DNA of 64,000 nt from Agelas oroides. Its lineage: Eukaryota > Porifera > Demospongiae > Agelasida > Agelasidae. The translations under genes were made by a program, and so were the position numbers. A model generated the notes under the pieces. The model searched no databases and was not told the DNA's origin. It saw nothing but the letters and a program-made list of their open reading frames with translations. The stretch spans positions 14,073,011 to 14,137,010 of the forward strand of contig OX422185.1 of the NCBI GenBank assembly GCA_949130485.1. Reading direction: 5' to 3'. Positions 1 to 64,000 of this stretch are shown here, in pieces (position 1 is the first letter of the stretch; each line of letters opens with the position of its first letter).

Positions 1-277
1 TCAGACTAGTAGGTTGATTTGGCACACAATAATCAGGTGTCTTACTGGTGAAGAAACCCGCTTTCAGACTAGTAGTTTGATGTGGCACACACTAATCAGG
101 TGTCTTACTGGTGAAGAAACCCGCTTTCAGACTGGTAGTTTGATGTGGCACACACTAATCAGGTGTCTTACTGGTGAAGAAACCCGCTTTCAGACTAGTA
201 GTTTGATGTGGCACACACTAATCAGGTGTCTTACTGGTGAAGAAACCCGCTTTCAGACTAGTAGTTTGATGTGGCAG
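1..277. repeat. 63-bp minisatellite, about 4.4 copies
   Basis: A 63-bp unit restarts at about 1, 64, 127, 190 and 253 with only a few substitutions. Because 63 is divisible by three, the array stays open in one plus-strand frame as a 21-residue repeat. On the minus strand the Crypton reading frame runs into the array and stops inside it at about 218. The array continues past the left window edge. Confidence 0.9.
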
Positions 278-1969
278 GTTGATTGTGAAGTTAGTAGCAC
301 TGCCAAAATGAATACCAGGAATGGAAAGTGGCTTTGCAAAAAGCGATACCTCTGGAGCTGTATTTTCTGAACCGGCCACATCACTTTTCTTGTCTGCAGA
401 CTCTGGAATTGGCTCAAGCTTCTGCTTCTTCTGCGTGTTCAGAACAGCTGATGAAAGTTCTCTGAATTTCTCACTTGTTCTCTTGTATGCTCGGACCCCA
501 TCTACAGAGCGATGCCCTGTCTTGCTCATAATGGTAGCCTCATCAAGCTGAGCATCATACGTGCGAGTAGCAGCTGTGACACAGAGGGAGTGATTGGTGA
601 AATATCCTTCTATCCCAGCACTTTTCATCAACCTAGGTACAACTTCAGCCAATTTGCCATGCCCAACAGGAGAAGCTTTGTACCAGCAATCCTTTTTCAG
701 CTTTGCAAGAGGAGTAAGGTAGAAGGAATGAGCTGGGCGATTCTTGGGACAAAGTGAATTATGCAATTTGTACAGACTTATCAAACAGCGAGAAGGGTTC
801 TCACAATTAGCGTGGTGTACAACCTCTTTTAGTTTCCGCTGCTTAAGTCCACCTTGATTCGTCTTGGATACATCTTCACAATACACAATATATGGTTCTC
901 ACAATTAGCGTGGTGTACAACCTCTTTTAGTTTCCGCTGCTGAAGTCCACCTTGATTCGTCTTGGATGCATCTTCACAATACACAATATATGGTGTCCCT
1001 CCAGGAGGTTCCACTAGAGAGTGGGTTCATGTCGTAGACGTCTATGCCCTTCGCCACGAGCGAAGTAAAACCCTATTAAATACACCATCGTGTCAAGCAA
1101 AACGTGCGGTGAGTGGTCACCCAACAACCCTTTTTGCCACAAAATTTCCTCTGTTATTACCTCAGCTTTCTTCTTATGCACATACTTCCCAGTTGCGTTC
1201 AGCCGCTTCAGCTTACCGTCTAATGCATCTCGAAATGGAGCAAAATCACTGCTTTCAAAGAAATTGACATCAACTCGATCTGCAGCCCTAAGGGCTCTTT
1301 GCAACCCACAACAAATTTGGTGTAAGCTATCAGAGAGTAATGCTTACCACCCACTTTTCTCACAAACCTTTGTAGCCAATGGTTCACAGCAGGAGTGCTC
1401 ATCTTGGTGATATCACTGTCCAATCCGAGCCCGCAATTTTCAGCGCTCAGCGGCTGCTCCAGCCTGTGAGTAGCCCATTCACGCCAAATGCTTTGAGCCC
1501 ACTCAGTGTTTTGTAGCATCTTCTTCGGTACGCGTGACTCTTTTACAGCTTGGATATCCTTCTCGCTTTGAGGTTGACAAAATCGACGTTTGTCCGATGG
1601 CTTTACAACCATTGAATTGTCGAGCGGTCCAACGTCGAGTAGCTGAGATGCCTCCAGAAACAGCTCATTCAATTGTCCCTTAGTGCAATGGGTCTCGTAC
1701 TGCTGCAACGACTGTTCGTACTGTTGCAACGCTGCCATTAGTAGTTTGTCCAGTTCGTCCACTTTGTCCGACACGCGACAATCGGTAGGGTGGCCTCGCT
1801 GTTGAACAAGTCTGGCATACTGCTCGGAACCCAGATCAACTGGCTCCCCAAGAAGTTCTTCCCATCCAATTTGCAGATCGGGATGCATAATGGCACTGGG
1901 GTCAATGTTTGCCAACAGCGACGAGCTAATAACACCGCACTGATCAGTAACAGAACTAGCTGTTTCCAT
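218..1969 (-). pseudogene. Crypton-type tyrosine recombinase, broken
   Basis: Three minus-strand pieces lie in the expected order. The N-terminal piece (1969 to about 1310) begins METASSV and carries the family segment around WAQSIWREWATHR and the region near VNHWLQRFVRKVGGKHY. The middle piece (1304 to 1014) has LLGDHSPHVLLDTMVYLIGF followed by GHRRLR, the usual lead-in to the first catalytic arginine. The C-terminal piece (about 790 to 218) has the HSL...TAATR and TGHRSVDGVRAYKR blocks, including the nucleophilic tyrosine. Crypton recombinases cut and rejoin DNA as circular intermediates, and relatives were domesticated in animals as KCTD1/ZMYM-type DUF3504 proteins. Here the frame changes near 1250-1300, a 98-bp duplication shifts it again, and the H-x-x-R arginine reads cysteine (codon at about 581-583, minus strand). 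It is therefore very likely inactive. The N-terminal start is the first Met after the upstream palindrome. Confidence 0.8.
798..993. repeat. 98-bp direct duplication inside the Crypton relic
   Basis: Bases 798-895 are repeated almost exactly at 896-993. The length is not a multiple of three, so the duplication puts the recombinase out of frame. It separates the middle piece from the catalytic C-terminal piece. Confidence 0.9.
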
Positions 1970-1981
1970 TTTCTAAACAAC

Positions 1982-2123
1982 TAAGACGCTTGGAACGAGG
2001 TTCTTCGAGGAATTTAAATCCCTCAGGGATGATGTCATAATCACCTCGGCTACACCTCGGTGATTATATACATCATCCCTTCGGGATTTAATTCCTCAAA
2101 GAACCCCCGTTCCAAGCGTCTTA
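1982..2123. mobile_element. Palindromic foldback element (142 bp)
   Basis: The ends TAAGACGCTTGGAACG and its complement bracket a nearly complete palindrome. Smaller inverted blocks continue inward (AGGAATT, TCCC, GGGATGATG). It lies 12 bp upstream of the Crypton start codon. The outermost TA on each side could be a TA target duplication. There is no coding capacity. Confidence 0.75.
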
Positions 2124-2640
2124 CCTATACGTGGTCAGCTGAGTGTGCTGAGTTTGCCAGTATTGTAATTGAACTGGTAATTGATAATTACTATCCACTG
2201 CAAACAATTACATGCCTTTTGTTCATCATTACAAATTAGATCAGTTGTTGTGAAGTGAAATTACAATTACAAATTACTGTGTTTGAAAACCTGTAATCAT
2301 TACGTAGTCATTACATTTGGTTTTTCCATTACTACAACCCTGGTGGGCTGGGCTTATTTTCGATGGTGGGCCTATTTTCGGAGATTACCGTACATGTACT
2401 GTTAGGAATGAATGGGTAGGGCTCGGACGTGAAATTAGCTGCTAGGGGGTACCAAATTGACCCACATCGTTGCTTTGCCAGTGCTTCGTTCTTTAGCTGC
2501 AGACACAAGACAAGGACCAACACTGTACTAAGGCCTCTTAATAAAATATATCACAGAACCAGTAGAGGTGAGGTGTCCCAGGGATACACTAGTTCCAAGT
2601 GCTTGCAGCCAGTGGGTGGGGTTTCGGCAATAAACAAATA
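2124..2640. other. Non-coding stretch
   Basis: The segment holds AT-rich DNA with repeated ATTACAAATTAC-like words around 2165-2310, typical of degraded transposon ends. No supported gene was seen. Confidence 0.4.
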
Positions 2641-2647
2641 TACATAC

Positions 2648-2907
2648 ATGCCAAGAGCGCATAAGAACGGGCGGCTAGAGGAAGAGCGTGTAACTACGTA
2701 AAATTTGAAACCAGTCGGAATTATTGAACCGTACTAAAAATAGTAACATGTACTGCGCAGCTGCGTGTAGTCATAAGCCATTGTTGCTAAGCACGTGCCA
2801 GGTGTTCTATGTTTTAGTACAGTTCAATAATTTTGACTGGACTACGGGCTTCTATTGGAGTTACAAGCTCTTCCTCTAGCTGCCCATTCCTATGCGTTCT
2901 TGGCATG
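2648..2907. mobile_element. Foldback element with ~96-bp arms
   Basis: The left arm (2648-2743) starts CATGCCAAGAGCGCATA. The right arm (2807-2907) reads as its reverse complement with scattered mismatches and ends in TGGCATG. About 60 bp form the loop. No ORF of note is present. Confidence 0.75.
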
Positions 2908-2974
2908 CTGTGACATTCAAATATTGTACTATTTATTTGCTAGTGTATACATGTATGTTTGATGTTTTCAGATA

Positions 2975-4440
2975 ATTTATACGTGTACTGTGAAGTGGCA
3001 AAGCTGCAAGTAGCATGTTAGGAGAAAGGATTATAGGTGTACTGTGAAGTGGCAAAGCTGCAAGTAGCATGTTAGGAAGAAGGATTATACGTGTACTGTG
3101 AAGTGGCAAAGCTGCAAGTAGCATGTTAGGAGAAAGGATTATACGTGTACTGTGAAGTGGCAAAGCTGCAAGTAGCATGTTAGGAAGAAGGATTATACGT
3201 GTACTGTGAAGTGGCAAAGCTGCAAGTAGCATGTTAGGAAGGATTATACGTGTACTGTGAAGTGGCAAAGCTGCAAGTAGCATGTTAGGAGAAAGGATTA
3301 TACGTGTACTGTGAAGTGGCAAAGCTGCAAGTAGCATGTTAGGAAGAAGGATTATACGTGTACTGTGAAGTGGCAAAGCTGCAAGTAGCATGTTAGGAGA
3401 AAGGATTATACGTGTACTGTGAAGTGGCAAAGCTGCAAGTAACATGTTAGGAGAAAGGATTATACGTGTACTGTGAAGTGGCAAAGCTGCAAGTAGCATG
3501 TTAGGAAGAAGGATTATACGTGTACTGTGAAGTGGCAAAGCTGCAAGTAGCATGTTAGGAGAAAGGATTATACGTGTACTGTGAAGTGGCAAAGCTGCAA
3601 GTAGCATGTTAGGAAGAAGGATTATACGTGTACTGTGAAGTGGCAAAGCTGCAAGTAGCATGTTAGGAGAAAGGATTATACGTGTACTGTGAAGTGGCAA
3701 AGCTGCAAGTAGCATGTTAGGAAGAAGGATTATACGTGTACTGTGAAGTGGCAAAGCTGCAAGTAGCATGTTAGGAGAAAGGATTATACGTGTACTGTGA
3801 AGTGGCAAAGCTGCAAGTAGCATGTTAGGAAGAAGGATTATACGTGTACTGTGAAGTGGCAAAGCTGCAAGTAGCATGTTAGGAGAAAGGATTATACGTG
3901 TACTGTGAAGTGGCAAAGCTGCAAGTAGCATGTTAGGAAGAAGGATTATACGTGTACTGTGAAGTGGCAAAGCTGCAAGTAGCATGTTAGGAGAAAGGAT
4001 TATACGTGTACTGTGAAGTGGCACAGCTGCAAGTAGCATGTTAGGGGAAAGGATTATACGTGTACTGTGAAGTGGCAAAGCTGCAAGTAGCATGTTAGGG
4101 GAAAGGATTATACGTGTACTGTGAAGTGGCAAAGCTGCAAGTAACATGTTAGGAGAAAGGATTATACGTGTACTGTGAAGTGGCAAAGCTGCAAGTAGCA
4201 TGTTAGGAGAAAGGATTATACGTGTACTGTGAAGTGGCAAAGCTGCAAGTAGCATGTTAGGAGAAAGGATTATACGTGTACTGTGAAGTGGCAAAGCTGC
4301 AAGTAGCATGTTAGGAGAAAGGATTATACATGTACTGTGAAGTGGCAAAGCTGCAAGTAGCATGTTAGGAGAAAGGATTATATACGTGTACTGTGAAGTG
4401 GCAAAGCTGCAAGTAGCATGTTAGGAAGAAGGATTATACA
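2975..4440. repeat. 54-bp minisatellite, about 27 copies
   Basis: A 54-bp unit containing GTGTACTGTGAAGTGGCAAA repeats with very few substitutions. Two unit types differ at GGAGAAAGG versus GGAAGAAGG, and they alternate regularly across the middle of the array, which implies a 108-bp higher-order unit. One unit is 3 bp shorter. A minus-strand frame stays open through the array (4363 to 2933, an 18-residue repeat of the form MLLAALPLHSTRIILxPN). That follows automatically from a unit divisible by three and is not taken as a gene. Confidence 0.95.
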
Positions 4441-5504
4441 TACTTGCTGTCCATTACCCCAGTCCTTATTAACTGATTGATGAGTTGCTAGACCCTCCAT
4501 GTGTCTCAGTGATGAGGAAACGAAAATGCTGTTACCATGGTGATGCTATCTTCCTTTTCCTCTTTTTGCCTATTGTAAACAGAATCCTTGTAGGTAAACA
4601 ATTAGACAGCCACTTATACTGGTGCAACCTGCCCCTACCCAAGGTAGCTATGACAACAGGAATGATAACAGTCATTGTGCAGATAGCTATGACAACACAC
4701 ATTGTGCAGTTCTCCAACCAGGCTACATTTGGTCGCTTACACAAGTGTTTTTTTGCTACTACCATATAGCGCCAAATTTTCAAGGCACATAGTTTTTGAG
4801 GCTTTTGTGGATTTGTCTCAGAGCATGGAAATTAAACTTTGCAGTAGCTAGCTAAATTACTTCGTCAGTGGGATGACATGGGAACACTTTCACTTTTGTG
4901 CTTTTTTCGTGGCTGTCAAGGGCAAGGTTGTTTTTTACCGTCGTTTCAAAGTGGACGGTTCTAGATCCACAGGGTGCTCTTTTGAGAAATTGTAAGTTCC
5001 TTTGTGTCTGCCAACGGGGAGGCGAAATGCATCGTTGATGAGCTCCATTGAACGAAACTGAGAGGGCCTAGACAAAGTGTACCCCTGAGCAAAAAACTGG
5101 AAGTAAGCAGCTGAGCATGGTGCTGCTGCAACTGTGAACGGTAAGAGAAAGTTTGCAAGTGGCGGCCACAAAGGGGCGTGGCTAACCAGAAAGTTACCAT
5201 GGGACGTTTTCATGGATTAGCCTTTTGCAAAAGTTTGCAAATAGAAGATTTGGTGCTCTACTGTATGTTTAGGTTCAGCTTGCTACACCCCATTCCCAGG
5301 ACCAAGGGCTTATCTGATAGTGTTAGATGCACCATTGTGGATCTTTTTTTTTTTTTGTACCACTGACCACACTGATGCTGGTACAATCTGTCTTTGATCC
5401 CCCTAACCAAGGTGTTGCCATGACAACAGGTCTTGTTGGATGTTGCTTAGCAACCAATTTTTGCATTCTCCAGATAGAACAGCGTGAGCCCCACAAAGTG
5501 CATT
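4441..5504. other. Non-coding stretch with a solo transposon end
   Basis: No supported gene. At 4759-4790 the sequence TACCATATAGCGCCAAATTT resembles the terminal repeat next to the transposase relic at 22.0-22.4 kb, so it is probably a truncated end. A run of T lies at 5343-5356. Confidence 0.4.
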
Positions 5505-6987
5505 GGCCATTGCTCCCTCTGAGTTGAGGGCCGTAGCAAGCTGTTTAATGGTGGTATGGCCATTGCTCCCTCTGAGTTGAGGGCCGTAGCAAGCTGTTTA
5601 ATGGTGGTATGGCCATTGCTCCCTCTGAGTTGAGGGCCGTAGCAAGCTGTTTAATGGTGGTGTGGCCATTGCTCCCTCTGAGTTGAGGGCCGTAGCAAGC
5701 TGTTTAATGGTGGTGTGGCCATTGCTCCCTCTGAGTTGAGGGCCGTAGCAAGCTGTTTAATGGTGGTGTGGCCATTGTTCCCTCTGAGTTGAGGGCCGTA
5801 GCAAGCTGTTTAATGGTGGTGTGGCCATTGCTCCCTCTGAGTTGAGGGCCGTAGCAAGCTGTTTAATGGTGGTGTGGCCATTGCTCCCTCTGAGTTGAGG
5901 GCCGTAGCAAGCTGTTTAATGGTGGTGTGGCCATTGCTCCCTCTGAGTTGAGGGCCGTAGCAAGCTGTTTAATGGTGGTATGGCCAAAGCCTCGTGACGG
6001 TAAACATGCAGCAGCTAGTGAGGTCTGGGGCATGTTCTCCCAGGAAAACTTTTAAATTAGACACTAGGAAATCACTTGTGAGGCCATTTTTGGGAGTGAG
6101 GCTTATATTGTAGAATTTTAATACTTGCCACTGTCAGGTGGTGATTGCAGGTTGCTCGTAACTTGGCACACGTAGCAGCTATATATGGAAGGTGCCTACA
6201 GGCATGCTCCTGCAGCGAATATTTTGTGCTCCCTTCTACCTATGCTGTTTCTTGGCAAGCAAAATTTTGATTGACTAGATTGCGACCACATGGATCTAGA
6301 CCTAGTGAATCATAGATTCCACGTTTCAACATAACAGTAGGCGACAATTCACATCTTTGGCTTCACTACAATGAAGGAGTACACATCAAGTGAAATGGCT
6401 TCAAATAGCGCAAAATCCTGATGTAGTGTCACCTTCTGTCAGCTTATGGAATAATGTTTACACGATGATGGGTACATGTAGGCTAGTTTTTCAGGGATGG
6501 CCCAGCTTATACCACCATGGATAATACACTCAAAGTGGACATGTGGCAAGTTGGAAAAGTGGTCGGGCCAAAACCCAACCTGCCTGACTGCTTGGTACGG
6601 CCATGGAGCTATCTTGTTTATGCTATCAATTCAGTGGAGTTTGATTTGGCATATGTAATCTCACCAGTTGCAGTTTGGATTCATCCAGGTCTAGGCAGTG
6701 GCCCACCTCCTTTTAGCATGGTTTAGATTCCTTTGGTTCCAGCAAAACATGAATTAGGTTCATTTCATAATTACATGTTTGTGCCAAAAAGGGGAGGAAC
6801 TCTGGCTATATTCATGTGTTATTATTGGATGAACTCTGAAAATATTCATGTACTATGGGTTAACCTCTGTGCATTTTTACATAAGTATTCATGACTTATT
6901 GAGTGCACAAAGGTTGCAAGCGTAAACTGTGGTAAAAGTGGGAGGTAGTGTGGACCAAGGTCCTGCAACTGAAGTGACCCATCTTAG
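5412..6987. repeat. Segmental duplication, copy A
   Basis: This segment is repeated at 7028-8187 at an offset of about 1.18 kb and with high identity, including the shared block starting ATGGATAATACACTCAAAGT at 6517 and 7703. Copy A has a 53-bp unit expanded to nine copies; copy B has a single degenerate unit. Confidence 0.9.
5505..5985. repeat. 53-bp minisatellite, about 9 copies
   Basis: The unit begins GGCCATTGCTCCCTCTGAG and recurs every 53 bp with almost no variation (TAT versus TGT near the unit end, one C-to-T). The near identity indicates recent expansion. Confidence 0.95.
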
Positions 6988-7027
6988 GTTAAACAACCTC
7001 TAGTCAGGGTTTCATGAACAGGGGCTG

Positions 7028-8187
7028 GGTAACGACAGCAGGTCTGGTTGGATGTTGCTTAGCAACCAAATTTTTTGCATTCTCCAGATGGAACTGCGTA
7101 AGCCCAAAAAATGCATTGGCCCTCTGAGTTCAGGGCAATAGCAAGCTGTTTAAAGGTGGTGTGGCCAAAGCCTCGTGACGGTAAGCATGCAGCAGCTAGT
7201 GAGGTCTGGGGCATGTTCTCCCAGGAAAATTAGACGCTAGGAAATCACTTCTGTGGCCATTTTTGGGAGTGAGGCTTATATCGCTGAATTTTGATACTTG
7301 CTGCTACATGTCCACACTGTTAGGTGGTGATTGCAGGTTGCTCGTAACTTGGCACACGTAGCAGCTATATATGGAAGGTGCCTACAGGCATGCTCCTGCA
7401 GCAAATATTTTGTGCTCCCTTCTACCTAGGCTGTTTCTTGGCAAGCAAAATTCTGATTGACTAGATTGCGACCGCATGGATCTAGACCTAGTGAATCATA
7501 GATTCCACGTTTCAACATAACAGTAGGCAACAATTCACATCTTTGGCTTCACTACAATGAAGGAATAGACGTCAAGTGAAATGGCTTCAAATAGTGCGAA
7601 ATCCTTATGTAGTGTCACCTTTTGTCAGCTTATGGAATAATGTTTACACGATGATAGGTACATGTAGGCTAGTTTTTTAGGGATGGCCCAGCTTATACTA
7701 CCATGGATAATACACTCAAAGTGGACTTGTGGCAAGTTGGAAAAGTGGTCGGGCCAAAACCCAACCTGCCTGACTGCTTGGTACGGCCATGGAGCTATCT
7801 TGTTTATGCTATCAATTCAGTGGAGTTTGATTTGGAAAATGTAATCTCATCAGTTGCAGTTTGGATTCATCCAGGTCTAGGCAGTGGCCCACCTCCTTTT
7901 ACCAGGGTTTTGCTGCCATGGTTTAGATCCCTTTGGTTCCAGCAAAACATGAATTAGGTTCATTTCATAATACATGTTTGTGCCAAAAAGGGGAGGAACT
8001 CTGGCTATATTCATGTGTTATTATTGGATGAACTCTGAAAATATTCATGTACTATTGGTTAACCTCTGGGCATCGTCACACAAGTATTCACGACTTATTG
8101 GAACTTTGAGTACACAAAGGTTGCAAGCGTACAAGTGGGAGGTAGTGTGGACCAAGGTCCTGCAACTGAGGTGACCCATCTTAGGTT
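7028..8187. repeat. Segmental duplication, copy B
   Basis: This is the second copy of 5412-6987. The short frames at 6517 and 7703 are identical over most of their length and then diverge by an indel in the 3' part. They may be a repeat-encoded frame and are not accepted as a gene. Confidence 0.9.
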
Positions 8188-8215
8188 AAATCAACCTCCA
8201 GTTTTTTCTAGTGAA

Positions 8216-8620
8216 GCTAGAGTTGGTTGTTTGTGGAGATGGTCACATGTCACATGTGGTCAGGATCAGACAGACCTTTCCTTCTTGGTGGGTACAATAT
8301 GAGTGTAAACTGTAATGGTTTCAGGTATCATGTCCATCTCATGGCCTGATAATGACATGTGCTCTAAACTTGAGAGTGAGTTTCTCACCAGTGCTTTTAT
8401 ATTACAAAAGTTGCCTCTGAGCTATCTTGTTTATACTATCAGGCTAGAGTCGGTGATTTGTGGAGATGGTCACATGTCACATGTGGTCAGGATCAGACAG
8501 ACCTTTCCTTCTTGGTCGTTAAAATATGAGTGTACTAAACTGTAATGAACTGTGCTTTCAGGTCATGGTGTCCATCTCATGACCTGATAATGACCTGATA
8601 ATGACATGTGACCTGATAAT
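8216..8620. repeat. Direct repeat pair, ~150 bp
   Basis: The block from GCTAGAG at 8216 recurs at 8443. It includes GGTCACATGTCACATGTGG and the following TCAGGATCAGACAG. The second copy ends in short reiterations of ACCTGATAATGACATGTG up to about 8632. Confidence 0.8.
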
Positions 8621-8639
8621 GACATGTGACCTGATTATA

Positions 8640-8971
8640 GATAAGTGACCTTTGCTATCAGAGTGCCAAATATTTAGGTACCTTCATTCACGGGTCTCCC
8701 CCATTTTTTGTTGTTCGGCTTTGCCTTCACAAATGTACATGAAAGATAAGTGACCTGTCAGAGCTACACCCAAGCCAAATATTTGCACATAGGTAGCCTT
8801 GTAGGCCTTATGTCCATCTCACATAAGCGTTCCCAGCCCTTCCCCATCTTTCTCACTGCTGTGTATTATTGTGAACACAAAACTGAATGACCAAAAATGA
8901 GGGAGGCCTGTGAACGAGGCTGTCTAAATATTGGCTTAGCTGTAGCTCTGATACCAGAGGTCACTTATTTT
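8640..8971. mobile_element. Foldback element
   Basis: The left arm begins ATAAGTGACCTTTGCTATCAG at about 8641 and runs to about 8712. The right arm (8884-8971) is its imperfect reverse complement, ending in AGAGGTCACTTAT. A third partial copy of the arm starts at 8743. No coding content. Confidence 0.65.
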
Positions 8972-10330
8972 TGTGTATAGAATGATGAACAACCAAAAAT
9001 GGGGAAGGGGGAGGATGGTGCCCAGCTACAAATACGTGTGCTTTAAACTTGTGAGTTTCTTACCAGTGCTTTTATATTGCAAAAGTACTTGGTCATTTAA
9101 TAACATTTTTAAAACAGTGTTCTACTTTGTAGTGGTGGCTCTACTTTTGGTTTCTTTCATGAGATAGTTTCCCTATTTGAAATTACTGGGTCAAAAAGCA
9201 TTTCCAGCAGACTTGGACAGTTATTCAGTCACTCTGTGCTGACCAATGCCTTTCTACAGCCAAGCACAGCAGCAGCCGTGTGCTAGTGACCTCTCCCAGT
9301 CTCAATGTACTATGTATGACAAGTGGTTAGTGGTTAAAGGGTTTAATGAAGTGTTACATTGGCACATGTACAAGTGCCAGTAAAGTGTTTCCAATTAATT
9401 TGTACTTGACTGCTACTTGTGTTTGTGTACATCTCAAGTGTTCATGAGTGTGGGTGGAGAAGAATGCTGCTTTACTGATAAGGAAATGTCATTTGAGTGA
9501 CCCACTTCATGAATACATCATGTGTCCTTGTCTGCAGTTAACCGTAACTCCAATCCAGGCATGATGCTAATAAAGTTCCTACTTCAAGACTGCATGCAAC
9601 AGAATATTATTCTACCACGAAACACCAGTTTGAAATTTGGCACTGTCTTCAAGTTACCACAAGGGAAGATTGTAGGCTTACTAAATACATTTTTAAGTTG
9701 TATCACACCCACCAACACACACACACATTTACAAGTACGTACACATTCTCTTCTACTGTCACACACATACAGATGACAACAGCAATTCATCAAGATATGG
9801 AGAAAATTCCCATGTACTCAGGTCAGTGAAGGCCTGGGTCCAGTAAGAAACTGCTGTGTTCCAAGCAATTGAAAGGTGGACTATCGTAGCCACTCTAATT
9901 TATGGATTCCATAAAACTATTCCATAAAAACAATTATTTTTGCGACCATTCGGCATTAATTAGAATGTAACAAAAATTATTTTCCATGGCATTCAAACAA
10001 ATTAGAATGGCTTGCAAAATGGTTTTTGAGATGGACTGCCTTGTTACTGACAAGATCTTTGAAGACTCACGATCAGGTACTCACTCTAGCGTAGCACTGT
10101 CCCTGCTATACTGAGTATCTTGGTGACAAGTCACAGGATGATGTTGCCTAGGTAACAGGTTATGTCCCTGGGGGTCCTGTACATTGGTTTGGGCATAATG
10201 TATGATTGACAAACGATTTGAATAACTTAAATTTTAGTGGGAGATTAGTGATGTTTACTCAAGTATTACCCACTGAATTCTTTTTCAGTTGCACATAGAT
10301 TAGTCATGTAACTATAGTAACTGAATCCCC
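8972..10330. other. Non-coding stretch with CA-rich tracts
   Basis: No supported gene. A short CA-rich tract lies at about 9711-9770. At 9888-10010 the words CACTCTAATTTA and AAATTAGAATGG face each other and may mark a degraded small element. Confidence 0.4.
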
Positions 10331-10334
10331 ATCC

Positions 10335-10345
10335 ACACACACACA

Positions 10346-10377
<32 letters not shown>

Positions 10378-10384
10378 TACACAC
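10335..10384. repeat. (CA)n microsatellite
   Basis: About 50 bp of CA repeats, interrupted by two CATA units. Confidence 0.95.
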
Positions 10385-10596
10385 AATTACTATGTATCTT
10401 GCAGGAAACAACAGTGAAAGCTTCTCAAGAAGCTTCAACTCTTACAATTTCAATTGTTTGTGAACAATGTTTTTGTTGCTGTTACAACACACATTATTAT
10501 TATAGTTATTCAGTTGTACTGTGAACTACTGAACTGCTAACCACTACAGTCAGGAGGAGGTTTAGAATGTGCTATATAGTGAGGGAGTGTAATAGC

Positions 10597-10652
10597 TAAT
10601 CTCATTCCCAGTCTGTATTTTTATTGTGGAATATAGTCTGGGAATGAGACTA
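10597..10652. mobile_element. Ultra-short hairpin element (56 bp)
   Basis: The ends TAATCTCATTCCCAG and CTGGGAATGAGACTA are near-perfect inverted repeats around a short loop. The flanks GTGTAATAGC (10587-10596) and GTGTATAGC (10653-10661) differ by one base and look like a slightly decayed target duplication. It belongs with the copies at 13003, 35277 and 40902. Confidence 0.7.
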
Positions 10653-10661
10653 GTGTATAGC

Positions 10662-11905
10662 TATTACCGGCACTACTACCTACATACTCCCATAGCTCAA
10701 ACCTGGACAGCAGTGAAGGGCTGGGAACAACGCTAACCTACCAGAGAAAAATTGGTTCAAATGTATAACTGGTTCATAAACATCTCGCACAGTGTTATTT
10801 AAAAAAAGGCCATGATTGTGTATGGAAGTGTCCCAGTAATGAGTTTGGGATTTTGATTTTTCGCTTGTGGAAGAGTAGAGAAAGTTACTTAACCATTAAA
10901 CTTACAATAAGAGCAAAATCACTCATCTTTTTGTTATGTTTTGCTTATAGTAGTAATCATCACACTCTATAATCATGACTTGTACAATAACTTACCAACA
11001 TGCAGTTGCTCGTACTTGGTACATCGCTGACACCACAATTACCAAATGGGGTATAACTTATACCAACTGATGCATTGCTGACACCACTATCACATGAGGT
11101 ATATCCCTGCTAATTCTAGCGGCATCTCATGTTGTAGAGGAGCTACAAACACCAGCTAGGCTGGCACTGTAGGAGACCTCAATGGGATGTACGTCCTATA
11201 AAATTACAGCTGAGAAGTGCTGTCAGCCTTACAACCTACACTCAATGCTTATAGCTCTTGCCTCACGTTGGAATAAAGAGAGTTTAGATGAACACTCACT
11301 ACTGTTGACACAAAACTAGGCACTTTGTGGAAGAACAAGAAGACTGTATAGTATGGCCACAACTGCATTGACCAAGAAACTGCATTGACCGAGAAACTGC
11401 ATGCAGTAAAGAGTGATGTAAGCAAAGGTAGTAACTCACGCAACCTAGGGGTAAATGCCATGGTAATTGCATGGGCTCTTCGATCCGGTACAGCAGGCTA
11501 TAGGTAATTGTCATCCTAAAGAAATGAAGTAGCTATATTTTATACTTATTTACAAAATTCTCTCACAGGCGCCATGCATGCCATCATAGGATAACCATTC
11601 AAACTGAGATCCCACAAGGCTAATCAGGCAACTGGTCTTAATTGTTCTTCGTTATTCCGCTGTATTTCCGTCATTTCTCGCTATTCCGCATTCATACCAC
11701 GGAAAATACACGTTTAGTTATTGTCCGTAGTTGTTGCGCTGTTTATTTCGCTCTCGATTTGCTACGTTTTGTTGACTCGGAAACCACCGTCTGAAGTCAC
11801 TTATTGTTGTCTAAGGTGAGCTCTCCTTTATACTGAGTATTTCCTTCTGGCATCCATGATGTGTTTGTCACACGGACACTGTACAGAATGCCTCCATTCA
11901 CGTAC
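10662..11905. other. Non-coding stretch
   Basis: No supported gene or clear element. Short frames on the minus strand around 11.25-11.5 kb overlap each other in different frames and show no recognisable domain. Confidence 0.35.
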
Positions 11906-12502
11906 TGGACTGGACTCCACTATCGACTACGTTACTGGACTGACATTATACCATCCTATAACAGTGCTAAATAGTTATTATAGTGTATTATAATTACTGA
12001 GACGAATTTCTGTGCCTCAACGTAAGGATTATTGATTCTTGGCTTTAATGTCTAATGCAGCGTCTCAATTTCCTACAGTCAGACTATTGGACCTTCCCAT
12101 AGATCTAAGTGTTAATAATTATTATAGCTAGTGTACTACTGAGGCGAATTTCTGTGCCTCAACGTAAGGATTATTAGTTTTTGGTTCACATACTGGACTA
12201 GAATATTGACTTGCACTACTGGACTGTACTAAACATTATCTTTATATAAGCCTAATGCAGCGACTCAATTTCCTACCGTCAGACTATTGGACCTTCCTAT
12301 AGATCTAAGTGTTAATAATTATTATAACTAGTGTACTACTGAGGCGAATTTCTGTGCCTCAAAGTAAGGATTATTAGTTTTTGGTTCACATACTGGATTA
12401 GAATATCGACTGCACTACTGGACTGTACTCTTTAAGTCTAATGCAGCGACTCAATTTCCTACAGTCAGACTACTGGACTTTCTATAGGTCTAACAGTGTA
12501 TT

Positions 12503-12872
12503 ATGCACCTATCAATGATATGCCTCACCTTGCATACCTGGGGCAGATGTTGGAAGATTTGCCGTCAGAATCCTCCCCGAGGGGTTGGTACTAAGTTGGG
12601 ATTGTCTCGAATGGCATACACATTCTCTTTTGTTATGTTAAATGTCTTTGGAAAACTCTTTGTGAATTCCACAAACACCCATATCTCCTTGTCACACACT
12701 GTGCATGACAGGGAGATGTGGGGTTTTTGTAAGGAATATGTAGGGGGATGGTACACAGGTTTGTACCTCAGGTATGTATAGGCGTGTTCCATTAGGCCAT
12801 GTAAATTCCCCTCCATGCAACTCCCCATCAAGCCCCAGGTGTTGTAGGTAGTCCATACCACTGATAGGCACA
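12503..12872. mobile_element. Foldback element inserted in the tandem repeat
   Basis: The ends ATGCACCTATCA and TGATAGGCACAT are inverted repeats (10 of 12 match). The element folds over most of its length, for example CCCATATCTCC near 12680 against GGAGATGTGGG near 12714. It splits a unit of the surrounding tandem repeat, which resumes directly after it with ACTGAGACGAA. The open frames on both strands here come from the palindrome. Confidence 0.7.
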
Positions 12873-13002
12873 TTACTGAGACGAACTCCTGTCCTCAACA
12901 TAAGGATTATTGGGTCTTGGTTCACATACTGGACTAGACTATCGACTGCACTAAACATTAGCTCTAAGTCTAATGCAGTGACTCAATTTCCTACAGTCAG
13001 AC

Positions 13003-13069
13003 TAGCCTCGTACCCAGGCTCCTACCCATGCCGCTTTTCGGCATGGGGAGGAGCCTGGGTACGAGGCTA
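13003..13069. mobile_element. Ultra-short hairpin element (67 bp) with 9-bp TSD
   Basis: TAGCCTCGTACCCAGGCTCC and its reverse complement form a near-perfect hairpin. It is flanked by a perfect 9-bp direct repeat CAGTCAGAC at 12994-13002 and 13070-13078, so it inserted as a unit into the surrounding tandem repeat. Confidence 0.9.
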
Positions 13070-13492
13070 CAGTCAGACTACTGGACTGACATTATACTGT
13101 CCTTTTAAGTAATAATAATGTATTACCGAGAAGAATTTCTGTGCCTCAACCTAAGGATAATAATTATTGGTTCTACTGCAGGCTATTGCTGAGGCCCAAG
13201 AGTTTCTCTGACTATTTTGCTGAGGGAATAATAAGGTAACAGCCTGCACTGAGAGATAACTGACTTTGTCAACTAGGCCACATCATAAATATTGAAGCAC
13301 TAACTTCTTGCTTCTCAGATTCTGTTGCAGTGTCTAGTACTGCATTAAGTTCTTGTTTAAAACACCTATGTACGTGGAATGGTTGGTTGGTCAAGTTTCA
13401 GTGAGATCTTACTACAGAGTGAGAATTGTTATCTAGGGGATGACTGTCTGGTCAGTACCAAGCACAGTGCAGCTTGATGGATTGGAATGATA

Positions 13493-13607
13493 AAGTCACA
13501 AAAAAGTTTTCTGAATGAAAACAAGTGCATGTAGGGATGGAACCCTCAAAAACCAACCAAACTAGATGGGAATGACACCACAACAATTTCACACCATCCC
13601 TACATCT
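13493..13607 (+). mobile_element. Solo copy of the 115-bp arm unit
   Basis: It begins AAGTCACAAAAAAGTTT and contains CATGTAGGGATGG...CCATCCCTACATC. The same unit appears as both arms of the composite element at 35806-36484. Confidence 0.8.
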
Positions 13608-13623
13608 GAATGATATTATGTCT

Positions 13624-13682
13624 CCATCTGCTAGCTAATGTAATCTATGATATATAAGATTACATCAGCTATATAGCAGATG
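13624..13682. repeat. Small hairpin
   Basis: CCATCTGCTAGCTAATGTAA at the left faces an imperfect complement ending in AGCAGATGG. Possibly another miniature element; no target duplication was identified. Confidence 0.6.
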
Positions 13683-13908
13683 GTGCCATGTTACTACCAT
13701 TCCATAGTACTCACCCACAAAGATTCCGTCAAGCATCATTAAGAACCTAATAGCACTGGAGGACACTGGTCTCGAGAATGTTAGGCTGTGTTTATTTGGC
13801 AGTACTTGGAATGATTGCTTGTTTGATATTGTAATTGTTTGTTGATGTAGGGGGGCATGTATCTTTATATCTTAACCTCAGGTATAACCATTCTGTTGGT
13901 AAAATAAT

Positions 13909-14096
13909 TACCGTAGATCTGGAAATTTTCGTGTAGCTTTGTTTTCGCGTAAGAAATGTTTGCGCATTTAATTTTCGCCGTGTGGCCAGGTGGCGAAAAT
14001 TAAACTTTAAATTTTAAATTTTCGCGCATTTAATTTTCACCGCCTAAGCAACTGGCGAAAAAATTTTTAACGGCGAAAATTTCCCGATCTACGGTA
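13909..14096. mobile_element. TA-flanked MITE (188 bp)
   Basis: The terminal repeats are TACCGTAGATCTGGAAATTT at the left and TACCGTAGATCGGGAAATTT read from the right. Both continue into TTCGCC-rich DNA repeated inside the element. The end motif resembles the end at 22400, which lies beside a transposase N-terminus, so this is likely a deletion derivative of that family. Confidence 0.85.
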
Positions 14097-14224
14097 TACA
14101 CTAGCTGCAGGAATTGGCAACTCCAGCAGCTTATTTACCTTACCAAACTGAGGCATTCTGATATACTACATCTACACCAGGCCCAGCCTTGTTTCCAGGT
14201 GCTTAGGAAAAAAATGGGAGTGCC

Positions 14225-14450
14225 ATGAATAAGACTCATCCCGAAGTCGAAATATTGAGATTAAGTTTATTTAAGCCACTCGGCTGTCTACTGTTGAAGT
14301 GTCTACCGAGAACGCGGACCGCCCGCAGCAATGATGGACATGCCAGCTCCCTGCTTCCTCGCCCCTCAATGCTGAAGCTCGCCAGCCTACCGCTAGCATT
14401 GGGAGCATCTCTCCGCCTTGCGTTCTACGCTCAGCCCCCAAGTTAAGAGG
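14225..14450. repeat. Dispersed repeat, copy 1
   Basis: The block around GTTTATTTAAGCCACTCGGC recurs at about 17560-17700 as GTTTATTTATGCCACTCAGC, followed in both by CTGTCTAC...AAGTGTCTAC and TTTCTCGCC-like text. The repeat family is not identified. Confidence 0.6.
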
Positions 14451-14503
14451 CGTACACCCCTCCCCCCCCCCCCCCCCCCCCCCCCCCACCCACCCACCCA
14501 CCC
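14451..14503. repeat. Poly-C tract plus (CCCA)n
   Basis: A long C homopolymer is followed by CCCA units. Its length is likely to be unreliable in any assembly. Confidence 0.9.
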
Positions 14504-15300
14504 AACAAGACATCAAATATGCTTCCTTCGGACAACCTACATCATATATTAGTAGAAAATGCATGCACTAAAACACTGAAAATGACAAAATACACAATTA
14601 CTCATCTACAAGTTGGAAGGCTACAAATCACTAGCTAAGTTTATTAAAATGAATTACTAACCAGTTTAGAAGGTGGTACAGGAAGAGCTAGTCTCATGCC
14701 CAGCCCACATACGCCTCCCAGTGAGAAATAGTCCGTTGAACCAAGACAATTTTTGAGGCCTATTATCAAAAGTACACACTAACACAAGAAATTTGATTTG
14801 GTTCACCAGATCATTTGTCCTTGGGAGAGGGTCGGATCTGGGCATAAGATGAAGCAAGAGCCTGAAGTTTAAAATATGCTTATAAAAAAAACCCACAACA
14901 AACCAAAAATAAAAAAGCACTGACGGACTTGTATCAAATACACAGCAGGTTGCCATCTGATCAATGATGGCACTGCTGTAGTCTTGGTCTCAAAGTGATG
15001 ATGGACTGCTTACAGCACAGTATGTGTGTTCTTGTATTCTGCTGACCAAGTCAACTGCTCTATCCTGGTGATTTCATTGTCCAGATCAATGTCTCAAATC
15101 TAAACCAGGGTAAAGTGAAGAATTGGTTACGTATGATCAGCACACTGAATGAAACGCATACAGTAAAACCTCCGAACAAAGGACACTTTGGGGACGGACC
15201 ATTTGTCCTTTGTAGAGAGGTTGTCCCCTTCTTGGAGGCTTTCTACTGGAAAGTCCTTAAAGACCAAAAATAACACTTTAAAATCTTTGAAATGTATTAA

Positions 15301-15880
15301 CCCTATACCCCCGACGCGCATGCGCAGAAATCAATCTCGTAACCACGAGACAAGATATTGAGAAAAAATGGCGATTTTGTGTCATGATGATTCATAGCGT
15401 TATATCTTGTAAACTAGCTGAGTTCACAGGTTGGTACATAGGCTTAACTTAATCAGAAACAAACCTGCTTTACTCAGAAAGTAGTCATACGAGTTCACAG
15501 TGAAGTTCGACTAAGCTACAACGGTTGAAGTGCCGGTACTTGCTATCCATTGGAAATGACTGGAGATCCGTGGCCAAACTTCCAGCGAAGGTACGTTTTC
15601 ATTGTTGCTTAGATGATTAGCCATAAGCAATTCTGCAGAACCAGTTGCGCGTGGGATACAAGCTGTTCTGTGACGATGCTAGGTTCAACAAGATCGGCAG
15701 GGAAAACTTCGATCGCGATTTCCGGGGAAAGTCGCTATGGGCTAATTATGCTTCGATCGACTTCCTGTGGCTTATGATAACTATGTACTAACTCAAAAAC
15801 GCGCAGCTGCGGTGATAAATAGCCGGATTTAAAGGTTGTAAAAATTCCGGGCGCATACGGGCGTTATCGGGGTTAAAGGG
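15301..15880 (+). mobile_element. TTAA-flanked MITE, copy 1 (580 bp)
   Basis: TTAA at 15297-15300 and 15881-15884 brackets inverted ends CCCTATACCCC and CCCTTTAACCCC (right end read inward). TTAA target sites are the hallmark of piggyBac transposases. The interior matches 37743-38317 in the opposite orientation and, in part, 23365-23570. Confidence 0.85.
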
Positions 15881-16062
15881 TTAATACATTATGTTATATA
15901 CCTAGTATACGCGCCAATAGTATTTCCCATATTATATTCTACACGTTTTTTTTTTTTTCAATTGTGAGATAGCAAGAGCAATACTATACATGTATTAAAA
16001 ATGTATAATGATTGCAATTATGATGTAATTACATAATTACACAGTAATTACATAAACGTACA

Positions 16063-16635
16063 CAGGCCCGTAGGCAGGGGGAGTTCGAGAGACCCCCTTT
16101 TGGCCTCCAAAAGATTTTATATGCACCGCTTAACTGTACATTTTAAGTGCCCTACCATTTGAAATTGGTCCACTAGTCTTGCTGCTATATTGAAAATCAC
16201 CACCGTCCAAATGAGTTTGGTTGCAGCTATGTAAGTTTGTTCATGGAGGACCAGCACGGAACGTGCGCATAAGCTGTTTACGCCACTGTGATGAAAGGAT
16301 GCGCGTAAATACGTGCGTAAATAAATTGCTATTTCAGGCACTCGAGACTAGTCCAGAGCTCACCAGTTGTCTTCCTAGTGATGTCACCCCACCTGTTAAC
16401 AAATGTATACGTGGACAGCCAAAAATTAGATGCAATACTCCGCAAGCCATGTAACTACAATGGCTCCACTTCTGTCGCAAAATGGCCTCAGAAGCAATCT
16501 CAGAGCATCTAATTTCTAAAAATCTCCTGGGGGAGCATGACCCCAGACCCCCCTAGTCTTGCATGCTTATGCATGCATACATACAAATCAGATATCCATG
16601 TAACCCCCCTTCTGAAAATCCTGGCTATGGGCCTG
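16063..16635. mobile_element. hAT-like MITE with CAGGCCCGTAG ends
   Basis: The left end CAGGCCCGTAGGCAG and the right end CTGGCTATGGGCCTG are imperfect inverted repeats. The interior has the dispersed core TGGCCTCAGAAGCAATCTCA, then CCTGGGGGAGCATG and CCCAGACCCCCCTAG. That core recurs at 18200, 20775 and, less clearly, 17480 and 35400. No exact target duplication was found. Confidence 0.75.
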
Positions 16636-17329
16636 ATACAATAGTTATTTATAACTGAAATATTTCATCATTTACAAGTACAGTGGAAAGGACCACCGCT
16701 CGGAATACGAGGCTCCGTTACGAGCATTTGGTACACTTCCGGTAGGCATGGTAATGTATGCTCGGGCTCTTGAGCACGATGAGGTCACACGTTCGGACCT
16801 CTCCGTTGCTGTATAATGGTGAGAAAGGCTAGCACAATGAGAAGCAGTGCTAATATAATGCCCAGTCTTTGAATCCAGCGATGGTGGCACACAATCTTAC
16901 GAAAGTGGTCGACAAGCGTCTGCATTATGTACAAATTGTCAGTGGGTGTAGTTTCACTGGTAATTTTGTATTGGCTAAGGTAAGTCCGGGGCTGATCAGT
17001 GTCCGTTGTATGGAGTTGAGAGGTGTCTGCTTCTCGGAGGTTCGAAATGTATTCTATGGTAAAATCAATTGGGGGCAAGTGACCTGTCCACTGTACAGAG
17101 GTAGTCCGCTTTTTGGAGGGTCTGTTATTAGAGGTTATACTGTACTTGCAATGTACTGTACTTCCTTGATCAGATACATTTAGTTTCAATGTTTTCTTTT
17201 GTGTAGCTACTATTCAAGAGTGGTGTATATGTATTCCTTTGGAAAGCCCACAGACACAGACTAGCTACACATTTGCAGTACTACTTATGTACAATACAGC
17301 GAGGTCTGGAACTAGGAGCAATGATACCC

Positions 17330-17540
17330 AGGGCTTCATTTAGTGGGCGGTATTTGCCCCCTGCCCCCATGTCAAAATAATCTTGCCCCCCCCACCCTAA
17401 TTGGAACTTAAGTCTGAAGTGCCATACCAGCACTAGTAAATGCAACCTGGTCCATTACTTGAAAAATGACCTCAGAGGGTCTAAAATTTCAAAATTTCCT
17501 GGGGGTGGGGTGGGGGAGGCTGCCCCAGACCCCTGACATA
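17330..17540 (+). repeat. Fragment of the CCTGGGGGAGCATG family
   Basis: It contains TGACCTCAGAGGGTCTAAAA followed by TTTCCTGGGGG and CCCCAGACCCCTGACATAG, which is the diverged core of the element at 16063-16635. The 5' part is rich in C. Confidence 0.6.
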
Positions 17541-17793
17541 GTTACTCTGCAAAGCACACCAAGTGAAGAATGCTTATTTAAGTCAAAATATCAAGAAAAG
17601 GTTTATTTATGCCACTCAGCTGTCTACAGTTAAAGTGTCTACTGTGCAGATGTGCCAACTACATTGTGGAAGCGCCTTGCTTTCTCGCCTCTCACCATAT
17701 CATCATACTACTATTGTCAGCCAAATTCATGCTAATTTGTATTATGTGTTACTGTTTTGGTACATGTACATGTTGTTTATATGTTGTGTATAC

Positions 17794-18290
17794 AGGGGCG
17801 GCGGAGCAAGTCTGGCAGACCCGCCGACCACCGGACCAATGTTTTGACTGCCGACCCTTTGTTTGCAGGCGAGAAGCACGCTTATCGTCTGCACAGATCT
17901 GTGTCCACACGAACTTCATGGTCCGGACGTAAAACAGAGTTGTGGAGACTTGAAAACGAGCAGATTTTGAGCGTGGTGGCCACTGTGACATTCTTGGCCG
18001 GTGATGCTTGGAATCCGATCTAGACTAATACGAAGCAAAATTCCGACCAGCTTGCGTGCACCACTCCTTCACGTGGTTCCCTGGGTGCACAACCGCTGAT
18101 GCTGAGGGACAGTGATCTCCATGCGTGCAGACGTGAAGCGAATCAGAATTCTGTTACTATGCCAGAACTAAAGCAAAGACTTGTAGTGACGTTTTAGGCC
18201 CCAAATTGGCCTCAGGAGCCATCTCAGAGCATCAAATTTCAAAAAGATTCCTGGGGGAGTATGTCTCCACACCCCCCTAGTTTCTGCATG
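17794..18290 (+). mobile_element. Truncated hAT-like element
   Basis: It begins CAGGGGCGGCGGAGCAAG, a typical hAT-type terminus, and ends with the dispersed core (TGGCCTCAGGAGCCATCTCA, ATTCCTGGGGGAG) at 18206-18290. The expected right terminus was not found. Confidence 0.55.
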
Positions 18291-19120
18291 CATGCCTAAC
18301 GTACACACTCGGGCTCGGGTACAAGTATTGGTAAGCCAGACCAATGGAATTTTGCTTCCACTGGGCCTAGTATAAGGTCATGTAACTTTGTGTTTGTGTT
18401 TTTGCTTGTACTCATGTTTGTGTACTTCAAAGTCTTCATTGTGTTTTCGTGTTTTGTTCTCATGTCCTGTAGTTTGCAGTCTTGTGGTTGAATACATTGT
18501 GCTTTGAGTATTAACAAACTGGCTTTTCTAAAAGCCACCAAATGTAAAAAGACTTAACCAATCTGCTAACTGTTGACTAGAAGCCTTGTGTGTTTGACAC
18601 ATTACAGTGTTATCCACAACATTTTTAGCCCAGTCCTTAACATGGCTGTGGTGTGGGCTTGAGGGCATGACTAGTACTAAAATCGAGAGACTCGCAGTAA
18701 ATCCGGGGCAAGTGGAAAATGCTGAAGTGCAGAAATGGAAGTACGGAAGTGAGAAGAAAAGCCGCCTATGTATCAATGTCTGGTGCCTTACTGACTCACG
18801 ACTGTGTTTGTAGCCAAAGGGTGACTGTCTTCAAGTGATGTGAAAGCGCCGGGTACTGGGACCTCAAACTCCAGCGAGCACTAACCACTGTTGTTTAGCA
18901 TGACACGCTGAGTGTAGTTTGGTCTTGTCTTGGTCTCATTCTGAGACTGCATTTTACTGATGAACTGTTGCAAATTGCGATATGACAACAAATCACATCC
19001 AGTCTATTTTGGATTCTGATTGGCCAACTCTATATTCCTTCACGTCACTGTGAACAAATGCATTATACATGATAGATGGATACATGCACCATCACTACTG
19101 TTGACCTTCATTACTGCATA
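18291..19120. other. Non-coding stretch
   Basis: No supported gene. The short frames on both strands overlap each other and have no recognisable domains. Confidence 0.35.
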
Positions 19121-19130
19121 GATAGTAGAG

Positions 19131-19518
19131 CAGGGGTATAGCGGAAGCAGCTCAAGAGTGGTCCAGCTCCTAATACGGAGGCCGTGCAGCGGCTGTCTGT
19201 TTTGTGCGCCGCATGCAAAAAAATTTTACGTACCTTCGTTATTTGAACTGTCAGGACAATGGTGGATGAGATGGTTGAGATCCTTCTGCGCTGATGGACG
19301 CCATGGGGATCTGTTAACAGCTGCTGTGCAGTCTAATATGTGTTTACATTTAATCAGCATGCATGTGTGCGAAGGACACGCCCCTTGCAGCTTGGAGGCA
19401 GCCTTCCAAAGGGCGTGTCCTTCCGCTTCTGCACTGCACCGTTTGAATGTTGATTACTTGATTGCCAAAAAGTGGTCCGACCAAAACCAGACCAGCTGGA
19501 CCGGTTCCGCCACCCCTG
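19131..19518. mobile_element. hAT-like MITE (388 bp)
   Basis: Left end CAGGGGTATAGCGGAAGC and right end, read inward, CAGGGGTGGCGGAACCGG are inverted repeats of the hAT type. GTGGTCCAGCTCC near the left also faces GACCAGCTGGACC near the right. The flanking TAGAG at 19126-19130 and 19519-19523 is a possible short target duplication, although hAT normally makes 8 bp. Confidence 0.75.
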
Positions 19519-20094
19519 TAGAGTATAAGGATATGGATTGGAAATGCACGTAACTCATGTGATCAATCTGCCATTGACGCCCATACTGAATGCGGCATGC
19601 CCATTGATCTTATCCGTGTTATGCATTACGCCTTGAAAATCACAGATCCAAACCCAAAAATGTGACACTCTGGGCCATTGCCTGTACTGCCTTCTTTGGA
19701 TATTGATGCATGTATTTTCATGGAGCTGCTACCAGATGTTGGAAACGCCACAGTAGACTTAGCCTGGGGAGATGTAGTGGTTGATAACTGAGACAAACCT
19801 CAATACACCAAAATGTGATCAGTTTGAGATAGGGATTTTAGGATGCACTAGCTTAAGCCTTTACCATTTATTGCCCGACATATTGGGACAGCATGGGATG
19901 ATTTTTCAGCTTACACAAAGCCTGTTCATATCTGAGTATTTGCAGTGTTTGCAACACTGCTGGTCTGCCACAGCACCACTATGCTAGCCACACCTATCGG
20001 GTAGGTGCTGCCACACCTGCGGCTCTCACCAGAGTTGAAGATTCAAGCTCTTGGTGGCAGCATAGTGCTTAAAGTGCATCTCAATGCACAAGGA

Positions 20095-20290
20095 GCAACT
20101 TGCATCACCCTCCTCAGTGTTGGCCTCCACAGGTAACAAACATTCCCAAGCAGCAAATATTCCCCACCCCCGGCTTCCCCCCTCCCACACCAGCAGGGTC
20201 TACAGGAAAACATGATCCGACTGACCAATGGATTGGCTAACCGTGTGCATCCCAGTCATCATGGCCATAGCAAGCGGTCGGGCTGGTCGG
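20095..20290 (+). repeat. Dispersed repeat, copy 1
   Basis: The order CTCCTCAGTGTTGG, CCACAGGTA, CAAGCAG, TCTACAGGAAAA, CATCCCAGTCAT is the same as at about 20980-21190, where C-rich spacers differ in length. The element type is unknown. Confidence 0.65.
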
Positions 20291-20769
20291 GTTTTGGCCT
20301 GACCACATTTACGCAGACCCAACTTGCACATGCACATTTTGAATTATGTAGATCGAAGATAGCAGCTATACAAGCTGTGTCACTCTGGAAATGCTACCCA
20401 AGGCATCACTGTATCTGGATTTGCGCCATGTACAGCAATTTCAGTGCACTCAGTGGCCATTTCTTCCACAAAGCCAAAGACGTGACACGTCACCTACTGC
20501 TGGCCAACACGAGTTGTCTGGCTGTACACACCGCTAAGTTTAAACGTGGAATCTCCATGTGGTGATAGTGAATCAGAATCTAGCCGCTTGCCAAGAAACA
20601 TGAGTAAGAAGCTCTCCTAGCAAAATATTTGCTGTGGGAGCATATCCGCAGACACCTTGCTCGCTAAAGTGACCTTACGCGCGCAATCTGCAATCTGCTA
20701 CCCCGCAGTGTGGACGTGTAGCAACTCTCAAAATTCTTGCCAAGGATTTTACAGGTATTTTTGGAAAAA

Positions 20770-20875
20770 AATGGCCTCAGAAGCGTTTTCCGAGCGGCTA
20801 ATTTATAAAATTACTCTGGGGGAGCCAGACCTCCCTAGCTGCTGTGTGCTTACAGTCAGGACTTTGGCCACACAA
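20770..20875 (+). repeat. Fragment of the CCTGGGGGAGCATG family
   Basis: AAATGGCCTCAGAAGCGTTT, CTCTGGGGGAGCC and AGACCTCCCTAG match the core of 16063-16635. Confidence 0.65.
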
Positions 20876-20979
20876 CCTCTAAATAGCTTGCTACGGCAAT
20901 GTGTGTGGCAAAAGACATAATTATGTAACTCACAATACTGTAACATAACACATGCTATGGCAAACCAAGCTAGCTATTT

Positions 20980-21190
20980 GCTCTCCTCAGTATTGGGCAT
21001 CCACAGGTACACAACATGTCCAAGCAGGAAATAGCCCCCCCCCCCCCCCCCTTATGGAGTTACCACCACTTTGCCTGGTGTCACCTGTTTGTACCTACTT
21101 GAAGTGAGCCTGAGCATGTCCCAAACTAGCGTTGTCTACAGGAAAATGTGCCAATCAGCCAACCATGTCCATCCCAGTCATGTGTGCGCC
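20980..21190 (+). repeat. Dispersed repeat, copy 2, with poly-C tract
   Basis: This is the partner of 20095-20290. It contains a run of 17 C at about 21035-21051. It is followed at 21245-21365 by a degenerate GTGGAAAAA-type short repeat. Confidence 0.65.
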
Positions 21191-21379
21191 ATATGTGATG
21201 GCTCTCCTCTTGTGATAGCTGAAAGTCATCAATGTTTGTTGGGTGAGATGCCAGGGGAAACACGAGCATGAAAATTACCAGGGGAAAAACTGTTCACGAA
21301 CTCAAAGTCGGAAAAACTGTTTGTGGGTTCAAAGTTGCCAGTGGAAAAAGCGTTCACCGACTTGAAGTCACAACTGTGG

Positions 21380-21850
21380 GACCCCGTGGTTGAAACCCAG
21401 CCAATCACCAGCTGCATGGTTGAATCACACCTGCTGAACCAGTTGCCAGCTGTTCCACAACTAAAAGTGCAGACACCGACAATCAATACTTGCAACTTGC
21501 CGCTGATAAGTCTCTAGCCAGGTTTCTCTCTGATGACGCTTGACCATTATATAGCAGCTACTGCATGTGGATGTCATTATTTACTGTGGGGCAGTATGGT
21601 CTAAGTCAGATGGAGCCCTTACATGAAGGCTCTATCCTATACTAAAGAAAAGTATAGTGCAAACAGTAATCTCCATACCATGAGCACACAACTATGTTGT
21701 AGTAGCATAGAGAGCCCACCTGCAATAGTGCCCACCCCCAACATTTAGCCCAATTTCCTGCAACTCTTGGGCTTAGCCTTGTGTGGTCAGACCAGCAGAG
21801 TTTTGAGAAGTGCTATGCATATCTGAGGTAATATAACTTTCCTTCACGAA
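21380..21850. other. Non-coding stretch
   Basis: No supported gene or element boundary was seen. Confidence 0.3.
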
Positions 21851-22020
21851 CTCAGGTGTCAACGTTCCCCATGCTTCTAGAGATGCAGTTAGGGCCTGCT
21901 TGCTTTGTACATATGCAAATTTTCATGTAAACGGCCATAAGGCCTTCAGAAGAAATTTTCGTACTTTTATTTTCATATGCACCTGAACCGAAGTAATCTT
22001 CATCTCGACTCACAACTTCT

Positions 22021-22248
22021 TTAAAAATGATGGATAGCTGCCTGGTTGCCATGCTGTGAGGCATACTTGCCAATCGCCGCCTGCTGCTTGGGTGTGAACT
22101 TGGCATATTTCCCTCTTGGCTTGCTTCGTGTCACACTTCTCACAGCCTCGTTGGCATCTTTTATCACCGCAGGGCTAACGGATGCAGACAGAGGTCCACT
22201 GGGATCTGGAAGGCCGTCTGAAGGCTGGAAATACTGGTACAATGCCAT
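22021..22248 (-). pseudogene. Transposase N-terminal fragment
   Basis: The minus-strand frame from the ATG at 22248 begins MALYQYFQPSDGLPDPSGP. It continues into a basic segment (KPRGKYAKF) and a helix-turn-helix-like stretch with IGKYASQHGNQAAIHHF before a stop. The repetitive aromatic/proline N-terminus and the following HTH look like the DNA-binding part of a DDE transposase, which I recognise as a family common in sponge genomes but cannot name with certainty. About 150 bp upstream, at 22400, lies an end motif TACCATATAGCGGGAAATTT (minus strand), consistent with the element's terminus. The catalytic DDE domain is absent; the remainder is truncated near 21.85 kb. Confidence 0.55.
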
Positions 22249-22380
22249 TGCTTTATCACCGCTTCCACGTGTTAGAATTGCCCGTTCAAAATTTGACGTT
22301 TCTAAAATTTTGCACGTTAAATTTTTTATTTTCGTATCGCCAGGCTTCATGCAAAATATATGAAAATTTGCACCATTCAA

Positions 22381-22400
22381 AAATTTCCCGCTATATGGTA
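22381..22400 (-). repeat. Terminal repeat of the transposase relic
   Basis: Read on the minus strand this is TACCATATAGCGGGAAATTT. It matches the ends of the MITE at 13909-14096 in TACC.TA and GGGAAATTT, and the solo end at 4759. Confidence 0.6.
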
Positions 22401-23364
22401 TCATGAGATGCTTTACTACTACAAACGTGGGCCACCTATCAAGTGTTTTGTGACGGATCCTTGCTGGCTGAATGCAAACATTGTAGTTTTGTGAAATAGG
22501 GCCCAAGGGCACAGCACCTTACGTGTTCACCAAAGAGGGGGGTGGGCTCTCTCACAATAACACTTTTTTGATGTCTATTGTATTCCATAATATGTTCAAC
22601 ACATTTACTAATGTAGGACTGTTCTGCCCACGCGTAGTCATACACTTGTTTACCAGAACACTCATTTGGCTGACTTACCAAACACAGGATGGTCTGTATG
22701 GAGTAACTGCCTGAATGGCCTCCATGCTGTAGCAATGTAAACACAAATAGTATAAGTAGCATAAACATGCAAGTGAGATGACATCATCATTTTGTAAGCC
22801 AGCAAACTGCCCAATGTTATCACTTAGTCTGGACGATTAAGGCATGGTATTTAGTTTTCACGTAATTGCAGTGTAAAGCTCACCTGACTAACAGAAGAGA
22901 GTGTAACTGTAAAATGCGAGTGGGGTATCTTCAGTTGAAGTTGTATAGCAAGTTTGGTAGTGAGCAAATGTCCTGTTTCGCCTGTAGCAATATATTCTCG
23001 AATGTTAGCATAATTTATATTAGTGGTAATTGATAGGCATGCCCACAAATGCAGTTTCCATGGTACCCTGCGTATAGCTTAGGGCTTCACATATACACAA
23101 ATCAAGTTTCATCTGGTCTTTTAGATTTCCATGCACATTATTAAATACCTGTGTATCTAGTGCAAAAATGACTTGTCCCATCCCTTAGTTCACCTCAGTA
23201 CAAGAGTTAGTCCCTAAGTGCTCCACTTATTACTATAATCTCCACTTCACCCTTGTTTCTACAGCAACGGTGGGTAAAATGACAGAAGCTGTAGATTCTG
23301 TTCATATACCACCGGAAGTTGTAAAATATGTTTCCTAGCTAGCGCTGTAAACTACCTTGTATGT
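22401..23364. other. Non-coding stretch
   Basis: No supported gene. CTCCACTTCACCCT near 23250 recurs in similar form near 43275. Confidence 0.3.
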
Positions 23365-23570
23365 ACTGTGGCCGACTACGATCGGCAGGCAAACTGCAAA
23401 CATGATTTTGAGGGCAAGTCCCTCTAGGACACTGCAGCTAACTATGCTTCATTTGACTTCCTGTTGCATGTAATAACTAACTCCAAGTCCAAAAATATGC
23501 AGCAATTGCGATAAATAGCAGAAGCTAAGTGCGGGCATATTTGGCCGCTATTGGGGTTAATGGACAAAAA
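23365..23570 (+). mobile_element. TTAA-type MITE, 3' fragment
   Basis: Starting at GATCGGCAGGCAAACTGC, the text follows the right half of 15301-15880 (GACTTCCTGT, GATAAATAGC, GCGGGCATA, GGGGTTAA). The left half is missing, and the right terminus is repeated in degenerate form up to about 23610. Confidence 0.7.
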
Positions 23571-24077
23571 AAATTCACGGGTGCATTTGGCCACTATCGG
23601 GTGTAATAGGTGAAAGAAATGTGACTGGAAATGCATTATGTAATGAAGCGAAGCGAACCCAATCCCGACAAAAGTCAGGAAGTCAACCTTAATTATTGAA
23701 GTGAACAGCTATATACATGTAGCAACCATCTTCGCATCCCTAACAAAGAACAAGGGGCAGGAAGGCATTGACAAAACCATACACAGTGGCACTCAATAGA
23801 AAGTTGCACGCTCTGTTTTACAATCAGTATATGGTGTGACGTACAGTTTATGTTCCATTTCCATTTTACTTACACTCTGTAATATTGACAATGTACGAAC
23901 TGCCACTGGATATTGAGTAATGCAATTGCTACATTGAGTTTGTGTTGTATTTATTATACATGATGTCACAGCCAAGAACAGCAGTAGGACCTGCAAGCAG
24001 TACTTCATAGCCTAGTCAGGAAGTAGCAAGGATGACCATTGTCAATCAATTACTGTGTACATTTAGCAAAATCTTAA

Positions 24078-24712
24078 GGTGGCGGGGTACTGTTCTGTGC
24101 TACGGCGCGCGCGCGTAGCAATAAATTAAGATACCGTAATTCCTAATTGAACGTATATATGCGTATGTGCTATTCACTTTGAACTTTGAACTCAGCCGTT
24201 ACAGTGCTAGTTATCGAACTTTTTTGTAACCAAAAATAAAGTCGTGGAGACTGATTTACAACTAGCGAAGACAGTGAAACCACGCAAAAATACCGTGCGA
24301 AGGGGGACTCGAAGCAATATCACCTTTGGTTGCAACGTTACGTCCAGTTGTTTCAAGGAAATTTGGTAAGACGGCAAGTTTTTCTCATTCAAAGCTTTCT
24401 ATTTCGAGTACCATTTACCGTAGTGGCAAAAACGTTTCGAGCCGCCCTAGAGTTTATGAATGCGCATCTCCAACAGCGAGATCAAGTCGCTAGCAAACTT
24501 CGTACTGTAGATTTTTGGTTAATAGTTTGCAGGGACACTCGTGTGCTTACTGTGGCTACAAAGTGAGCTATTTCCACGTTTTTTTCTGTACACATTCACT
24601 ACCCTCCCTGCTTCATATTCAGCAGGTTTTGTTGTACTGGGATGAATTCTGTACGAGAAATTTTATGTTGATATATTTCATAAACCACGCCCACTGGGAC
24701 GATCCCGCCACC
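24078..24712. mobile_element. TTAA-flanked MITE, second family (635 bp)
   Basis: TTAA at 24074-24077 and 24713-24716 brackets inverted ends GGTGGCGGGGTAC and GGTGGCGGGATCG (right end read inward). The interior is unlike 15301-15880. Short open frames inside have no recognisable domain. Confidence 0.8.
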
Positions 24713-24719
24713 TTAATTG

Positions 24720-26055
24720 TTAACAATATGGGTCAGCTGTGTAACAATAAGCTTGGCTGAAGTGGCAAGATGCATGTATACAAACAGCTTTTGCTACAAA
24801 GTTGAAGTGAGGTAAGTGTCTATTTTGTCTGCATTTTTTAAAGCAGAGTTTTTTGGCATGGTTGCCCTAAAGAGTCAACATCATAGGGACACAAACTGTA
24901 GTGCAGCAAAAGTTTGAACTGTGGAAACTGTAAACAGAACTGAACCTCCTTACCTCCCCTAGAAGTACCTTGTTTGCCAGCAGATTTAAAGGTGTCATAG
25001 GAGGAAATTGAGGACATTAAGTTGTTTTTCACACAAATTCTGACCTTTTAATACTGAAGTCATTTATCTGCATTATTTTGGTAACTTTTATAAAAAAGAG
25101 TGTAGGTGAAATTCTGATTGTACATGCCATTTGCTTCAAGATGATACCAATAGAACAAATACAACGTACCATCTTTCGGCCAATCTTCAGCTAAATTGAG
25201 AGCTGCTAAAGTACAAAGTTTAATAGGGTCAAAGTTCAATCCTTTTTATCAAGCCCTTGCACGGAAATAAGAAAAGTGTAGCCTTACAGTTGTGTAGATC
25301 GTAAGATGAGGATTGCAAAGATGTGCAGATTGTGTGAATTCATCATCTCAGTTTTCAGCCAACTAACTTTAAAGTGTTCCACGTACAATTTCAGTGGAGC
25401 CTGGCTTTCTTGTAGCTGCAGGCCTGTTGGTGCGACATGCACCTACTTTATAGAATTGTACATGTTATTGTGTTGGGTTGACTGCGACCCATAGGGACCT
25501 GGACTCAAAAACACCACTGTTTACTGAGGATGGAAAATACCATATGTGGCAGTCAGGCATGTGAAGCCGAAAATTATTCAGTCATGTATTTTGAATGCAT
25601 CACTGCATTTGAAGTGCTGTTTCACTGAACTTCTGTACCGGCAGGCCTAGAGCAAGCAAATATGAAGTGGTACGGCCACCAGGCTGCAATTTGCGCGGAA
25701 ACATTTTGCAATTTACGGAGTTCATGAAGCGCTTACATTGCTTTTCATGATCAGCTGACAAGTGGCAGTAGTCTTTCCAAATGATTGGTAGGGAAACTGT
25801 AAATTCTGAGGGTGATAGGGCTGATCTGGAAGGTCAAAAACTTCCTCCAGCTTTATAGGCATGCTCTCCAGACGTCGATTGGACGGCCCCTAGTCTTGAT
25901 CTTGTGCCCAGACCTACGCACCCCCATCTGGGCACCAGACTAGTGCTGCCCGGAAGTTATGGTGTTAATTGATATTTGCGTATAGCGTAAGAAGTGGTAT
26001 GGCTCTAGCCATGCTGGCCATATCGGCTCCTCCAGCCCTGACTGGTGAAATGTTC
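24720..26055. other. Non-coding stretch
   Basis: No supported gene. Frames here are short and unsupported. Confidence 0.3.
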
Positions 26056-26059
26056 TAAC

Positions 26060-26218
26060 TGTAGTGAACTGAACTTTTGACTTATTCTCATTTTTGTATC
26101 ACTACGTCATTATATTACATCATCATTTTTGTTAACCACTAGCTTCTAGAACGTTCTCAACCACATGGTCATGCTTTTTTTTCTGGTCCATTATTCAGTC
26201 AGTAGTAGTACGTCGACA
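26060..26218 (+). mobile_element. 5' LTR
   Basis: It starts TGTAGTGAACTGAACTTTTG and ends CGTCGACA (TG...CA). It matches the 3' LTR at 29202-29368 with a short indel and several substitutions. Directly after it, TTGGTGACCCTGAAC is the candidate primer-binding site; the tRNA was not assigned. Confidence 0.9.
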
Positions 26219-26259
26219 TTGGTGACCCTGAACAAGCTAAACTGTACCAAACTCTCGAG

Positions 26260-29222
26260 ATGACTGAATCCGACGCTCCCGCTGCTCACGTCCCAGGTGT
26301 TGAACGCCTTGCCCCCGTCCCCACCATGGCTGCCGTTAGCATCAAGTACTGCCCTTCTGGCCCGCCGATCCCAAAGTCTGCTTCACTCAGGTCGAGGCCC
26401 AGTTCACCACCAGGGGGGTGACAGCTCAGAAGACCCGCTTCGACTATGTGATCAGCTCCCTCAGTCCTGAGTTCGCCATGGAAGTCAGGGATCTTCTACT
26501 CAAGCCTCCAGCCGAGAGCCCCTATGATACACTCAAGGCCGACCTCATCAAACGTACTGCAGCCTCCGAACAATGTAAGCTGCAACATCTCATCAGTGGA
26601 GAAGAGCTCGGCGACCGCAAGCCAACACAGCTGCTCCTCCGATGCATGCAGCAACTCCTTGGGGACAAGCTTGGTACATCTGCCGATGCCAACTCCTTCC
26701 TTCGTGAACTGTTCCTGCAATGTCTCCCTCCCAACGTCCGGATGGTTCTCGCCTCCACTGATGCCTCCATGGACCTCAACGTCCGGATGGTTCTCGCCTC
26801 CACTGATGGCTCCATGGACCTCAACATCCGGATGGTTCTCGCCTCCACTGATGCCTCCATAGACCTCAACGTCCGGATGGTTCTCGCCTCCACTGATGGC
26901 TCCATGGACCTCAACGTCCGGATGGTTCTCACCTCCACTGATGGCTCCATAGACCTCAACATCGAGATGGTTCTCGCCTCCACCGGTGAACTGTTCCAGA
27001 TCGCTACCTTCTCCAAACTGGACCTCGTGTGTGCGTACCACCAAATTCCAGTTGCCCCCAAAGATGTCCCCAAGACCACCGTCACAACCCCATTTGGCCT
27101 GTTCGAGTTTGCGCGAATGCCTTTCGGCCTCAGGAATGCTGCACAGACATTCCAACAGTTTATGGACCAAGTTCTCCGTGCCACTCCAGAACAACACCTC
27201 CAGGACTTACGGACTGTTTTCGAAAGACTCCACAACCACAGCATTGTCATCAACCCCAACAAGTGTCTCTTCGGTGTCCGTGAACTTGATTTTCTCTGTC
27301 ATCACACTGACCAACATGGTATCATTCCTCTACCTGTGAAAGTTCAAGCCATTCGTGACTTTCCTCAACCCCAGTATCAGCGCCAGTTGCGCCAGTTTAT
27401 TGGACTTGTGAACTTTTATCATCGATTTCTCCCTCACTGTGCCGACCTGATGCAACCCCTCCATGCTCTTCTCACCGCTTCCAAGCCAAACTCTCAGACA
27501 CTCGCCTGGAATGATGCCGCCTTGGCCGCCTTCAAGGCCACAAAGGAAGCCCTAGTCAATGCCTCAACCTCTCATACCCCAAAGCTGATGACCCCATGTC
27601 TCATGACTGATACATCTAACACTGCTGTGGAGCAGTATGTCAACAGTATCTGGCGTCCCATCTCTTTTTTCTCCAGGAAGATGACGCCCACTGAGACCCG
27701 CTACAGCACTTTTGACAGGGAATTGCTGGCTGTGTATCTTGCGATCAAACACTTCCGCCATTTCCTTGAAGGCAGACACTTTCATGTCCTCACTGATCAC
27801 AAGCCACTCACATTTGCACTAAACAGCCACTCCAATCGTGACTCTCCTCGTCAAGGTCGTCAGCTGGACTACATATCTTAATTCACCTCCACCATCCGTC
27901 ACGTTCACAGAGTGGACAATGAAGTTGCTGATGCACTTTCCCGTATTGAGACTAACGCGCTACTCTCTGGCCAACCACCCACTGTGGACTTTGCTGCTAT
28001 GGCTAAGACACAGGCCACTGACCCACAGCTCTCCAGTCCTCCCCATCTTCTACACTGGTCGTGGAAGCTATCCCACTGGCTAACTCCGGCACCCCACTTT
28101 ACTGTGACATGTCCACAGGAACACAACGCCCCCTCGTCCCACTGGCATGGTGACGTACTGTGTTTGACTCCCTTCATGGTCTGTCTAATCCAGGAATCCG
28201 AGCAACCCAGAAGCTCATTATGGCTCGGTTTGTATGGCCTGGTATGAACGCAGATGTCCACCGCTGGACTCGTTCCTGTGTACAGTGCCAATGTGCCAAG
28301 ATTCGGTGACACTCTACCGCCCCACTCTCTTCCCAACCCCGAATGCTCGTTTTGATGTCATCCACATTAACTTCGTTGGACCATTTCCACCATCACGAGG
28401 ATTCACACATCCTGTGTTGACCATTTCACTAGGTGGCCGGAAGCCATCCCTCTCACTTGCATCACTGCAGAAGCTGTGGCTCAAGCCTTCCTCAGTGGCT
28501 GGATCTCTCGCTTTGGTGTCCCTTCCCACTATTGTCACTCTGATGACACTCCTCAGATCCAAGCGAGCTCGCACAACCGCCTACCACCCCAAACCAATGA
28601 ACGTTTCCACCACCAACTCAAGGCTACTCTGAAAGCACAACCCCAACCAGACTCATGGATGGATGTCCTACCATTTGTTCTCCTCGGAATCCGCACCACT
28701 CTCAAGGAGGACATATCAGCAACGGCTGCAGAGATGGTGTACAGCACAACTCTCCGTCTCCCTGGAGAATTCTTCACCCCCTCTCAAACATCTTCTCTGC
28801 CTGACCCATCCAACTATGTATCCAACCTCAGAACTCACATGCAGATTATCCGACCTCCTCCACCCCGTCCCACCCAGTGGAACAGCAACATCATTGATCT
28901 GCTACCCATGTTTTCATCCGGCATGATGCTGTCCGTAAACCTCTTCAACCACCATATGATGGACCATACCGCGTCATTAAAAGGACTGATAAACACTTTA
29001 CAATCGACATCAACGGTCGTAACAATATTGTCTCCATCGATCGCCTCAAACCTGCTCACCTCGATACCAACAACTTCCACCCCACCTCACAAACTGCGCC
29101 CCCAACCACTCAACCATGTCAAACCACTCACTCTGATCAACGTGTCCACTTCCCTCAGTATCTCTCCCAACACGTGTCGTAAGACACTAGGGGGGGAGTG
29201 GTGTAGTGAACTGAACTTTTGA
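26260..29222 (+). pseudogene. gag-pol relic, gypsy type
   Basis: The gag frame starts at 26260, shifts before 26418, and continues to 27881 as one fused frame. The gag region (26418 to about 26980) includes the segment ending [19 protein letters not shown]. It is joined directly to mid reverse transcriptase ([16 protein letters not shown], then [18 protein letters not shown]). The gag zinc knuckle, the protease and the first RT segment are missing, and the polymerase Y-x-D-D block is deleted between MDQVLRA and TPEQHL near 27180. RNase H residues are visible ([24 protein letters not shown]). After a stop at 27879 the rest lies in shifted frames: a degraded integrase zinc finger near 28200-28300 and a core at about 28350-28560, where the first catalytic Asp appears as Asn (HINFVGP). 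It cannot move on its own. Confidence 0.88.
26733..26986 (+). repeat. 45-bp in-frame tandem repeat in gag
   Basis: About 5.6 units of a 15-residue block ([15 protein letters not shown]) start at 26733, 26778, 26823, 26868, 26913 and 26958. The family normally has this block once, near the end of the gag capsid region. The array sits at the gag/RT deletion junction. Confidence 0.92.
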
Positions 29223-29368
29223 CTTATTCTCATTTTTGTATCATTACATCTCCATTATGTCATTCTATTACATCATCATTTTTGTTAACCACTAGCTTCT
29301 AGATCATTCTCAACCACATAGTCATTCTTTTTCTGGTCCATTGTTCAGTCAGTAGTAGTATGTCTACA
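29202..29368 (+). mobile_element. 3' LTR
   Basis: It starts TGTAGTGAACTGAACTTTTG after the polypurine tract and ends TGTCTACA. Compared with the 5' LTR it carries a short insertion (near CATCTCCATTATG) and loses part of a T run. The divergence shows that the insertion is not very recent. Confidence 0.9.
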
Positions 29369-29399
29369 CAACCATATGGTACCTAGGCACTAATTATAT

Positions 29400-30000
29400 A
29401 AGCGTGTTGCAGGTTTCTCACCCTCTTGTAGAGCTTTATTCGACTTCCACCAATGCTAAAGCTTTTATAATGGGTGACCTCGCATGACATCAAAAGCTTC
29501 TGCATTTGAGGTTACTTCCAATAAAGTTAGTGCATGATCAGTTAATATCTATGTTGGACCAATCCCATTTCATAAGTTGTTTAACAGATTGCCTGACTTT
29601 TTTCTGCACGAGAAATAAGTTCCAATACAGCCTTAACATTTCTTGGAAGTCAACATTCAAAGTTGAAAGCCGTTTGCACCTGTGTATACACATAAATATA
29701 CACGATACATGGATAGGATGTATGCTTAGCCTGTGAAAGTTGTTCTGCGTCTCCAATTACTATAACAGCCCCAATGTTAGCTGTTTGAATGGCCAACAAT
29801 CAGCTTCAGGCTTTAACCGATTACACGCTAAGTTCGTTGGAATGCAATTAACCTCAAATGCGGGTAATTTTGGTGTCACGTGAGGTCAACATTATAAAAA
29901 CATATCTAAAATTTTAAGCATTTGAGATCTGAAACAAAACTCTATGGACGGAGGAATACAGTTGGAGAAAGGTTCTACGCGGTTAATTTGTACATAGGTA
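29400..30000. other. Non-coding stretch with repeat fragments
   Basis: No supported gene. Blocks at 29405-29520 (TAGAGCTTTATTCGACTTCC, CATTTGAGGTTA) recur in inverted form at about 35655-35760, so they belong to a dispersed repeat. Confidence 0.4.
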
Positions 30001-30004
30001 AGTT

Positions 30005-30345
30005 GTTACAAAGCATACAGTACCGGTTTGCGGAGAAGGCTTACTTGTTGATAGTTGTGAGTAGCGTCTTTGGCTTTTCTCGTTGACAGCAAGGCGCAAT
30101 CACAGAGGTGCTTTGATATGTATGAAGCCTAAGGCCCGCTGCACCTTCGTAGGTAGCGTTGTATCTCTGCTTACAGGCGTTGAGAAGAAAACGTGGCTAA
30201 TAACCAACTTTCGCGATCGAGCCGATCAACGACCGTCATGGCTTCTAGCGTTTACTACGCTCCGCCCCTTGAGGACTTCTTGACCAAACCCCACATATTA
30301 CTAGGGGAGGCCCCAACCTAACCACAGACCGGATATCAAAGCTGT
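30005..30345 (+). repeat. Dispersed repeat, uninterrupted copy
   Basis: Landmarks GTTTGCGGAGAAGGCTTAC, GTTGAGAAGAAAACGTGGCT, ACGCTCCGCCCCTTGAGG and CACAGACCGGATA are shared with 37675-38555. That copy is split by a TTAA-flanked MITE, and this one shows the empty site. Confidence 0.85.
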
Positions 30346-31000
30346 TGCTAATAGCCTACGGCTGTGATAAAACTCAACTGCAGCTGTGACGCATATACGC
30401 GTCTACCGCGTATAATGCATTGTTCCATGGTGACGCGTATACGCGTCTATCGCGTATAATCGGTTAAATGCAGCTGCAGTGCATAAATTGCTGCCTATCA
30501 TGGGGAAAGTGCGTGGTTGTTGCCAACTTGTGAAAGATCAGTTATTGTCAGAGAGTCGGTAGACTCTCTATGTAGGGATGGCGCCGACGCGCAATATATG
30601 CAATACTTAAGCAAAAGCCGTATAACTTCACCACAAACACACTAAAAGCTTATTTAAGCGCCCAGGCTTCCTCTTTGAGTGGCTTTGTGATCAGCAAGAC
30701 TCATATAAGTGGCCAAAAGCCACGCGGAAGATAGCTAAACGCAAGAGTGTGCGGTCATGAAAGTGCCATTTTTCGTATTCTTTCTTTCTTGTTTCTTCTT
30801 TCTTTGTTCAGACCACAGCTCAAGTACTCACCTTGATTTTAGCACGAAACTGATGTTCATCACAGCGCGCAGCTTCCCAACCACTCAGCGTCTTCATTAC
30901 TTCAAATTTACCCTGGTCAAGAAAAGCGATTCACAACACACTGAGGCTGCTGTCCGTTGCTTAGGACGCCATTTTCAAATTTTGTACGCATGCGCACACG
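30346..31000. other. Non-coding stretch
   Basis: It includes a short near-duplicate of GACGCGTATACGCGTCTA (about 30390-30450). A plus-strand frame at 30757-31053 opens with a hydrophobic run that could pass for a signal peptide. It ends inside a hairpin-element copy and has no known domain, so it is not called a gene. Confidence 0.35.
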
Positions 31001-31053
31001 AAGTCCCGTTCCCAGACCAAAGACCACGGTCATTGGTCTGGAAGCGAGACTAG
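31001..31053. mobile_element. Hairpin-family copy, degraded
   Basis: CCCGTTCCCAGACCAAAGACC faces GGTCATTGGTCTGGAAGCGAG. The terminal words resemble the TAGTCTCGTTCCCAG family. No target duplication is evident. Confidence 0.5.
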
Positions 31054-31436
31054 TACGCGACTAGCTGGCACTGTCTTTCCCCTCGCGGCATTGGGCAAGG
31101 CTTATGAACACCACGTAGGTAAGGCGCTACCTACTTGTAGCTACACTAAAAATAGCCTACTCACAGCTTTAGTGAACTGTAAGTTGTCAGTATGATAGTT
31201 TTCTGTGCTGCAGCTGGTCAGTCGTCATGTGATTGACAACTGAATCATGAAATTGGTTTCACGAAGTTTGGTAGGGAGAGCGGTTGGCCCTTCACCAGGT
31301 TGTAGCTGGCTATATTACACATTATTATTACATGCCTGGAACTACTACTATTACTGTCAACGCCATTTTAAGTTCTGGTGTTCTTCTTAGGCTTAGGTCT
31401 AACTGTAACTGAGATTAACATCAAAAAAGTACAGAA

Positions 31437-32080
31437 ACAAGACTTAAAAAACATTAAAAATGTAAAAAGATGTAGGGATGGCATGCCAAAAAGTATGCAA
31501 ACAAGGTAGGGATAATGAAAGCAAAGGTCAACATATTGGCAAAGCCCCATCCCTACATCTTTTTCACACTGCAGTTAGACAGTGCATGGGGGTCTTCCTA
31601 AACGTACCACAAGTTTACTCCAACCTTTACTGGCAGTTCATCATGGCTGTAGCCTCGTTCTCAGGCCACTTCCTAGCTCCTCCCACATGGCCTGGGAACG
31701 AGGAGTATGATCCAGCATCTGTGTCTGTATAGCCTATACGTACGTAGCTATCAGATAGCTACCAAGTAGCTTTACTGTCCACATACTACTTGTAGTGACA
31801 GTGGCACCCTTTCTGATACCACCTAGACACTGAGCTTGAGTGGGCTGAAGACTAGTCATAGACAGTGTGTAAACTTAAGTACTCATGCACAGCATAACTG
31901 CATGGATGGGTGCAGATTCAGCTCTCAACTCAAGCACGCTAACTGCAGTGTGAAAAAGATGTAGGGATGGGGCTTTGCCAATATGTTGACCTTTGCTTTC
32001 ATTATCCCTACCTTGTTTGCATACTTTTTGGCATGCCATCCCTACATCTTTTTACATTTTTAATGTTTTTTAAGTCTTGT
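31437..32080. mobile_element. Composite inverted-arm element (644 bp)
   Basis: The arm 31437-31577 recurs as a nearly exact reverse complement at 31939-32080. Both start ACAAGACTTAAAAAACATT from the outside, and a 38-residue frame is identical in the two arms. Each arm holds its own shorter inverted pair GATGTAGGGATGG...CCATCCCTACATC. Between the arms lies a hairpin-family sequence at 31651-31707. Confidence 0.88.
31651..31709. mobile_element. Hairpin-family copy inside the composite element
   Basis: TAGCCTCGTTCTCAGGCCAC faces ATGGCCTGGGAACGAGGAG. It has the same terminal words as the hairpins at 13003 and 40902. The 9-bp target duplication is not visible here. Confidence 0.6.
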
Positions 32081-33483
32081 AGCATATGGATTGGTGCATG
32101 GTCGCTTCACCAGTACTGCAGGCAAGCAGGTGTGTACAGTTTAATATGCCAGAAGCTCATAATGAAAAAACAAAGTGTACACAAAAAACACAAAATGATG
32201 ACACGCTTTCTCCACGGTATGCAGCCAATCTGTGGACTCAGGGGAGTTAAGGACTGGGTCCACATGAAAACAGCAAAAATGATGCAGGATTTCAACTGCT
32301 ATTGTAACTTAGATGTGAATCACAAACTCTTGCTTCTATTCATAATTAAAGTTGTTTACCTTTGTACATTACACAACAAGATAATTGCCCCGCCCACTTC
32401 GTTGTTTACATGTTGTGGCGGCCAACGCCCACCTGGTTCAGCAATATAAACGCTTAAATGTGGAATTTTTCCCGCGGATGAATGCTGACCTTCTCATCGC
32501 TGTGGTAAGGTACTCGGTTGGTACTCTTACACCAGTTGGCAAACAAGTTCGACTTGTGCAACAGTCGTAAAGCCCTAACTTCCTGTCAAGAACAGCTACA
32601 TCCGGTCGCTATTAGCGACGATATCTTGGTGACGTTAGGTGGGTGACTCTTACCAACTCGAATACAAGTACAAGTCAACAGGGCAAGTATCTCACCTTTG
32701 ACAAGACCTACATCCGACAGGTGGAAAAATTCCGGCTGGGCTTGCTTCCGGTTTTGTCTTCTCCCAGCCGGCCATTTCACCGCGAAGAGGCATAATTACA
32801 TTCTTGTCACATGATTTGCGCGTGAATGGGCAGTGGAGCCAAGGTATAAGAAGTGAGTTGGTTTTCAGCATCAACTTGGAGCCTTTGTGTAACAGATTGT
32901 GCAGTAGCTGGAGTTTGTTATTTATTATTTAGTGCATATATAAAATCACAGCCACAGCCAGTCAAGCTGTCGTATGAAGCCCTTGTTACTGTTTGGAATA
33001 GGTGTTGAAGTTGCATTCAGTCTCACTGGTGTTGAAAGAGCCCCAGAGTGATGCTGTAGAACTGAAACCCTGGATGACAATCTCTGACCTTTACTGTAGA
33101 TTAACTGTCAAGTTTATACATAGGCCTATTCACTCAATGACTAATCCTTTAACATCTTCATGACTTACTGTTATGCTGTTTGCCAGTTTGAATGCTTATA
33201 CCATGGCTAATGGAGGCCTATATACTAAGCTACAATCTAGAAACCCTAAAAGAAGTTGCATTCCTTTCTCATGACTATCATATCAATGCTAACAAAACCA
33301 CAACTGTGAATAATTACTTACAGCTGTGAATAATCTCATGACAGTTTTGATAAGAGGCGTGCGTGGGCAAAAAAAAAAAGTACCCAGTCCTTAACTGCCC
33401 TGAGGACTATGATTCTTGGCTATGTTCACAAATACAAAGTGACTACATACCTTCCCCACAGTATGCAGCCAATACATGTGTGA
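32081..33483. other. Non-coding stretch with an inverted repeat fragment
   Basis: No supported gene. A block near 32210-32275 (GTATGCAGCCAAT, GTTAAGGACTGGGT) recurs in inverted order near 33373-33470, and CCCAGTCCTTAACTGC recurs at 46914. This is another dispersed repeat of unknown type. Confidence 0.4.
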
Positions 33484-33713
33484 CAGTCCAGTGTAGAAAT
33501 CGAAGATTAGTCCGCCACACATTTCGATCACATTGCCGCGTTCGAAGCGCCATATTGCTGAACGTCCGTTAAGAACGGGGCTCATAGTGCTTTGTAGATG
33601 TGTGAATATCTGATGAGTCCACGAAGTGCGTATAACGGAAGTTCAGCGATAAGGCGCTTCAAACATGGCAATGCAATCAAAATATGCAACAGAATAATTT
33701 CTACACAGGACTG
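33484..33713. mobile_element. Foldback element (230 bp)
   Basis: The left end CAGTCCAGTGTAGAAAT and the right end, read inward, CAGTCCTGTGTAGAAAT open a palindrome with arms of roughly 95 bp (TTCGAAGCGCCATATTGCTG against its complement). The related copy at about 38877-39036 shares GTGAATATCTGATG-like core text and CGGGACTGCCACA. Confidence 0.78.
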
Positions 33714-35260
33714 CCACATGTACTACTATTCGTTGCTACTTTCACAAATGTAAAAAGATCACGCACCACAGGGAAGCAGAGAAGGTAGGACATAGTTGAC
33801 CTTTGCTATTGAAATACCTGGTGTCACCACTAATTGATACCTATATCTCAACAAGCCCGCTTGGCTTTTACTGAGAAAGGTCCCACTTTCAAATCAAGAT
33901 TTAAAAGCTTGGTCAACCCATAGTAAAGGCTTTTATCATGCAAGATCCAAGAGCAATTGCTAATGACCTGACCCCAGCCATTTGAATCAGCAAAGGTCAA
34001 CCACATGCTACCTCCTCTGCTTCCCCATGGTAAGCAGGAGATCTGTGATACTACTGGCTATGTTCACAAGCATGAAAACCACACACATCCCTTGTGTGCA
34101 ATTATTCCTAGCTAGGCACAGTTTCTTGAGTAATTTAAGAAAATGCAACACAGTATACAGAAAAAATTGAACACGTACTTATGCCTAACTACAAACACCA
34201 TTCTATTGACCAGGATTGAATATGGAAACCATTTAACATACTTACTAGAAATGTGGGGGCGAGCCTGAGCAAGCAGCTACTATGGCTACACATGAATAGA
34301 CTAAGCTTCACGCTGAAATCATGAGCTGAATTGCTAGCATTTATGAGTGCCATTTTATGCACGGGTCTTACCTGAAATGGTCTCAAACCGGCGTGCATAA
34401 TTTGTACAGTCTGCGAGCAGCCTGCCGTTGATGCTTCAACTTGAGCCGTCTCTGCTATGGTTGCCGACGCTGCACTCCGGCAGTAGCCCAGCAATGTCCT
34501 TCACCTATTGAGGCTACCTATACAAAGTGCACGAGGACGTTCAATTTTCGGGAAATATTTGTGCGCATTTAAAATTTACGGTATATGGCCACAAGCAAAC
34601 AAACAGACATACACATGCGTCTTGCAATGGAGTCCTGCTAGTGTGGGACTCACTCAGGCTCGCCCCAAATAACAGTGACAAGCCAGTAGTGGGCCTTGCC
34701 AGTGGCCTGATTTACACAAGGCAAGCTATAAACCCTGAACAGAATTGTTGAAATGAAACAAAATGGAACGAAATGAAACTGAATGGAACCAGAAACCACA
34801 CCTAAGGGTCAAGCCCAAAAAGAGCTATATCCTGGAGTTGTAGGCTACAGACATGAAGTGAGCCTTTCAGAACATGTCCTAAAACTACAGCTGACTTCCG
34901 TAGGTCACTAGATTGGCTGCTAGCATTGTATAAACATGCTGCCATGAAAAGCTGGCTGCATTTTTCACATACACAATGGGCCGACCCAGTTAGACTCTAC
35001 TTTAGTGGGCAATAAACTCTGCAGTTCTCACCAGCTAAGTGAAAGCATTTCTTGAATTTGGAGCAAACCCGCCTGTTCATGGAATAATTTTCCGGCTCAG
35101 CTGTAGGGCAGCCCTTAGTCTTGTTCCCAGGCTGCACTTTTTGCTCACGCTTGGTGAAATTAAATGACAAAATGTAGTTCAGGTCTAGGTGCAAGACTAG
35201 GTAACCAGCGCGGTTTACTGAAGGATTTGTTTGTAGCTCCTCAACAGTAGCAATGGCGAC
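33714..35260. other. Non-coding stretch with a solo transposon end
   Basis: No supported gene. At 34539-34590 the words ATTTTCGGGAAATA and TTTACGGTATATGGCC resemble one end of the TACCGTA family. Short tandem GGAACGAAATGAAACTGAAT-like words lie at 34750-34790. Confidence 0.4.
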
Positions 35261-35276
35261 CATGCTGTTGTGCACT

Positions 35277-35358
35277 TAGTCTTGTATCCAGACCCCCCTT
35301 CAACCCTCCAAGTGGTTAGGTTCTTTCCTCTTTGGAGGGGGGTCTGGGTTCGAGACTA
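35277..35358. mobile_element. Ultra-short hairpin element (82 bp) with 9-bp TSD
   Basis: TAGTCTTGTATCCAGACCCC faces its complement ending in GGGTTCGAGACTA. A perfect direct repeat TTGTGCACT lies at 35268-35276 and 35359-35367. Confidence 0.9.
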
Positions 35359-35394
35359 TTGTGCACTGTGTTGGCAAAGCATGGGAAGAGATCA

Positions 35395-35492
35395 AAGAGA
35401 TCTCAGAGTAAATTTTTTCGTGGTGGGAGCATGTCCCAGGTCCCCTAGCAATGCTGTGCCCACGTAACTTGCTCATCCTGGCTACGCCACTG
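35395..35492 (+). mobile_element. Right end of a hAT-like element
   Basis: The core words ATCTCAGAGTAAATT, GTGGGAGCATG and CAGGTCCCCTAG lead to the terminus TCCTGGCTACGCCACTG, which read inward is CAGTGGCGTAGCCAGGA, a widespread hAT-type end. The left end was not found. Confidence 0.6.
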
Positions 35493-35805
35493 TTCATTTC
35501 CATTTTGTTTCACCATTTCTGTTCCAGGTTTATAGCTTGCCTTTGCACAGATAGTAGTAACTAGGGTAGACTAAATAACTGATCACTGCTAGGTAAGCAT
35601 TTTGTACTTGTGTTTGAAGCTGTACACCATAGCTTACTTGCAATTAAGTTATTACACGTGAGGATGCAATTAAACCTCAAATGCAGAAACAGATTAACTT
35701 CACGTGATGTCAACTTGCAAAGCAAGCGTCAGGGAAGTCAAACGAAGCTCTACAGAGTGTAACAAGGGACAAAGGCTTTCCAGGGTTATTCTGAATCTAG
35801 GTATA

Positions 35806-36484
35806 AAGTCACAAAAAAGTTTGCCAAACGCAAACAAGCACATGTAGGGATGAAATCCTCAAAAACCAACCAAACAAGACAGGAACGACACCACAATACT
35901 TTTACACCATCCCTACATCTTGTGCAATTTTGCCAAAACTGTGTGTTTGTATTTGTTTTTTAGTTGTGTGTAGAAGAGGGTTGTCTTGTAGATGGAAGGG
36001 TGTGGCGTGGGTGTGTTGTGCATAGTGAGTATGTTGTGTTGTTGGTGGTTGCTACTGAGTGTAGCAGGTATGGTCCAAGTTGTGTGTAGAAGGTGTGGAG
36101 TGAGTGAGGAGTGGTGAGTGTGTGTGTTATGTTGGAATGTGCATTATGTTGTTAAGTTTTATGCCTGTTTAGCATGATAGATATGGGTTGTCTTGTATAC
36201 AGGTGGCTGTGAAGTGAGTAGTGGTAATTTTGTAATGCTTTGTGAAGGATGGGTTATTTTGTGAGATAGTTGAATGGAGTGAAGTACTATGTTTGTTTGT
36301 GGTTGGTGTGGGCTAATAAGTACAAATGTAGAGGGTTTTGTGTTGTGTACAGGTGGCAAAATGGCACAAGATGCAGGGATGGTGTAAAAGTATTGTTGTG
36401 TCGTTCCTGTCTTGTTTGGTTGGTTTTTGAGGATTTCATCCCTACATGTGCTTGTTTGCGTTTGGCAAACTTTTTTGTGACTTG
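35806..36484. mobile_element. Composite inverted-arm element (679 bp)
   Basis: The arms 35806-35920 and 36369-36484 are near-perfect reverse complements. Each starts AAGTCACAAAAAAGTTTG from outside, and each holds the internal pair CATGTAGGGATG...CATCCCTACATC. The spacer (about 35935-36360) is strongly G+T rich on the plus strand. The solo arm at 13493-13607 is the same unit. Confidence 0.88.
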
Positions 36485-37360
36485 TTTCTGTTGTTTTTTT
36501 TTTGTTGTTGTTGTGTAACCACACCCCAAGTGAAATGACTTGTAATGTAGTTTATTGTTGATGTTGATGGATTTCTGGATGTTAGCTGTTTGCACTTATC
36601 CACTTGACAATGGAATCATGGGTGTAACTGTTGTCTAATTGGGTATGTGCATGTGTGTGTGAGTGGTTGTTCTAAGGCACTGTGGTATATACATGACTGT
36701 CTACCTGTTCTGTTGTATGACAGGGTTGTAACACTATATGTTGTGTGTTGTCCAAGGAACAGTTTCTATAGCTGGTTATACATTGTGGGCAGGTGTGTGT
36801 AGGTTGTGTATGGTGGGTGGCAGGTACATAGGTCATAAAGAGGTAAGGCATAACTGTGGTAAAGGAACCCTTGGAGAGTAAGAGTGTTTTTCCGGGTTCT
36901 TCCAGTACTTGTTACGGGACGCTTGCCTTTTGCTTTCTTTGTTTCGCAGATAGTTCTGCTTATCCCGCGCCCGTTTCTTGTGGACGTTACGCATACTGCG
37001 TTCCTTGTCAAATCCAGCACAAGTACGTCAACTGCTGTATGAAAGTAGCAACATATGCAATCGTTTGGGAATCAATCGATCGTCAAGTTCTCTACGGAAG
37101 TAGAATAACCGCAGCTGCATGCCAACTTCACGTGCTGTAGCTGTTGAACTTCTGTTGACGTAATCGCTATGAATATTCTATTCTAACAAAATGGCGTATA
37201 GCAGCAAGCATAAGCGTGGGGTTACCTGAGAATCGCCAATTAATTCGATTTCTTTCTTTGAGAACGATGAGTGGTGGGTACAATACCCAGTAATTTATGC
37301 TGATCTTTCGCGTTTGAATCGTTGTAATAGCTTCAGCCGTTGTCGTGCTATCGTGGTGAG
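36485..37360. other. Non-coding stretch
   Basis: G+T-rich sequence continues to about 36830. No supported gene. Confidence 0.35.
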
Positions 37361-37363
37361 CAA

Positions 37364-37381
37364 AAGAAGAAGAAGAAGAAG

Positions 37382-37411
<30 letters not shown>
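37364..37411. repeat. (AGA)n microsatellite
   Basis: About 16 uninterrupted AGA/GAA units; the minus-strand frame through it is a run of phenylalanine. Confidence 0.95.
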
Positions 37412-37412
<1 letters not shown>

Positions 37413-37674
37413 CAGAAGATAGACGATTTGCCTTTATTAGCGACTTGACCGTCAGGTACTTAGCGATGCTTTCCAGCAAATTTAACGATCCTGTTGCCCA
37501 TGGAAGCACTCGATAATGTCTGATATGGCTCATGGAGGCCGTTGACTTATCTAACGCGGACATTTCGAGCGTGTCATTTGTGCACTTTGAATGTGGCCGC
37601 CATTTTTTTTCGGGGTCATCCCTACATATGGCGTACTACCGTACGCCATGATACATTCCTGAAGTTATATGTAA

Positions 37675-38555
37675 CTGGTTTACGGAGGATGCTTACCTGC
37701 CACATGTTTCTTATACCGTCTTTGGCTTTGCTCATTGATTAACCCATTACACCTGATAGCGGCCAAATGCGCCCGCACTTCACTTCCGCTATTTATCGTG
37801 ATCGCTGCGCCTTTTTGGACTTGGAGTTAGTTATTACGTGTAACAGGAAGTCAATCGAAGCAGAATTAGCTGCGGTGTCCTATAGGGACTTCCCCTCAAA
37901 ATCGCGTTCGAAGTTTGCCTGCCGATCGTAGTTAGCCACAGTACAGCTTATATCCACACGCTACTTGTTCTATCGTCTATATACTATCTAATCGTGTCAG
38001 AGACAGTTGAAACGTACCTTCGCTGAAACTGTCTGCCAACTTTTGCCGTGTATTATCGGTCATTTTCAGGTGACACAGCGGGTACCTACGTTTCCACCGT
38101 TGTAGCTTCTTCGGACTTCACTAGCAGGTCTTCTGACTACGTTCTGAGTGAAGCAGGTTTGTTTTCAACTAAGCTAGGCCTAACTATCATTGCCTGAACT
38201 CAGCTATTTTACAAGATATAACGCAATGAATCAACACTTCACAAAATCGCCATTTTTTATTAGCTTCTCTCATAACCACGCGATCAATTTCTGCGCATGC
38301 GCGTAGGGGTTAAAGGGTTAACAAAGCACAGCTTGAGATCTGTCTTGATATTTATGAAGCCCAAGAGATGCTGTACCTCCGCAGTTAGCACTGCGCTTCT
38401 GCTTATTGGTGTTGAGAAGAAAACGTGGCTAAGTCGTTTTCTCGATTGACAACCAGCCGGGCTGTTATCCCTCACTATGCTCCGCCCCTTGAAGGCTTCT
38501 AGACCAACCAACGTGTACTAGTAGGGGAAGCCCCATGCTATCACAGACCGGATAG
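37675..38555 (+). repeat. Dispersed repeat, interrupted copy
   Basis: The text of 30005-30345 is present on both sides of the TTAA-flanked MITE at 37743-38317. The left part reaches CTTTGGCTTTGCTCATTGA and the right part resumes with TTTATGAAGCCCAAG and GTTGAGAAGAAAACGTGGCT. Confidence 0.85.
37743..38317 (-). mobile_element. TTAA-flanked MITE, copy 2 (575 bp)
   Basis: TTAA at 37739-37742 and 38318-38321 brackets ends CCCATTACACC and CCCTTTAACCCC (right end read inward). It is homologous over its length to 15301-15880 in reverse orientation (CTGCGCATGCGCG, TTACAAGATATAACGC, CTATTTATCG). Confidence 0.88.
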
Positions 38556-38876
38556 AAAGCTTATAGCGCCAGTTTGTAGACCTACTTGCGTACTATTTGC
38601 AATCCAAAGATGAACTTGCTGCGGTATCGCTTCATGGTACTACAGGCTAACAAAATCAGCGTCCGAAAACTGCAGATTTCGGACAATACGATCAATTTTC
38701 GGACTTTGCTTATACATAAGCTGGAGAAAAGCGTAGAGTTACCAAATTCAGTAGGCAGGTACTCCTATCCTTCCCCTCAAAGCTCCAAATTTTGGGTTCT
38801 GCTGCACTTTGCCGATGTAATAGCAAGACGTCATTCGCATGGGGAGGTGCCTACATGAGTACGAGGCTAACTGCTA

Positions 38877-39036
38877 ATCGAATATTATTCCATGTAACGC
38901 ATGAATATCTGATATGTCTACGAAGCGCGTATGAGCCCCGCCCTTAGTGGAAGCTCAGCGCTATAGCGCGTCAAACTTGGTGATGCGCTCGAAATACGCG
39001 ATGGAATAATATTCGATTTCTATTCGGGACTGCCAC
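38877..39036. mobile_element. Foldback element, partly deleted
   Basis: AATCGAATATTATTCCAT at the left faces ATGGAATAATATTCGATT at the right. The right end TCGGGACTGCCACA matches the terminus of 33484-33713. The left arm is shorter than the right arm. Confidence 0.65.
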
Positions 39037-39150
39037 AATTATGCTTTTCTAATCCTTCATAGGAAAGAACACAACATGTGCATTGAAATAGCAAATCTGT
39101 CCTAGAGCTAAATCACAGGCAATCAACTTTCATCGCAGATGAAATCTACC

Positions 39151-39781
39151 TACCGTACTACCTCTAATTTAACGGACACGAGAAAAATAATTATTATGGC
39201 TACATGTATTGTCCGCAATAATTAGAGTACACAAAGATAAGTGTCCGAGAAATTAGAATAGCGTCCGGTAAATTAGAAGGTGTGTGTGCCGTTGCCACGT
39301 GTACCTGTACAGCTAGCTATAGTGTTAAGTCAAGTGACAAGTCGACGAAGTCAGTGAGTGTTCAGGAAGCCAATGTCACAGCAATGGTTAACGGCATGCA
39401 GAGATACCTTGAACTTCCCATTTGTGAAGGAGAAGAGAAGGAGAATGATCCAGCGCCCATCAAGGTCAAGAACCAATTGACCATTACGGGTTTTGCCGTC
39501 GCAACAGCTCGATATAGCCAAGACACGATCACCTATCCAATCATCGCCTGTCAAGCGGATAGCTAAAAGACCGGCTATCGAACTTGAACTAAGCTAACTT
39601 GATACATTTGTGATCGTGATTGTACTGTAAGCTTCACGTTGTGATCGCGTCTTGTCCGGAATAATTAGAGTACGACCAATTCAAGAAATTTTGAATGTAC
39701 GGTACAATTAGAGGTCAAAAAATAATTCGCAAAGCTGTCCGAATAATTAGAGACGTCCGTTAAATTAGAGGTAGTACGGTA
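39151..39781. mobile_element. TA-flanked element with perfect 27-bp TIRs (631 bp)
   Basis: Both ends read TACCGTACTACCTCTAATTT continuing AACGGAC without mismatch. The outer TA is probably the duplicated target, as for Tc1/mariner and pogo. A second inner pair TGTCCGCAATAATTAGAGTA / TGTCCGGAATAATTAGAGTA (39219 and 39654) and repeated GTCCG...AATTAGA words suggest iterated transposase-binding sites. It encloses a 94-codon frame. Confidence 0.85.
39282..39566 (+). CDS. Small ORF inside the TA-flanked element
   Basis: The 94-residue frame has a Ser/Thr/Val-rich first half and an acidic centre (EGEEKENDPA). A C-terminal stretch KNQLTITGFA loosely resembles the PCNA-interacting box at the C-terminus of pogo-type transposases. 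There is no DDE catalytic domain. The most economical reading is the C-terminal remnant of a transposase kept in a deletion derivative. It could equally be an unprotected chance frame; function unknown. Confidence 0.35.
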   Translation: MCAVATCTCTASYSVKSSDKSTKSVSVQEANVTAMVNGMQRYLELPICEGEEKENDPAPIKVKNQLTITGFAVATARYSQDTITYPIIACQADS

Positions 39782-39789
39782 CTTTGGAG

Positions 39790-40890
39790 ATAGGTTTATT
39801 TGGCTACCTAAGCCACTGAGAAAGGGTCTGGTACACAGATCTGTGCATGTATAAAATACAAATGCTTAAAGTACCGGTACCGGTACTATAAGATATTGCC
39901 AAGTGAATTTTACTAGCTATAGCGCTTGTACTAAACAGCTTGCTGACCAAATGATATAATTTTGTAGCTCTTTTAATGCTCTATCTACTGATATTAAAAT
40001 TGAACTTTGGTATCAGCAGGTATTGTCCCAAAAATTCAATTTTCATTACCGGTACTTTAGACACAGCGCTTTACAAAATACAGTTTAGCTCCTACCCATG
40101 CATCCTTCTGGACAGAGAATGGTTTGGAAACAATATGGGACTCAGAAGAGAAAGACTTAGTGGATGATCAAATAAACTACTAATCTTTCATCAAGGCTGT
40201 GGCTGTTGAAACAGTGACTTTTTCAGACGCAGGAGAAAGGGCGCGACACAGTACCCCAGGGTGTGCTTGCTCTCTCAACTCACACAAGAACCAACCACAC
40301 AGTGAGCTCACCTCCACCTCTATCCAGAACACCGGTTATCTACATTCTGACCCAGTGATTCAAGTTGGTGTGTACCTGAGGAGCAATCAGAGATAGAAAA
40401 AGAGGTTGATGCTCCCCCCTCAGAAGTAGGGCGGGAATGTAGCTACCACAGACTGTATAAATTGGACATTTCTGTATCAAACTCTAAGGCTTGTATCATG
40501 AAAGAGTTAACTGAGACACAAATACTAGCTACTTCACTGAAAAGCTGGATGCATTAGCTTCATTTTGATACCCTTTTTAGGCAAAAAGCAGTGACAAACC
40601 AAAAGTGTGCAACTGTTTCTCTTACCCTATCCACACGGAGCTGTAGGGAGGGTGCCATGGAAAAGAGTGCCCCGAACCACGGTGGTACTTTTTCCCTCAA
40701 AAATGAGTGCTCTTTCCGTCTCAGTGGTCATGCCTCACCAGCTCAGCGCAAACCCGACTCGAATTCGTCATGTCGCTCACCAGTTCCAGCCTTACAAAAA
40801 CTTGGTAGAAACTGCTCGATTTATCCGCGCTTCATCTCAATGTTACAAGAGGACTTCCGCCTTGCAAATAAATTCCCGGAAGTATCTACG
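39790..40890. other. Non-coding stretch
   Basis: No supported gene. Two overlapping plus-strand frames near 40.6-41.0 kb cross the hairpin at 40902 and show no domain. Confidence 0.35.
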
Positions 40891-40901
40891 TTAGCCGGAC
40901 C

Positions 40902-40966
40902 TAGCCTCGTCCCCAGGCTCTCTCCTCACCCCTCGTTTTTGAGGAGAGAGCCTGGGGACGAGGCTA
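40902..40966. mobile_element. Ultra-short hairpin element (65 bp) with 9-bp TSD
   Basis: TAGCCTCGTCCCCAGGCTCT and its exact complement fold into a hairpin with a short loop. The perfect 9-bp repeat AGCCGGACC occupies 40893-40901 and 40967-40975. Confidence 0.92.
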
Positions 40967-40979
40967 AGCCGGACCACTG

Positions 40980-43900
40980 TAACGTACTGTCGTTAATGGC
41001 TTGTCATGCGTCTACATGGTAAAAACTTCACCTAAGAGATTACCAATTTGTTACTACATCTCTGACTACACGTACATGTAATAAAAGGCTCTTTATCAAA
41101 AGGACACAGAAGTAGAGTAGCTCAACGCTTACCATGACAGGTTATAGTAGCGACTTCGTACCACGCCATCTAATTCATGCCGCATACTGTACAAAATACG
41201 AAAAAGTTTGTTATGAAAAGATGATTACATACGTGGCAAAGCAGCCAGAATACTTACCAGACACGACAAATGATCATGGCATGCGAACATCTCAGTTGTT
41301 GATCTCGTGGCCGCGAAGCCCACTGCACCGTACTGCGCATGCTCAAGGGTGATGTTGCTGCACATGCGCAATGCTATACACCGCGAAATACGAGCGACAA
41401 GACCGTTACATTTCTACTGACACTTGCAACAGCAACAAATATTGCATTATTCTTCTTATGAAGATGAACAAGATAACATACTTTGTACTGGAGGCCTAGT
41501 CTATAGGCATAGTTATTCAAATTAGCCTGAGTCTAACCCCATTCAATGTTGCTAACTCCATTTGACTGCAATCGCCATCACTCAACCAAATGCAACTACC
41601 TAGCGATGTAAAATATATCATGCCCATTTATGCACACCCACTTACCTCATGCTATATAAATGATACCATTACATTCCACATGCTAACTAATGCTGATGCA
41701 CATCTTCGCACTGAAATCATTTCAAGATCTGTAATCATCCAAGCCTCAAGCTTATCAGCTGGAAATCCTACTACAAGGGCTCATTTTCAATGTGTGCTCA
41801 GAACATATTCTCGTGGTGAGAAGTGTGGATTTCCAGCCTATAAAGTAGTGATTGTAAAACTTGAATGATTTTCAGTGCAGCAGAAGTCATGCAGTCCAAT
41901 TGTTTATTATAGTAGTGAATACACATCTGCGTGCAGTACATTGCACTCTGAAAATTGTATGTCAAATAATCCTGTCTGAATTTGATAATGAACAGGTGTA
42001 TTATGTCTAAGTATAATAGTTTATTATGCATGCATGTATTCAGAGTGTCGTCACATGCTCTCAGAGTGTAGTCATCACACTAATGTCCAGTCTTGCTTCT
42101 TCAATATACATCTGCAAAGTTGTGCAGTCCACAGACATGACTGTAATTTGTATATAGACACCTCTTTGCTCTGGGGTGGAGTTCTGGTGAGCGCCAGGGG
42201 TGGTGCTTAGATTCATGTACCCATTTGGGCTCAATTATATGTTCCAGCTGCATTCTTTCAATTGTTCCTGCTGAACACCTCACAAGCAAACACAGCACAG
42301 CATTCCAGAGGAGATTTCAATTCTTTGTTCTCACAGCTGGTTGCTTTGTGACAACTTCTGCCATCTTCACTTGGCATCTACATGTGACAGAAAAATTGTC
42401 ACAAATTTCATAGAGTTTTGAAGGTTGGGGTCTTCTGTAGCGGCAGCTTAAGATATAGTGTTATGACAATGCAACCATTCAACAAATTTGTATATTGTAG
42501 CTTGTAGATAGACAAGTCTCAATGCACTTCAAGTTTAGGTTAAGTATAGAGTTTTGTGTTATTGTATGGTGGATGGAAACTCCATACAAGTCAAACTTTG
42601 ATGAGTTTTAAATAAATTTTTAGCCATACCTTAGATACAAACAAGGTCTATTACTCGTGCATGTGTACAGTTGTGCAGCTTCATGCACAGTATATGTGCA
42701 TATTAACAACAACTACAACAACAGGTAGTAGTATATATATTTAGACAAGGTTACAATAACCAAACATCCTTATATGTACAGTTATGTCATGTAACTGTGC
42801 CAAGGACTTTTAATTTGGTGGTATGGGACATCCCAAAGACAATGCTTCACCTACTTCTAACTACTCATAAACCAATTATTCTTGCCAATGTTAGCATGGA
42901 GTTTGTGATCGGCAGTTGTGTATGAAGGATACCATGTCTTCAAAACACTGTGCTCACAGAATCACATAAATGTGAAAGTGGCAGTTCATATGCTGCAGCA
43001 CATGTAGCTACAGGGGAAGACAGGTACTTAGCGACACGCTCCCGATATGTCCACTCTCTAAACTTTTCTGACAGTAAAGGGGAATGGTGTCCTATGAACA
43101 CAGCTACTCGTGATACAGATGCACCAAACACTACTTACAAAATTAGTAGTAAGGGACAAATAGTTGTTGAAATTTAATATCCAGCAATCAATCAGATTTA
43201 ATTCCCACCAGTATATCTGGTCATACAGTAATGCATGATACTAAGCTATGGTAGCATTATTATTTAATCTCTACTTCACCCTCTTTTTTTTGACAGTAAG
43301 AGGTGTGCAATAGTTTCTACATACTCAAGTTATACGTAGATTCAATTTCTTATTGTACATTGCTAGGTGGCTGCTAAGATTATTAAATCTATATACAAAC
43401 CCACAACTTCTGACCAAAATATTGAAAATTTGAGCTTCTGAGAGCGCTTTTGAAGCCATCAGAGATGATTATGACCCCACAAAATCAAAATCTAGGTTAA
43501 AAAAATATCCGCAAAAAGCAAGGTAAGTTTTCTACATGCTATACTTCTTAGTGGCGAGGAAACCCTCTTGTTGCAACCTCTTTGTCTTTTGCAAAATTTG
43601 TGTCTTTTGAGGTTGATCAGCATGGTCGAATATCTCTGCATGGTTGCTGTTGCTCTTGTCCACTGGTCTGAAGAATCACGTCATGCGAAATGTCTAATCT
43701 CCTTGAATATTACCTAAGATTCCAAAAAAGTGGCTGCAGCCAGCATGCGACCCACTTAATAAAATGAAACCTTTTACGAATGTGACTGTCTTGATTGGCT
43801 TTCTTGCATACTAGCTACACCTACTCTACCTACTGTTTCACAAGGCTTAAACATGTTCACTATAATACCTACCGTTGACTTCCCAAACGGAAGTCCCATG

Positions 43901-44040
43901 CAGATCTTTCATTTCTTTGAGGTAGCATAGTCAGTCAGTCTTGCACACATCTTTGGACCATGTATAGACGTCTGGGTCGTATCTGTACTATAGGTACGTG
44001 CACTAAGCATGCAGTGATTGAAGAAAGTGCTACAGTTCGA
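40980..44040. other. Long non-coding stretch
   Basis: No supported gene in about 3 kb. The frames near 41.1, 41.6 and 42.95 kb are under 95 codons, lack recognisable domains and are opposed by overlapping frames on the other strand. No strong inverted repeat was noticed. Confidence 0.3.
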
Positions 44041-44054
44041 CTCAAGGTGGGTTG

Positions 44055-44094
44055 GGGGGGGGGGGGGGGGTTGGTCCCTCTGGATCCGCCACTG
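44055..44094 (+). mobile_element. G-tract and right end of a hAT-like element
   Basis: A run of about 16 G is followed by TTGGTCCCTCTGGATCCGCC and ACTG. Read inward this gives CAGTGGCGGATCCAGAGGGA, a hAT-type terminus. The left end was not located. Confidence 0.5.
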
Positions 44095-45250
44095 ATGAGA
44101 ACAGCTATTTTCCATCTTCCATAGCTCAACATCAACACATGAAACCGGCTAGGAACAAGCTGCAGTGCATACAATTTGCAGAACTAGCTCACTTCCCTCA
44201 GCTCTGCTACCACTTAGCAATGTACACAATAAATCATGTAGATCACTGATGTAACCACTTCATAAGCACAAGGCATGTGCCCGTGTACCTCACACACATA
44301 AATTGGAGCTATATCACGCACAATCGTGTCACAACTAATACATGATTATACCACAGAAAGTTGTAAAATTAAGTTTCATACAATATAAACTACCTATTTT
44401 ACATTGTATACTAGCTTGTAGTTACGCTGATAACCGCAATAAACATTCACGTAGGAGAATGTAACACCAACACATGTTAGCCATGGGAGCTTACATTAAC
44501 CAACCCATGTCCTACTCTTGTCCTATGGGGCTCCATCCCTAGAATTGGGTGATGTAATATCTACTATATATGTATAGTTGTATGTGTAAGATTTATGGTT
44601 GCAATAATCATCACTTGTGCATTTGCATGAAACAAGATGTACCAATCAGATGTATGACACATGGTGCTAAGCTACGATTTTTCTTCCCATCACCATCATG
44701 GTAGCAGGTTTTTCTTTACTCATTGTTCAGACACTTGGAGGGCCTAGGAGCTCTCATTAGTCAGTTAACGAGGATAGAGACAATGGTTACTAAGTACAAT
44801 TAAACCTTTTTCACATATAGTAAGTCCCTGGATACTATGCTATTACTATTACTCACTTGGAGTTTTGAAACAACTTTATCTCACCACAGATATCACTTCT
44901 CCATCAGTGTGTAAAGACAAGAAAAGCAATATCATAGTAGAAGTTCAGCACTGCTAAACTTTGTGCTGGGATCACAGGAAGTTGGGCATCTGTTCCTCTC
45001 TGGGAAACTGGAATAGCAATCACAGGAGGCAAAGTTAGTTCACTATCTCTGTATCTAAAAATTCCAAAATTCTGTGATACTTCTGTTCGACACTTTCAGT
45101 CAAGTCCTAATCAATTACTTCCACTTAAATCTTGAAGGCAAGGAATCAAAATGCATACCATGGTGTAGTCAATCAAAGTTAGACTGTTGCCCTCAATCAG
45201 CTTCTGGCTAGAAAGAGATGGTCTAGTTCAGGAGGCTGATCATGATGCTG
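44095..45250. other. Intergenic stretch upstream of the NLR gene
   Basis: No supported gene. The promoter and any 5' untranslated exons of the NLR gene probably lie here or just downstream. No clear TATA box was assigned. Confidence 0.3.
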
Positions 45251-45252
45251 TT

Positions 45253-45489
45253 GTTGAAAGTCGTTATGCTACAATCACTCTAAAGTTAGTTCCTATGTCC
45301 CATGTTAGTGTGTGTGCATGGTCTGAGCCCAACTGACCTCGCAATACTGAATACCTTGACAGGAGAGTCACGACTGTGACCCTGACTGACACATGCAGTC
45401 TGTAACCTTTTGTGTGGTGCATACTGTAGTTTAGGAGGTTGAAAGTCTTGATGCTACAATCACTCTAAAGTTAGTGCCTATGTCCCATG
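45253..45489 (+). repeat. 52-bp direct duplication at the NLR start
   Basis: GTTGAAAGTCG/TT-ATGCTACAATCACTC and the following text to CCTATGTCCCATG occur at 45253-45304 and 45438-45489 (offset 185 bp). The second copy supplies the ATG used as the start of exon 1. Confidence 0.85.
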
Positions 45490-46261
45490 CAGTTGGTGCA
45501 AGAAGACATCATGATTTACAACCTTGATGTGTGCCACGCAGTTGTTGAGTGCACACCAGCACCAAAAGCAACCAAAGACATGAGGAAAAGGAAAATAGCA
45601 CATCGTAGATTTGAACAGTGGTGCAGACCAGGATGGGTTACACTGGCCTGTATGGCTGATCCTTTCATTGTGTGCATTGTAGCGGTGTTGATTACGATCA
45701 GCAATCTAAGAAATCAGCAGGAGTGGAGCAGGAACAAAGATGCTCACCCAATAACCAAGCAGTATGTCTACTGTGACATGCTCCACTGCAAAAAAGTTGA
45801 TGGAACCTGCACAAGGCATAAGCCCAGGATAGTTGCGTCAGTGGAACACTGCAATGCAAGAAATGTGTACACCTACCTTCACACCATTTTGTTCATCCTC
45901 TGTCACTGGCCAGTAGCAACAGCAGCAGTTATAGCTACGAGGCTGTTGCTGGCAGGGGACATTGAACTCAACCCTGGGCCGCTGACAACTAGTGATTTGA
46001 GGAATGTTCGTAAGTCTGTTTGGGATGCTCGTACGAAATGGTATGACATTGGCATTGAACTTGAGATTGACGTGTCAGTTTTGGATGCTATTAAACATGA
46101 TAATGATGATGCAGGTTCACGCCTAACTGCAATGCTGACTAACTGGCTTAAGCGAACAACTCCTTCACCAAACTGGGAAGCATTGGTTAATGCACTGAAA
46201 AGTCCGACAGTTGGATGTGAACGTCAGGCTGAGGATATAGAGAAGAAATATTGCGACAGAG
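45487..46261 (+). CDS. NLR exon 1: hydrophobic segments, 2A motif, Death domain 1
   Basis: Residues 50-74 (VTLACMADPFIVCIVAVLIT) and about 127-150 (YLHTILFILCHWPVATAAVI) are strongly hydrophobic and probably membrane-spanning. Between them is a Cys/His-bearing segment (about 93-125). Residues 152-165 are RLLLAGDIELNPGP, a canonical 2A sequence. Residues about 169-256 look like a Death domain: WYDIGIELEIDVSVLDAI, then LTAMLTNWLKRTTPSPNWEA, ending KKYC. The exon closes in phase 1 at a good donor (GAG|GTAAGC). The open frame continues 120 bp past the donor to a stop, so an unspliced product would also be short. Confidence 0.85.
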
Positions 46262-49200
46262 GTAAGCCAAATTATACCAGAGTCACCTTCTTTGTCATTT
46301 CTGGCAATACTTTGCTTCCAAGTAGCCTAGTGCCGAGATCCTGCCATCTAATAATAGTTGAGTCACCAATAGGAAAAAGTTGACAGAAATGGTCATCTTG
46401 TTTATAAGCCATGGGTAATGATAAAAAAAACATGTTATTCAAGTTAGCAAAATTGGTGATGAAACTTATTCAATAATATTAATGAACACATAAAAGGATG
46501 AACATTGCATCGTGTCCACAAGTGTAGCAGGTAGTAGTAAGTGATAAACTATGTGCATGTAAAACAGCATGTACATTAGCTCAAATAATCATGCATGTAA
46601 AAAAAAAAACTAGTCAAAGGTGTAGCCTGAGACTACAGTGCTCCAAGCAAAGAAAGTACATTAGAAAAAATTTACCTAAGCGGTTACAACCACTCTACAA
46701 TGTCCAAATATGTGAATACTTTTAATTGGTTTTTTCAAAACTTAAATTTTCCACATACAGGAATGGAGAAGCCCTAAAAGGGTGGGACCCAATTTTGGGC
46801 TAAACTAAAAGTTGACACAAAGGGCAATACTTCTGGAATGTCAAGGAGTTGAATTCTCGAATTTCAGACAAAAATATACTATATCACAATTCAACCTTTT
46901 ATAAAAAAAAAAACCCAGTCCTTAACTGCAAACTTTGTGGAAATGCTGTGCCGAGTGAAAACGTTTCTCAAAGGCTGCTGAAGTAAAGAGACAACAAGGG
47001 ATGCAAAATCTGATAAAATTACTACATTTGTGGAAGGTTAGAGCTCTTAGCTTCCAAGTTTAGTGAAATGCTGTGTCTAAAGCATTTTTTGAAGTCACTC
47101 TATAGCTGAAGCCATAGTAGTGCCTGCAAGTCATGTGACTCACAGTGCTCTCCTTTATTCTTAACCAGAAATGATTGGAGGACATTTCTATCAAATTTAT
47201 TTACGATCAAAGATAGTATAGGGTTGAATGTACTCTTTTTGCTTGGAGCACTGTATAATATCCACATCGCCTGAGGGCAAGGTACTTGTAGATATACATA
47301 CATCATTTTCCATATTTATTTAATTTGTTTCCAGCTGAGGCAACATACTGAACACTTGTAAGAAGCAACAAACCTGTGCCAGAATATGTATCTCAAAGAT
47401 TCATAGATACCTGTAGTAGTGAGGGAAACAACCTGGAGCTGGATACAAAACTTATTAAATTATAAGAGTCATGAAAGGAAAAACTGAGTGAGCATATTCA
47501 TCTGAAGTCATGTCTTACTAAACTAGTGATAATCTCTAAATTTTCTGCAGGAGTTCCCCCACACTCTGGTACATGGCAGTCAGGCAGTCAGTTTCCCAGG
47601 CAAGCCAGTAGCCTGTGTCCATCTCCTCAACAGCCGCATGGTAAATACCAAGCCATTCTTGCTCCATCCCAAGGTATTATTAGGTCATAAGGATTAAGCT
47701 CATATGTGGCTAACACCATGCAATCCTAGAGTGGCTAGAAAGATTGCCAGTCATGGTACATAATACTGTAATAGCTACCTCTAACTTGTGCATGTGAGTT
47801 GATGGAGAAACTTGTAGGAATCTGCAGTTGAAGTTTGCTATAAGTCACATATACCACTGCTGCACATATGAGAAATCCACATCAGTACTAAAAGTCATGC
47901 ATCCTCGATCTATTTGGTGAAGAAGGGAGGATTGTTCAATAAATCATTATCACAAAGAAAACATCACTCTTGTTTATTGTCTTGTTACTCATGCTACACA
48001 CACATAAAAGTACAGATGGAAACAGACTTGAATTTTGTGGTATAGTTTTCATCATGATATTCATCTCTTGTAACCCCAAAGCAACATGTGTTAACCGTAC
48101 TACAATAAGCAATTCTCCAGGATGGGAATGAGACAAGTTTGCCTCTTTTCTGATTATCACCTCTTCTTCAGGGATGCATGGCTTTCAGCAAGGTGTGCAA
48201 TTCCCACAACATGTGCATCAACATTCCGAAGCCCCAAGCATCCAGCCAGCTGGTCAGGTTGTAGGTCAGTTTGGTGGTCATTTAGGTGATACAGTCCAGC
48301 ACCAGTTGGCATACTCTCATAAAAAATATGGTGCACAGCATCCACCCCCTCAACAGCTATACTATGCCAATCCATGGCAACCACAGCCATACCAGAAACC
48401 AGTTACAGTTTACTGGAGAGAGCTAAAGTATATACATGTGTGTGGAAAAAAGTTTTTTGTTCTCACGATTACAGCTGATGTTAATCTATAGCAACTTAGT
48501 TTTAGAGTGTGGTGTAGATGTTTCATATGGTAGCTTTCTTTTCTGCAGGTGAACCAATACCAACTAAAAAACTTCTGATGAAAGAGCTATATTCCACTGT
48601 TGCCAGCAAATGGCACCCCATAGGCACTTTCCTAGAAATCCCTGATGGAGAATTGAATACAATTGCTGAACGTGACCAGGGTGATCCTCAGAAGTGCTTG
48701 ATGGCTATGCTGGGTGTATGGCTGCATCGAACCGACCCACCAGCTAGCTGGTCTGATATTGCTGATGCAGTGGAAGTTATTGGAATGTCTGACATTGCAC
48801 AACAGATTAGGCGGAAATACTGTAAGCTTTGTGTGGCAAGCCCACTTGTTAAATCTACAGGAATAACCGGCAAATCTTTTCAAGAGCAGCACTGCATAGT
48901 ACTAGAAGCAGAGTTTCCTTTAGTTAGCGCAGTTATACCTTATCATACTGCACTTATGTAGACATCGTGGGTCATTAAGTTGACATATCTTTGTGAAATT
49001 GTATGGGATAGAGTATTTGAAATGGGGTATGTTGTTTAAACTTATGGGACTAAAAAAAAGGGGGTGTATTAATGATTAATGAATTAATGAATAGAGTCAC
49101 CACTTTGAAGTGTTATGTCAGCATATATTTTTGATTTGTTCTTCAGGCATGCATGGCTTTCAGCAAGGTGCACAACTTCCACAATGTGTGCCATCACAGT

Positions 49201-52200
49201 ATACACCAGCTCCAAGCTCACAGGCTGCTGGTAACATGGCAGGTTAGACTGGTCACTTTTGTGAAACATTTCTTGTGTGATTTTTTTATAGCAGTACTAA
49301 TGACAAAGTATTTGTGGCATGAGGTGTGATGTACATCCAACCTTGTTCTGCATGAAGTGAGTGGAAGATACACATGTAGAGAATTGACTTTTGCAAAAGT
49401 ACATTTTCAATGTGATGGCTACCAGGACATTAATATTTCGCACCCACATTTTGTTTTTTAACTTGCTGTCAATTTATGCTTTATTTTTACAGATGACGCA
49501 CATTTTAGTCACAGTATGTCAGAAAGCAGGGATACATTTAAAGCAAACACTAAAACAGAGTCAATGGATGTCCTCAGCAGTTGTCCTTCATTCCAGAAAC
49601 TAAGTTCCAGTGAGAAAGAGGAACTCAAGGCCATGCTGGATGATGATGAGGAAAAAATGAAATTGCATTTTGGTCGCATGGTCACAAAAACATGTGACTC
49701 TGTTGAAAAGCAAACCACAGTGGTAAAGTTTGCTGGAAGTATTTTAGCACTGGGGGCATATGACCCAGCTCCTGAAGTACAAGATCGATCACTTCTTCAT
49801 GAGCACCGGGAAGAAATTAAAGGTGCTAAAACAATTTCAGATATCTTTATTATCCTGAGTGCCTACTGGAACTATCTCAACTATGAGATTTTAAAGTATA
49901 TCATAGAACTCTATGCCACAAGTGAGGTTATTGAGAGGCTGGAGGATTATAATGAAAAGCTTCACGATTTCTGTAAACGTCGAATTTTTGAACTCCCTGA
50001 GAGTAGCAGTGAGACTGGCAATGTACAAAATGAAAAGCAAGCAAAGTTTGTCATGAAACTTGATGTTCAAGAAAACGTTACATGTAAAGAGGTTCTTCAG
50101 ATCAGACGCAGAATTGCTAAGATACTTCGTATCAACGTGGCTGCATTAATCATTAGCCAGATGGACATAGGATGTGTTCAACTAACCTTTCTGATTCCCA
50201 AATTTGTAGTGCAAGAGGTATTTCCTCTTTCCAGTGAACAGATATCAGCACTCTCCAAGGATGCGTTCATCATTTCACTAGAGTGTGGGAGCTATAGTTG
50301 TAAGGTAAGGCAAAATCATTATAGATTCACCTCTGTAGTCACATGTTAAGGCTAGCACAGTAGCACTTGACAAATATCAACACTGCTAAGGGAACTATTC
50401 AAACTCAGATTATCTTCTCGGTTCTTTACAGAACACAAGCAAGGCTTATACAGAGGATGTTGCCACAGAAAGCCTTGAGTCATTGGAGCTAGAAGAACTG
50501 AAAGAAAAAAATCAACCACCTGTACATCACTTAGTGAAAGCCCAAGCAAAGCATCCAGGTCAGTATACTCACTTTTGGTTGTCATAAAAGAAATACATGA
50601 TATCTCAGTGTGTCTTCAGACACATCCTCTATTTCAAATCCATTTTCCAGTGGATTTCTGATCCTTTTTCCAGTCTGCTTTTCTGTTTGTTCTGAGTTAT
50701 GTCATGTCCCATATACAGATACCAAACTGTAAATGTATATGGATGTAATGAGTGTGTGACATATAACAGTGCTAATGGAACTGTGCACAATAGCATGCAA
50801 CAGTACAGGGGTCTGGGGCATACTCCCAAGGAAACTTTCCTGCCCTGAGATCACTTCTGTGGCCCTTCTGGGCAAATTGTCACCGACATCCAACAAATGC
50901 AGTCAGTATTAGCAAAGCCAGTATGTCAAAACACAAAGTGCCAGCCCTGATAGATCACTTTGCATGAAGCCTTGTGCTTTAAATTGCTTGTGCACGGGAA
51001 AAATGGTCAGGCCAATGCCTAGGTCACCTGGAATCCTGCCAGTTTATCAAAAACCACTGTGTTTTGCAACAGCATATTTGACATCATGTTACTAGGTCAT
51101 GGTGACACAAATAACATGCCAACATGTGCCTCCTCTTGTTTGCCTAGTACTCTTTTCATCACCCCTATTATTTTCTCTAGCTCATGACATTCTTCGGGTC
51201 ACTATCACCTGTAGTTTGCCCATGGCAGCACTTCCATTCATTGTAGGGAGGGTTTGTTACAAGTTTGTTTCCTTCTTAGGTCGGATGCATGCAATGCTCT
51301 CACGTTTTTCACCTTAAGCTGTAGTGCTTTGATCTCTCAACATTTTCACTACTCGAGTCATGATCTGTACTGTATAGCTCCCACCACATGTTCAAGTATG
51401 ATGCCCAGCTTTCTGTCATTCTATCACTGAGCAGCGCTCTAGGGAATAGAAGAAATTCCTTAAGAGCATCTCCAAACATTTCAACTGTTCATTCATGTAA
51501 CTAAAGCAACAAACCTCCGGTCACAACAATATTTCTCTTCTTGGAGTGAATACTATTCTTTAAATTTTGCTGGCATATTGCCGCAGGCCTAACTATTGCA
51601 CAGGCTATATCACAGTTGTGGAATGTTAGTTCACAGTCACAATTTCCCTTCTGATTTACACTATACATATCGAAACATTACAACCATCCAACTAGCATCA
51701 GCTGAGATCCATCTTGCATGATGTTATCTGGTTTGCTAGGTTACTACGACCATAATGTAGTAACTTAACCTTATCACAGTGAGGACACTTCTATATTTTG
51801 GTTGAAATGCCTGAAGTATTCTCTGGCCAAAAACCACAATATAAAAATGGCATCAATGTAGCTTGTGTTTGTAGCGCTCTGTGCCCGTTTAGGTATTAAT
51901 AGCTACCACTATGTAGCTGCAAAGCTATAGTCACTGGATGTTGGAGCTCCACTGTGCTAGCTTGTGCTACTGTTTTCCCTGTGCCATTGGTTTTAAATGT
52001 GTGGGATGCTTCAACTTAATGTGTGCACATGCACACTGCATGCTTAATGTTAACAATCTGGGCAGGCTATCATAAGCCAATCTGTTGTGATCACTAGGAA
52101 GTAAGCATTGCTGAAAAGGATACTGCAGAGCATACGTATGCCACCATAAATACAAGGTCTGTTTGATGCGCTTATTTAGAGGAAAGTGCTATAGTACATG

Positions 52201-55200
52201 GCTGATCTTCACTTGATTATAAGTAGGAAGCCTTTTCTTAGAGTTGGATTGTCCATTCCTACTTTTGTGTGATTAAACTGCTCTCAAGGCTGCCTGCAGG
52301 GTCGTTGACCTTGTCAAATGTTGCATTTCTTCATTTCTTCACTTCCTCATTTCTCATCTCCTCATTTCCCGTTCGTTCTTTTACGCCAACCCAGCTTTGC
52401 CATGCTTCAACATCCATAGCCCTAACCCTGTATTGTACATAGTTTTCTTGCTGTTGCTCCATGCAGATGATGACAGTGCTGAAAGGCAGAGAAGTGACAT
52501 TGCTGATACTGATGCAAGTGAGTTACTGTCCTGAAGATGGTAGGTTATAGAAGAATGGTGAATTTAAACAACTCATCACAGCTCAAGATGACATTGATTG
52601 GATCCATAGCAAGGGGAGACATGAGGCCCAGACTATTCAAGTGTCGTCTTCATTTTCTATCTAGCAAGCTAAAATATGTCATGAGAACAAATGTTTAATT
52701 ACAGCTAGGTAAACAAACATGGGCCACCTCTTTCTTGCATGCGTGCTTGCTATATAAACAAACATGGGCATGGTTTCATGGATGCAGAAGTGCTTGAAAT
52801 TTAAGCCCACCCTCTTCTTTGGTAAACAAGTAGGATGCTCCATTCATGGGCACTTATTCATCAAAATAAGGTACCTGCAGTATATGTTGCTGAAATTATA
52901 GTTTATATAGTTTTTAAGGCCTAAGGCATGTGTCACCTGTTGGAAATGGGAAATCTTGCTAACTTCTTTTATTCCTGTAGTACACACTTTGCTGTCTTCA
53001 TGACTTTGCATATAATTGGCAGTTTATAGTAGTGCTCACGCTCTCTTTCAGGAAGCCTGGGAAGATAACATACATAAGCCTTTACACTGTAAATGATTTC
53101 AGTATCCACTCTTTTTGTGTACATGCTTTCCCTTTTGAATGGTTGTTTGAAGTAAATAGAAGAATTGGCACCCATCTGTTAAGTGTAAATGATACCTGTT
53201 CAAATCTTGATACTACCAAAGGTGCTTGCTTGCCCTGACTGTATCGCATGAATAAATTTGCATAATGGTATTTAAAGGGCATTTTACATAAATTTCATCT
53301 CACATACATTCCTGCACCTACGGTATACGACTACGCAGATGCTTCATCGTCATGGTGTGAGCCTGACAGGCTGGTAGCCTACCTACTTGTCAGAAATTAA
53401 ACACAACTTTGAAAGTGTGAGGAAAAATAAAGTGAAGTGGAAAAAGCCTGCAGACTAGACATCACTCCAAGATCCAAGATATAGCACTTGAATTGAGATG
53501 AATGTTCACAACAGGCAATGTCAATGTACTCTACTCTGCATGCAGTCCAGATGCAAACACCATCATGGTGCATTCAACTTGTTCTAGCTGCCTCAAGTAA
53601 CAAAATGTGCATGGAGTAGCTTGGGTTCACCAAAGCTTATGCAGTGACAACACTACTGCTATAAAAGCTATACAGGCACAGTTTGGTCACTGTGACAAGC
53701 TGTGCAATTAGCAGTGTGGTTCACAGTGTGAGGGAAACACAGCTCAGTGTTAGTTTCATCATCAATGATTGTCTTTATCTACCTAGCTGGACAGAGTTTT
53801 GCTGGTGTCCCTGATGCCTCAGAGCTTAACTCAACTCCACGAGGTACGTATGAATGTTATGAATGAATTGACTTCTTAAAACAGCTGGGTAGGTCATGAG
53901 AGGCAGGGAATGGGAAATGGAATGCATGGGAACAGTAAGACAAGAAAGGGATTTGGTATTGCATGCTTTATGATTGCGTGTGAGCTGAATATAGTGGAAT
54001 GATTTTCCATTTTTGAGAAAATGTTCATTTTAAATTCCTGAGATCCAAGTAGTAGTAAAGATTCACTCCTTGTGCAAAGTTGGACACCAGTGTCATGGGA
54101 GCATGGCTGTGTGTTTTGTCTCATTGTAAGTGATTTTTTCTTCTTCTCTAGCTGGACAAAGTGCTGCTGATGCCACTGATGACTCAGAAGCCAGTTCCAC
54201 TCCACTAGGTATTTAGAAGCTAAAGCTAAAGTGAAAGGCTTTTTTAAAGTCTGTAACATGGTATATACAAGACATTCTAGAAAGCACTATGGGTAATTTA
54301 AATGAGTAGAATGTGAGGGAAAAGGGGAAAGGCTTACCCTCAAAAGACATGTACTAGTGAGTGTCTGTGGTAGTGACCCAACCAATATGAGTGCAGCATT
54401 CACTTCATTTTGTGTTATGCATGAGCGACATACTTCCCAAGACAGCTGTGTTCTGCTCAGGATGTATTTGGGTACAGTAGGAAGATAAATCTCATACAAA
54501 ATACAGGATAGAGGAGAGCATTAAAGCCACTATCACAGCAACAGTACAGGATGACAAGATGAACACTAGTGTACATAAATTAAACAACAGTCATACAGAG
54601 AGCAAGTTGGAGTAAGGCAAATACTGAGCCTCGTACCCAGGCTCTCGGTGGGTAGGGAAAAGGAGAGCCTGGTATCCACTGTTTATGAATGTGCTTAATT
54701 TCCCAGAAATCTTGGGTAATCGAGAACTATCATGTTATATTTGTACAACCGTGATGTCATAACATATACTTACCAATACGCCAATCCCACATTTTGCACA
54801 CGGGAGTTTTTCGACTGTTGTCCTGCACCCCCCAGCACCCTCCAATGGGTAGGTATTTCCAAAATATGAGTCTCAAGACAGTACAGGTAGTTTCCATTTT
54901 GGATGTTTGCTGGGGGAAATATGTGTTTATATTGCTACTGTCTGGTAAGTATGTGTGCTACAAAGTGTTATGGTTTGTTATGGACTGTAAGTTAGCAAGA
55001 ACTGATAGCAAATCAGGGCGGTGTAGCACTAAGCACTTTGGCTCCTTTGCTGCACTGTATCATACTCTAATAAAATGTACATCACACTATCGATCATGTG
55101 GAGGCATTCTCAGAACGATTAAGGTGGCCTTAACTTTATTATTAGTAACACGGAAGTACGCGAGGTTATTACAACAGTTTATGGAAACTGAATGGCTGCC

Positions 55201-58200
55201 GAGTGTAGACTTCTTAACTTTGTCATCGTTATTCTGACCGTTAGTCTTTTCTGTATAGCTTTGTTTTAGCGCTGATTATGATGTACATATGTTCAAATTT
55301 CAGAAGGGATATCACTGAGACCGACAGTTGCTTGTTTTGGCAAGCAGAAGACAGAAGTAAAGCTCAAGTCATTTCGAGCGACAATGACCGATCGTCTTTG
55401 GCAGTTTATGCGGAACACTCACCAGTCTTGGAATCAAGATCTGATTGCTTTTCTGTGTACAGGAGGAGTTGAAGTTGTCATAACCAGCTGGCATTTGTGC
55501 TGCTAATGCTGTGCTGAGAAAGCCTTAATGTTTGAAAGTTAAGGACCACCCGAATAAGCCCCAATCTTTACTTATCTTCCATTATATATCAGCCATAAAA
55601 GGAATGGTGTTTCATGCCACCTGGTTTCTATTAGACCATGACCTATAGTAATAGTGGCTACAATGGTTTAGCTCCCTGGCTATTTATTGCTACAAATGAC
55701 ACGATGTTAATTAGCTGCCATGACAACAAATTGTTTTTAATTACAGAATTGTGAAGCATCATTATTGTCGTTGTTACAAACCCCATGTTCACACTGCCAT
55801 GGGATCATGAGATATTTAAAGTTAAATTCACCAGTAAAATTTGATGGGTGTATTATGTATATAGATGGTATTTAAAGGGATCTTTAGATACAGTTAACAC
55901 TTGAAGGGGGGCCACTCCTTGTAGTAGGTGGGGCCAAGAGGTATTACCGTGTGTGCATGCGTGACCTCTCAGAGCCCACACTAGCATTTTGCGGGTCCAT
56001 GCTGTGCTGCCATACCTACATCAATCTGGTCTCTGGTTCGAGCTGTGCTGTAATGGCTGAACATCTAATGACGAGTGAAACGTATTGTGCTCTCCATATA
56101 CAGCTGCAGCTTCTGTGGCAGCACTACCATGACTTACGGCCATATTTGCTATCATACGCATTATGCAAGGTGTTGCGGGTAACTACTATACATATATATT
56201 ACCTGTATTGGCTGTCCTTATGTATTGGCTGTTTTTATGCTCTGCTGGCTGAGGCCGTGCGGCCCATTGGCTATTATGTGAAAAGGCGCTGATGGAGGAG
56301 TGGCCCCTGCAGTGTTACCAATCATTCATTCCACTGTAGGGGGGAAGTTGTAAATTAAGACTTATGTGTGTGACTGAGGTTACTATAACCTTGATGAGGG
56401 TTAAGCTGCCTTAATTGTTCTGAGTTCCCCTCCAACTACTGTTTGAACATGTGTTCAGCAGTGGATAACTACGTGCATGCACAAACAGCAGATACAGTAG
56501 GCTCTTTTTCTTCTTGCCCACCAAGAGCCAGGGTACGAGGCTACATACCAACATACAGATGGTCCAGAATGAACAAAATTGGTGGGAGATGAAATCTGCT
56601 ACCACATGGATACAGACACAAGATGAAGGGATACTGGTAAAAGTAGAATAACAAAACAGCGGAACACTGGAATGGAATAAAAATTCCATGACTGCGCATG
56701 TGCACAGTATGTAAACCACACCCCTTTGCTGAGACCGGTCTTACCGTATACATGGGTTAATAAGCGCATACGCTTATTACCAAAACTGCAAGGAAATATG
56801 CGCAATATGCATTTAATAATGAAGGCAAAAATCGACCACACCCCCAAAACTGCGATGCAAACTCTCTGGTATAGCTTCTCCGTGTTGACTTGGTGTTCAC
56901 CGTGCAATCCCCAAAGAGTGTGAGCTGTGATGCCATGACAAACGTTGGTTCTTGTCTTGATGAGAACAGCTGATGTAGATGAAGAGTCGAGTCGTAGAGA
57001 TCGTCGATATTGTATCATTGAAATTCGCTAGCAATGAAGCCCACTGGGTGAAAAGTTGACATCTTGGAACCACTATTTTATAGTCAATAACTTGCTTTGC
57101 CCAACCTCTTCGTAGAAACTAGCCTGCCCAATCAAGGACTGAGTTAACTAAGTGTTAATCCTAGTAGAAAATTTACAGGTACACTACTGGCGCTTAATTA
57201 GAATTGTGCTTATTATCCAGGTGCAAAATCAGGAAAGAAGTATGTGCTTAATAAGCAATATGCGCTTCATAGCGAGTTGCGCTTATTAACCTGTGTATAT
57301 GGTATATCCAGAAGTTAGACACTGTTGTGAGCTACAAAGGCTTGCTGGCAAGGATTCACTAGTGAACTCAGTATCAAGTTAAGCCATTGAGCTTTTAGGA
57401 CAACAGTGTAATGTTGCCTCATCAAGTATGTATATCTAGCAAGCTACATAATTGCCTATCAACACCGACTCACCTGTGCTCTAAGATTAGTACCCCTGTT
57501 CTATCAAGGCCCTTGACAATTACCACTTACCCAGGTAAACAGTAGTGAACAAATCATAGGGCACCCTTTTCAACTACATGAATCATTTTGCCAGCAAGAA
57601 TCTAGCTATAGCCCATAAAGCACAGGTGTTGGACAAGTCAGGCTTTCAGAGTACTGTCCAACATTAGTAAGTATAGCTCTGTATAAGGCAAACGTATGTA
57701 ATGTACATGCTACCAACTGCTGACCATAGGCTAAAGTTCTGTTCCATTGTTCTGCATTTTCCAGTTTTCCCAAGATGAATGTTTAGGACTAGCAAAACCT
57801 GCTCATCCGTCAAAAGAGGTACATGTAGCTGATATTTCTTTGTACTTTAACTCTTTACCGACCGTAGCAAATATTGCAATATTACGTGAATGACCACACA
57901 GGAAGCGGCCTAGACGACATGTTATATCTCATGTTGCAAACCAGCTACAGACTTCCGGTAAAAAGCAGTGAAAAGCCATAGGCTTTGCCTAGCTTCGCTG
58001 TAGTTTTGAAGCTTATCAATAAAGAACAAGGTTGGAGATAAACTTTTTATACCGGAAGTTGCCACCTTCGGCACGTTCTTGTACCTGTAACTTGGATGTT
58101 ACAGTTCTGCTTTCTTTGAAATCTGTAGTGAAGTTAGAGCTTTCATTTAGCTACATATTGCTTTTGATCGCATCTTCGTAGCTTGTATACTTCTCAAGAT

Positions 58201-61200
58201 CGGTCGTGACAAACACAGCCCGGTTGATTGCGGTAGCGCGACATGCTACGCTATGTTCAACTTCTGCCTCATCGAAGTCCTAGTTTCAATTAAAATGGGC
58301 ACGATTAGCTTCCGGTGGGTGTAATGAATACTGTTACATGTGTGTGCAGTGCGTACCAAACCGCTACCTTCTGGGGGAAACACGCAAAGGAAGGTAAGTA
58401 CGCATGATGCCGTTCGGCATCATTGGTCGGTAAAGAGTTAAGTTTTAGGCCAGCTCTGCCTTCATTGCTTGGCCCAAACCATCACTCCAGTAAACACTAG
58501 TAGCAAAGTTAGCCCTCCCCATGCATTTGTTGATGACTTACTTATACAAGATCTGCACACTTAATGCGGGCTGTCTATATATATATATTTTTTGTGATAT
58601 CCAAAGGCTTTTTTACCGTCCATTCCATGTCTATTGTAGGGTGGGTTGTGTACATTATGAGTGAATACCAGGGCCCCTTGGAAGCAGGGCATTTGGGGTA
58701 TGCTGCATATACATGACTCCATGAAAAGATCAACTGACACCATATATTATCGTAGAGTAGCCCCATACCCAGACCAGTGACTGTCACTTGCAGTGCTGAC
58801 ATGGATGAGTATGAGGCTAACAGCTACACAACTACATACACATCTTACCAATTTTTCTTGTCTTGGGGTTTCTTCATGGCTGTCATCAGCTGCCTGTTTC
58901 CTCAGCATTACTCAGGTATATTAAGGCCTGGCTCAACTTGTTTTTGACAAAAATATTTGTCATCTTTGTGATGCTATATCTTTGCACATAAAAGTGTCAT
59001 AGGGTTCTGGTCTGCACTCAAGCAAAGGTCCACCAGTGTGAATTCATAAGGCTTCACAGTTGACTACGCCCATTTATCACGTGATGCTGTACAGTCGATG
59101 ACAATATGTCTGTTGCGGCTACTAAAGCAGCAATTCCGGAGATGTTAGAGAGCACTTTGGGGCATGAAATTTTGCATGAAGGCTAAGTACAATGTCACTT
59201 ACTTGATTTTGTTTTGGGAAACTTGCAACATAGCTGCGTTCGTTCAGAACTGACAAAAGAGGCCTTCTTGGGGGTGTGGTCCAGGCGCTTTTTGGCTTGC
59301 CCAAAGACTACAGTAGCCTACTGCCGATTTCCCAAAATAAAATTGTAGAGTAAACATGGGCACCTTCCTCCAGAAGACACAAACAGGCTCCTGCAATAGC
59401 TGCAAGAACTCCGTCTCGGTATCACCATCGCCATCTCGACACCATCTCTGCCATTTTCATGACCTTGGCACGAGATCCAAAGGGGGACGTAGACTACTTC
59501 TCTGCGCAATGAACTACCTATCCACAGGAGATTCCAAACAACCATTCACTTCGTTCTAGTTTCATCGTTGAATCACAAAAGCAAGCGCAAAACATAGCTA
59601 CTTCGCATCGCACCCGCGAGGTCACTTCCGTGCACCAATGAGATATTATCGTAATCTCTCCGTATCAGGCAAAATTATTGAGCCAGGCCTTAATATGCCT
59701 GAGTATGGATGGTAATTGCTTTTCAGGCTTCGGAGTTCTGTAAAGCTTTTAATTGGCACCTAAGGTGTAATGATACCACATGTTGAACAAATGTAAGTAG
59801 AATACTGATGCATGTTCAGCATATCTAATTGCTTTTGTGAAGACATAGTCTGTAAGATTTAGTGCTTCAGTTGGGCACACTACAAATGACATGACAGTTG
59901 ATCACTGCAGCAAATTACTGAAAGGAGCTGGTGGAGACATAAACCATAGATAAATGTATAGTGTAGGCCACAAGTGACGTCACATACACATTCCGTCACA
60001 TGTTCATACTCAGAAATGGTAAGGCAGCCATGCATAGTCATGCTACGTACATTCAAATCATGGCAGCTTTAACCGTATTGAATATTCTCGTAAACCCATG
60101 GAATATGACTATAGCAATGATGACAACAGTATATGCCTCCCAATTTAGAAATTAACAACAGCAACAATTGGGTAAATAAGCTCAGTAATTGCGCAGTAGT
60201 GCAGGATAGAACATGCAGCCTCAGATTTACACCACTGTAGCCACTATAATAGATGAAGGTCTAACAGAAACCTGGTGGCATGGGTTCATTTACCATGATT
60301 TGTATAACACATAGCATGACTATGCAATCCAATTTTGGGATGCTATAGAAATAGTAAATCTTAACTAGTACACCATCCATATTATCCTGGCACAGCATTA
60401 ACAGCAGACATGCCAACTCACCAACTACAAATTGTCCCTTCTGTATGCAGAAATGCCATGAGACCTTTGTCCTAAGACTGATAAGTGCTCTGTATCGAAC
60501 ACTAGAGCTGTTCAGTCTATCATCACTTGAAATGATTTGATATATAGCACCTTATGTTTATCTCATGCTTCCAAAAACACACAACTCTTGGTACCCTTTC
60601 CGTAATTATATCTATATTACAGCCAATGATAACTCAAAACTATACAATACAGACTTATGGTCAGAATGGTGATATCAAACCTAAGAAACCTGTAAAGTGT
60701 ATTGCAAAAAATCTTACAATTCCTTTGAATGAGACCAAGAGTGAAGACAACTCTAATTAAAGTGCACATCGCTACCTGTAAGCCTAACTATACGAGGACA
60801 GTCAGGCTGCTTACAGACATGCATGACATCAGAGATTCAGCTCATGATTTCAGAGTGAAGCGTAGCCCATGCCTTTGTAACTGCCTTGGTTGACCAACCC
60901 TGCAGCCAATGCTACATGCATGGCCTGTGTGCCGTGGTATGATGAAATAAGAAGCCAGTAGTATGCTGGTTGCTCAGGCTCACACTCTACGATAATCAAC
61001 CATCTCTAGTAAATTTAAAGCAAGCTCCCTGAGTACAGAATGGGCCACAATGTATGCTATTTTCCAGTCTTTTATACATGTATAATCAAGGGCTTATTGA
61101 AACACCAAAAGCTTGACTTCTACTTAATTACACACTTTACATAGGCTCTCTGGACTTGAAAGTCATGATGTTGCAAAGGCATGCTTTCTCTCGAACTAAA

Positions 61201-64000
61201 TTGACATGGGATTCAGTTCATGGTGAAGATGTGTCCAACTGCACCCACAGTGTGAAATTTGATAGTCGTGACATTATTTAGTAAGATTAAATTGGGAAAA
61301 CAAATCACTAATCCACCAAATTCCTTGCCACTCTCTACGGTCATCATTCTTCCCCAAGCAGTCTACACGCAGACCTCAGCCTTCTCATATAGTTTATTCT
61401 ACCTCCAAAATCAGATTAATAATTACAAGCAGACAACTAAAAGTACAGTTTGTGTAAACACAACAGGATACAATACAGCTGCATTTCAGTTTTGTGGCGA
61501 CATGTCTGCGAAATTCCCGGGAAAATCCTGGCACATTATTGAACAGTTTTACGATTTTGCTCAGCCATAACTTGCTTTGTGCTGCTAGTAGCACTTAGTT
61601 ATACGAATAGCGTGCAATCAAAGTGGTAAACAACATGTACAGAAATTTATGGAGCTTTTCGACGTTCCGCCCCTATTTGTACAAATAATTGAAAATCGCT
61701 CACCGCTGACAGCAGTCTCGAGGGTACTCGCAAAAGCGCTCGTATCTTGGACAGTATAATAGGTATGAAAATTGGACCTTTTGTAAGCTATATTAAATGG
61801 CTAGGAGAGCTAGGCAGCGTTGGCTGCGTGTTCATAGCGTGTTCTGTACCATTTGTACGTTTGATCCCGCGAGGCCATTTTTTCCAAAATGGTACTCTTC
61901 ATATTTCCCGTGGAATTTCTTCTAGCTCGAGGATGTTATACTGCTGATTGTAATGTACTCACGCTGCGACGATCGTCTTGTAGCTCCACTTTGCCCCTAT
62001 TTGTACAACAAACCAAAGATGGCCCATATCTGAACCTGAATCTTGCGAGCAAGCGCTACCTCTACCACCATACGAAGCACCCAGCAGAAATAAAAGCACC
62101 ATGAACTTACAATAGACAGATCTCTCAACACACAGCGTATGTATCGTCTCGAATAAGCTTGCTAACTGGGAGATGCAGTGTTTGAAAGTTCACTGTGCGT
62201 TGAGCTTATTACTTATTCATACCAGGTTTGATGACGTCATGCGGTCACGTGGGTGGAATAAATTTCGAGGTCTGCGTGTAGACTGCAAGTGTAAAAATGA
62301 CAGTCTTACTGTGCCACAATGCAAGGATGTTTGTACACTGTGTACTGGAAAATACTCTGTTGTCAAGTGTTAGCACAAGTACAACAGGCACAAGTGCTAA
62401 TACAACCAACAGACTTGTCATATTTCCAGCTCAGAATTATACACTTACCATGTTTGTGTACATGTAAGATGTAGTACAGATGAGTGATGTTCCAGTAAAC
62501 AGTAACTGTGTATACGTAAAACTATTTATGTACAAACACTGTCAAGCAATAATGAGAGCAATAATGTTGAGCCTCCATAATCATATTCACAGTACAAAAT
62601 CCTCATGTATATTATGTGTTTATCATGTAAGATCACAACAATATAATAACAGTGTAGAGTCCCATAAAAACTATGTAGACATAGTACAGAGGGTGAACTA
62701 TCACCCTTGTATGCGAGTAATCCTTCACACACGTGATAAGTCCATATTGTACTGACTTTAGTACATGATGTGTGTATAAGAAACCATGTGTCTCTTTTTG
62801 CAGGGAGGTACTCAGAAAGGCTGAAATCCCGCTACACATCCAAACCCAAATACTCGCAAAACCAGTGGCCTCCTCAAGGGGCCAAAACGTTTTTTAACTT
62901 AGCCTTGATCAAGGAAGAGACTGTACGAAAGGGAGAGATATCAGATGAATTTACAAGACTGACTATAACCGGAAAGTTAGACGACATTTTACAAATCAAA
63001 AAGCCAATTAAACTACATGAAATTTTCAATGAAACTGACGACCGTCAAAAGATGACAGTCCTTCTTGAAGGACCCCCCGGGGGGGGGAAAACAGTTTTAA
63101 CACTTCACCTCTGTTTGGAGTGGGTAAAGGGAAAGTTATTTGAAGACTACAAACTTGTTATTCTAGTACGACTGAGAGAGCCAGCCATTCACAAGGCAAA
63201 AGAGATCAAAGACATACTACCACTTGTCGAGATGGAAGATGTTGAAATGCAAGATGTAGCAAAAGAGATAGTAAGTAACCGTGGAAGTGGGGTCCTTTTC
63301 ATAATGGATGGCTGGGATGAACTACCCAAAGACATTGAAGAAAATCACATCATTCGCCAAATCATTGTCAGAGAAGTATTATCTGAGGGTGCTGTTGTCA
63401 TAACATCTCGACCGACTTCATCAGCAACTCTTCATAGGCATTTAAAAGTATCATCACACATCGAAATATTAGGGTTTACCCCTTCAGAACTTCATGAATA
63501 TTTTACTGAACATTTAGACGGCAACAGCAAAGCAGCTAAAGCAGATAAAGCAGACAAACTTATGCTAAAGATCAGAGCAAATCCCACTGTGGCAGGAACC
63601 TGTACCCTACCACTGAATGCTGCTATTCTTGTACACATATTCGATTGTGATGGAGATCTACCAACTACAGAACACGGCATCTTTGAGTCTCTGATTCGAA
63701 ATTGCATTCATCGTCACCTAAAAGAGCGAGAACCCCAGCATGAAGTAAAAGCCATAAAGTCCTTGTATAAGCCCACTCCAAAAGTGCAAGATCAATACAA
63801 TGAACTCTGTAAGGTAGCTTATGAAGGTGTGATGGACGATCGTGTCATCTTTGAACTTTCTGAGCACTTCAATACCCTTGGTCTGCTTCAAGGAGTGGAG
63901 TGCTACACTTCATATGGAACTGAATACTTTTATAATTTCCTTCATCTGTCCATCCAGGAGTTTTTGGCTGCACAATACATTGCAACGTTTGAAGCAGCTA
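45487..64000 (+). CDS. NLR receptor gene (2A, Death, Death, NACHT), 3' end beyond the window
   Basis: I assemble eleven exons: 45487-46261, 47551-47640, 48172-48264, 48549-48821, 49147-49242, 49493-50304, 50432-50558, 52467-52517, 53787-53843, 54152-54208 and 62804 onward. All introns are GT-AG. The reading frame carries through every junction, giving about 810 residues before the NACHT exon and about 400 more to the window edge. NLRs are cytosolic pattern-sensing NTPases that oligomerise through NACHT and signal through Death-fold domains; sponge NLRs with N-terminal Death or CARD domains are known. The leucine-rich repeats expected after NACHT would lie beyond 64000. The first ATG after an in-frame stop (45472-45474) was taken as start. 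Upstream exons remain possible, because CATGCAG at 45486-45492 could also act as a splice acceptor. Confidence 0.85.
45940..45981 (+). other. 2A ribosome-skipping motif
   Basis: The encoded RLLLAGDIELNPGP has every position of the D-x-E-x-N-P-G-P consensus plus the usual hydrophobic helix upstream. In known 2A peptides the ribosome fails to link Gly to Pro, giving two proteins. Here the break would fall between Gly164 and Pro165, just before Death domain 1. 2A-like sequences are known at the N-termini of some invertebrate NLR-type proteins and of non-LTR retrotransposon ORFs. Activity is inferred, not shown. Confidence 0.85.
47551..47640 (+). CDS. NLR exon 2: Pro/Ser-rich linker
   Basis: Acceptor TTTTCTGCAG and donor CATG|GTAAAT bound exactly 30 codons, phase 1 at both ends. 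The product is Pro/Ser/Gln-rich (HSGTWQSGSQFPRQASSL) and likely disordered. It separates Death domain 1 from the next linker. Confidence 0.7.
48172..48264 (+). CDS. NLR exon 3: Gln/His-rich linker
   Basis: Acceptor CTTCTTCAG and donor GTAG|GTCAGT give 31 codons in phase 1-1. The start MHGFQQGVQFPQ is nearly the same as exon 5, so the two are paralogous. The frame stays open past the donor to 48488 with Gln/Pro/Tyr-rich, coding-like text (QHPPPQQLYYANPWQPQPYQ), so a longer exon or retained intron is possible. Confidence 0.6.
   Translation, partial: GCMAFSKVCNSHNMCINIPKPQASSQLVRL
48549..48821 (+). CDS. NLR exon 4: Death domain 2
   Basis: Acceptor TTTTCTGCAG and donor TACT|GTAAGC bound 91 codons, phase 1-1. 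The whole exon is one Death-fold domain: LYSTVASKWHPIGTFLEI, then LNTIAERDQGDPQKCLMAML, then a final helix IAQQIRRKYC. It is the same length and has the same landmarks as Death domain 1 (W, LG/LE, NW/SW, KYC) but is well diverged, so the duplication is old. Confidence 0.85.
49147..49242 (+). CDS. NLR exon 5: linker, paralogue of exon 3
   Basis: Acceptor TTCTTCAG and donor GCAG|GTTAGA give 32 codons, phase 1-1. It begins MHGFQQGAQLPQ and continues with Pro/Ser/Ala-rich text. The split codon with exon 4 makes cysteine, so the join reads KYC-MHG. Confidence 0.7.
49493..50304 (+). CDS. NLR exon 6: conserved helical plus alpha/beta region
   Basis: The exon encodes about 271 residues and ends in phase 0 at AAG|GTAAGG. 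After an acidic linker (SSSEKEELKAMLDDDEEKMK) comes a helix-rich block with ISDIFIILSAYWNYLNYEIL, then EDYNEKLHDFCKRRIFELP. A second block starts KFVMKLDVQENVTCKEVLQI and continues through CVQLTFLIPKFVVQEVFPL to IISLECGSYSCK. I recognise both blocks as recurring in invertebrate Death-domain and NLR-like proteins but cannot give a family name. It is too regular to be a spacer and may be a sensor or regulatory module. Confidence 0.8.
50432..50558 (+). CDS. NLR exon 7: charged linker
   Basis: It is 127 bp, phase 0 to 1, between CTTTACAG and CCAG|GTCAGT. The product is Glu/Leu/Lys-rich (ESLESLELEELKEKNQPP), probably a short helix or disordered tether. Confidence 0.7.
52467..52517 (+). CDS. NLR exon 8: acidic micro-exon
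   Basis: This is a 51-bp exon (17 codons) between CCATGCAG and GCAA|GTGAGT, phase 1-1, encoding an Asp/Ser-rich linker (DSAERQRSDIADTDA). Confidence 0.6.
53787..53843 (+). CDS. NLR exon 9: 57-bp linker exon
   Basis: Acceptor CTACCTAG and donor CGAG|GTACGT give 19 codons, phase 1-1. The product GQSFAGVPDASELNSTP is paralogous to exon 10. Confidence 0.65.
54152..54208 (+). CDS. NLR exon 10: 57-bp linker exon, paralogue of exon 9
   Basis: Acceptor TTCTCTAG and donor CTAG|GTATTT give 19 codons, phase 1-1. GQSAADATDDSEASSTP aligns with exon 9 at identical length, which indicates tandem exon duplication. The next coding exon is 8.6 kb downstream. Confidence 0.65.
   Translation: MDKVLLMPLMTQKPVPLH
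54627..54675. mobile_element. Hairpin-family fragment
   Basis: AGCCTCGTACCCAGGCTCTC faces a partial right arm GAGAGCCTGG, with the tip of the right end lost. A solo right arm of the same family lies at 56521-56544 (AGAGCCAGGGTACGAGGCTA). Confidence 0.6.
55304..55506 (+). CDS. Possible alternative terminal exon of the NLR gene
   Basis: After the acceptor AAATTTCAG, the phase-1 frame expected from exon 10 stays open for 67 codons and ends at TAA. It passes through KSFRATMTDRLWQFMRNTHQ and GGVEVVITSWHLCC. Splicing here would give a Death-Death protein without NACHT. No domain is recognised and no clear polyadenylation signal was located, so chance remains possible. Confidence 0.25.
55896..56316. 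mobile_element. MITE in the large NLR intron (~420 bp)
   Basis: Left end AACACTTGAAGGGGGGCCAC and right end, read inward, AACACTGCAGGGGCCACTCC are gapped inverted repeats. The 113-codon frame inside has no recognisable domain. Confidence 0.65.
56742..57304. mobile_element. TA-flanked MITE (563 bp)
   Basis: Left end TACCGTATACATGGGTTAAT and right end, read inward, TACCATATACACAGGTTAAT continue into AAGCGCA. Both arms repeat TTAATAAGCGCAT-like words internally. The end motif groups it with the other TACCRTA elements (13909, 39151). Confidence 0.85.
57851..58437. mobile_element. TTAA-flanked MITE, third family (587 bp)
   Basis: TTAA at 57847-57850 and 58438-58441 brackets perfect inverted ends CTCTTTACCGACC. 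The ends resemble CCCTWTAMCCC of the 15301 family in layout, but the interior differs. Confidence 0.88.
58754..58822. mobile_element. Hairpin-family copy, degraded
   Basis: TAGCCCCATACCCAGACCAG faces GGATGAGTATGAGGCTA. The stem is poorly conserved in the middle. No target duplication was found. Confidence 0.5.
58910..59704. mobile_element. Inverted-repeat element with internal or flanking TTAA (~770-795 bp)
   Basis: GGCCTGGCTCAA at 58925 and its complement ending at 59689 are flanked by TTAA on both sides. However, the inverted match continues outward through TTAA to CTCAGGYATATTAAGG, so the true end may be at about 58910 and 59704. Both readings are kept. Confidence 0.7.
59705..62803. other. 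3' part of the large NLR intron
   Basis: No supported exon was found. A duplicated word CGCCCCTATTTGTACAA / TGCCCCTATTTGTACAA occurs at 61667 and 61995. Short frames here lack domains. The region ends in a pyrimidine tract and acceptor (CTCTTTTTGCAG) before the NACHT exon. Confidence 0.5.
62804..64000 (+). CDS. NLR exon 11: NACHT NTPase, partial
   Basis: The phase-1 frame from exon 10 runs open to the window edge. After a lead-in (GAKTFFNLALIKEETVRKGE) come Walker A GPPGGGKT (63070-63093), Walker B FIMDGWDEL (63298-63324) and the sensor-1-like VVITSRPTSS (63394-63423). The conserved post-NACHT motif FLHLSIQEFLAA begins at 63937. All nucleotide-handling residues visible are intact, so ATP binding and hydrolysis are plausible. 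This is the signal-relay and oligomerisation module of the receptor. The winged-helix part continues past the window and LRRs are expected beyond. Confidence 0.93.

Follow-up and report, generated by a model that had tools for sequence, protein, structure and literature searches.

The window, by which is meant the whole 64,000-nucleotide stretch of the Agelas oroides genome analysed here, contains an exon in which a putative membrane peptide, a 2A (StopGo) motif and a Death domain are read in a single open frame (Table 1). This open frame spans positions 45475-46383 and translates as RLLLAGDIELNPGP followed by LTTSDLRNV..., and the codons of the D-x-E-x-N-P-G-P consensus lie within it with a Death domain directly after them, in agreement with the first-pass annotation, which had claimed an in-frame 2A consensus inside a Death-domain exon. 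The claimed order of exon 1, with two hydrophobic segments leading to the 2A and then to the Death domain, is also borne out, in the case of the segments by Kyte-Doolittle scores, the one measure applied to them, and in the case of the Death domain by Pfam. The same is true of the proposed end of the exon at 46261, directly 3' of which stands a donor, gtaagc. Counted from the ATG at 45487, the first 164 residues end in ...RLLLAGDIELNPG, after which come the Pro and the Death domain.

Table 1. Coordinates of the predicted gene and associated features (window numbering unless a contig is given)
Feature	Position	Strand	Basis or remark
Exon 1: membrane module, 2A and Death domain 1, single open frame	45511..46261	+	ATG 45511 preferred, 45487 possible
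Upstream peptide, 156 residues, last residue Gly of NPG	45511..45978	+	paralogue alignment, spliced model
Hydrophobic segment 1 (LACMADPFIVCIVAVLITI)	45643..45699	+	Kyte-Doolittle mean 2.5 over 19; basic N-terminus precedes
Hydrophobic segment 2, runs into RLLLAG	45883..45957	+	Kyte-Doolittle mean 1.8 over best 19
2A core DIELNPGP	45958..45981	+	predicted skipped bond: Gly 45976-45978 / Pro 45979-45981
Death domain 1	46033..46203	+	Pfam PF00531, E 8.3e-06 on exon 1; residues 183-239 from 45487 ATG
Exon 2, linker	47551..47640	+	splice sites and phase only
Exon 3, linker	48172..48264	+	splice sites and phase only
Exon 4, Death domain 2	48549..48821	+	PF00531, E 7.5e-08 on its open frame
Exon 5, linker	49147..49242	+	start repeats start of exon 3 (53 bases, 87%)
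Exon 6, unnamed X domain	49493..50304	+	no Pfam or PDB sequence match at E 1
Exon 7	50432..50558	+	splice sites and phase only
Exon 8, NACHT at 63055-63516	62804..64000	+	continues beyond window; in-frame stop ends at 64419
Extra 2A sites upstream of L015, L011 and L013	G000 C3:14326515, 16777957, 10115734		

A spliced model carries the frame of exon 1 through eight exons to a protein of 1285 residues, of which 156 precede the Gly-Pro bond of the motif and 1129 follow it. All introns of the model are predicted from splice sites and phase alone, including the last, a 12.2-kb intron before exon 8 whose two ends match in phase. In the 1129-residue part, Pfam finds two Death stretches (PF00531, E 3.6e-14 for the protein) and, provided that exon 8 joins exon 7, a NACHT domain (PF05729, E 9.7e-22). 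By this model, and with the last intron predicted, the earlier description of a spliced immune gene of the NLR class is supported, since two Death domains and a NACHT fall into one frame after splicing, in the order Death-Death-X-NACHT. What follows the 2A in the model is thus Death, X and NACHT, and not an endonuclease or reverse transcriptase. A search of the 6 kb that follow the window found no leucine-rich repeat (LRR) at E 0.1; exon 8 has an LRR-like end by eye only. The X domain, of about 230 residues, gives at least 142 scored genomic matches (E 1e-5) and lies between Death and NACHT, LRR or ankyrin parts. A relative of it at locus L076 gives a weak, non-significant match to TRADD-like_N (E 0.19).

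Paralogues of the first exon

The exon-1 protein has seven full-length matches including the window itself, all on one contig: a copy at 99%, which sits in a duplicate of window positions 43978-52540 with 97.3% DNA identity, and five relatives at 58-63% identity. Alignment of these paralogues alters two details of the first-pass annotation. The ATG at 45511 is kept in six of the seven and that at 45487 in four, locus L015 having neither; because the former is commoner, an upstream peptide of 156 residues is likelier than the 164 originally claimed. The Cys/His loop proposed for that peptide is rejected as a conserved set, one Cys and one His being invariant in the seven-row alignment. The upstream peptide has no Pfam match at E 1 and its best match among PDB sequences (E 0.1) is not convincing; no match to the membrane module was found in phage records, nor to exon 1 in viral contigs searched with six short peptide patterns. 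A 52-base direct repeat (45253-45304 and 45438-45489, 94%) ends at the first ATG, and its DNA is conserved among the paralogues, perhaps as promoter or 5' UTR. Three of the paralogues have a second 2A site, of another sequence type, some 6-9 kb upstream on their own strand (Table 1).

The motif D(I/V)ExNPGP is kept in all seven paralogues, and in the 14 codons around it the amino acids hold while the codons turn over. For this stretch dN/dS is 0.05-0.19 where computable, many pairs being saturated at synonymous sites, and 0 for the pair L012/L014; the values are 0.33-0.57 for the upstream part and 0.38-0.69 for the Death part when three near-identical pairs, in which the ratio scatters (0.17-0.87 upstream), are left out. 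Synonymous divergence in the 2A stretch of the diverged pairs (pS 0.58-0.86, from few sites) is above that of the flanks, mostly 0.3-0.5. With L010 and L014 dropped as near copies, six of the eight octapeptide columns are invariant across the remaining five rows, a level equalled by 7 of 148 eight-column windows upstream; the 2A motif is among the best-kept parts, and not the sole one.

Predicted membrane modules across the genome

A DNA pattern for the 2A has 287 matches in the 259-Mb genome, whereas its reversed form has 2 and a scrambled form (DxExPNGP) has 0, and on these counts a chance origin of the motif is rejected. Reading the open frames around the other matches revealed, in addition to the window type (A), three kinds of module: B, beginning MPIST..., C, beginning MGIDLATWRARI..., and D, beginning MPPNGP.EWRARIGH..., with a stretch common to C and D. 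Retention of the 2A was scored by searching with a single module of each of the kinds B, C and D, cut before the 2A to avoid circularity. The B query gave 65 matches, of which 63 reach the module end and 62 of these have an intact 2A within 60 bases, always in frame; for C, 73 of 83 matches reach the end and 69 retain the 2A, 68 of them in frame by spacing; for D, all 34 end-reaching modules (38 matches) retain it. Together, an intact 2A follows 165 of 170 end-reaching modules and is absent after five, the 16 matches that stop short of the module end being left out. With the seven A sites included, modules A to D account for 172 of the 287 motifs.

All modules of 30 classed by script (7 A, 15 B, 6 C and 2 D, others having escaped the patterns) have two hydrophobic segments and a net positive N-terminus. 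The Kyte-Doolittle mean over 19 residues is 1.76-2.66 for segment 1 and 1.28-3.21 for segment 2, which runs into the 2A, and A-D modules are 119-170 residues long with an internal first segment after the basic N-terminus. At loci classed by eye as B-type (n=22), an acceptor-like AG stands directly before the ATG in 17 and a donor four bases past the Pro codon in 18, while at the A loci and four B loci the Death domain continues in the same open frame. The module thus looks like a portable exon cassette.

The same genome also holds 2A sequences borne by LINEs. At L062 and L066 (both on C2), the two PHD-type loci on which Pfam was run, a PHD finger, just under cut-off in L066, and an endonuclease were identified, and in both the 2A lies near the ORF start in an L-rich context, as in the window gene; the LINE frames continue to the PHD finger and endonuclease, whereas the window gene continues to a Death domain. 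By eye, a PHD-finger-like stretch follows the 2A frame at a further set of loci (L050, L052, L054-L059, L061, L064, L067 and L068). Such elements make it conceivable that the receptor modules are functionless retrotransposon debris, LINE 5' ORFs with their 2A that happened to land before receptor genes. This is highly improbable and is rejected here: among ten PHD-type modules the first hydrophobic segment is at residue 1 in six, unlike in the 30 A-D modules, and the other four start too late or are not hydrophobic there, whereas the receptor modules are constrained, in frame (B and C) and non-randomly placed.

The placement of the modules was assessed against the best-scored domain matches in the genome (148 Death, 142 X and 105 NACHT), several of the Death alignments taking in the 2A itself. 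Among these matches, Death lies within 5 kb downstream, on the strand of the site, at 97 of the 287 sites; upstream on that strand the count is 8, and on the opposite strand it is 0. The corresponding counts are 84, 1 and 1 for X and 7, 0 and 0 for NACHT. In 200 circular shifts of the sites, for which several contig extents were approximated, the means were 0.9, 0.9 and 0.4 and the maxima 9, 9 and 4 for Death, X and NACHT, respectively. A best-scored match to any of the three lies no more than 5 kb downstream of 116 of the 172 A-D sites; within 5 kb, the proportion is 109 of 131 for B and C, 0 of 34 for D (3 of 34 within 25 kb) and 19 of 115 for the remaining sites. For the seven window-type genes, a best-scored NACHT match lies within 25 kb on the same strand in four, the nearest at 4.0 kb, and in none of the other three. 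In one D gene an X-like exon was recognised some 6.6 kb further along (BLASTP E 3e-09 in a single comparison), and the Death-like exon before it has no Pfam match.

By adjacency, the gene bodies near modules include NACHT (the window), LRR (L042) and ankyrin repeats (L043, where the Death match is just under the Pfam cut-off). At L042 (C1:27000-30600), downstream of a module B site, an X domain is followed by LRR without a Pfam NACHT match, and this is perhaps a receptor that lost its NACHT. Module D loci L074, L076 and L077 are clustered at 6.5-10.2 Mb of C8, and in L074 and L076 the module is followed downstream by a frame with repeats of the ERDARLQ type.

Probable skipping at the membrane module and comparison with known systems

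The reading of exon 1 that we consider probable is that of a two-segment membrane module ending in a working StopGo, which would free a Death-Death-X-NACHT receptor. Segment 1 would leave the ribosome early and take it to the ER, such that, with the Gly of NPG in the P site, some 93-111 residues would separate that Gly from segment 1, and segment 2 would not yet have left the tunnel. At this point the 156-residue peptide would be released and translation would continue from Pro, giving a separate cytosolic receptor whose first residues border its Death domain. Where skipping failed, the chain would stay joined, with its N-terminus in, its loop out and segment 2 leading back, and the tethered receptor would face the cytosol. 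A single mRNA could in this way supply three products: the receptor in free form, its membrane peptide partner and a share of receptor that remains tethered. The equal amounts of peptide and receptor proposed in the first-pass annotation are not supported.

Several observations count for a working 2A. These include the retention of the motif in 165 of 170 modules and in all seven A-type paralogues, along with the turnover of codons around it. The hexapeptide RLLLAG before the Asp of the 2A resembles the L-rich StopGo class, which ends in (A/S/C)G, an assignment made by eye against section 10 of PMC12846837 and not by a scored model; this context favours skipping, because a motif 6 representative of the L-rich class is reported there to have been active in vitro. 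Counting against skipping is the residue preceding NPGP in the window exon, which is Leu, because the L-rich viral contexts described in the same source favour Ser. There is also precedent for skipping in a receptor of this class, as an N-terminal 2A of a sea-urchin NLR is given as about 80% active in vitro (PMC4981915). In a yeast construct with an ER-targeted part before a 2A, PMC2978324 describes the upstream part going to the ER and the downstream part remaining in the cytosol.

The charge pattern bears on the topology of an unskipped chain. All 15 B modules have a higher net charge at the N-terminus than in the loop, a pattern suggestive of an N-terminus inside for this kind only; seven of the eight C and D modules carry the more positive charge in the loop, which does not favour that topology, and module A is mixed, the N-terminus being higher in three of seven and equal in one. 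In the alternative given by the first-pass annotation, the upstream part may act as a targeting signal when skipping fails; with two segments, an anchor facing the cytosol is a more natural expectation for it than a signal for secretion, with the charge pattern settling the matter for B only.

This leaves room for a different division of labour, in which partial skipping partitions the receptor between cytosol and secretory pathway, as in the sea urchin, and the module is mainly a signal sequence and not a partner peptide. Strongylocentrotus purpuratus offers the same position, receptor class and logic (PMC4981915), and the topology of modules A, C and D is left unsettled by charge. We nonetheless regard such dual targeting as unlikely, if worth keeping in mind, given that the modules here span 119-170 residues and have their first segment inside the chain, behind a basic N-terminus, where the sea urchin has a 26-residue N-terminal signal, and that the upstream part is itself constrained. 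A module that is an ordinary anchor, with a 2A inactive or too weak to matter, would agree with accounts of sponge receptors, as NLRs with transmembrane segments in D. avara, and likewise in A. queenslandica as cited by the same paper, are read as putative membrane-bound NLRs (PMC12909245). An anchor alone is not expected to keep the 2A intact in nearly every module or to show synonymous turnover inside the motif, and we consider this explanation improbable.

The yeast results underlie both the preferred reading of release by skipping and a variant of it. According to PMC2978324, contact with the translocon 28-48 residues upstream can block a 2A and raise the amount of fusion in cells, although not in vitro; in the window module those positions correspond to the loop end and the start of segment 2, so that an ER-docked ribosome would give the joined, tethered receptor. 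By analogy, the module might be a switch set by membrane insertion, with disturbed ER targeting or translation, for instance in infection, yielding free receptor. This proposal is doubtful. If it were true, up to about 170 genes would read the state of ER targeting or translation via one shared recoding device.

Among known systems the nearest is that of S. purpuratus, in which 2A-like sequences are reported for 85 of 241 NLRs and recoding and targeting were measured for one NLR 2A (Roulston et al. 2016, PMC4981915). As in those NLRs, the motif is N-terminal on a Death-NACHT-type receptor, with a hydrophobic stretch just upstream, and the receptor is predicted to be in the cytosol after skipping. 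Unlike the 26-residue single signal of the SpNLR2A type, the window 2A ends 156 (or 164) residues in, the modules come in four kinds with two segments each, and they lie ahead of NACHT, LRR or ankyrin genes, either as exons of their own or in fused ones. The viral StopGo of the L-rich class in PMC12846837 shares the D(V/I)ExNPGP core and an L-rich hexapeptide ending in (A/S)G, but it belongs to viral polyproteins whereas the genes here are host genes; according to that paper cellular coding sequences very rarely contain StopGo, and its main text, searched by term, mentions neither NLR nor sponge. N-terminal hydrophobic segments, three to five in number, are present in anthozoan NLRs (PMC5094078), and transmembrane domains are part of the sponge NLR architectures of PMC12909245; in both of these accounts such proteins are read as membrane-bound receptors, in contrast to the skipping reading preferred here, and the main text of the latter mentions neither NPGP nor skipping. 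Among the open-access papers listed by the literature searches, none dealt with 2A in sponge NLRs. The N-terminal NLR 2A is known from the sea urchin; new are the cassette with two segments, the number of its copies and its occurrence ahead of NACHT, LRR and ankyrin genes.

With 172 copies in one animal genome, most of them near Death-type receptor exons, the cassette would be a standing part of the innate immune repertoire. If it is active, the product would be misrepresented in gene models where such an NLR appears as one membrane-bound protein. The modules also form a natural collection of host-encoded 2A sequences preceded by hydrophobic leaders, in which the interplay of skipping and ER targeting can be studied.

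Two further elements were observed elsewhere in the window. Positions 2933-4420 of the minus strand contain a long tandem repeat, which can be read as an open frame of repetitive sequence, and frames at 26340-29222 resemble, by eye, the pol of a gypsy-type retrotransposon.
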